Source: a virus. From it: a DNA stretch of 31,304 nt. The position numbers and the translations under genes are program-made. Where the stretch lies: positions 1 through 31,304 of the IMG/VR virus record IMGVR_UViG_3300048015_000334; one strand, given 5' to 3'. A model generated the notes under the pieces. That model searched no databases and was not told the origin of the DNA. It saw only the letters and a list, made by a program, of their open reading frames with translations. Positions 1-31,304 of the stretch are shown here, piece by piece. Within the stretch, counting starts at the first letter, position 1. Every line of letters begins with the position of its first letter.

Positions 1-7
1 ACGCGCG

Positions 8-754
8 GTGATCTCGTCGCCCGACCGATGGACGGTGCACGACATTCTGCCGGATGTGCAGGTGCGTGTGGCACGCGCAATGCCGGCACTGCCGCCGGAG
101 CTGGATGCGGCGGTAGAGGCGCACTGGCAGGCGGCACTGCGCGGCAGCCCGCGTCTGTTCAATGGCAGCGTGTTCTCGGTCGATGATATCCAACCGCGTC
201 GCCTGACCGGACATTGGACCGAGTTCCGCCGCGTGCTGGCGCAGATGCGCGAACCCGCTTTGCAGGCCGGGCTGGGGCTGCGCCAGCTCGCCGTCTGCGG
301 CGCCATCGACTGCACGCACGACGGCACCGGCACCCCAGGCACGATCCTTGGGCGCAGGGAGCCCAAAGCCGTCTACCTGCCAGGGGCCTGGCAACTGCCG
401 CCCGCCGGCAGCGTCGACAAGTCGAACCTCGACGCCGACGGCCATATCGACCTGCGGCGGCAGCTCCTGACGGAGCTGCACGAGGAATTGGGCGTCCCTG
501 ACGCTGCCGTGGTGCAGGTCCAGCCAATCTGCATGGTGGAGCACCCCGACAGTCACGTCCTCGACCTTGGCTTCGCGATCAAGACGACGTGGTCCGCCGA
601 GGCCATCCTCAGCGCGCATCGGACCGCGGGGAACGGCGAGTATGACACGATGCGCTTCCTGCCTCTGGCGGACGTGCCACAGACAATCGCCGAGCTTGGA
701 GAGTCGTTGATGATGCCGGCCAGGATCCTGCTTGGGCGGCTCACCGCCGCCTAG
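8..754 (+). CDS. Nudix hydrolase (5' end may lie outside the window)
   Basis: A 248-residue protein read from a GTG at the window edge; the frame is open to the first base, so the true start may lie further upstream. Residues about 158-166 read TELHEELGV, which fits the core of the Nudix box (REUXEEXGU, with T for R). An upstream GAWQLPPAGSVD segment resembles the glycine/proline strand that precedes the box in larger Nudix proteins. Nudix enzymes hydrolyse nucleoside diphosphates linked to another moiety; the substrate cannot be read from the sequence. It is convergent with the phage holin gene, and the two stop codons share one CTAG. It may be the first host gene beyond the prophage or a phage-carried accessory gene. 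Family call is good; role unknown. Confidence 0.75.
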   Translation: MISSPDRWTVHDILPDVQVRVARAMPALPPELDAAVEAHWQAALRGSPRLFNGSVFSVDDIQPRRLTGHWTEFRRVLAQMREPALQAGLGLRQLAVCGAIDCTHDGTGTPGTILGRREPKAVYLPGAWQLPPAGSVDKSNLDADGHIDLRRQLLTELHEELGVPDAAVVQVQPICMVEHPDSHVLDLGFAIKTTWSAEAILSAHRTAGNGEYDTMRFLPLADVPQTIAELGESLMMPARILLGRLTAA

Positions 755-1308
755 TTCGAGCGGAGCTGATCCGCTTGGCGGGCAAGATGCTCGTCCTTGC
801 GTGCCGACCCGGCCGAGGATCCCACCCAGTAACTGACGACCGATGTGGACATCGCGGCGAGCGTGCCTAGCAGCATGTTCAGGATGGTCTCGCTGCCGCC
901 CGGCATCACCTTGGTGAGCGCGACCCACATCACGACGCCGAAGGTGATGAGGACGATGATGGAAATGACCGGCGCCCCGTAGGCAATGGCGCTGCCGCGG
1001 GCCGCCAGGCCCAGCGTTTGCGCGCGGGCATCGGCGGTGTCCTTGAAGCGGGCGGTCAATTCGTCGAGCTCGGCCTGCCGCGCCGCCTGGTCCTGCTGGG
1101 CGGCAAGCTGGGCGAGTTGGACCCTGAGCTGCCCGGCCAATTGCGGATCGCGCGCCAGGGCCGCCTGCGCCACCTCCGGATCCGCGGTCCCCGTCACCGT
1201 CTGCACGATCTGTGTGGCGGTCGCGACCGCCGGGGCGGATTTGTCGCCGAACAGCCACTTGGCAAGTTCCGGCGCCAGCGACACGACCAGGGGAATCAAC
1301 GCACCCAT
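751..1308 (-). CDS. GTA-type holin with three membrane segments
   Basis: A 185-residue membrane protein. A short hydrophobic N-terminus (GALIPLVVSLAPELAKWLF) is followed by a charged Gln/Ala-rich helical stretch (about residues 45-95) and two strong transmembrane helices (around APVISIIVLITFGVVMWVAL and MLLGTLAAMSTSVVSYWVG), ending in a charged tail. This matches the 3-TM holin family known from alphaproteobacterial gene transfer agents and related prophages. Holins permeabilise the inner membrane so that endolysin reaches peptidoglycan. I chose the ATG at 1308 because a GAGG lies 9 bases upstream; a GTG at 1323, overlapping the end of the glycosyltransferase gene, is possible but has no clear ribosome site. 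It is the last gene of the late operon. Confidence 0.8.
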   Translation of the reverse strand: MGALIPLVVSLAPELAKWLFGDKSAPAVATATQIVQTVTGTADPEVAQAALARDPQLAGQLRVQLAQLAAQQDQAARQAELDELTARFKDTADARAQTLGLAARGSAIAYGAPVISIIVLITFGVVMWVALTKVMPGGSETILNMLLGTLAAMSTSVVSYWVGSSAGSARKDEHLARQADQLRSN

Positions 1309-1319
1309 GGGAATTGACC

Positions 1320-2228
1320 TCACATGCTGTTGGAATCTTCATCGCGCTGACGCAGGTAAGCGTCGATGTCGTCGCGCAGGCCGGGCTTGTTGCCGGCGAG
1401 TTCGAGCACGCCGGAGACGTTGCGTTTCAGGTCCGTCGATGGATCGAACCGATGCTTCACCAGGATGTTCCAGCGATCGATGTAGCGGCGCTTGTCCTTG
1501 GCGCCGTGCCAGCCGTGCTCGATCGTGCCCGGCACGTAGCCGATGTTGCCGCCGACGTGGCGCATCGCGCGGGATTGCCACTGCAGCAACGGCGTCCTGT
1601 AGGCCTCGGTGACGCCGCCCGGAATCGAGAGCTCGACCCGCCCCACGAGTGCGAGCGCCATGTGGTGGTCGGCGGCACCGAGCGCGGCAGTCTCGATCAA
1701 GCCGCCGAGCCAGTTCAGCGCCGTGCGCGTGGCGGCCCAGGCGTAGCCGGGATGGGCGAACTCGTATGGCCCGCCGCCGAGTGGGCAGCATTGCGCCACC
1801 TGGCGGCAGAAGCTGCGATGCGCCTGCAGATGTTCGTCGCGCGGCCCTAGGTCGTAGCAGTCCGACCACGGTTGGACGACATCGTATTGCTGCAGCGCGT
1901 GCACCGTCTCCGCGGCCCAGCCGGGCTTGCGGAAGCGGATGTCAGCGTCGATCCATGCGACGTAGCGCCAGTCTTCCGGCAGGCGGGAGATGCCGATGTT
2001 GAGCAGGTTCTCCTTGGTCCAGACAAGGCTTTTGGCACGCACGCCGACATGGCTGATGCCTTCGGCGGCGAGCGTAAACGGGCGATCGCCGTAGGCGCAT
2101 TCGACCACCGTCAGATGCACACCGGACTCCGCCATATGAGAGGCGAAATCATAGAACAAAGCGATACGGGACTTCCACCGCAGCGGGTTTGCGATGCAGG
2201 TCACGACATGGAGAAGGTCGGCGCGCAT
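1320..2228 (-). CDS. Glycosyltransferase (GT-A-like, DxD motif)
   Basis: A 302-residue protein without signal peptide or membrane segment. Residues 90-97 read VAWIDADI, a buried strand followed by a DxD motif (D94, D96), as in metal-dependent GT-A glycosyltransferases that bind a nucleotide sugar. A later ADHHMALAL region (about residue 185) and HGWHGAKDKRRY (about residue 240) look like the acceptor/catalytic half of phage-encoded galactosyltransferase-like proteins. It lies between the endolysin and the holin, 30 bases after the endolysin stop, and its end reaches the GTG alternative start of the holin. A GGAG lies about 10 bases before the ATG. Possible roles are glycosylation of virion proteins or modification of a host surface glycan; the sequence does not decide. 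The fold is fairly sure, the acceptor unknown. Confidence 0.7.
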   Translation of the reverse strand: MRADLLHVVTCIANPLRWKSRIALFYDFASHMAESGVHLTVVECAYGDRPFTLAAEGISHVGVRAKSLVWTKENLLNIGISRLPEDWRYVAWIDADIRFRKPGWAAETVHALQQYDVVQPWSDCYDLGPRDEHLQAHRSFCRQVAQCCPLGGGPYEFAHPGYAWAATRTALNWLGGLIETAALGAADHHMALALVGRVELSIPGGVTEAYRTPLLQWQSRAMRHVGGNIGYVPGTIEHGWHGAKDKRRYIDRWNILVKHRFDPSTDLKRNVSGVLELAGNKPGLRDDIDAYLRQRDEDSNSM

Positions 2229-2258
2229 GGGCAGCAGGCTCCGGGTCTGGAGGACACG

Positions 2259-2789
2259 TCAGCTTGACAGCGACATCGCCTGGTAGGGCAGCGCGGCGAA
2301 CCGCCGGGCCCAGCCGAGCCCGAACAGCTTCCAGGTCGGCAGGCTTGCGGAATAGGCGATACGCTGCGCCATGAACTCGGTGAGCAGCGCGGCGCCGGTG
2401 CCGCTGGCCGCCTGAACGGCCGCAAGCGTCGTCGGGCCTAGGCCGCCATCGACCGGGATGCCGAGCGCGGATTGCAGCCAGCGCACGGCATGCGCCACGC
2501 CGGCATTGACGGCGGCGTCGAACAGCAGCAGGGCGAGCGGCGGCGGCAAGTGGTCCGCCGCAATGCGATCCCAATAGTCGCGCCGATAGATGGCGGCCGC
2601 ATCCGCCCGTGTCAGCGCCTTGATGTCGATAGCCGGGTAAGCCTTCGCGCTGATGCCCCAGTTGGTACCGGCGAGCGTGCCGATGCCCACCGCGCCGCCG
2701 GTCCAGTTGCCGGGATCGCCGGGCGAGAGCGACAGGCCGCCTTCGTGCCCTATCACGATGTCGAAGGCCTTGTCGAAAACGTCGGTCAT
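2259..2789 (-). CDS. Endolysin, glycoside hydrolase family 108 with peptidoglycan-binding domain
   Basis: A 176-residue protein starting MTDVFDKAFDIVIGHEGG. The HEGG motif (H15-G18) carries the catalytic glutamate E16 typical of GH108 N-acetylmuramidases, followed by the family's NWGIS (43-47) and DYWD (71-74) segments. From about residue 92 (DAAVNAGVAHAVRWLQ) to the end it matches the C-terminal peptidoglycan-binding half usual in the family, including VDGGLGP. No signal peptide is visible, so it should depend on a holin. Length is normal for the family. A purine-rich AGAGGGA lies just upstream of the ATG. It follows the small membrane protein gene and precedes the glycosyltransferase. Confident call. 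Confidence 0.92.
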   Translation of the reverse strand: MTDVFDKAFDIVIGHEGGLSLSPGDPGNWTGGAVGIGTLAGTNWGISAKAYPAIDIKALTRADAAAIYRRDYWDRIAADHLPPPLALLLFDAAVNAGVAHAVRWLQSALGIPVDGGLGPTTLAAVQAASGTGAALLTEFMAQRIAYSASLPTWKLFGLGWARRFAALPYQAMSLSS

Positions 2790-2804
2790 TGGTCCCTCTG
2801 GGGC

Positions 2805-3113
2805 TTATCGGTGCCAGGAGGCGATGACGCTGCTCCAGACGTAGGCGAGCGCGCCGAGGCCGATGGTGGAGAACACCGCCTTGGCCAAGGTCGAGGCGAC
2901 GATCTTGAGGAAGTTCCAGATCATGGCTTCGAGGTTGCAGCGGAACACCTCCGCCTGCCCGGCCAGCGCGTCCTGCAGGCCGATCGCCGTCTGCTCGAGC
3001 TGCTGCTTGAGGTCGGCGATATCTTCGCGGATCGCTTCGCCCATCTCCACGATGGGGCCGAGATCGATCGCAGGTTTCTGGCGGGCGGGCGGCATGCAGG
3101 GCATCCCGTTCAT
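2805..3113 (-). CDS. Small coiled-coil/membrane protein, possible holin or XhlA-like lysis protein
   Basis: A 102-residue protein. The N-terminal half (MNGMPCMPPARQKPAIDL, then EAIREDIADLKQQLEQTA) is polar and predicts a short coiled coil. The C-terminal half (WNFLKIVASTLAKAVFSTIG, then LGALAYVWSSVIASW) is hydrophobic and can span the membrane once or twice. This layout recalls XhlA-type lysis accessory proteins and some holins, but I see no diagnostic motif. Its place, 15 bases before the endolysin gene and 23 bases after the SGNH gene, supports a lysis role. The start is uncertain: ATGs at 3113, 3104 and 3095 are in frame and none has a good ribosome site; 3113 is the longest. Confidence 0.6.
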   Translation of the reverse strand: MNGMPCMPPARQKPAIDLGPIVEMGEAIREDIADLKQQLEQTAIGLQDALAGQAEVFRCNLEAMIWNFLKIVASTLAKAVFSTIGLGALAYVWSSVIASWHR

Positions 3114-3136
3114 GACGTTGCGACAGCGGAACGCGC

Positions 3137-4852
3137 TCAGGTCGCGACGGGGGAGAGGCCGCCGGTCGTGACCGGTTTCAGGAGGCCGGCGGTGATGATT
3201 CCTGCGTGGCCGGCCGGGTTCGGATGGATGCCGTCCGCGGTCAGCGCCGCACCGGCGCTCGTTGCCCATTTGCCGGGATTTGCCGGATCCTCGACGATCG
3301 AGGCGATGTCGATCAGTCCGCTGAAGCCGTAGCTGCTCCAGTTCGCGCGCATGTCGGCGTTGTAGGCCTGGCGTGTCTGCTCCGGCGTGCTGCAGACGAA
3401 CTGTGCGTTCAGCGCCATGGCGGAGGTGAGACCGGCGGCAAGCGTGACCGTGCCAGCGCCGATGGCCGCGACCGAATTCAGCCCGGAGATGCCGGGACCC
3501 GAGACGATCTGGCCCACGGCCAGCCCGGATGTGGTGGCGACGCTGAGCGTGGTGGCGCCCTGCGCCGCCGCTGCGGACAGCGTCACCAGGACACCGCCCG
3601 CCAACGCCTGGTTGGCGGCGCTGCTCCAGCCGTCGCTGCTGGTGGTGTAAGGCAGACACGTAAACGCCCACACGCGCTGCCCTGCCGCAATGAACGGCGC
3701 CGCAAGCGCAATCAGAAACCCGCGCAATGCGGCAGCCGTGTAGCCGCCGGTGAAGATGTCGTTGCGGCACCATTCCAGCAGCACGTCGGTGATTCCGGTC
3801 TCCACCGAGAGCGCGTAGCAGCCGATATTGCCGGACTGGTAGGCCTGGCCCGCAGTCGTCCCGCCGCGGGCCAGGCTGACCCAGGGAATGGTGTTGGACA
3901 GCGATTTCTGGATGAACCCCACGCGCCCGTTGACGTCGGCACTGTCGCCGGTTCCCGCCGCGATGCTGTCGCCGAGGATCATTACGGCCGGGGCCGGCGC
4001 GGTGATCAGGCCAAGCACCGTGACGGGCGGCCAGAATCCGCCGCCGCTGTTGGAGGTCTGCGACTGGTTGAGCGTCTGGTCGGTGAGGCTGGTGCCGCGC
4101 GTGGAGAATTCGCCGCTGAGGCGGGTGCTGCCACTGGCAGGCGTCGGCGAATCGGCAATCTGAAAGCCGGGCGAGGCGAATTGCGCGAAGGTGCGAACGA
4201 AGAACTGTGCGCCGGCTGCGATGGCGACGGGCATCGGATCCGACATGACGATGCCGTGCATGGGGTCGACGCGGCCGATTCGGCTGCCGCCGAACTTCGC
4301 CGCCGTCACGTCGCCGCCGAAGGTGATGAGTGTATTCACGGCAAGGGCCGCCGTTGTTGGCGCGCTCAGCGTGACCACCTGGCCGTTCGGCGCGTTCACC
4401 GAGGTGTAGGATGTGACGGAGGAAACCACGTATGTGCCGGTGGCGATGCCGGCTGCTGCCGTGACGAGCTGACCCGCCTTGATGTTGCCGAACGCGGTGC
4501 CGCCTTGCGCCGGGCTGAAGCTGAAGGTCGTGGCGCCACTGGCCACCGCCGAAGTCAGCGGCAACGCGTTGACGCGGCTGGGCACGCAGACCGCGGCCAT
4601 CAGGGAAGTGACGGCGTTGGTGCGATCGACCTCGCCCAGACCGGTCATGTCGAAGGCCGCATACACCAGCCGGACCGCCTTGACGGCGCTGAAGCTCGGC
4701 GCCTGCCAGGAGGTCTGGTCCATTACCATGGTGCTGGCGCTGTCGTAGCTGCCGCCCGAGCCCGGCGCACCGCGGCCGCGAAAGCCGATCGGCACCCAGA
4801 GCTGGCGACCGCCCGACTGGCGCAACGTCGGCGGGAAGATGGTCGCGGGCAC
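3137..4852 (-). CDS. SGNH/GDSL hydrolase, virion-associated esterase with inserted beta modules
   Basis: A 571-residue protein. The catalytic blocks of SGNH hydrolases are present: ILGDSIAAGTGD with nucleophile S296, LEWCRND in place of the GxND block, and DGIHPNPAGH with the Asp/His pair D540 and H543. Such enzymes in phage tails usually remove O-acetyl groups from surface polysaccharide. About 290 residues precede the catalytic domain. Two related low-complexity beta modules are seen: one in the N-terminal half (LTSAVASGATTFSFSP onward) and one inside the catalytic domain, between the ND and DxxH blocks (LSAAAAQGATTLSVATTSGL onward). The GTG at 4852 was chosen because GGAGGG lies 9 bases upstream; it overlaps the preceding gene's end region. 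No signal peptide. Enzyme class is sure, substrate inferred. Confidence 0.85.
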   Translation of the reverse strand: MPATIFPPTLRQSGGRQLWVPIGFRGRGAPGSGGSYDSASTMVMDQTSWQAPSFSAVKAVRLVYAAFDMTGLGEVDRTNAVTSLMAAVCVPSRVNALPLTSAVASGATTFSFSPAQGGTAFGNIKAGQLVTAAAGIATGTYVVSSVTSYTSVNAPNGQVVTLSAPTTAALAVNTLITFGGDVTAAKFGGSRIGRVDPMHGIVMSDPMPVAIAAGAQFFVRTFAQFASPGFQIADSPTPASGSTRLSGEFSTRGTSLTDQTLNQSQTSNSGGGFWPPVTVLGLITAPAPAVMILGDSIAAGTGDSADVNGRVGFIQKSLSNTIPWVSLARGGTTAGQAYQSGNIGCYALSVETGITDVLLEWCRNDIFTGGYTAAALRGFLIALAAPFIAAGQRVWAFTCLPYTTSSDGWSSAANQALAGGVLVTLSAAAAQGATTLSVATTSGLAVGQIVSGPGISGLNSVAAIGAGTVTLAAGLTSAMALNAQFVCSTPEQTRQAYNADMRANWSSYGFSGLIDIASIVEDPANPGKWATSAGAALTADGIHPNPAGHAGIITAGLLKPVTTGGLSPVAT

Positions 4853-4857
4853 TTGCG

Positions 4858-5466
4858 TCAGCCCTCCGATGCGGCGACGACGAGGCTTGCGGTGGCGCAC
4901 CAGCAGGTGACGGCGTTGGTGCTGACGAAGCTGCCGCTTTCGTAGATGGCCGCCGCGGGCAGGTAGAAGCAGCCGGCGGCGTTCGGGGCGCATGTGCCGC
5001 CGGTCGGGTTGAACCAGAGCGCGGCTGACTGGGGCGCTTGCACGCGGAAAAATCGCCGCAGCGTGTTGGCCGCCAGCAGGGTCGTGCTGGCGCCCGCGGT
5101 GGTCGTCAGGCTGCGATCCTGGATCGTGCCACCAGCCGGCGTGCTGACAACGCTCCCCGACACGGCCTGGCTCGCCGGCCAGTTCTGGACCGACACGGCG
5201 CCAATGCTGTTGCTGCCCGCCGGCAGCGATCCGGCCAGGCTGAAGCTCCAGTTGCCGCCCTGCCCCGCGGTGACGGTGGGCACGCCGTTCAGGGTGACTC
5301 CCCACGTGCCGGACTGGGCGGCCGCCACCGGCAGCGGATTGGCCGCGGTCACCGCCGTGCCCGCGATTTCCGGCACCGAGTGCAGAGTGAGGACACCCGC
5401 ATTGCTCTCGGCCGCAAGCGGGAACGGGCTGCCGGTGCCGTCAAGCAGCGTGAGGGTGGTTGCCAT
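4858..5466 (-). CDS. Phage tail-tip/structural protein, function not recognised
   Basis: A 202-residue protein rich in Ala, Thr, Ser and Gly, without signal peptide or membrane segment. The N-terminus (LTLLDGTGSPFPLAAE, then ITAANPLPV-like sequence) has the short beta-strand pattern common in tail-tip accessory proteins. The C-terminus contains five cysteines in about 40 residues (CAPNAAGC, CWC), unusual for a cytoplasm-assembled virion protein. It lies between a 31-codon ORF and the SGNH esterase, and its last codons supply the GGAGGG ribosome site for that esterase, so the two are probably coupled. It is part of the receptor-binding block by position only; I do not recognise a named family. 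Confidence 0.65.
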   Translation of the reverse strand: MATTLTLLDGTGSPFPLAAESNAGVLTLHSVPEIAGTAVTAANPLPVAAAQSGTWGVTLNGVPTVTAGQGGNWSFSLAGSLPAGSNSIGAVSVQNWPASQAVSGSVVSTPAGGTIQDRSLTTTAGASTTLLAANTLRRFFRVQAPQSAALWFNPTGGTCAPNAAGCFYLPAAAIYESGSFVSTNAVTCWCATASLVVAASEG

Positions 5467-5478
5467 GACCGGCTCCGA

Positions 5479-5574
5479 TTACAGAAGGGCGATGTAGCCC
5501 GAGCTGGCGACGCGGCTGAAGTTGAACGTGACGACGAGCCTTACAGTCCAGAACGGCAGAGGGAACGCCAGCAT
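5479..5574 (-). CDS. Small 31-residue ORF between tail genes
   Basis: The stop of the upstream gene and this ATG abut exactly (TAGATG), and the ORF ends 12 bases before the next ATG, so it fills the only gap between two tail genes. The product begins MLAFPLPFWTVRLVV and ends SSGYIALL; it is hydrophobic and aromatic-rich, with no charged cluster. It could be a small tail or membrane peptide. The exact stop-start join and the gap-filling length are the evidence for coding; I recognise no family. Confidence 0.45.
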   Translation of the reverse strand: MLAFPLPFWTVRLVVTFNFSRVASSGYIALL

Positions 5575-6426
5575 CTATCGCAAATCCTTGGTAAGGGCCG
5601 CGTACACGCTGATTCCATCGGTGACGCCGGCGAGAATGTCGATCGCACCAGCAGCAGGTGTGAGGACGGGCGGCACGCCGGCGGGGAATTTGTAGCCGCC
5701 GTCGAACCCCAGCGATCGGCCGCCGACGCCGTCCTGCGTGATGCGCCACAGGTAGGTGGCGCCGGCGCGCAGGTTGCGCGGCGTCGACAAGGTGGCGTTG
5801 CCGGTCATCACAACGTGAAAGACGTTGCCCGCCGATGCATCCGTCAGGATGGCGCTGGCAAAGGTCAGTGCGACATCACCCTGGTTGATGTTTGCCCGGG
5901 CGATGGTTGGGCTGTCGACATCCGACAGATCGTTCGCGGGCTGCAAGCTTCCGGTGACCGGCGCCGCCGCCCGCAGCAGGCCCGCCGCGACGAGAAGCGC
6001 GACGCCGTTGGTCACCGGCGGGCCGCCCATTGATCCCGCAGTTCCGACATCGGTGCCCGCGGGCAGTGCGGTCGGGACGACGTCGGCCGCTGCAAGCTGC
6101 AGGCGTTCGAGATGCAGCAGGATCGCGCCGGACCCAAAGGTAACGGTCCCGCTGGCCGCTGCCTGGGCCGGCAGGCTCAGCGGCCATTCCAGCAGCACGT
6201 TGCCGCCGCTGGGCGCGTCGAACAGCCCGATCGTGGTGATGGCGCCCCAGGGCGCGGCCACGTCCGGCCCGAAGGTCATTCCACCCTGGTTCGACATGAC
6301 GTCGCCATCGACGGGCACCAGGACGACAGGCTGGCGCGCGTAGCCAGCCCCGGCAATCTCGGAGAAGGCGGCGGGCGGGACGTTCGATCCGAGCCCGGCA
6401 TAGCCGCTGATCTGCAGCACGGGCAT
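5575..6426 (-). CDS. Tail fibre/tail-tip protein
   Basis: A 283-residue protein. The N-terminal half includes WGAITTIGLFDAPSGGNVLL and GTVTFGSGAILLHL, a pattern seen in phage tail proteins with a beta-sandwich platform. The C-terminal third (ANDLSDVDSPTIARANI, NATLSTPRNLRAGATYLWRI, FDGGYKFPAGVPP) resembles tail-fibre stalk and tip segments. The start is supported by a purine-rich GAAGGGGA 7 bases before ATG. It is 20 bases downstream of the first tailspike and joined stop-to-start with the 31-codon ORF. Likely a receptor-binding or tip component; no enzymatic motif seen. Confidence 0.7.
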   Translation of the reverse strand: MPVLQISGYAGLGSNVPPAAFSEIAGAGYARQPVVLVPVDGDVMSNQGGMTFGPDVAAPWGAITTIGLFDAPSGGNVLLEWPLSLPAQAAASGTVTFGSGAILLHLERLQLAAADVVPTALPAGTDVGTAGSMGGPPVTNGVALLVAAGLLRAAAPVTGSLQPANDLSDVDSPTIARANINQGDVALTFASAILTDASAGNVFHVVMTGNATLSTPRNLRAGATYLWRITQDGVGGRSLGFDGGYKFPAGVPPVLTPAAGAIDILAGVTDGISVYAALTKDLR

Positions 6427-6446
6427 TGCGCGATCCCCTTCCGGCG

Positions 6447-9400
6447 TCAGCAAAGTTCCAGGAATTCCGGATCGACCTGCCAGTGGACGGTTCGGGCAGC
6501 CGCCCCCGTGACGGCGACGAGCAGTCCGCCGTACGTCGTGTCCGGACTGACGGTGATGCCCCAGCCGGCGGTGCTGCCGATCGACTGCACCATCGTCATG
6601 ATCGTCGGCACGCCGCTGGCGAAAGCCAGCGTCGCGCGCGTGCTGCCGCAGGTCACCAGCAGATCCGGCGCCTGGAACAAGGCAGCGGCGCCGCTGCCAT
6701 AATCGCGGGCGATCGCGCGCAGCCGCACGCACATCGCCGAATTGAGCTGCAGCGCGCAGTTGTTCGCACCTGAGGGCGGCTGCATGTCGGCCGTCGCGTA
6801 GGCACTCGCCGTGCCTGTCGTGATGGCGCGCAGCAGATGCGCCAGCCCCTTCTGGCAGTCGCCGACAGCATTGAACTGCCCGCTTGACCAAACGCGGCTG
6901 GCCTGGCGGCCATGGGTGTGGCTGGCGTCCCCGCCGGCTTCGCTGTAGATCGCATCGGCGATGTTGTTGGCGCCGCCGAGCACGGCGGCGTAGCTGCCGG
7001 AGGCGGTGTTCTGCAACCCGCCGCAGATGGTGGCCGCAAATCCGGAGGCCACCTGGCTCGCGGCGCCACGGGCAGTCTGCCAGTCGACGGCGTTGGCCCC
7101 GCGTGGGCCGCCCCCGGCGACCGTGCCGTCGGCAACGGCTGCGGTCAGCGCCCCTGCCCCCTTCGGCAGCAGGAACACGCCGACGTTGTTGTCCTTGCCG
7201 ATCGCGGTCAGGCCGCTGGGACTGCCGGACACGCCGCCGACCAGGATCGCGCCGTTGCCGGTACTGCGCGTCTCGTCGCCGACGACGAGGTTGTTGCGGA
7301 ACAGGATGCGCGTGCCGAACTGGCGGTAGTCGATCGTGGTACTCTCGGCGATCGTCCCGGTCAGCGACGTGGTGCCGGCGGTATTGGTGGTGGTCCCGGT
7401 CCCTTCGATGATGTTGCCACCGCCATCGGCGGCGAAGTTGATCGGGCCGTGGACATCGAACTCGCTGAAGGTGCAACCCCTCACCAGCGTTCCGGTGACG
7501 GGAGCGCCGCTTGTGCCGAGGGACAGCGCGAACATCGGCGTGCCCGCCGTGCTGGCGCTTGCAGGCGCTGGCAATGAAAAACCGCAGCCGACGAAGATCG
7601 TGCCGCTGGCCCTGACGTCGACGAGCGCGGTGCCGCTGACCGGCGCTTGCGGGTTGTAGAATTCGCAGTCGACGAATTTCGCGCCGGGCCCCGCGATCAG
7701 CGCGGCCTGATGGCTGCCGGCGAAATGGCACGCCGTGAACTCGGCCGAGCCGGCAATCGAGGCTGCGTAGGAGGTCTGCGGCACTGCTGCGTCGTTATAG
7801 GCATGCAGATTATGCGCGCGCAGCAACCCGCCGGTGTCGAGCAGGAAGCCGAAATACCCGCCGACCTGTGACGCGCTGGCGTTGCGCACGATGATGTCGT
7901 GCATGGAGATGCCGGGGGCACCGGTGAACCACAGGCCGTGCCGGCCGCAGCCCTGGATGTGGATGTCATCCAGCACGCCCTCAAGCACGCCACCGGCGGC
8001 CGGGCTACCCTGGCCCCAGGCCAGGCGCATGCCGTGGCCGGCGACGTTCTGCACCTTCACCCGACGGATCTTCACGCCGGGTCCGTAGAAGCTGATGCCG
8101 TTTGCCAGGTCGGGATTTGCCGGCGATTGATTGGCGACGTTGCCGTCGAGCGTCAGATCCGCAATCGTGCAGTTGATGACGCCGGCGTTGCTTTGCGTTC
8201 CGAGCAGTGTCTGAAAGCCCTGGCTTTCCAACACCGCGCAGTTTGCGCCCGGCAGCAGTTGCAGCGTGGGATTGCCGGAACCGAGCAGGCTGACGCCGGA
8301 CAGCGGAACCACCGGCGCGCTGAGCATGAAGGGCGCACCGATGTTCGGGATCGTAACCGCCCCGCCGCCGCGCTGATAGACCGCCTGGATCGCCGCGTTG
8401 ATAGCGGCGGCTGCGTCACCGCCATTGGTCGGCGCGCCGAAGTCGCGGATGACGTTGGGCAGGTCGCCGAACCGGTAGCACAGCGCCGACGGCAGCGTGG
8501 TGGCGGTACCCACCGTCGCCGTGACGGGCAGCAGCGAGCCGAAGGTGGTCGCCGGCAGCTTGCTGTCCTTGCCGGACAGGCTGACCCCCACGGAATCCGT
8601 CTGCGCAAGCGCGGTGCCCGTGGGCGAGGCGGTGATCGAGCCCACGCCCTGGGGGCCCACTAGGCTGGCGATCTGCGTCCAGCCGCCGGCAGCGGATTTC
8701 TGCAGCACGCTGCCGGATGTCGTATTGAGGAACAGGTCGTTGGTGTCGCCCAGCGAGCTCGCGGGTGCCGCGCTGCCCGTCCACCAGATGGTGCCGTTCT
8801 GTCCGGCGGCGCCTGCGCTACCGGCGGCGCCGGTTTGACCTGCCGGACCCTGTGGCCCGACCAGCGTGGCGATCTGCGACCAGCTCGTCGCGCCATGCTG
8901 GAACACGGCGCCGTTTGCGGTGTTGAGGTAGAGGTCGCCGGACGAGGCCGCCGCCGTCGGGGCGCCAGCCCCGGCGGTCCAGGTCGCTCCCCTCACCCCC
9001 GCCGCACCAGTGGGACCCGCCGCCCCCTGCGGCCCGGCAGGAACCGAGGTGGAAATGACGCCGGCGGCGCTGATGGCGACGTTCGTGCCGGCGGAGAACA
9101 GGCCGGTCAGCAGAGCCAGCGGCACCTGCATGGGGCCTTGCGGCGTGTTGACCACGGCTGCATCGGTGGTCACCAGCGTGGTCCGCCTGGCGAAGCCGGC
9201 ATGGTCCCCGCCATTCGCCGCCAGTGTCCCCGCCGCCAGCGACAGGCCTGTGCCCGGCGTGACCGGCTCCGGACTGCCGGACCCCAGCGAGGTCCGCCCG
9301 AGCAGGGAGCCGGTGGGGACCAGGATCGCCGGTTGCACCGTGGAGAGCAGGGTGCCGACGGTCACGCTGTGCAGCACGCCCGCCTGGTCGAGCGGGATCG

Positions 9401-9452
9401 CGTCGCCGGCATTCGCCTGCGCGGCCGCGGGCAGTTGATCGATGGTGGGCAT
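6447..9452 (-). CDS. Tailspike/fibre 1: anchor, collagen-like repeats, beta-helix, YadA-like head
   Basis: The largest protein of the window, 1001 residues. Residues 1-85 form an N-terminal domain also found in the next tailspike (MPTIDQL, LLSTVQPAILVPTGSLLG), presumably the particle anchor. Two collagen-like Gly-X-Y runs (about 137-155 and 197-221) each precede a short beta module with WSQIATLVGPQG or WTQIASLVGPQG. From about residue 330 (IRDFGAPTNGGDAAAAINAA) a right-handed beta-helix follows to about 715. About residues 794-837 (ASGFAATICGGLQNTASGS) look like trimeric-adhesin head repeats. The remainder is a C-terminal beta domain. The overall build is that of a trimeric receptor-binding spike, perhaps a glycan depolymerase; catalytic residues cannot be assigned. 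Confidence 0.85.
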   Translation of the reverse strand: MPTIDQLPAAAQANAGDAIPLDQAGVLHSVTVGTLLSTVQPAILVPTGSLLGRTSLGSGSPEPVTPGTGLSLAAGTLAANGGDHAGFARRTTLVTTDAAVVNTPQGPMQVPLALLTGLFSAGTNVAISAAGVISTSVPAGPQGAAGPTGAAGVRGATWTAGAGAPTAAASSGDLYLNTANGAVFQHGATSWSQIATLVGPQGPAGQTGAAGSAGAAGQNGTIWWTGSAAPASSLGDTNDLFLNTTSGSVLQKSAAGGWTQIASLVGPQGVGSITASPTGTALAQTDSVGVSLSGKDSKLPATTFGSLLPVTATVGTATTLPSALCYRFGDLPNVIRDFGAPTNGGDAAAAINAAIQAVYQRGGGAVTIPNIGAPFMLSAPVVPLSGVSLLGSGNPTLQLLPGANCAVLESQGFQTLLGTQSNAGVINCTIADLTLDGNVANQSPANPDLANGISFYGPGVKIRRVKVQNVAGHGMRLAWGQGSPAAGGVLEGVLDDIHIQGCGRHGLWFTGAPGISMHDIIVRNASASQVGGYFGFLLDTGGLLRAHNLHAYNDAAVPQTSYAASIAGSAEFTACHFAGSHQAALIAGPGAKFVDCEFYNPQAPVSGTALVDVRASGTIFVGCGFSLPAPASASTAGTPMFALSLGTSGAPVTGTLVRGCTFSEFDVHGPINFAADGGGNIIEGTGTTTNTAGTTSLTGTIAESTTIDYRQFGTRILFRNNLVVGDETRSTGNGAILVGGVSGSPSGLTAIGKDNNVGVFLLPKGAGALTAAVADGTVAGGGPRGANAVDWQTARGAASQVASGFAATICGGLQNTASGSYAAVLGGANNIADAIYSEAGGDASHTHGRQASRVWSSGQFNAVGDCQKGLAHLLRAITTGTASAYATADMQPPSGANNCALQLNSAMCVRLRAIARDYGSGAAALFQAPDLLVTCGSTRATLAFASGVPTIMTMVQSIGSTAGWGITVSPDTTYGGLLVAVTGAAARTVHWQVDPEFLELC

Positions 9453-9482
9453 TGCGTGTCCTATCGCGGCGGCGGGAAGCGA

Positions 9483-12038
9483 TCAGGCGACGGCGACCCA
9501 GCCGCTTGCATCCTGGGCACTGGCCTTGACCCAGAAGGTCGCGCCGGCGCCACCATTGAGATTGCGGTAGTCCGAGCCTGGGGGCGCGACCACAACTCCG
9601 ACCGGCGAGCCGCGGCCGATCAGCGACATGGCCCCGTAGCCTTCGGTATCGCTGCAGAGCCTGACATGGCCGCCGGGGGCCGGCTTGAGGATCAGGTCGG
9701 CACTGCCTGCACTGCGCAGGATCAGCGTGCCGTCGCCGGTGAAGTTCAGGTAGTCTCCCGGTGGAAACTGCACGGCACGCCATGAGCCATAGGTGCCGAT
9801 CCATTCGACCGCGGAATTGGCTGGTGCGGTGAAGTCGAACAACGTCCAGTTGTCCTGCAACGGCTGCGACGTGCTGCGGCTGAACAAGACGGCGGCGTTG
9901 CATTCCACCCTCAGACGCCGCTCCTCCAGCACGGGGAGGCCGACCGAGGCCCGTGCCGTGGCGCCGGTGCCGTCGCCCGTGATGGTCACGGTGGCTGTGG
10001 CGCCGATCCCGCCGTAGCCGCCGCCGGGGCCGGTCACGGCAATCCCGATAATGACGCCGTTGGTGATGTTCGCGACGGCGGTGCAGCCGGACCCGCTGCC
10101 GGACACGGCGACCGTTGCCTGCGTATAGCCGGATCCGCCGTTGGTGACCTTGATGTAGGTGATCTGCCCGAGCGACGCGACCTGATGCAGCGACTGCATC
10201 GACTGCACGCCCGACGGCGCATAGGTGATCATGACGTCGTCGATGATGTCGGGAAACTGGACCTGCTGCAGCGTACCGACCGGCTGCGGGTTGCAGATGA
10301 ACCGCTGCGTGTTGTTCCAGCGATTTCCTTCGATGATCACGCTGTCGGTATGTGCCCACAGCGCGTTGGCGATCTGGGCCGTGCCGCCGCCGAAAAATCC
10401 GTTGCGTGCGACCAGCATCTGCTGCGGCGCGTCAAGCAGGAAGATGCCGCCTGCACCGGCGGTGGAGAAGCTGATCCAGTTGTCGGTCAAGGCCATGTTG
10501 AGCGTGGCGAGGTTGAACGAACCGGCTGACCCGCTGGATTCCACGTTGTTGACAGTCACCGCCCAGGATGTGCAATCCTGAATGTAATTGTAAGAGACGC
10601 GCATGTTCTGGCTGCCGCCCGGGTTGATTCCGACGATGGCGGAGCAGATGTAATTGTGGACGACGTCGCTGTTGATCGAGCCACCGGCATCGATGCCGAA
10701 CTGGCAGGCGCCGGTGATCATGTTTGCCGCGACGCGGGAATACGACATGTTGGCGAGGATGCCGGCGCCGCTGCTGCTGCCGATCCCGTTGTTGGTGATC
10801 AGGTTGCCCTCGACCGAGATTGCCCGACCGGAAACGCCGATGCCACAGCCGTTGTTGTCGTGACAGTTGTTGGCCGCGACCAGCACGCTGATCACATCCG
10901 GGTTGGCGTTGCCCCACACCGGGATCAGGGTATTCGTCGCGTTGAAGTTGCCGACCGCGATGCCCTGGTTGTTGTTCCAGCACTCGTTGCCACAGATCTG
11001 GACCTTGCGCGCCTTCTGCACGAAGGTCTGGTCGTTGTAGTCGACGCAGATGCCGTACACCGCGTTGTCATGCGCCCTGCAGTTGATGATCTGCACGCCA
11101 TCGACGGCCTGCACCCAAATGCCGTCCGCGGCGTTGCCGTAGGCCTCGCAGTCGCGGATCACGTGCTGGGTGACCGCGGGGTCGGAGGCCTGGATGGTCA
11201 GGCCGCAGCCCAGCACCGCACCGGCGGCGTTGGCGAAGCTGCAACCGACGAATTCGGTGACGGTGCAGCCCGGTGCGACGAGCAGGCCCCAGCTCGTCTG
11301 GGTGACAACGTCGTTGTTGGCGTCGAAGATGATGCCACTGGCACGGAACGATGCGCCGGAGATCGCGATCCATGCGCCATTGCCGGTCTGCGTGTGCCGC
11401 TGGACGATCGTCTGTCCGCGCACGCCGATCAGGTTTGCGGCGATCGGCACGGTCCACTGGCCGTTCACCACATAGGTCTTCGCTCCCAGATGGAGCGGGC
11501 GTCCCGACGCGACGGCCGCGGTGAATGCCGCCGTGTCATCGGTGACGCCGTCACCGACGGCGCCGAACGACTCCACGGCCACGGCGTCGGCGAACAGGCT
11601 GGCGAGTGCGCGCGGGGTCGGCGTGCCGCTCGCCGTCGCCTCGAGCGTGGACAGATCGAGCCCGGACAGGTTCGACAAGCCCGCCATGAACTGGGCATAG
11701 GCGATCGCGGCGTTGCCGCCGGCCTGGCCAAGCGGCACCTTGTCCGTGGCGGATGGCACTTGCGCGGCGGGCAGCGCCAGCACGGAGAACGGCGCGGCCG
11801 TGGCTGAAAGCGTGTTGCCGCTGAGGCTGAGATTGGCGCCGACGATGATCTGTTCGGGCGTGCCCGCGCCGGCCGCCGGCGCACCCAGCAGGCTGCCGGG
11901 CGGCAGTGCGAGTTGCGGCTGGATGCCGGACAGCAGTTGCGCCCGCGTCAGCTTGCGGGTGACGCCGTTCTGATTGACCGGCATCTCATCGGTATCGGAC
12001 GCGGCCACCGCCGGCGCCAGTTGATCGATCGTCGGCAT
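9483..12038 (-). CDS. Tailspike 2: pectate-lyase-like beta-helix protein
   Basis: An 851-residue protein. Residues 1-85 are a diverged copy of the tailspike 1 anchor (MPTIDQLAPAV, LLSGIQPQLALPPGSLLG). Residues about 153-176 carry FGAVGDGVTDDTAAF, the classic opening of the pectate-lyase superfamily beta-helix, followed by many Asn-rich turns (CEAYGNAADGIWV, NNCHDNNGCGIGV) to about residue 600. About residues 625-700 contain GGSGYT/GGGYG repeats. The C-terminus (FTGDGTLILRSAGSADLIL) is a beta-rich tip. Such spikes bind and often cleave capsular or O-antigen polysaccharide. The Asn ladders mark it as a well-formed helix, but no catalytic set can be named from sequence alone. It follows the fibre-tail adaptor gene by 10 bases. 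Confidence 0.88.
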   Translation of the reverse strand: MPTIDQLAPAVAASDTDEMPVNQNGVTRKLTRAQLLSGIQPQLALPPGSLLGAPAAGAGTPEQIIVGANLSLSGNTLSATAAPFSVLALPAAQVPSATDKVPLGQAGGNAAIAYAQFMAGLSNLSGLDLSTLEATASGTPTPRALASLFADAVAVESFGAVGDGVTDDTAAFTAAVASGRPLHLGAKTYVVNGQWTVPIAANLIGVRGQTIVQRHTQTGNGAWIAISGASFRASGIIFDANNDVVTQTSWGLLVAPGCTVTEFVGCSFANAAGAVLGCGLTIQASDPAVTQHVIRDCEAYGNAADGIWVQAVDGVQIINCRAHDNAVYGICVDYNDQTFVQKARKVQICGNECWNNNQGIAVGNFNATNTLIPVWGNANPDVISVLVAANNCHDNNGCGIGVSGRAISVEGNLITNNGIGSSSGAGILANMSYSRVAANMITGACQFGIDAGGSINSDVVHNYICSAIVGINPGGSQNMRVSYNYIQDCTSWAVTVNNVESSGSAGSFNLATLNMALTDNWISFSTAGAGGIFLLDAPQQMLVARNGFFGGGTAQIANALWAHTDSVIIEGNRWNNTQRFICNPQPVGTLQQVQFPDIIDDVMITYAPSGVQSMQSLHQVASLGQITYIKVTNGGSGYTQATVAVSGSGSGCTAVANITNGVIIGIAVTGPGGGYGGIGATATVTITGDGTGATARASVGLPVLEERRLRVECNAAVLFSRSTSQPLQDNWTLFDFTAPANSAVEWIGTYGSWRAVQFPPGDYLNFTGDGTLILRSAGSADLILKPAPGGHVRLCSDTEGYGAMSLIGRGSPVGVVVAPPGSDYRNLNGGAGATFWVKASAQDASGWVAVA

Positions 12039-12048
12039 CGGCGCCTCC

Positions 12049-12531
12049 TCAGCTCGTGGTGACGATGTTCCCGCTCTGGTCGGTGACGGCGACGCCGGCG
12101 TTGGTGGTCAGCGCAGTGGCGGGCACCTCGGGCGTGGATAGCGCGAGCACGGGAAGCAGCAGGTCGCGCGACACGGTGCGGCCGTTGGTCGTGCTGATCA
12201 GCAGGGTGACGGTGTAGGTAGTGCCGGCGAGGCCGCCCTGCAGCCAGAGCACGGCGAGGCTGCCATCCGTGGTGGCGCTGGAGAGCGACAAGGCCGGCGA
12301 TGTGAGAGGCGCGATCGCGACGTCGAGCGTGGCGATGCTGTCGGCGTCGTTGCCCAGCAGCGCTGGCGAGATGTCGAACTGGTAGTCCATCACATCGGAT
12401 GGATCCTTGATCGGCCATTGCAGCGGCGCCGGCGCGCTGGCGCTGGTGCCGCGCGGCACCGGGACGAAGCTGTCGAGCGTCAGTGTGCGCGCGGTGCTGG
12501 GACGCCAGAGGTGGGTGGCCGGTGTCGGCAT
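12049..12531 (-). CDS. Fibre-tail adaptor protein
   Basis: A 160-residue protein. The central part (WPIKDPSDVMDYQFDISPAL, then SIATLDVAI, VLWLQGGLAGTTYTVTLLIS, TNGRTVSRDLLL) follows the pattern of phage fibre-tail adaptor proteins: a DP..V.DY opening, a GxxxxxY.V strand and an NGRT strand. They form a small Ig-like beta-sandwich that links fibres to the baseplate. The position fits: immediately upstream of the two tailspikes and downstream of the glycine-rich fibre. No enzymatic motif. Moderate to good confidence, from pattern and context. Confidence 0.7.
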   Translation of the reverse strand: MPTPATHLWRPSTARTLTLDSFVPVPRGTSASAPAPLQWPIKDPSDVMDYQFDISPALLGNDADSIATLDVAIAPLTSPALSLSSATTDGSLAVLWLQGGLAGTTYTVTLLISTTNGRTVSRDLLLPVLALSTPEVPATALTTNAGVAVTDQSGNIVTTS

Positions 12532-12561
12532 TGGATGCTCCCTGCAGGTGCGCGGCGGTGG

Positions 12562-13800
12562 TCAGTATTCGACGATGACGAGACCGCCGCCCCCGGTGCC
12601 GCCTGAGCCGGCGATCCCGTAGCAGCCGCCGCCGCCGGAGCCGGCCGCCTGGCCATTGGCGGGGGCACCGCCGCCCGAGGCGCCGCGGCCACCGCCGCCC
12701 AGGTGGCTGGCGCCGCCGTTGCCGGGAAAGGTGATCCCGTTCCCCTGACCATCGGTGCCGTAGCCGCCACTCTGGATGATCGGCGCACCATAGCCTGCGC
12801 CTCCGCTGCCGCCCGCGGAGCTGCCGGAGCCGGACGCGCCGCCACTTCCCCCCGTCGCGCCGCACAGCGTGCCGAAGCTGCTGGTGCCGCCGCTTTGACC
12901 CGTGGCGCCGGCCCCCGAGCCCGCGCCACCGGCGCCGACCGTGACCGCATAGGCAGTACCCGGCGTGACCGTGAAACAGCCTTCGGCGTAGCCTCCCGCG
13001 CCGCCGCCGCCGCCGCCGTAGCTGCTCGTCCCGCCGCCGCCGCCGCCGCCGCCGCCGACCACCCGCAGTTTCAGGCGCGTTACGCCGGCCGGCACGGTCC
13101 AGCTCTGGGAGGTGGTCAGATTGACCACGCGCGAGAAGCCCGGCGCCAGCGTCGGCAGCTTGAACGGAATGATCGGCGAGGCCGGCATCGCGGTGATGTT
13201 GGCAGCCGTAATCTGCGTCTGCGCGTAATTGACGGTGACGACGTAGAGGCCGACCCAGCCGCTGTCGACAGCCGGGGTTGCCTGCACGCCGGTGGCCGCG
13301 GCGGCGCCGGCCTTGAGCTGCAACTGGACGCGCTGAATGCGCTGCGTATTCTGCGTCGCGCCGGAATTGCCCGGGCCGCTGTAGGGCTGCGCAGGCGCCG
13401 CCGCGTTGTAGTAGGGCAGCACAACCGGATCGCCGTCACCCTCGAGCAACGCCGCCTCGATCAGGTAGTTGATCGACTGGCCCGATGTCGTCGGCGCCGT
13501 CAGCGTGAAGGCCGTCGAGGTCGTGTTGATGCCCATCTTCACCAGCGGGCCGATGGCATCGGCCGCCAGCGATCCGTAGGCGAGCTGGTCGATAACGCCG
13601 AGCAGCGTGATGCTGCCGGGCCCGATGTTGACGGAGAGCGAGGCGGGGGTGGTGGGCGTGCAGGCCAGCCCATCGACGATCGGGCCGGACCCCAGCACGG
13701 CCTGGGCGAGATAGCCGAGCGCCACCATGATGTTGCGCTGCGTGTTCAACAGGTCGGTGTCGAGCGGGATGCTTCCGGGATACACGATCTGGCGGTCCAT
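12562..13800 (-). CDS. Glycine-rich tail fibre/adhesin
   Basis: A 412-residue protein. Residues 1-200 (MDRQIVYPGSIPLDTDLLNT onward) form a non-repetitive domain like the N-terminal part of baseplate-attached fibres. WTVPAGVTRLKLRVVGGGGG (about residue 233) opens a glycine-rich domain that runs to the C-terminus, with runs of up to ten glycines and a final GGGGLVIVEY. This build (WTVPAGV strand plus polyglycine blocks) is typical of glycine-rich receptor-binding domains of phages, in which loops between polyglycine helices contact the host. The polyglycine is encoded by uninterrupted CCG (plus strand) triplet runs. It follows the gpI-like gene at the end of the baseplate cluster. Confidence 0.78.
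   Translation of the reverse strand: MDRQIVYPGSIPLDTDLLNTQRNIMVALGYLAQAVLGSGPIVDGLACTPTTPASLSVNIGPGSITLLGVIDQLAYGSLAADAIGPLVKMGINTTSTAFTLTAPTTSGQSINYLIEAALLEGDGDPVVLPYYNAAAPAQPYSGPGNSGATQNTQRIQRVQLQLKAGAAAATGVQATPAVDSGWVGLYVVTVNYAQTQITAANITAMPASPIIPFKLPTLAPGFSRVVNLTTSQSWTVPAGVTRLKLRVVGGGGGGGGGTSSYGGGGGGAGGYAEGCFTVTPGTAYAVTVGAGGAGSGAGATGQSGGTSSFGTLCGATGGSGGASGSGSSAGGSGGAGYGAPIIQSGGYGTDGQGNGITFPGNGGASHLGGGGRGASGGGAPANGQAAGSGGGGCYGIAGSGGTGGGGLVIVEY
13001..13057. repeat. CCG triplet runs encoding polyglycine
   Basis: On the plus strand, six CCG units at 13001-13018 and nine at 13031-13057 (GGC on the coding strand) are separated by codons for TSSY. They encode two polyglycine stretches in the fibre's receptor-binding domain. 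Perfect triplet runs can change length by slippage without shifting the frame. Confidence 0.85.
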
Positions 13801-13842
13801 GGTGTCCTCGGTTGCGCTTGCGGGGGTACGACGACAGTGGGA

Positions 13843-14508
13843 TCAGTTTGAAATCGCGGTCCAGGCGATTGCGGTCGCGGGCAACACGCCGGCCACGGTC
13901 GCCATGATCTGGGCATCCGTCACCTGGCCCTGGATCATGTCCAGGCTCGCGTACTGCATCGGGCCGCCGGTGCCGTAGCCCGCAACTGTTGCGATACCGG
14001 AACTGGCTGGCCGATAGGCGGTGACGAAGCTTTGGAACGGCAGCATGAGGCTGCCCCAACCGCCGCCGCCCCGCGACGCACCGCCCGCGGCCGGTGTCGC
14101 GTAGCTGAGTGCGATGCCCCAGCCCCCGGTGTCGGTCGTGCGGGCCGGTTCGAACACCGCCGGCGCACGCCCGGTCAGGTCGGTCAGCGCCGCGACGACG
14201 GCGGCGCGCGTGCCGCGCTCGCGCAGCAACTCGCGCGTGATCCGCAGCCGCAGTGCGCCGTCGGATTCCGCAGGCAGTCGTTGCAGACCGCTGCCGAAGA
14301 GGTCCGCCGCAATCCGGTCCAGCCAGATGTCGGTGGCGGTGGCGATGCGCGTCTGCTGGATCGTATAGCCGAGCTGACCGTAGAGAAGCACCCAGCCGGC
14401 ACCGAGACCGCCGAGCACACCGTCCAGCACGGGCGTGACGTCCGGAAACCAGCGCGTCGGCAGGACCGCTTTCAGCCGGCCGAGCATATCCTGGGCGTCG
14501 CCGACCAT
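13843..14508 (-). CDS. Tail protein, gpI-like baseplate component
   Basis: A 221-residue protein that ends one base before the gpJ start region, directly downstream of gpJ, where P2/Mu-type phages place gpI. DMLGRLKAVLPTRWFPDVTP and LDRIAADLFGSGLQRLPAES resemble the N-terminal part of gpI or DUF2313-like tail proteins, which load asymmetric modules onto the wedge. LRLRITRELLRERGTRAAVV followed by LTDLTGRAPAVFEP is a helical segment and strand also seen in such proteins. The C-terminal half is Gly/Ala rich. The call relies on gene order plus weak similarity; no catalytic motif. Confidence 0.6.
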   Translation of the reverse strand: MVGDAQDMLGRLKAVLPTRWFPDVTPVLDGVLGGLGAGWVLLYGQLGYTIQQTRIATATDIWLDRIAADLFGSGLQRLPAESDGALRLRITRELLRERGTRAAVVAALTDLTGRAPAVFEPARTTDTGGWGIALSYATPAAGGASRGGGGWGSLMLPFQSFVTAYRPASSGIATVAGYGTGGPMQYASLDMIQGQVTDAQIMATVAGVLPATAIAWTAISN

Positions 14509-14509
14509 T

Positions 14510-15634
14510 TCAGTTCACGACCACGGTGCCGGCCTTCACCACGCCGGCCGCGGCCGGCGCGATGTCGTTCGCGGCGTTGTCGAGGCTGACCAGCGACACG
14601 TTGGAGATCGTCGGATCAACGCCGTAGGCGACCTGGGCGATGCGCGACAGCGGCAGCACGGCGCCGATCGGCAGCGCGTTGATATAGGCAATCACCGCGG
14701 CCTCGACCGGACCGAGCAGTGACTGCTTCCGCGTCGCGGGCGTCGTCTGGATGGTCAGCGCAACGTTCACCAAGGTCACCGCAGGCGGCTGGATCGCGTA
14801 GCTGGAACCGATCGGACGCACTGCCTCCACGGCCTGCGCCGCGCTGGCCAACAGGGAGGCCGGCGGGTTGCCGCTGCCGTCATCGATGGTCACCACGAAA
14901 TTGCCCATCAGCGCAGCGCCGGCGGTGTCCACATTCTCCACGACCAGATATTGCAGCCCCTGCTGCAGACTGCTGACCGCATAGCCGATGGCGCCAGGCG
15001 TGGCGCGGGCGCGGCTGTCCAGGAAGTTCTGGAAGCGGGTGCGCAGCGCCGGGTCGGTCTCGGCATCCACGCCGCCTTGCATGGCCGCGGCATTGGTGAC
15101 CGTGTCGATGCCCGGGATCGCGGCGGCAAGCTGCGTAATCGCGCCAGGCTGCACGTTGCCGGCGCTGCCGGCCGCCGCTGCCGTCACCGGCAGATCGATC
15201 GAGCTGCCGGCGGCGGCAAGCGTGTAGCCGGACTGCGCTGCGCTCCAGGCTGCGTTCGTTGCATCGGCCTGCACGCTGAAGCTTTGCGTTCCGTCCGAGG
15301 TCTGCACCAGCACACCCTCGGCGATGAAGGCGGACACGCCGGACGTGAACCGCGCGAAGCTGACGACACCGGTCGCCGCGACCGGCGGCAGCCGGGTGAG
15401 CGAGAAATCCGCCATCCAACTGTCCAGATCGGTGCCGGTGCTGGTCGATGCCCGCGTGGTCTGCAGCACCTGCAGGATGAGCCACTGCACCCAAAGTCCC
15501 AGCGACGCATTTGCCTCCAGGACCGCGCGCAGGGCGGAGCCGACCGTGAGGTCGACGAGCTGGCGCGACGCGCCCTGCACGGCGGCGGCCATGTTCTGCA
15601 ACAGCGTGGTGAAGGTCTGAAGCTGGAGCTGCAT
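14510..15634 (-). CDS. Baseplate J-like protein (gpJ)
   Basis: A 374-residue protein with the features of the baseplate J family: an N-terminal DLTVGSALRAVLEANA helix, then AGVLVQT-like strand (IAEGVLVQTSDGTQSFSV), the AGSAGNVQPGAI loop with the usual GxxGNV pattern, and GGVDAETDPALRTRFQNFLD, the family's conserved GxDxETD..LR.R segment. The C-terminal half (LVVENVDTAG, FVVTIDDGSGNPP) matches the typical core. In P2/Mu phages gpJ forms the wedge together with gpI and gp25. Its neighbours are gp25 upstream (2-base gap) and a gpI-like gene downstream, so this is a standard baseplate order. Confident. Confidence 0.93.
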   Translation of the reverse strand: MQLQLQTFTTLLQNMAAAVQGASRQLVDLTVGSALRAVLEANASLGLWVQWLILQVLQTTRASTSTGTDLDSWMADFSLTRLPPVAATGVVSFARFTSGVSAFIAEGVLVQTSDGTQSFSVQADATNAAWSAAQSGYTLAAAGSSIDLPVTAAAAGSAGNVQPGAITQLAAAIPGIDTVTNAAAMQGGVDAETDPALRTRFQNFLDSRARATPGAIGYAVSSLQQGLQYLVVENVDTAGAALMGNFVVTIDDGSGNPPASLLASAAQAVEAVRPIGSSYAIQPPAVTLVNVALTIQTTPATRKQSLLGPVEAAVIAYINALPIGAVLPLSRIAQVAYGVDPTISNVSLVSLDNAANDIAPAAAGVVKAGTVVVN

Positions 15635-15636
15635 GA

Positions 15637-16005
15637 TCAGCCGCTCACCGGAAACGACAGGATCTGCGTCTGTCCGCTGACGGCGTCGACGTAGCGGATG
15701 TGGACGTAGACCGTGCCGTCCACCCCGACCTGGACGTCGATGACCGGTTCGGGCGTACGCGCCACGGCGGCCTCCTGGAAGATCTGGCTGCGGATGACGG
15801 AGCGGATCTGCGCTGCGCTGGCCGGCTGACCGATGAACCGGCCCAGGCCGGCGCCGTAGTCGAGCTGCCAGATGTAGTCGCCCGGGTTGGTCAGCAGCCG
15901 GCGCAGCACGCGCTGCTGGCCGAGCGTGGGATCGTCGACCAAAGCGAGGTCGCCGGTGGGACTCGGAAGCAGGTCGCTGCCCCAGATGTGCGAGAGGTCT
16001 GGCAT
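15637..16005 (-). CDS. Baseplate wedge protein, gp25/gpW family
   Basis: A 122-residue protein. PTGDLALVDDPTLGQQRVLR, RRLLTNPGDYIWQLDYGAGL and RFIGQPASAAQIRSVIRSQI follow the gp25/GPW fold (L-T-x-P-G-x-x-x-x-x-x-x-Y-G-x-G-L). The C-terminus (VDVQVGVDGTVYVHIRYVD-like strands) completes it. The gene encodes the baseplate wedge base that binds gpJ. I chose the ATG at 16005, with GGAG four bases upstream, rather than farther ATGs whose upstream sequence is Arg-rich and lies inside the gpV gene. Length is normal for the family. Confidence 0.9.
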   Translation of the reverse strand: MPDLSHIWGSDLLPSPTGDLALVDDPTLGQQRVLRRLLTNPGDYIWQLDYGAGLGRFIGQPASAAQIRSVIRSQIFQEAAVARTPEPVIDVQVGVDGTVYVHIRYVDAVSGQTQILSFPVSG

Positions 16006-16027
16006 GATGCTCCGCCTGACGATGTGT

Positions 16028-16564
16028 TCAGTCGGTGGGCGTCGGGCCGGCGCTGTAGCCGCCTTGCGGGTCGGCATGGACGTGCACGTCGTAATGGCCG
16101 CGGAACGCCGCCAGCGAGCCGTGCCGGTCGTAGATGTCGCCGGTGACGTGCAGATCGCCCGTCAGATTCCAGGCCGTGGCCTGGCCTTCCACGCTGCCGT
16201 CGTTGTGCAGCTTGAGGAAGCTGCCGGTGCTGTGAACCAACCACAGCTCACCGGTGATCCCGGCGGGCGGGCGCTGGGCGTCGCTGAAGGCGCGGCCGAC
16301 GATGACGCCATGGTCGGCATCGCCCTCCTGCGCCAGCACCAGCACCTGGTCGCCAGGAGACGGCGGACACACCAGCCCCCAGCCGGCGCCGATCCAGGGC
16401 GACAGGATCGGCAGCCAGCCCGTCACGACGCCTTCCGGCTGCAGCGTCACCTTCGCGGCGTAGCTGGCGGGATCGACGCTGGTCACCGTGGCGAAGCGGG
16501 GCTGGCCCTGCGACTGGTCGAGGGCCGCCGCCTGCGCCTTCAGCGCGTTGAGGAAACGCTCCAT
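16028..16564 (-). CDS. Baseplate assembly protein V, tail spike tip (gpV-like)
   Basis: A 178-residue protein. ATVTSVDPASYAAKVTLQPE followed by GWLPILSPWIGAGWGLVCPP and SPGDQVLVLAQEGDADHGVI forms the OB-fold domain of the gpV/gp45 family. A C-terminal stretch with alternating beta strands (GELWLVHSTGSFLKLHNDGS) leads to HVHADPQGGYSAGPTP, a histidine-containing apex in which P2-like spikes bind a metal ion through HxH. The protein is expected to form the trimeric spike that pierces the outer membrane. It lies between gpD and gp25, the usual order. Confidence 0.88.
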   Translation of the reverse strand: MERFLNALKAQAAALDQSQGQPRFATVTSVDPASYAAKVTLQPEGVVTGWLPILSPWIGAGWGLVCPPSPGDQVLVLAQEGDADHGVIVGRAFSDAQRPPAGITGELWLVHSTGSFLKLHNDGSVEGQATAWNLTGDLHVTGDIYDRHGSLAAFRGHYDVHVHADPQGGYSAGPTPTD

Positions 16565-16577
16565 CAGGCTGGTTCCA

Positions 16578-17711
16578 TCAGGGCGCCGGCGGATCGGCGG
16601 GAAGCACCGCGTCGGCGGCCACGGAGGTATTGCGGGCCCGGATGCGCTGGACGAACCCGTCCGCGAGCCGCACGCTCCGCGTGATGTCCGCCACGTAGTA
16701 GAGCTGGTCGAAGCCGGTTCCGGTGCCGGAGAGCCGGATCTGGCTGCGCGGGGTCAAGATGAGGTCTCCCGGCATTGTTGCGGTGACGATCCGTTCGTGC
16801 CGCGACAGCTCGGCCAGCATCTGCTGGGCGAACTTCAGCGCCTGATCGGGCGTGAGGTTCGGCCGCACGTAGACGTAGCGCTGCGTCTGCCCCGCTGCAC
16901 TTTGCGCGGCGGGACCGAGGCCGCCGGAGGCCCCGCCGCGGCCCTTGCCGGTGGCCTTCGCGGTCTGGGTGAAGGCGCTGCCCTGGCGGCTGTTCCAGCT
17001 TTTCACGGTGACCTGGATGTCGCGGGCCAGCGTCAGCGACCGCTCGAGGTCCATCTCGATCGTGTCGCTCGGCGTCAGGGAGACCTGCGTTGCCGTCGCC
17101 GCCGTCGCGCTGGTGAAGTTCAGGGTGGCGCCGCTGACGTAGACGTCGAAGCCCTCCTGCTGCGCCAGGAAGACCAGCAGGTCCCACTCGGTCGTCGCGC
17201 GGGAGAACTGGTCGAGCGTGATGCGGTCGTGCTGAAGCTGGTAGTAGCGGCCAACCGGCGTGGTGGTGGGCGTGACGTTCGCCGACATCCCGTGGCGAGC
17301 GGCCAGCAGCGTGGCGATCTCGCTGGACGTGCGGTTGGTGAAGGTTTCCTGTGTGCGCGTCTCGATGAACGCCGCGGTCAGGTCGCGGCCTTCCAGGCGC
17401 AGCGTGCCCTGGATCGGGTCGATGCGGATCGTGTCGACGAGGCCCTGGACGAGGCTTTGCCAACTGCCATCGAGGCCGATCTGCGCCTCGAGATAGACGC
17501 TGGCCTGCGCCGACCACCATGCCTGGCCGATGGCCGAAACGGCAAGGGTGGCGGTGAAGCGATCGGCCGCGAAATGGTTGTTCGACCGGATCTCGGCGTC
17601 GATGACGCCGGGGATTGCGATACCGTTTGCCAGCAGCCGGACAGCGGGGGCGCGGGCGGTGTCGCGGCGCAACAGGCGGCCGCTACTGAACGGCAATGCC
17701 GCCCCCGGCAT
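16578..17711 (-). CDS. Tail hub protein, late control D family (gpD)
   Basis: A 377-residue protein with features of the gpD/gp27 hub family: SWQSLVQGLVDTIRIDPIQG, LEGRDLTAAFIETRTQETFT, SSEIATLLAARHGMSANVTP and the conserved TEWDLLVFLAQQEGFDVYVS segment. The C-terminal part (SQIRLSGTGTGFDQLYYVAD) matches the second barrel of the hub. It forms the cylinder between tube and spike. The ATG at 17711 lies inside the end of the gpX gene (29-base overlap); no strong ribosome site is seen there, so translation may be coupled to gpX. Confident family call, start less sure. Confidence 0.9.
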   Translation of the reverse strand: MPGAALPFSSGRLLRRDTARAPAVRLLANGIAIPGVIDAEIRSNNHFAADRFTATLAVSAIGQAWWSAQASVYLEAQIGLDGSWQSLVQGLVDTIRIDPIQGTLRLEGRDLTAAFIETRTQETFTNRTSSEIATLLAARHGMSANVTPTTTPVGRYYQLQHDRITLDQFSRATTEWDLLVFLAQQEGFDVYVSGATLNFTSATAATATQVSLTPSDTIEMDLERSLTLARDIQVTVKSWNSRQGSAFTQTAKATGKGRGGASGGLGPAAQSAAGQTQRYVYVRPNLTPDQALKFAQQMLAELSRHERIVTATMPGDLILTPRSQIRLSGTGTGFDQLYYVADITRSVRLADGFVQRIRARNTSVAADAVLPADPPAP

Positions 17712-17868
17712 TCGGATCGGACGGCGGGATCCGCAGCGTCACCACGCCCTGCAGCATCGGATCGGAGAGGCCGTTGAGCTGCGCGATGCGGATCCACTGC
17801 GTCGCGTCGCCAAGCTGGGCGGCTGCAACCGCGAACAGGTTGCCGCCGGCGATGGTCAGCGTGGTCAT
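17683..17868 (-). CDS. Tail protein X, LysM-like (gpX)
   Basis: A 61-residue protein: GGNLFAVAAAQLGDATQWIR then IAQLNGLSDPMLQGVVTLRI. The pattern L..VA...LGDAT.W..IA..NGL.D........L.IP is that of the small LysM-like tail protein X of P2/Mu-type phages, thought to bind peptidoglycan or to join hub and tape-measure. Its place between the hub-associated gene and gpD is the usual one. It overlaps gpD by 29 bases and starts 9 bases after the upstream stop. Confidence 0.85.
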   Translation of the reverse strand: MTTLTIAGGNLFAVAAAQLGDATQWIRIAQLNGLSDPMLQGVVTLRIPPSDPNAGGGIAVQ

Positions 17869-17877
17869 GGCATGCCC

Positions 17878-18579
17878 CTAGCTGCTGGCGTTGGAGAGGT
17901 TGGCGCTGGCACGGGCCAGATAGCCGCGCGCGGCGGTGGACTGCGCAAGCTGCCCGGCAGCGGCGACGGTGCCGGCGAAATCGCCGGCGGAGCCCGCCGT
18001 CGTGAGCTGGGCTTGCGTGGTGGTGATCGTCTGGTCGAGCGTGGAGAGGGCGGAGCCGATCGCTCCGACCGCGGCGGTGTAGCCGCTGCCGCCGGGTGTC
18101 GTGGCGTCCGGCGCGGCCAGCGCCGCCTGCGGGGCCGACACGTCGAGACCGAAGGTGGACGCCGCGTCGAGATCGGCCGCAGCGGCGACGCCGATCGACG
18201 TGGCGGCCGCGGTCAGCGATGCCACGGGATCGCTCAGCACCGTGCAGGTCAGGCGGTAGGGGATCCACCACGGGCTGCGATATTCCGCCTCGAACTTCGC
18301 GATGATGACGACGTAGAAGAAACTGTCCCAGGTTAGCTCTAGCGGCAGTCCGGCGACGCGCAATGCGTCCAGCAGGCGGGCGCGATCGGCGGCATCGCTG
18401 CCCATGAAGCTGCCGGACCAGGTGAGGTCGGCGTCGTCGCGGCCGAGCGTGTCGATGACGCGGTCGCCGCCGGGCAGGCGATGCACGGCCAGGCGCTGGC
18501 CGCCGCCGAATGCCAGCCGTTCCGGGACCTCGAAGCCCTGGAACGCGACCGGGCCAAGCAGCAGGGCGATGCCGGACAT
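17878..18579 (-). CDS. Hub-associated tail protein, in the place of the DNA circularisation protein
   Basis: A 233-residue protein. FQGFEVPERLAFGGGQRLAV, HRLPGGDRVIDTLGRDDADL and TWSGSFMGSDAADRARLLDA form an N-terminal domain like those of phage tail proteins that follow the tape measure, including the N-terminal region of Mu-type DNA circularisation proteins. LELTWDSFFYVVIIAKFEAE and WWIPYRLTCTVLSDP fit the usual (S)F.V.V..F....R..W...Y.....V pattern. The C-terminal 100 residues are Ala/Ser/Thr-rich helix. At 233 residues it is about half the length of Mu gpN. Joined to the upstream gene by TGATG overlap. Role inferred from order. Confidence 0.6.
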   Translation of the reverse strand: MSGIALLLGPVAFQGFEVPERLAFGGGQRLAVHRLPGGDRVIDTLGRDDADLTWSGSFMGSDAADRARLLDALRVAGLPLELTWDSFFYVVIIAKFEAEYRSPWWIPYRLTCTVLSDPVASLTAAATSIGVAAAADLDAASTFGLDVSAPQAALAAPDATTPGGSGYTAAVGAIGSALSTLDQTITTTQAQLTTAGSAGDFAGTVAAAGQLAQSTAARGYLARASANLSNASS

Positions 18580-19721
18580 CAGGGCGAGACCGCGACGCCG
18601 GCCCAGGCCGGGGACAGCCGCGGATCGAAGCCGGTGGCGCCGGCATTCGGCCGGGCCGCCTCGCGATCGAGGTGGTCGGAGAGCCAGCGGCCGACGCGCA
18701 TGCCGTCGAGATACACGTCTCCACCAATGCGGCTGCCGGCCTGCGCCAGGCTGGGCGGCGGGGCCGCGGAAGGCAGGGTGCCGGCCGGATAGGGCGCGAC
18801 GGGCAGCGCTGCCGCTGCCGGTGCGAACGGCCTTGGCGCCGCCGGCTGCGGCTGCGGTGGCGGTGCGTGCGGCGGATACACCGGCGCCGCCATGCGGGGC
18901 TGCTGCAGGGCCGCGCGAACGGGCGCCTGCGGAGACGTGGCTTGCGGCGCTGCGGCCGGCTGGCGCGGGGCTGCAGGCGCCGCAAGCGGCACCGGCCGCG
19001 CGACCGGGGGCGCGGGCGCGGCGGGCGCGGCCTGCGCCGGGATGACCAACGCCGGCGCCGCCCGAACCGATGTTGCGCGCGGCGACGCGGCAGGCGGCAG
19101 GACGACCGCAACGTCAGCCGTCGGGGCCGAAGCGAGCTCACCCTGCGCGGCCGCGGCGACAGGCGCCCGCGGGGGCGCAACCGTCACCTGTGGCGGCAGC
19201 GGGGCGACCGCGGGCGGGGACGACGATGGCTGGGGCGGCACGGCCGACACGGACGCCGGTTCGGCGGGCCCGGCCGGTGCCGCGGACGGCCGGCGGGCGG
19301 CCTCCGGTGCGACCGGCGCCGGCTTGTCCGACGGCTGCTGCGGCGGCGGCATTGGCGCGGCGGGCTCGCGCACCGGCTGGGGCATCTGCGGCGCGGTGGC
19401 TGCCACTTTTGCAGGTCCGACGACGAGTTGCGGCACGGCCGGTTGCGGCGCTGCCGGCGGCGGCTCGGGCGCAGCGTCGCTGGGGTCGGCTGACGCGGAT
19501 GCCGGGCGTGGGGGCACGGCGTCGACCGGCGATGCGACCGCGGACGACGGCGCCGGTGGCGCGATGACCAGGGCGGCCGCACGGCGCAGTCGCTCCAGCC
19601 CGAGCTCGCTGGCCGCGACGGCGCGGTCCAGGCTGGCCAGGTCCCGCCGGATGGCTTCCACGCCGGCGGCGACGCCGTTGTCCAGCGCGAGCGTGATGCC
19701 GATGGTGTATGCGTCGATCAT
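18579..19721 (-). CDS. Pro/Ala-rich protein in the tape-measure position
   Basis: A 380-residue protein. The N-terminus (YTIGITLALDNGVAAGVEAI, RRDLASLDRAVAASELGLER) resembles the opening of phage tape-measure proteins. Residues about 55-325 are very rich in Ala and Pro, with no regular helix, no membrane segment and no enzyme motif. The C-terminal 45 residues (IGGDVYLDGMRVGRWLSDHL, TGFDPRLSPAW) are a compact non-repetitive motif. It sits exactly where the tape measure is found (after the G/GT chaperone, before hub, gpX and gpD) and no other candidate exists in the window. Upstream ATGA and downstream TGATG overlaps support the ends. The call 'tape measure' is inference from position and N-terminus; the middle is unlike any usual one. 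Confidence 0.6.
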   Translation of the reverse strand: MIDAYTIGITLALDNGVAAGVEAIRRDLASLDRAVAASELGLERLRRAAALVIAPPAPSSAVASPVDAVPPRPASASADPSDAAPEPPPAAPQPAVPQLVVGPAKVAATAPQMPQPVREPAAPMPPPQQPSDKPAPVAPEAARRPSAAPAGPAEPASVSAVPPQPSSSPPAVAPLPPQVTVAPPRAPVAAAAQGELASAPTADVAVVLPPAASPRATSVRAAPALVIPAQAAPAAPAPPVARPVPLAAPAAPRQPAAAPQATSPQAPVRAALQQPRMAAPVYPPHAPPPQPQPAAPRPFAPAAAALPVAPYPAGTLPSAAPPPSLAQAGSRIGGDVYLDGMRVGRWLSDHLDREAARPNAGATGFDPRLSPAWAGVAVSP

Positions 19722-20092
19722 CGGCCGGCCAGTCCGCGGAACAGGTCGCCGAACGAGGCGGCAATCTCGTCCGCCACCAGCACGGCGAGCGAGGCGCCGG
19801 CCGGGCCGAAGAACGGCCGCGGCGGAATCGTGGCCGTGCCAAGCTCCTGATCGACGGCGACCGGGCTGGTGCTGCCGACCACCGCGGTGGCGTTGTCGAA
19901 GGTGGCGGAGATGCTGTCGCGCAGCGTGCCGGTGCGCAGCCAGGGGGCCTCGTGCGGCCCGCCGGGCGGCGTGGACAGGGCTTGCTGCACGGTCTGCTGC
20001 ATGCGATCCGCGGCGGCGTGCACGGCCGCCTGCTGCGTTTCCATCACCGGCAGCTCGGCGAGGCGGGCGATGAGAGTGGCGATCGCGCTCAT
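19718..20092 (-). CDS. HK97-gp10-like tail/neck protein
   Basis: A 124-residue protein. A helical N-terminus (MSAIATLIARLAELPVMETQ, QAAVHAAADRMQQTVQQALS) is followed by WLRTGTLRDSI, AVVGSTSPVAVDQELGT and IPPRPFFGPAG, the LR.GTLRDSI...VGS..P.A..QE.GT..IPPRPF pattern of HK97-gp10-like and tail-completion proteins. The ATG at 20092 overlaps the stop of the frameshift extension of the chaperone (ATGA), which decides the start; an in-frame ATG at 20107 lacks such support. Such proteins normally join head and tail; here the gene lies between chaperone and tape-measure position, somewhat late in the order. Confidence 0.72.
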   Translation of the reverse strand: MSAIATLIARLAELPVMETQQAAVHAAADRMQQTVQQALSTPPGGPHEAPWLRTGTLRDSISATFDNATAVVGSTSPVAVDQELGTATIPPRPFFGPAGASLAVLVADEIAASFGDLFRGLAGR

Positions 20093-20624
20093 GGCGGCGA
20101 ATTCCATTGATGGCTGTGCCAGTCGAACAGCCGGCCTTCCAGGGTGCCGGTCGCGACCACCCAGGCGAGCCGTTCTTCGGGCGAAAGGCTGAAGGCGACG
20201 TCGAACGGCACCCCGTTCCGGACCAGGTAGAGACAGTCGACGAGATCGGGGTGCCGGCTCAGTTTCCCGCGACGTCCGCGAGCTGCTCGCGCGAGGGGAC
20301 CACCTCCGGCGGCAGTGCCAGCGCCGCTGCGGCGATGCCGGCGTCGCCGAGGCGCGAGACCAGCGATTCGATCTGCTGCTCGTTGGTCGGCGACGGTACC
20401 GGTACGCCGTCGATCGCCACGACGGAATAGGCCAGCATGGCCATGCCGAGGTAGTGCGTGTTCTGCGCGAGCTGCGCACCGACCGCCTTGAACAGGCGCA
20501 GCTTGTCGAGCGAGCCGAGGCGGCGCAGCGTCAGCTCCCGCCCCTCCTCGTCAAACACCGTCATGCCCGCGGCGGCGGCGGCGACGATGCGCGCGGAGGG
20601 CGTGTCGAGCATGCGGGGATCCAT
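20089..20624 (-). CDS. Tail assembly chaperone GT fusion made by -1 ribosomal frameshift
   Basis: The predicted product reads the chaperone G frame to the AAC codon at 20264-20262, slips back one base at GGGAAAC, and continues from CTG (20262-20260) for 57 more codons to a TGA at 20089-20091; total 178 residues. The extension reads LSRHPDLVDCLYLVRNGVPF, then DVAFSLSPEERLAWVVATGT, then LEGRLFDWHSHQWNSPP. It has no start codon or ribosome site of its own except an internal GTG in mid-domain, yet is dense with typical protein sequence. It ends with an ATGA overlap to the next gene. G and GT proteins bind the tape measure during assembly; a -1 shift here is the rule in long-tailed phages (lambda GGGAAAG). 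Strong inference; the frameshift rate is unknown. Confidence 0.85.
20259..20624 (-). CDS. Tail assembly chaperone G
   Basis: A 121-residue protein located directly after the tube gene, as tail chaperones usually are. VFDEEGRELTLRRLGSLDKL looks like the short beta-strand and 'RxL..LD.LRL' opening of such proteins; HYLGMAMLAYSVVAIDGVPV and PSPTNEQQIESLVSRLGDAG match the common pattern of a helix, I.G...P.P....I..L...LGD. The ATG at 20624 overlaps the tube stop (TGATG); a GTG one codon upstream is also possible. The gene ends with slippery sequence and stop (GCG GGA AAC TGA). It is the unshifted product of the G/GT pair. Confidence 0.85.
   Translation of the reverse strand: MDPRMLDTPSARIVAAAAAGMTVFDEEGRELTLRRLGSLDKLRLFKAVGAQLAQNTHYLGMAMLAYSVVAIDGVPVPSPTNEQQIESLVSRLGDAGIAAAALALPPEVVPSREQLADVAGN
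20262..20268 (-). promoter_or_regulatory. Slippery heptamer GGGAAAC for -1 frameshifting
   Basis: On the minus strand the zero-frame codons read G GGA AAC, then TGA. This fits X XXY YYZ exactly with XXX = GGG, YYY = AAA and Z = C. The stop codon directly after the heptamer would stall the ribosome with the slippery codons in the P and A sites. The -1 frame is open for 57 codons and ends at the ATGA overlap of the next gene. Confidence 0.85.
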
Positions 20625-21052
20625 CACACACGGGTCCGCTGCGAGGCCATGAAGTCCAGCTTCTGCTTGACGCTGGCATCGCCTTTCCAGGCGCCGGAGC
20701 TGGACAGCTTGAAGACCACGCCGTCGAACTGGTAGGTCGAGGTGGAGCCGTCGTTCTCCGCGACATACTGGTAGAGCGTGCCGGTTGGCAGGCTGCCGGA
20801 ATTGTACCAGCCGGATTCCGCCGCGGCGATGAAGTCGTCGGCAGCGCTGGATCCGCGCTCGATGTCGAAGCTGCCTTCCCAGCCGCTCGGCAGGTGCGCC
20901 GCCATATTGACGCCGTCGAGGCGGTTGACCTTGATCTGCTGCGTCGTCTGTCGCGCCTCGAACCCTGTGACATGGGTCAGATCGACACGGCCGGCCGGAC
21001 CGATGACGACGAGCTGACAGTCCCGGCCGACCGAGAATGTATTACCGGACAA
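20624..21052 (-). CDS. Tail tube protein
   Basis: A 142-residue protein directly after the sheath gene, the normal place of the tube gene. The pattern GRDCQLVVIGPAGRVDLTHV, TGFEARQTTQQIKVNRLDGV and LPSGWEGSFDIERGSSAADD is that of contractile tail tube proteins: a beta-barrel made of strands around a 'W.G.F..ER' turn. YQYVAENDGSTSTYQFDGVV and WKGDASVKQKLDFMASQ finish the barrel. The product polymerises inside the sheath and conducts the DNA. The stop overlaps the chaperone ATG by one base. Confidence 0.85.
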   Translation of the reverse strand: MSGNTFSVGRDCQLVVIGPAGRVDLTHVTGFEARQTTQQIKVNRLDGVNMAAHLPSGWEGSFDIERGSSAADDFIAAAESGWYNSGSLPTGTLYQYVAENDGSTSTYQFDGVVFKLSSSGAWKGDASVKQKLDFMASQRTRV

Positions 21053-21090
21053 TGCAGGTCCTCCTCAGCTTGCTTGCGGGGCGCGCGCCG

Positions 21091-22662
21091 TCAGGCCGTC
21101 TGGCCGGCGGGCAGGGTCTGGCGCTGGATAGAGACGGTCTGGCCGCCTTCGACATTGACGATGAACTTCTCGTTGATCGCCTGATACTGAATCTGGCAGT
21201 CGGCCTGCACGTAGCCGAGGCTGGTGCGCGACTGCGGGTTGTTGGAGACGTCGCAGATCACGCTGAATGGCGCGGCGCCGGTGGTGCTGCCGAGCTGCCC
21301 CTGCTGCAGCATGTTCTGCAGAAAGCTCAGCAGGGTCGCGCGGATGCGCTGGAACAGTCCGGTGCTGATGACCTGGCCGACGTATTCGCCCATGCCGGCG
21401 GCCAGCGTGGCGGCGATGTAGTTGGTCAGGCGCGTGTAGTTGTCGCCGTTGGTGGCGGCGTCGGAGGAGCTGTTGTGGCCGCCGCGCACGCCCCAGAAGC
21501 TGCCGCCCGGCTGCGGGTTGGCGATCACGTCGATGCCGGCCTGCAGCAGCGTCGTCAGTTCGGCCGCGGAATAGCTGCTGCTCTGGCCGGAGCCGGGGGA
21601 GCCGGATTTCTGGCTGCCGACCACGCCATACAGCGGCTTGTTCAGGCTGGACTGCTCGGGCGAGAGATTGCCGAGCCGTCCGGCCGTGAATCCCTGCGGC
21701 GAGACCAGGCGGACGAGCGCATTCACCTGGTCGTTCCACCAGATCCAGTCGCCGAACATCAGCTTGGCGGCATAGCTGTCGAGCCCTGATGTCGCCTTGG
21801 TGCTGACGGCGTTGTTCAGGCTGTCACCGGACGGGCCGGTGAGGATCATGTACAGCCCCTCCGACAGGCCGAAGCCGGCCTGCACCGTCCATTCCGTTGA
21901 GTCGTCGGCGTCGGCGAGCACGCCGATCGAACAGCCCTGGCCGCGCAGCGCATACATGCCCTGGCGCGGCAGCGTATCCTGGCCGACCAGCGTCGCCGCG
22001 GTGACGTTGCCGGCGCCGTCGCTGCCGCCGGAGAACGGCTGGTTCGTCAGCACGGCCGGCGGTGTCGCCGTCGATGCGCCGAGCGCCGCGACGGCGAGTT
22101 GCGACGGACCGCGCAGCGGCCCGATGCCATGGTTGACCGCGTTCACCAGGTTCTGCCACATTGCGGCGCCGGTTCCGATGATGTTGTCGAACACCTCCGG
22201 GGTCTTGCCCGGCAGCGCCAGCGTCAGCCGCCAGCTATTGGGCACGGAGCCGGCCATGAGGTTGGCGACGATGCTGTTACCGAGCGAACCGCTGTAGAGC
22301 GCCGTCAACTGCGCCGGGAATGCCGTGTTGGCGGGCAGAAGCTGCAACTGCGCCGCCGTGTCGGTGCCGTCGCTGACACGCACGCACCGAAATGCCTGTG
22401 CCCCCTGCTGGACCGCGGTGGCCACCGGGGTGCCCAGATCGTACTTGCGATTGACGATCGGACCGAAGTTGACGGCGTAGTCGGCCATCGTGCCGACCAC
22501 GACGGGCAGGCCGACGGCGCCCCAGGACGCCGTGCCGACCATGCCGATGACGTTGGTGGGAACGCCGTTCAGCACCAGGTTCTGCGGCGGCACGATCTGC
22601 ACATACAGATCCGGCACCACGAGAGCCGTGGTATTGATGCTGCCTTGCTGGACGATCGGCAT
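21091..22662 (-). CDS. Tail sheath protein
   Basis: A 523-residue protein. VPDLYVQIVPPQNLVLNGVP, TNVIGMVGTASWGAVGLPVV is the common sheath opening. VSDGTDTAAQLQLL and FQRIRATLLSFLQNMLQQGQ match the central and C-terminal parts, with the C-terminal domain SVICDVSNNPQSRTSLGYVQ and QIQYQAINEKFIVNVEGGQT forming the arm that links neighbouring subunits. The sheath contracts at infection and drives the tube into the cell; its presence makes this a myovirus. The gene follows a 49-codon ORF by three bases and ends 38 bases before the tube gene. Length is normal. Confidence 0.93.
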   Translation of the reverse strand: MPIVQQGSINTTALVVPDLYVQIVPPQNLVLNGVPTNVIGMVGTASWGAVGLPVVVGTMADYAVNFGPIVNRKYDLGTPVATAVQQGAQAFRCVRVSDGTDTAAQLQLLPANTAFPAQLTALYSGSLGNSIVANLMAGSVPNSWRLTLALPGKTPEVFDNIIGTGAAMWQNLVNAVNHGIGPLRGPSQLAVAALGASTATPPAVLTNQPFSGGSDGAGNVTAATLVGQDTLPRQGMYALRGQGCSIGVLADADDSTEWTVQAGFGLSEGLYMILTGPSGDSLNNAVSTKATSGLDSYAAKLMFGDWIWWNDQVNALVRLVSPQGFTAGRLGNLSPEQSSLNKPLYGVVGSQKSGSPGSGQSSSYSAAELTTLLQAGIDVIANPQPGGSFWGVRGGHNSSSDAATNGDNYTRLTNYIAATLAAGMGEYVGQVISTGLFQRIRATLLSFLQNMLQQGQLGSTTGAAPFSVICDVSNNPQSRTSLGYVQADCQIQYQAINEKFIVNVEGGQTVSIQRQTLPAGQTA

Positions 22663-22665
22663 GGC

Positions 22666-22815
22666 TCAGCCCCCTTTCGCCAGCGGGCGGGCGACGCGCA
22701 CGACGCATGCGGCGTGTTCGCAGGCCAGCACGCGCGCGATCTCCTGCGGATCGAGGATTTCGGCGCCATGGCCGTAGGCGCCGAAGGGCCGCACCACCAC
22801 GAGGGTGTAGGACAT
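22666..22815 (-). CDS. Small 49-residue conserved-looking phage protein
   Basis: The product is MSYTLVVVRPFGAYGHGAEI followed by LDPQEIARVLACEHAACVVR and a short basic tail. The pattern of a beta-strand, 'F..Y..G..I.D...I..VL..EH...VVRV' is like small proteins that accompany head-tail and tail genes of many phages. The ATG is preceded by GGAG about seven bases upstream. It fills the gap between the tail completion gene and the sheath gene (11 and 3 bases). Function unknown. Confidence 0.7.
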   Translation of the reverse strand: MSYTLVVVRPFGAYGHGAEILDPQEIARVLACEHAACVVRVARPLAKGG

Positions 22816-22826
22816 GATGTTCTCCG

Positions 22827-23636
22827 TCAGGCGATGAAGCTGGTGCCGTTCAGAACGAGGTCGCCGAACAGCATGGCGGGCTGCAATGCGGTCGCGGTGG
22901 TCGCGTATTCGACGGTGTAGAGCAGGTCGCGGCGATACAGCGCCGCGTCTTCCTGCTGGTCGAATGTCGTGGTGCTGGCGAACCGCAGCCGGCCGGCGCT
23001 GCCGTCCGGCAGCGCGATGAAGGTGAGCGCTGCGAGTGTCGGATCGATGGCGATTGCGACGGCGTCGCGGGTGGCGGGCGACGGGCACCAGGCGGTGATG
23101 CGGAAGCCCTGCTGCTGGCGGCGCAGCTCCTGCGTGGCCGCCGTGTCCGCCGCGGTGCGGGCGATCAGCCGCCCGGCATTCGGGATCGTAATGGTCGCGT
23201 CCGACAGTTGCGCGATCCGATCGGCGCGCAGGGCCACGGCGAGTGCGGCCGCCACCATGGCCGGCGTGTCGCCCGTCTGCGTGCGGTAGACGTAGCTGCT
23301 GTCATCCGCCAGCACGCCTGCAAGCTGGCCGGCGGCGGCGCTGCCGGCGAAGCTGACGGACAGGCCCGCGACGCTGGCGGTCAGCGTCGGCGGGGCCGGC
23401 ACCGCCTGCCACTGATCTGGAAACCGCGTGGTGTTGCGCTGCAGTTGGTCGACCGGAAACACCGTGACGTTGATGCGGCCAGCGGCGAGATCGGCGTCGA
23501 GCGCCGCGGCATTGGGCCAGCCGCGGTAGATGCGGCAGGTCGGCCCGACCGTGCTGGCGGCGGACTCGCCGAGCGGATAGAGCGCGCCGGAGATCAGCGT
23601 CACCAGCGCCTGCTCGACATCGGACTGGTCGGCCAT
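22827..23636 (-). CDS. Tail completion/terminator protein with inserted beta domain
   Basis: A 269-residue protein located just before the sheath gene, where the tail terminator is expected. N-terminal DVEQALVTLISGALYPLGES and CRIYRGWPNAAALDADLAAG, then INVTVFPVDQL resemble tail completion proteins. About residues 82-165 (LTASVAGLSVSFAGSAAAGQ, then VYRTQTGDTPAMVAAALAVA) look like an inserted beta domain. The C-terminal part (RITAWCPSPATRDAVAIAID and LYRRDLLYTVEYAT) completes the core. The ATG overlaps the previous stop by one base (TGATG). It should close the tail tube top and join it to the head; role inferred from order and pattern. Confidence 0.7.
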   Translation of the reverse strand: MADQSDVEQALVTLISGALYPLGESAASTVGPTCRIYRGWPNAAALDADLAAGRINVTVFPVDQLQRNTTRFPDQWQAVPAPPTLTASVAGLSVSFAGSAAAGQLAGVLADDSSYVYRTQTGDTPAMVAAALAVALRADRIAQLSDATITIPNAGRLIARTAADTAATQELRRQQQGFRITAWCPSPATRDAVAIAIDPTLAALTFIALPDGSAGRLRFASTTTFDQQEDAALYRRDLLYTVEYATTATALQPAMLFGDLVLNGTSFIA

Positions 23637-24277
23637 CAGGTTGCAGCCTGCTTGACGACCAGCCGCCAGCCAAGGCTGCTGAGCTCCGCGGAGGAAATCA
23701 CGAAGCTGCGGCCGAGATCGTCGCTGAAAATGTCCGACGAGCGCAGTGTGACCGGCGTGGCCGGCAGCAGCACCGACCAGAACGGAATCTTCGTGTCGCC
23801 GGGCAGCGTGACGTCCGTGCTCTGGCCGCCGCCGATCGCCAGGATGCTGGCCGGCCAGGCGGTGAGCAGCGGTGTGGCGTTCGCCGCGTTCAGCCCGCCG
23901 TAGGTGTTGACGCCCGGGCTGGACGGCGCCGCCGGCCGGATGGCGCTGAGCGTGCGGTTGGTCAGCACGCACAGCACCGGCAGCAGCGGCTGCTGGGCCG
24001 CAATGAAGAATACGCCGGGCGGCCCCGATAGGTAGTCGCCGGGCCGCGTATAGGCGGAGTCGAAGACGCCGAACCAGGTGGCGCGGCCGTAGCCGCTCGG
24101 CTTGCGGTAGGTCGGATCCTCGGCGTTGAAGGACGCGGCCAGGCGCAGGTAGCGATTGGCAGGGCCCAGCGGGTTTTGCGCGCTGCGCGGACGGTAGGCG
24201 TCGCACAGCGCGCCGAGCTTGAGCGCCGCGACACCCATGCCGCGGCTGATCGCATCCTGCAGGGCGACGGGGTCCAT
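23636..24277 (-). CDS. Conserved head-tail region protein, function unknown
   Basis: A 213-residue protein with no signal or membrane segment. LKLGALCDAYRPRSAQNPLG, SFNAEDPTYRKPSGYGRATW, then FGVFDSAYTRPGDYLSGPPG and VFFIAAQQPLLPVLCVLTNR form a pattern I associate with an unnamed phage protein of the head-tail junction region: D.YRP.....P, FNA....Y.KP..YG.A.W, GDYL, FFIA..QPLLP.L.V.TNR. Start and stop are both in TGATG overlaps with its neighbours, so it is translated in step with the two connector genes. Role unknown; probably a neck or completion protein. Confidence 0.65.
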   Translation of the reverse strand: MDPVALQDAISRGMGVAALKLGALCDAYRPRSAQNPLGPANRYLRLAASFNAEDPTYRKPSGYGRATWFGVFDSAYTRPGDYLSGPPGVFFIAAQQPLLPVLCVLTNRTLSAIRPAAPSSPGVNTYGGLNAANATPLLTAWPASILAIGGGQSTDVTLPGDTKIPFWSVLLPATPVTLRSSDIFSDDLGRSFVISSAELSSLGWRLVVKQAAT

Positions 24278-24651
24278 CACACCACCAGGGACAGGCCGGC
24301 ATTGCCGAGATCGGGCCCCGGCGGCAGGCCGAGGAAGCCGCACAGGCGGCGGCGCCAATCGTCGAGCAGGCGGGCGCGGTCACGCGGTTCCTCACGGTTG
24401 CGCGTCCAGACCGCCGCCTGGTCGGTGTCGAGATTGGCGCCGGCGCCGGGGATGGCGGCCTCCAGCACCAGCAGCGTCGTGAGGTAGTTCCGAACAACGG
24501 CCTCTTCGGCCGGCGCCAGGTTGCTCAGCCGGTACTCCATGGCGCCATAGGCCTGATAGAACCGCCAGCCCATGTTGCCCGCGACGTCGCCGCCGTAGGC
24601 GGGATAGCCGCAGAAGCGGCGGATGTCGGTCTTCTCGGAATCGAGGAACAT
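24277..24651 (-). CDS. Head-tail connector-like protein
   Basis: A 124-residue protein directly after the capsid gene (13-base gap), where head completion or connector proteins are found. It is largely alpha-helical: DIRRFCGYPAYGGDVAGNMG, WRFYQAYGAMEYRLSNLAPA, AVVRNYLTTLLVLEAAIPGA. The C-terminus includes DDWRRRLCGFLGLPPGPDLG. Small helical proteins of this size (gp6/gp15-like) form the ring under the portal. The call is from order, size and helical pattern, without a diagnostic motif. The stop overlaps the next ATG (TGATG). Confidence 0.6.
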   Translation of the reverse strand: MFLDSEKTDIRRFCGYPAYGGDVAGNMGWRFYQAYGAMEYRLSNLAPAEEAVVRNYLTTLLVLEAAIPGAGANLDTDQAAVWTRNREEPRDRARLLDDWRRRLCGFLGLPPGPDLGNAGLSLVV

Positions 24652-24664
24652 CCGCCCGGCTCCT

Positions 24665-25987
24665 TCAGCCGCAGTGCTCGATCATGACGGCGCGCTTGAA
24701 GGTGGCGTTGGTCGCCGTCGGGATGGTCTGCGGGTTGGTGCCGTTGTCGGAGGGCGCGCAGAAGCCGCCGATCCAGTACCAGCTCTGCGCGATGATCTGC
24801 TGCAGCCGGTCGATCGGCTCTCGCGTCACCATCGCAACGCCGTCGATCACCGAGATCAGCGAGTCCGCCGGTGCGACATCGGATTCGGCCATGCCGGCGA
24901 AATCGCCTTCGATCAGCGCGCCTTTGCCGCAGACGATCGGGCGGCGGATGAAGGCGCCGGCGATGGTGGGATGCGCCTGGACGTAGGCTTCCGTGGTCGG
25001 CATGAAGCGCAGACCGAGGAAGTCGTTGATCATGCCGGTCCTGAACACCTGGTTGGCCGAGGTGGCGCCGGTGAACAGGCGCTGGAAGTCCTGATCGGAA
25101 AACAACTGGCGCGCGCTGACGGGATCGAGATAGCAGTTGTAGACGCCGTCGATCTCCGGCACCGCGTTCAGCCGCAGCTTGGCCACGGCATCGAGCAGGT
25201 TGGCCATCGCCAGCGTGTCCGTGGTGACGATCTGGGCCGTGGTCGTGCGGGCATTGGGCCGCAGGATCACCGAGGCGTTGGCGGCCTGCACCGGATTGCC
25301 GGCCGTGCCGTCAGCGACGGTCACGTTGCTGCTGAAGGTGAGCACGCCGGAGACGCCGTTCGGCGTGACCGACACGTTGGTGACGTCGGCCACGGTGCCG
25401 ATCAGCGTATAGGCGTCGGCGCCGATGGTCACCAGAAGCGTGTTCGTGCTGCTGACCGGGAGTTGCACGCCGTTGTAGATCACGGTCTGGAAGCCGCGGA
25501 TATCGTCCACGGCGACCGCCGGGCCGGCCGAGGCCAACGTGGTGCGGACATGCGTATTGCCGCCGAAATACGCGTTGAACAGCGCGTTGCGCGCCAGCTC
25601 GTCCAGGCTGCGGGCCGCCTGCTCGCCGTTGACGTGGGCGTTCTGCAGGAACTGGCTGGCGATGCCGACGCGGCTGGTGACCATGTTGAGGTCGGTGGTC
25701 GCCGCGTAGTGGTTGATGCTGATGGTGTACTGCTCGACACCCCAGCCGGCGGGCGTGAGGCCGTTGTCCAGGTTGGTGTTCAGCGCCGGCGCAATCGGCG
25801 TGGTGACCGACGGCTTCAGGCCGGCGCGGGTCTTCGTGAGCGTCTCGCCGATGCCCACGGCAATATCCTCGCGATCGGCCACGGCGCGGTAGCCGAGCCG
25901 CGACTGCATGGCCTGCTGGAACTCGCGCTCCAGAAAGCCCTGCTGGATGATCGGCTGCAGAGCAGCGGGGAAGTTCTGGATGCCCAT
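24665..25987 (-). CDS. Major capsid protein, HK97-fold with inserted domain
   Basis: A 440-residue protein after the scaffold-like gene. The N-terminal helix (QQGFLEREFQQAMQSRLGYR) and the segments GVEQYTISINHYAATTDLNM, QAARSLDELARNALFNAYFG suit major capsid proteins of the P22/N4-gp56-like branch, in which a long spine helix ends at such a NALF..Y.GG turn. About residues 165-248 (LVTIGADAYTLIGTVADVTN, VSGVLTFSSNVTVADGTAGN) look like a beta-rich inserted domain, similar in place to the I-domain of P22 coat. The C-terminal part (VYNCYLDPVSARQLFSDQDF, FLGLRFMPTTEAYVQ) is the A-domain/P-domain region. It follows the scaffold by 47 bases. Good confidence as capsid; subfamily less sure. Confidence 0.85.
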   Translation of the reverse strand: MGIQNFPAALQPIIQQGFLEREFQQAMQSRLGYRAVADREDIAVGIGETLTKTRAGLKPSVTTPIAPALNTNLDNGLTPAGWGVEQYTISINHYAATTDLNMVTSRVGIASQFLQNAHVNGEQAARSLDELARNALFNAYFGGNTHVRTTLASAGPAVAVDDIRGFQTVIYNGVQLPVSSTNTLLVTIGADAYTLIGTVADVTNVSVTPNGVSGVLTFSSNVTVADGTAGNPVQAANASVILRPNARTTTAQIVTTDTLAMANLLDAVAKLRLNAVPEIDGVYNCYLDPVSARQLFSDQDFQRLFTGATSANQVFRTGMINDFLGLRFMPTTEAYVQAHPTIAGAFIRRPIVCGKGALIEGDFAGMAESDVAPADSLISVIDGVAMVTREPIDRLQQIIAQSWYWIGGFCAPSDNGTNPQTIPTATNATFKRAVMIEHCG

Positions 25988-26034
25988 GATGATCCCTTGA
26001 TTGAGCGGTGGCAGGCGGCAGGCAGCGGGTCAGG

Positions 26035-26439
26035 TCAGCCGCGGCGCTTCAGCATTTCCGTGCGGGCGGCGCGCCATTCGTCCAGCGTCATCTCCGTCGC
26101 CAGCTTGGCGCGGGGCGGCGTGCTGGGCGGCGGCGGGGCGGCACTGCTGGAGGAGGCGTGGCCGAACAGCCATGGTTTCGCGCGCTTCAGCTTCTGGATG
26201 ACGTCGCCGGCGCCTTCGATCTCTCCGGCGGCGTTCAGCGGCAGGGTCGCGGGCTCGATCAGCTTGAGGCCGTCGAGGTCGATCATGCCGGCGCGGATCG
26301 CCTCGGCCTTCAGCTCGACGCGGACGAGTTGGGCCTGGGCGGTTTCCATGGCCTCCCGCAGCTTGCGTTCCAGCGTGTCGGCGCGTTCGCGAAGGGCAGC
26401 GATGTCGTCGGTGGGCGGAGCCGGAAGCGGTTCGGTCAT
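26035..26439 (-). CDS. Scaffold-like capsid assembly protein
   Basis: A 134-residue protein between portal and capsid genes. Residues about 13-45 (IAALRERADTLERKLREAME, TAQAQLVRVELKAEAIRAGM) form a coiled coil. IDLDGLKLIEPATLPLNAAG, EIEGAGDVIQKLKRAKPWLF follows the GP20-like scaffold pattern of 'DLDGLKLI....L..D..G.I.G....I..LK..KPWLF'. A Ser/Ala/Pro linker leads to a basic C-terminus (TLDEWRAARTEMLKRRG), which in scaffolds often contacts the coat protein. It is short for a scaffold (usual 150-200). The ATG overlaps the portal stop (ATGA), deciding the start; upstream extension in the frame is Arg-rich shadow. Confidence 0.75.
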   Translation of the reverse strand: MTEPLPAPPTDDIAALRERADTLERKLREAMETAQAQLVRVELKAEAIRAGMIDLDGLKLIEPATLPLNAAGEIEGAGDVIQKLKRAKPWLFGHASSSSAAPPPPSTPPRAKLATEMTLDEWRAARTEMLKRRG

Positions 26440-27833
26440 GCTGGGGTCCTGTCGGCCTGGATGCGGGCGAGCTCGGCGGGCACGTCTTCGATGTCGTAGG
26501 TGTCGGCAATGGATTTGACTGCCGTTTCGCGGCTGATCTGGCCGGCGGCGGCGAGGGTGGCGAGCGTCTGCGCGTCCTTCTGGCGATCGTCCGCCGTGGA
26601 CGGATACCAGCGTGGCCATTTCAGGCTGAGGCGCGCCTGGGCATCAAGCCGGCCGATCGGCTGGCCCTGCACCTCCAGCGGGTAGACCTGCGAGGCGCGC
26701 AGCATCATGCGGGCGAGCGACAGCAGGCCGCCCTCGCCGTAGCTGGTGCGCAGATTATCGGCGAGCCAGATGAGGCCCTGGTTCATCAGCTCCAGCGCGC
26801 GGCCGGATTGCGCGGCGACGAGGCGGTCGGCACTGGCGCGATTGCCGTGCAGGCTTTCCAGCGCGTATTCGCGCAGCGTGCGGACATAGTCGATGACGGC
26901 GGCGGAGGCGGTGCCGCCGATTTCCAGCAGCTTGGCGTCGCCGTCCTGGCTGACGACCAGCGCATTGCCGGCGCCCTTGACGATCTCGCCGTCTGAGGAG
27001 GCCGGCTCCTTGATCAGCAGCGTCGGGTCGGAGCTGTATTTCAGGCCACGGCCGGCCTGGCTGAGCTGGTAGTCGATCTCGATCGCCGTCTCGATCGCCG
27101 GGCGGAACGTGCAGGCGCCGTCGATCAGATCGCCGCCCGGCAGGTTGCGGATCCAGACCAGCGGCACGAAGCCGAGGCGGTGCTGCACTGTGCGGGCGGT
27201 ATCGATTTGCGGCGCGGCGGCGCTGCCGACCGGCCAGGGCAGGAACCACGTCTCCGCCAGCGCATCCCAGCGGCGCATGAACCAGCAGGTGCCGCCGGGC
27301 TCGGCAATGTCGTAGCCCTGGGCAGCCAGCGTGGTGCCGGCCACCTTGTACTTCTCGGTCACCGAAGCCAGCGTGTCGGGCGCTTCCGGATCCCAGACCG
27401 GCGTCAGATAGGTGGTATCCAGCACGCTGGGAAACAGGCGGTTGCGGAGCACGCGCAGCAGGATCGCGACGGAGCCCACGGAGCCGCGGATGGCCGCCTC
27501 GGTCATCACCGCATTCAGGCTGCACTCCTTGACGATGTCGGCCAGGCGCGCACGCAAGCTCGCATCCGCGCAGTCGAGCGTCGGGAAATGGCCCTCGCTG
27601 AACAGCAGCGCCACCGAATCCTCGACGACGATGCGCGGCAGGGTGTAGCGCACGCTCGGGCGGCGGTGGCGCAGCGGAATGTACTCGCCGGAGGCGCCGC
27701 GCTCCTGGTGGAACTGGTAGGGCAGCACGTCGTACAGCGTGCCCGCCAGCACGCGCTGCATGATGTCGATGGTGCGCGTGCGGTCCGGGTAGTCCGGGTC
27801 GCGCGGGATCAGGTCGCAGATCGTCTCGAACAT
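26436..27833 (-). CDS. Portal protein
   Basis: A 465-residue protein directly after the terminase. The order and the segments RIVVEDSVALLFSEGHFPTL, SLNAVMTEAAIRGSVGSVAI, LGFVPLVWIRNLPGGDLIDG, AIETAIEIDYQLSQAGRGLK and QSGRALELMNQGLIWLADNL are those of phage portal proteins of the SPP1-like type. The last two helices (stem and crown) are followed by WPRWYPSTADDRQKDAQTLA, TLAAAGQISRETAVKSIADT, the usual C-terminal 'L..AGQIS.ETA...I...Y.IED' helices. It forms the dodecameric portal for DNA passage and motor docking. The ATG overlaps the terminase stop (TGATG), and the stop overlaps the scaffold start (ATGA). Confidence 0.92.
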   Translation of the reverse strand: MFETICDLIPRDPDYPDRTRTIDIMQRVLAGTLYDVLPYQFHQERGASGEYIPLRHRRPSVRYTLPRIVVEDSVALLFSEGHFPTLDCADASLRARLADIVKECSLNAVMTEAAIRGSVGSVAILLRVLRNRLFPSVLDTTYLTPVWDPEAPDTLASVTEKYKVAGTTLAAQGYDIAEPGGTCWFMRRWDALAETWFLPWPVGSAAAPQIDTARTVQHRLGFVPLVWIRNLPGGDLIDGACTFRPAIETAIEIDYQLSQAGRGLKYSSDPTLLIKEPASSDGEIVKGAGNALVVSQDGDAKLLEIGGTASAAVIDYVRTLREYALESLHGNRASADRLVAAQSGRALELMNQGLIWLADNLRTSYGEGGLLSLARMMLRASQVYPLEVQGQPIGRLDAQARLSLKWPRWYPSTADDRQKDAQTLATLAAAGQISRETAVKSIADTYDIEDVPAELARIQADRTPA

Positions 27834-29239
27834 CAGCGTGCCAGCAGCGAGACCGAGACGCGACGCGCGGGCTGGCCGGCATCGGTCAGCATGGCGAAGG
27901 CTCGCGACAATGCGTCCACCTGATCATCCTTGATACCGTGGGGGAAGTCGCGAAGCTCGTCGAGGAAGGCGTCGTTCCAGGGGGCGCGGACGATGCCGAC
28001 GTTGCGGGCGGCGACCTGGCTGGCGACCGGCAGGGCGCGGGTTTCCTTCGCGCCCGTCTCACGTCCGGCGATGATGCGAAAGCCGGCGAGCTGGCCGGCA
28101 AGGTTGCGCACCTGGGCCTTGCCGGCCTGGCCGGGATCCTGCGGGATGCCGATCGGCACGTCGCGGCCGTCGCGCTCCGCGGTGCGGCGCAGCGCGGCCT
28201 CGACATCGGCAGGATCGCCGCGCAGGCGGACAATGTCGGTGATCACGAAGCCCCCTTCCTGGAGGCGAACGAGTTTCAATCCGACGGTCCAGTCCGGATC
28301 ATCGCCGCCGATTTGTGCGGTGGCGGCGAGGTCCCAGGCCCGAACTGCAACGTTGGGCGCTGCCGCATCGCAGGCCGCGACCACGCCGATGAGATCGACC
28401 TTGAACAGGCTGTCGTGCTGCAGGATGGGGTCCTGCTGGTACAGCGCGGCCCAGGCGCGACTGCCGACGGCCTCGCGGCGGGCGAGCAGCGCGGCCGCGT
28501 CTTCCCATTCCGGCCAGAGGGCCTCGCCAGGCGCGCGTCCCAGCGGGTCCGCGGCGCCGGCGAGCGCCGGCAGCTTCACGATCGTCCAGGCACGGGACGA
28601 GTCCGTGATCACCGGGCCGCGCAGGATGCGTCCGGCCAGGTCGTCATGGTGCCATCTGGTCATGACGAGAACGATCCGCCCCCCCGGCTTCAGGCGGGTC
28701 ATCAGATCGGCGCGGTACCAATCGTGCAGATGGGCGCGGGCGGTGGCGCTGTCGGCTTCGGCCTGCGAGCGGATCGGGTCGTCGATGATGATGAGATCGG
28801 CCCGGCGGCCGACGATCGCGCCGCGCACGCCGGCGGCCAGGAATTCGCCGCCGGTGGTGGTGGTGAAGCGGCGGCGGGAGCGATCGTCGGCATTCAGGGC
28901 GTAGCCGAGGCCCTCGCCGTGCTCGGCGGCGAGGCTGCGCAGTTGGCGGGCGAAATGTTCCGCCAGCGACGCGGTGTGGGCGGCGAGGATGACGGAGGAG
29001 CGAGGGTGGCGGCCGAACCACCATGCCGGAAAGATGACCGACGTGTAGGTCGATTTCGCCGAGCCCGGTGGCATCAGGACCAGCAGGCGCAGCAGGCGAC
29101 CGTCGGAGAGGGCCTGGAGGTGCTGCAGCAGCAGCCGGTGGTGGGCGGCCGGCGAGTGCCCCAGCGGCGTGACTACCTCTTGCGCCCAATCCGTCAGCGA
29201 GCAAGGGATCCGCCGTGAGGAGGGCTTCGTGCTCGGCAT
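27833..29239 (-). CDS. Terminase large subunit (5' end may be displaced by a frameshift)
   Basis: A 468-residue protein with the two terminase domains. ATPase: Walker A MPPGSAKST at 56-64, Walker B DLIIIDD at 148-154, and a VMTRWHHDD coupling segment. Nuclease: VRAWDLAAT with the first catalytic Asp, VITDIVRLRGDP, and KDDQVDALSRAF with the last acidic site. It cuts concatemers and pumps DNA into the capsid. The ATG at 29239 has no convincing ribosome site. Upstream, another frame reads DPQSLSDAEHEALLTADP and would join the terminase frame at about 29200 if one base were removed; see findings. It ends in a TGATG overlap with the portal. Confidence 0.9.
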   Translation of the reverse strand: MPSTKPSSRRIPCSLTDWAQEVVTPLGHSPAAHHRLLLQHLQALSDGRLLRLLVLMPPGSAKSTYTSVIFPAWWFGRHPRSSVILAAHTASLAEHFARQLRSLAAEHGEGLGYALNADDRSRRRFTTTTGGEFLAAGVRGAIVGRRADLIIIDDPIRSQAEADSATARAHLHDWYRADLMTRLKPGGRIVLVMTRWHHDDLAGRILRGPVITDSSRAWTIVKLPALAGAADPLGRAPGEALWPEWEDAAALLARREAVGSRAWAALYQQDPILQHDSLFKVDLIGVVAACDAAAPNVAVRAWDLAATAQIGGDDPDWTVGLKLVRLQEGGFVITDIVRLRGDPADVEAALRRTAERDGRDVPIGIPQDPGQAGKAQVRNLAGQLAGFRIIAGRETGAKETRALPVASQVAARNVGIVRAPWNDAFLDELRDFPHGIKDDQVDALSRAFAMLTDAGQPARRVSVSLLAR

Positions 29240-29360
29240 CGCTCAGCGACTGCGGGTCGATGACCGAGAGATCGGGATGACCTTTCGCTTGGGGCACGTG
29301 CGTGCGCATAACCAGCCGCGACGCGGGCAGGTGCCGCGGCGGCATCGTCGTCGCTGCCAT
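29197..29360 (-). pseudogene. Possible missing N-terminal segment of the terminase, in another frame
   Basis: From the ATG at 29360 an open frame encodes MAATTMPPRHLPASRLVMRT then HVPQAKGHPDLSVIDPQSLS and DAEHEALLTADP. The last part has the composition of a terminase N-terminus preceding the adaptor segment (CSLTDWAQEV) that is found one frame over, at the terminase start. Removing one base around the CCCTT at about 29200 would give a single 508-residue protein. Downstream of that point the frame is only an antisense-like shadow of the terminase. This may be a true indel, a sequencing error or a coding coincidence. Confidence 0.4.
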
Positions 29361-29629
29361 CCCATCCCGCGCGCATTGCGCGGATGATCGGGTTGCGAAG
29401 TATTCAGCCGTTTTGTGGAAGCGATGGCCGGCGCTGCGTGCGAACCGCCATCATGGGAAGATTGATAGCTGAAACTGGGGCGCGTGGGAAGGGTTATTTT
29501 CCTAGCCTGTGCGGTTTCACGGTTGGGTCTGATCGGCCGGTTGGCAGTGGCGCATGACGCGCGTATCAGCGTGTTGCTACGTCTCTGCCCCTGAACGGGC
29601 TTTCGCGATGGATTTGGAGCAACAGGCAT
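29361..29629. promoter_or_regulatory. Intergenic region between terminase and lipoprotein genes
   Basis: About 270 bases with no supported gene on either strand. It is the only sizeable gap upstream of the late operon, so the late promoter (minus strand) may lie here. A weak minus-strand candidate is TTCCCA (29490-29485) and TATCAA (29467-29462) with a 17-base spacer. A hairpin, CCGCGC/GCGCGG with 5-base loop, lies at 29367-29383 without a T-tract, so it is not an obvious terminator. The plus-strand promoter for the lipoprotein is listed separately. Confidence 0.4.
29541..29569 (+). promoter_or_regulatory. Candidate sigma70-like promoter of the lipoprotein gene
   Basis: TTGGCA (29541-29546) and TATCAG (29564-29569) are separated by 17 bases, with five and four of six consensus bases. 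The start would be near 29576, with the GGAG ribosome site at 29616-29619 and the start codon at 29630. Confidence 0.45.
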
Positions 29630-30004
29630 TTGTTGCAGTATTGGATTGATCGCGCGCTTCGCATGACCGGTGGCGCGTTGTTGGTGGCGGTGGCTGCCTG
29701 CGCGGGACCGAACGACGGCCGCTGGGTCGGCCCGGTCACGCCGGAGACGGCGGCCTGCGGCCCCGCCACGCGCGGGCTGCTGGAGGCGACACATGGCGAG
29801 GTGGTGTTCACCCCGTCCGAGGGGGTGCTGATCCTGCGTGGGCACGTGGCCGGGGACGGCACAATACAGGCGGAAGCCAGCACCACCGGACAGTCCCACC
29901 AGACCATCGTGACCAGCTTCAGCGGGAAGGTGACGAACGGCGGCGTGGAAGGCACGCTGACGCAGCAGGGATGCACCTCCCGCGTCGCGCTGAAGCGGGG
30001 CTAG
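29630..30004 (+). CDS. Small lipoprotein, likely prophage moron
   Basis: A 124-residue protein on the strand opposite to the late genes. A basic n-region (MLQYWIDRALRM) is followed by a hydrophobic run and a lipobox, TGGALLVAVAAC, with C24 as predicted lipidation site, then a globular Gly/Thr-rich part with HGEVVFTPSEGVLILRGHVA, SFSGKVTNGGVEGTLTQQ and two further cysteines (CGPATRG and GCTSRVAL) that could pair. The TTG at 29630 was chosen because GGAG lies 10 bases upstream; ATG at 29663 lacks a ribosome site and shortens the basic n-region. It converges on the DUF6362-like gene, sharing the CTAG stop. Exported lipoproteins on prophages can act in superinfection exclusion, but nothing here proves this. 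Confidence 0.7.
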   Translation: MLQYWIDRALRMTGGALLVAVAACAGPNDGRWVGPVTPETAACGPATRGLLEATHGEVVFTPSEGVLILRGHVAGDGTIQAEASTTGQSHQTIVTSFSGKVTNGGVEGTLTQQGCTSRVALKRG

Positions 30005-30504
30005 GCGCTCAGCCGGCGGCGGTTCAGCGCCGTGACGATCAGGTCGATGCCCTGACCGTGCCAGCGCTGGATCGCCTTGTGGTCGGCGCCCAGAAGCGTC
30101 GCCAGGCGGCGCCAACTGAACAGATGCCGCTCGGTGGTCGGGCTGACCAGGCTGCGCGCGCCGACGATGCGGCGCAGCACATGGCGCTCCTGCGCGATCA
30201 GCGGGATCCAGGCCATGGCCTCGTCCATCCGGGTGATGCGCTCGGCCGAGGGGATGGCCGGACGCACCTGCTTCTCGCTCCAGCCGTAACTGTCCAGCGC
30301 GGTGCGGACGATCTCGAGCTGCGACTGGCGCATCCGCGTGGAAAAGCCGGTCTGCGGCAAGGCCAGAAGCGTGCTGCCGGCCTCCTCCAGACGATAGACG
30401 ACGAGTTCGGCATCGAACGGCGCACCGTCCGGGGTGGCGGCGTGGGGCGCACGGTTGAGCGAGTCACCGCGTGCGAAACGCGGGTGAAGAACGATGTTGT
30501 TCAT
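30001..30504 (-). CDS. DUF6362-like HTH protein, candidate small terminase or regulator
   Basis: A 167-residue protein. The C-terminal part (MDEAMAWIPLIAQERHVLRR, IVGARSLVSPTTERHLFSWR, RLATLLGADHKAIQRWHGQG, IDLIVTALNRRRL) follows the DUF6362 pattern: a helical W.....(E)R..V..R..G..., then a helix-turn-helix with 'W..LA..LG......RW...G' and a terminal 'I...LN.R' helix. Members lie near terminase genes of alphaproteobacterial prophages; since no other small terminase is visible, a role in DNA recognition for packaging is possible, but gene regulation is equally so. Ribosome site AAGGA is 7 bases before the ATG, and the ATG overlaps the upstream stop (ATGA). Confidence 0.68.
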   Translation of the reverse strand: MNNIVLHPRFARGDSLNRAPHAATPDGAPFDAELVVYRLEEAGSTLLALPQTGFSTRMRQSQLEIVRTALDSYGWSEKQVRPAIPSAERITRMDEAMAWIPLIAQERHVLRRIVGARSLVSPTTERHLFSWRRLATLLGADHKAIQRWHGQGIDLIVTALNRRRLSA

Positions 30505-30857
30505 GATTTGTTCCTTTTTTGACTGCATGAAAAACCTGGCCTGTGCGGACTCCCGTCCCGCAGCAGCAGGTCGAGGTAGGAGGTGCCGGCGAGGAAGCTG
30601 CCGGCGGTCAGCGCCTGCCAGGTGACGGGGTGGCCGGCGGGCAGCGGCGGCCGGTCGGGCTGGGCGAACTCGTCGTCGGCATCGGGCTCGGGCGGCGCCG
30701 GTGCAACCGGTGGGAGGCCGAGGCGTTGGCCGCGGCTGATCGCCGTGCTGCGGGAAATGCCGAGATCCTCGGCGATGGCCTCCCACCCCCTGCCCTCGGC
30801 CCGCAACCGCCGCAGTCGGGCGTCGAGCGCTTCGGTCCATTCCAGCTTCAGCGGCAT
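30501..30857 (-). CDS. Small HTH protein (GcrA-like N-terminal motif)
   Basis: A 118-residue protein. Residues 5-48 (LEWTEALDARLRRLRAEGRG, WEAIAEDLGISRSTAISRGQ, RLGLPP) form a helix-turn-helix of the type WT...L..L...G..W..IA..LG.SR..AI.R..RLGL, as in GcrA and related small regulators. A Pro/Asp-rich linker (VAPAPPEPDADDEFAQPDRP) separates it from a C-terminal segment (WQALTAGSFLAGTSYLDLLL), unrelated to GcrA. It is the first gene of a two-gene operon, divergent from the XRE regulator. It may bind DNA as a late regulator. Family call is by motif only. Confidence 0.65.
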   Translation of the reverse strand: MPLKLEWTEALDARLRRLRAEGRGWEAIAEDLGISRSTAISRGQRLGLPPVAPAPPEPDADDEFAQPDRPPLPAGHPVTWQALTAGSFLAGTSYLDLLLRDGSPHRPGFSCSQKRNKS

Positions 30858-30947
30858 GGCGAAGTCCCCCGGTGCACGGGCCTCTGTTAGCTGGTCAAAC
30901 TAACTTATGTCAATATAATTAACTCGCGGTGTTTGACCTGATGACAT
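30858..30947. promoter_or_regulatory. Divergent regulatory region with overlapping promoters and inverted repeats
   Basis: Between the HTH and XRE genes. Plus-strand promoter: TGGTCA (30892-30897), 16 bases, TATAAT (30914-30919). Minus-strand promoter: TTGACA (30913-30908), then 17 bases and a weak CTAACA (30890-30885). The two overlap. Inverted repeats: GGTCAAAC (30893-30900) with GTTTGACC (30931-30938); GTTAG (30886-30890) with CTAAC (30900-30904); TATGTCA (30906-30912) with TGACATA (30942-30948). They are good candidate operators for the XRE protein. The region is notably AT-rich compared with the rest. Confidence 0.6.
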
Positions 30948-31304
30948 ATGCTGGCTGTCATGAGCAGCGAATCGAACAGCGTCGGCGGTCGCATCCGGAC
31001 GGCGCGGCAGGCGCGCGGGTGGACGCAAAGCGATCTTGCCCAGGCCGTGCGGGTGTCCCGCAGCGCGGTGGCGCAGTGGGAGACCGATCGCGCGGGGCAG
31101 TTGCGCGAGCATCTGTCGGATGTCGCGGAGGTGCTGGGGCTGACGGTGGAGGCCCTGCTGCACGGCCGTGCCAGCCAGGTCTCGGAGCAGGAGCTGACCG
31201 GCAACGAGCTGGCGCTGCTGCGGCTCTACCGGGCGAGTCCGGCGGAGGATCAGGCGCTGCTGCTGCGCATGGCGCGCAAGTTCGCTGGCCCCGCCGGCGG
31301 TTAG
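30948..31304 (+). CDS. XRE-family HTH regulator, candidate prophage repressor
   Basis: A 118-residue protein. Residues about 13-68 (GGRIRTARQARGWTQSDLAQ, AVRVSRSAVAQWETDRAGQL, then LSDVAEVLGLTVEALLHG) are the five-helix HTH of the Cro/C1 type: recognition helix around SRSAVAQWE. The C-terminal 35 residues (ELTGNELALLRLYRASPAED, QALLLRMARKFAG) form a short helical tail often seen in repressors of this kind that lack the autocleavage domain, so I do not expect LexA-type induction. It is divergent from the HTH/DUF6362-like operon with inverted repeats between. The start could be ATG 30948 or 30960; neither has a clear ribosome site. The stop is the last base of the window. Confidence 0.8.
   Translation: MLAVMSSESNSVGGRIRTARQARGWTQSDLAQAVRVSRSAVAQWETDRAGQLREHLSDVAEVLGLTVEALLHGRASQVSEQELTGNELALLRLYRASPAEDQALLLRMARKFAGPAGG

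What the first reader, a model, noticed from the sequence alone, without database searches (positions are those of the whole stretch)
20089..20268. Textbook -1 frameshift (GGGAAAC TGA) creating a tail-chaperone GT fusion with an ATG-less extension
The chaperone G gene ends G GGA AAC TGA on the minus strand, an exact X XXY YYZ heptamer with the zero-frame stop immediately after. The -1 frame is open for 57 codons, has protein-like sequence (DLVDCLYLVRNGVPF, SPEERLAWVVATGTLEG) and ends exactly in an ATGA overlap with the next gene. It has no usable start of its own, so standard gene calling would leave a 170-base hole. G/GT frameshifting is known in lambda (GGGAAAG) and many long-tailed phages; what is new here is this instance and the stop-adjacent arrangement.
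Basis: partly seen in the sequence, partly recalled or inferred. Interest (0 to 1): 0.75.

Follow-up and report, generated by a model that had tools for sequence, protein, structure and literature searches.

The report
Conserved tail-chaperone frameshift signal with hairpin
A phage tail-assembly gene carries a built-in signal that makes some ribosomes slip back one base just before the stop codon and add a 57-residue tail; this is a known trick of long-tailed phages, but the same signal plus a hairpin nobody seems to have described is kept almost letter for letter in hundreds of phages and prophages of acetic-acid-type bacteria.

Summary
On the minus strand a 121-aa gene ends GCG GGA AAC TGA. 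The -1 frame continues 57 codons and ends in ATGA with the next gene. It is not chance: 100 of 100 unique relatives found by G-protein homology alone keep XXXAAAZ, and 95 have the stop directly after it. XXX is GGG or AAA, never mixed. Its 3' arm codons GGG GTG show no synonymous change in 146 nonredundant sequences. In a second nonredundant set of 147 sites, 97.5% of stem positions pair, against at most 76% under synonymous resampling, with compensatory changes. The best explanation is programmed -1 ribosomal frameshifting making a lambda G/GT-like tail-assembly chaperone pair in a contractile-tailed phage. Expression was not tested. The claimed novelty fails: Burkholderia phage KL1 already has GGGAAAC directly before TGA in its tail-chaperone gene. 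What is new is this family, common in one bacterial order (160 of 397 genomes), unnamed in PHROGs and misannotated in the only two isolated phages that carry it, and its conserved compact cassette. It is a new member of a known kind.

The parts
20259..20624 (-). G-like gene, 121 aa, ATG at 20624 overlapping the upstream gene's stop; putative tail-assembly chaperone (PHROG 20383, function unknown)
   Evidence: AlphaFold model pLDDT 91, best structural matches 3klu (YqbN) Z 5.4 and 2ob9 (HK97 tail assembly chaperone) Z 5.0
20262..20268 (-). slippery heptamer G_GGA_AAC
   Evidence: conserved as GGGAAAC/AAAAAAC (one GGGAAAT) in 100/100 and 89/91 unconditioned relatives
20259..20261 (-). zero-frame stop TGA directly 3' of the heptamer
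   Evidence: adjacent in 95/100 relatives
20247..20255 (-). 5' arm of stem GGCACCCCG (10th pair C20256-G20206 in this window)
20207..20215 (-). 3' arm of stem CGGGGTGCC; codons GGG GTG without synonymous variation in 146 nonredundant sequences
20089..20262 (-). -1 frame extension (T-like domain), 57 codons plus stop, LSRHPDLVDCLYLVRNGVPF...; no conserved start of its own
   Evidence: AlphaFold model of the extension alone pLDDT 92
19718..20092 (-). next gene, tail completion/Neck1 or HK97 gp10-like, ATGA overlap with the extension
20624..21052 (-). upstream gene, 142 aa, in the tail-tube position (PHROG 12993, function unknown)
   Evidence: tube role inferred from position after the sheath
21091..22662 (-). 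tail sheath, 523 aa
   Evidence: PHROG 23 tail sheath E 8.5e-44
18579..19721 (-). ORF of 380 aa in the tape-measure position; no family match
   Evidence: role inferred from position only

Best explanation
The site is a programmed -1 ribosomal frameshift. Most ribosomes read G_GGA_AAC and stop at the adjacent UGA, giving the 121-residue G-like protein. A minority slip one base back on the heptamer, with GGA re-pairing to GGG and AAC to AAA. Slippage is helped by a 9-10 bp stem that starts 12 nt after the first base of the GGA codon, at the ribosome's mRNA entry. The slipped ribosomes skip the stop and add 57 residues (junction ...DVAGN-LSRHPD...), giving a 178-residue GT-like fusion. By analogy with lambda gpG/gpGT, the G part would bind the tape measure and the extension would recruit tube subunits during assembly of this contractile tail. 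Shown here: the sequence anatomy; conservation of heptamer and stem, the stem acting on RNA rather than on protein; protein-level constraint on the extension; gene order. Inferred: that slippage happens, its rate, and the chaperone function.
For: (1) Heptamer kept in 100/100 loci found without using it, and in 89/91 more distant ones. XXX switches as a block GGG<->AAA, about 7 changes on a FastTree tree (starred branches force at least 2), with no mixed form among 210 confirmed extension sites; one of these is a 1-nt deletion, L176. This is what two-tRNA re-pairing needs. (2) Extension codons 17-18 (GGG GTG) have zero synonymous variation in 146 nonredundant sequences, expected pair difference 0.69 and 0.63. 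Pro5 is only CCC/CCT. Other extension codons outside the signal are mostly near neutral, ratios about 0.8-1.2, apart from Leu7 at 0.46 and Leu13 at 0.61. (3) 97.5% of stem cells pair in 147 nonredundant sites, against a null mean of 73% (max 76%) under synonymous resampling and at most 50% in slid registers. Most single changes lead to G-U. Double changes C-G to U-A occur in L379, L381, L388. In L391 the stem moves one base while the protein changes RHP to RAP. (4) Stem start 12 nt from the P-site codon matches the 11-12 nt at which dnaX and HIV hairpins act (PMC7282821). (5) Extension residues before codon 18 are conserved at protein level with mostly free codons (L7, D9, L11). (6) Gene order: sheath, tube position, G/T, tail completion, tape-measure position. 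The G model's top two structural matches are phage proteins, one the HK97 tail assembly chaperone.
Against: No expression data. No curated tail-chaperone family matches G by sequence; only weak PHROG 508/344 hits for 2 and 1 of 16 members. Structural Z of about 5 is modest. A_AAA_AAC is reported as much less shift-prone than A_AAA_AAG in E. coli (PMC5009743), so efficiency in the real host is unknown. The tape-measure and tube assignments are positional.
Confidence: 0.94

Rival explanations
1. The extension is a separate small gene, translated by reinitiation or coupling from an internal start, with no frameshift.
For: phiKX1 is annotated that way, CDS from an internal ATG at extension codon 7. 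Extension codon 18 is GTG in all 146 nonredundant sequences, with purine-rich sequence upstream.
Against: No start codon is conserved upstream of codon 18; 56 of 147 sites have no ATG/GTG/TTG in extension codons 1-16. Residues 6-15 are conserved as protein with mostly free synonymous codons and form the first helix of a confident model, so translation begins before them. A start at codon 18 would not explain the matching 5' arm, the compensatory changes or the block-wise GGG/AAA heptamer.
Confidence: 0.03
2. Transcriptional slippage on the A run inserts or deletes bases in the mRNA, and ordinary translation then makes the fusion.
For: AAAAAAC sites hold six A, a length at which RNA polymerase slippage is conceivable (general knowledge).
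Against: Most sites are GGGAAAC with only three A (179 of 211). Both forms share the X XXY YYZ phase and the downstream stem at fixed spacing, which fits ribosomes.
Confidence: 0.02
3. Stop-codon readthrough at UGA makes a longer product in the zero frame.
For: The zero frame after the stop is open for a long stretch in this window.
Against: 60 of 147 relatives have a second zero-frame stop after only 5 codons. The conserved protein lies in the -1 frame.
Confidence: 0.005

Closest known systems
Lambda gpG/gpGT and the wider tail-assembly-chaperone -1 frameshift of long-tailed phages (Levin 1993; Xu 2004; reviewed in PMC5009743)
   Same: Small gene between major tail gene and tape measure with a slippery heptamer near its end; the -1 extension yields a low-level fusion protein.
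   Different: Lambda uses GGGAAAG and, by my own knowledge, its stop lies further downstream; here AAC is the second codon in all but one confirmed intact site, the stop is usually adjacent, and a long-loop stem is conserved. G and T share no detectable sequence family with named chaperones.
Burkholderia phage KL1 gp18/gp19 (PMC3483164)
   Same: GCG GGA AAC TGA: identical heptamer with the stop directly after it, predicted stem-loop downstream, and one tail gene between GT and the tape measure.
   Different: Single-phage prediction without a conservation test; downstream sequence lacks the GGCACCCC/GGGGTGCC stem; siphophage with a longer extension.
Escherichia coli dnaX frameshift signal (PMC7282821)
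   Same: Slippery heptamer plus a 10-bp hairpin 11-12 nt after the P-site codon; a simple stem-loop rather than a proven pseudoknot.
   Different: AAAAAAG, 50-80% efficient; produces a truncated product; different gene.
Caulobacter phages phiCbK (AAAAAAC) and Colossus (GGGAAAC) (PMC3556154)
   Same: The same two heptamer types in alphaproteobacterial tail-chaperone genes.
   Different: Unrelated large siphophages; stop position and stem not examined here.

Membership tests
G/GT tail-assembly-chaperone programmed -1 frameshift | G ORF overlapped by a -1 ORF without its own conserved start | tested here: met
G/GT tail-assembly-chaperone programmed -1 frameshift | In-phase X XXY YYZ heptamer conserved among relatives | tested here: met
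   100/100 unconditioned loci, 89/91 more distant
G/GT tail-assembly-chaperone programmed -1 frameshift | Located between the major tail gene(s) and the tape measure gene | tested here: inconclusive
   Directly after sheath and tube-position gene and before a tail-completion gene; tube and tape measure assigned by position only
G/GT tail-assembly-chaperone programmed -1 frameshift | G protein is a tail assembly chaperone by sequence or fold | tested here: inconclusive
   No Pfam/NCBIfam hit naming a tail assembly chaperone; weak PHROG 508/344 hits; fold matches 3klu Z 5.4 and 2ob9 Z 5.0, Foldseek E 0.047
G/GT tail-assembly-chaperone programmed -1 frameshift | Fusion protein is made at a low fixed ratio and needed for tail assembly | not testable with these tools
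   Needs reporter assay, proteomics and mutants
Stem-loop-stimulated -1 frameshift signal (dnaX-like) | Conserved stem at 11-12 nt from the first base of the P-site codon | tested here: met
   12 nt spacing by sequence; pairing 97.5% vs null max 76%; spacing rule from PMC7282821
Stem-loop-stimulated -1 frameshift signal (dnaX-like) | Stem stimulates frameshifting in vivo | not testable with these tools
   Needs a reporter assay with stem mutants

The most novel reading that the evidence does not exclude
The adjacent UGA is itself a working part. The stem holds the ribosome with GGA/AAC in the E and P sites and UGA in the A site, slowing release factor 2, and slippage competes with termination, so the G:GT ratio would sense release-factor supply rather than being a fixed elongation-stage value.
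Probability: 0.2. Interest if true: 0.6.

Novelty: new member of a known kind. Interest (0 to 1): 0.42.

Why it matters
It gives a large natural alignment (about 300 sites) of one bacterial frameshift signal with its slippery site, stop and stem all under visible selection, useful for testing how stem spacing and an adjacent stop set frameshift rates. It assigns a likely function to two unnamed phage protein families (PHROG 20383 and its unannotated extension). It also explains a gene that annotation of the two isolated phages splits off as a separate hypothetical gene.

Tried and rejected
Separate-gene, readthrough and transcriptional-slippage readings were tested on relatives and rejected (see rivals). 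A pseudoknot between loop and downstream sequence: codons 21-46 show mostly normal synonymous diversity and the alignment fold gives only the single stem. An alternative long fold of the 3' arm with a downstream CGGCACC repeat appears only in the 132-nt fold of this window; conservation was not tested separately. Rfam: no match. Named chaperone families: Pfam and NCBIfam none. PDB by sequence: nothing relevant. The extension model has no meaningful PDB match. Alignments A2/A3 were too diverse for the locus search; closer ones worked. phiCbK was looked at for stop adjacency, but the fetched stretch did not contain the tail genes. Search of the paper library for this signal in acetic-acid-bacterium phages found none, and the phiKX1 paper does not mention frameshifting; the library lacks most subscription papers, including Xu 2004.

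Full report
What is there. On the minus strand a 121-residue gene (20624-20259) ends GCG GGA AAC TGA. The heptamer G_GGA_AAC is at 20268-20262 and the stop at 20261-20259. In the -1 frame the sequence runs on for 57 codons from CTG 20262 and stops at 20091-20089, sharing ATGA with the next gene. No ORF of 60 aa or more with a common start codon ends there. The neighbours, in order of transcription, are terminase, portal, major head protein, tail sheath, a gene in the tube position, this gene pair, a tail-completion/Neck1-like gene, an ORF in the tape-measure position, a protein with weak matches to the DNA-circularisation (Pfam DNA_circ_N) and Gpu-like tail families, and baseplate genes. This is a contractile-tailed phage or prophage.

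More than chance. About 0.26 stops directly preceded by a slippery-type heptamer are expected in this GC-rich (69%) window, and two occur, so one instance alone proves little. Relatives decide. Searches with the G protein alone in bacterial genome contigs and viral contigs gave 100 unique loci that reach the stop. All 100 carry an in-phase heptamer: GGGAAAC 90, AAAAAAC 9, GGGAAAT 1. The stop is directly adjacent in 95, 18 nt later in 4 and 3 nt later in 1. A profile search found the gene in 160 of 397 genomes of the order of Limobrevibacterium, the acetic-acid-bacterium order, but in only 2 of 385 genomes sampled across the class, both of which also appear in the order sample. Of 91 loci taken from that order (two of them from genomes already known to carry the gene), 89 have the heptamer. 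Of the other two, one keeps it behind an upstream indel and one has lost it. In the phage collection of 50,697 records only Komagataeibacter phages phiKX1 and phiKX2 have it, and phiKX1 reads AAAAAAC TGA.

Downstream lies GGCACCCCG ... CGGGGTGCC, an inverted repeat of 9 pairs (10 in this window) around a 31-nt loop. A DNA pattern holding only the heptamer end and the 5' arm returned 108 true sites in viral contigs, and all 108 had the 3' arm at the same distance. In 146 nonredundant sequences the two codons of the 3' arm, GGG GTG, show no synonymous variation at all, where pair differences of 0.69 and 0.63 are expected. Pro5 is always CCC or CCT. Most other extension codons vary as neutral expectation predicts, except those tied to the stop and Leu7 (0.46) and Leu13 (0.61). 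Over 147 nonredundant sites 97.5% of stem cells pair, compared with 73% on average and 76% at most when codons are resampled synonymously, and 50% or less in slid registers. Most single changes run to G-U. Compensatory C-G to U-A changes are seen in L379, L381 and L388, and in L391 the whole stem shifts by one base while the protein motif changes from RHP to RAP. Predicted folding of codons 2-21 is more stable than synonymous resamples, mean z -2.8 in 60 sequences. Selection therefore acts on the RNA stem and not only on the peptide.

How it most likely works. With GGA in the P site and AAC in the A site, the stem begins 12 nt after the first base of the GGA codon. Published work on dnaX and HIV hairpins finds that 11-12 nt puts the hairpin at the mRNA entry, where it hinders A-site binding and translocation (PMC7282821). 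Most ribosomes would terminate at UGA and give G; a few slip back and give G plus 57 residues. The block-wise alternation of XXX between GGG and AAA, with no mixed form in 210 confirmed extension sites (one of them, L176, has a 1-nt deletion in the heptamer) and at least two switches forced by well-supported tree branches (parsimony 7), is what simultaneous two-tRNA re-pairing requires. Conserved residues before codon 18 with mostly free synonymous codons show the extension is translated from close to the heptamer. The adjacent stop is usual but dispensable: the tree needs about 9 changes between adjacent and later stop. Whether it contributes to slippage is open.

Chaperone identity. The G model (pLDDT 91) has as its two best solved-structure matches the Bacillus protein YqbN (3klu, Z 5.4), which I know as a PBSX-type phage protein, and the HK97 tail assembly chaperone (2ob9, Z 5.0). 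Sequence families are silent or weak: PHROG 20383 has no function, and PHROG 508 and 344 (tail assembly chaperone) match 2 and 1 of 16 members at E 0.005 and 0.086. Gene order and the frameshift itself carry most of the weight.

Known or new. G/GT frameshifting is widespread in long-tailed phages (PMC5009743). GGGAAAC directly before TGA in a tail-chaperone gene was published for Burkholderia phage KL1 in 2012, also with an intervening gene before the tape measure (PMC3483164). New, as far as the searchable literature shows, are this protein family, its abundance in one bacterial order, and the conserved heptamer-stop-stem cassette. I file it as a new member of a known kind.

Limits. No expression data exist. 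Efficiency is unknown, and A_AAA_AAC is reported as weak in E. coli. Many loci are metagenome contigs, so single exceptions (L176, L348, L407, L142) may be errors or decayed copies. Nonredundancy was set at 88-90% nucleotide identity, which reduces but does not remove shared ancestry. The tree rests on 125 columns and many forks are unresolved.

Noticed in passing
L006 4327-4506 (phiKX1, LC644975.1 31738-31917): GenBank annotates the frameshift extension as a separate hypothetical gene from an internal ATG; phiKX2 likewise has two features under the match. Both look like annotation artefacts.
   Followed up: partly
L156, L163: MAG contigs labelled Solirubrobacterales and Acidimicrobiales carry the cassette, outside the usual order; binning error or transfer.
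   Followed up: no
L138, L139 (contig CAIYCW010000145.1): Two copies of the locus in opposite orientation on one contig, with the same match to the query.
   Followed up: no
window 18579-20258, minus strand: The zero frame after the G stop is open to the end of the tape-measure-position ORF; not conserved in relatives, likely a high-GC coincidence.
   Followed up: partly
window 18579-19721, minus strand: The ORF in the tape-measure position is only 380 aa (743 aa for the likely counterpart in phiKX1) and matches no family.
   Followed up: no
L348: One relative has lost the heptamer and most of the 5' arm but keeps GGGGTGCC, as if the site decayed recently.
   Followed up: partly
window about 3714: A second GGGTTTC-TGA occurs, not far from chance expectation for the window.
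   Followed up: no
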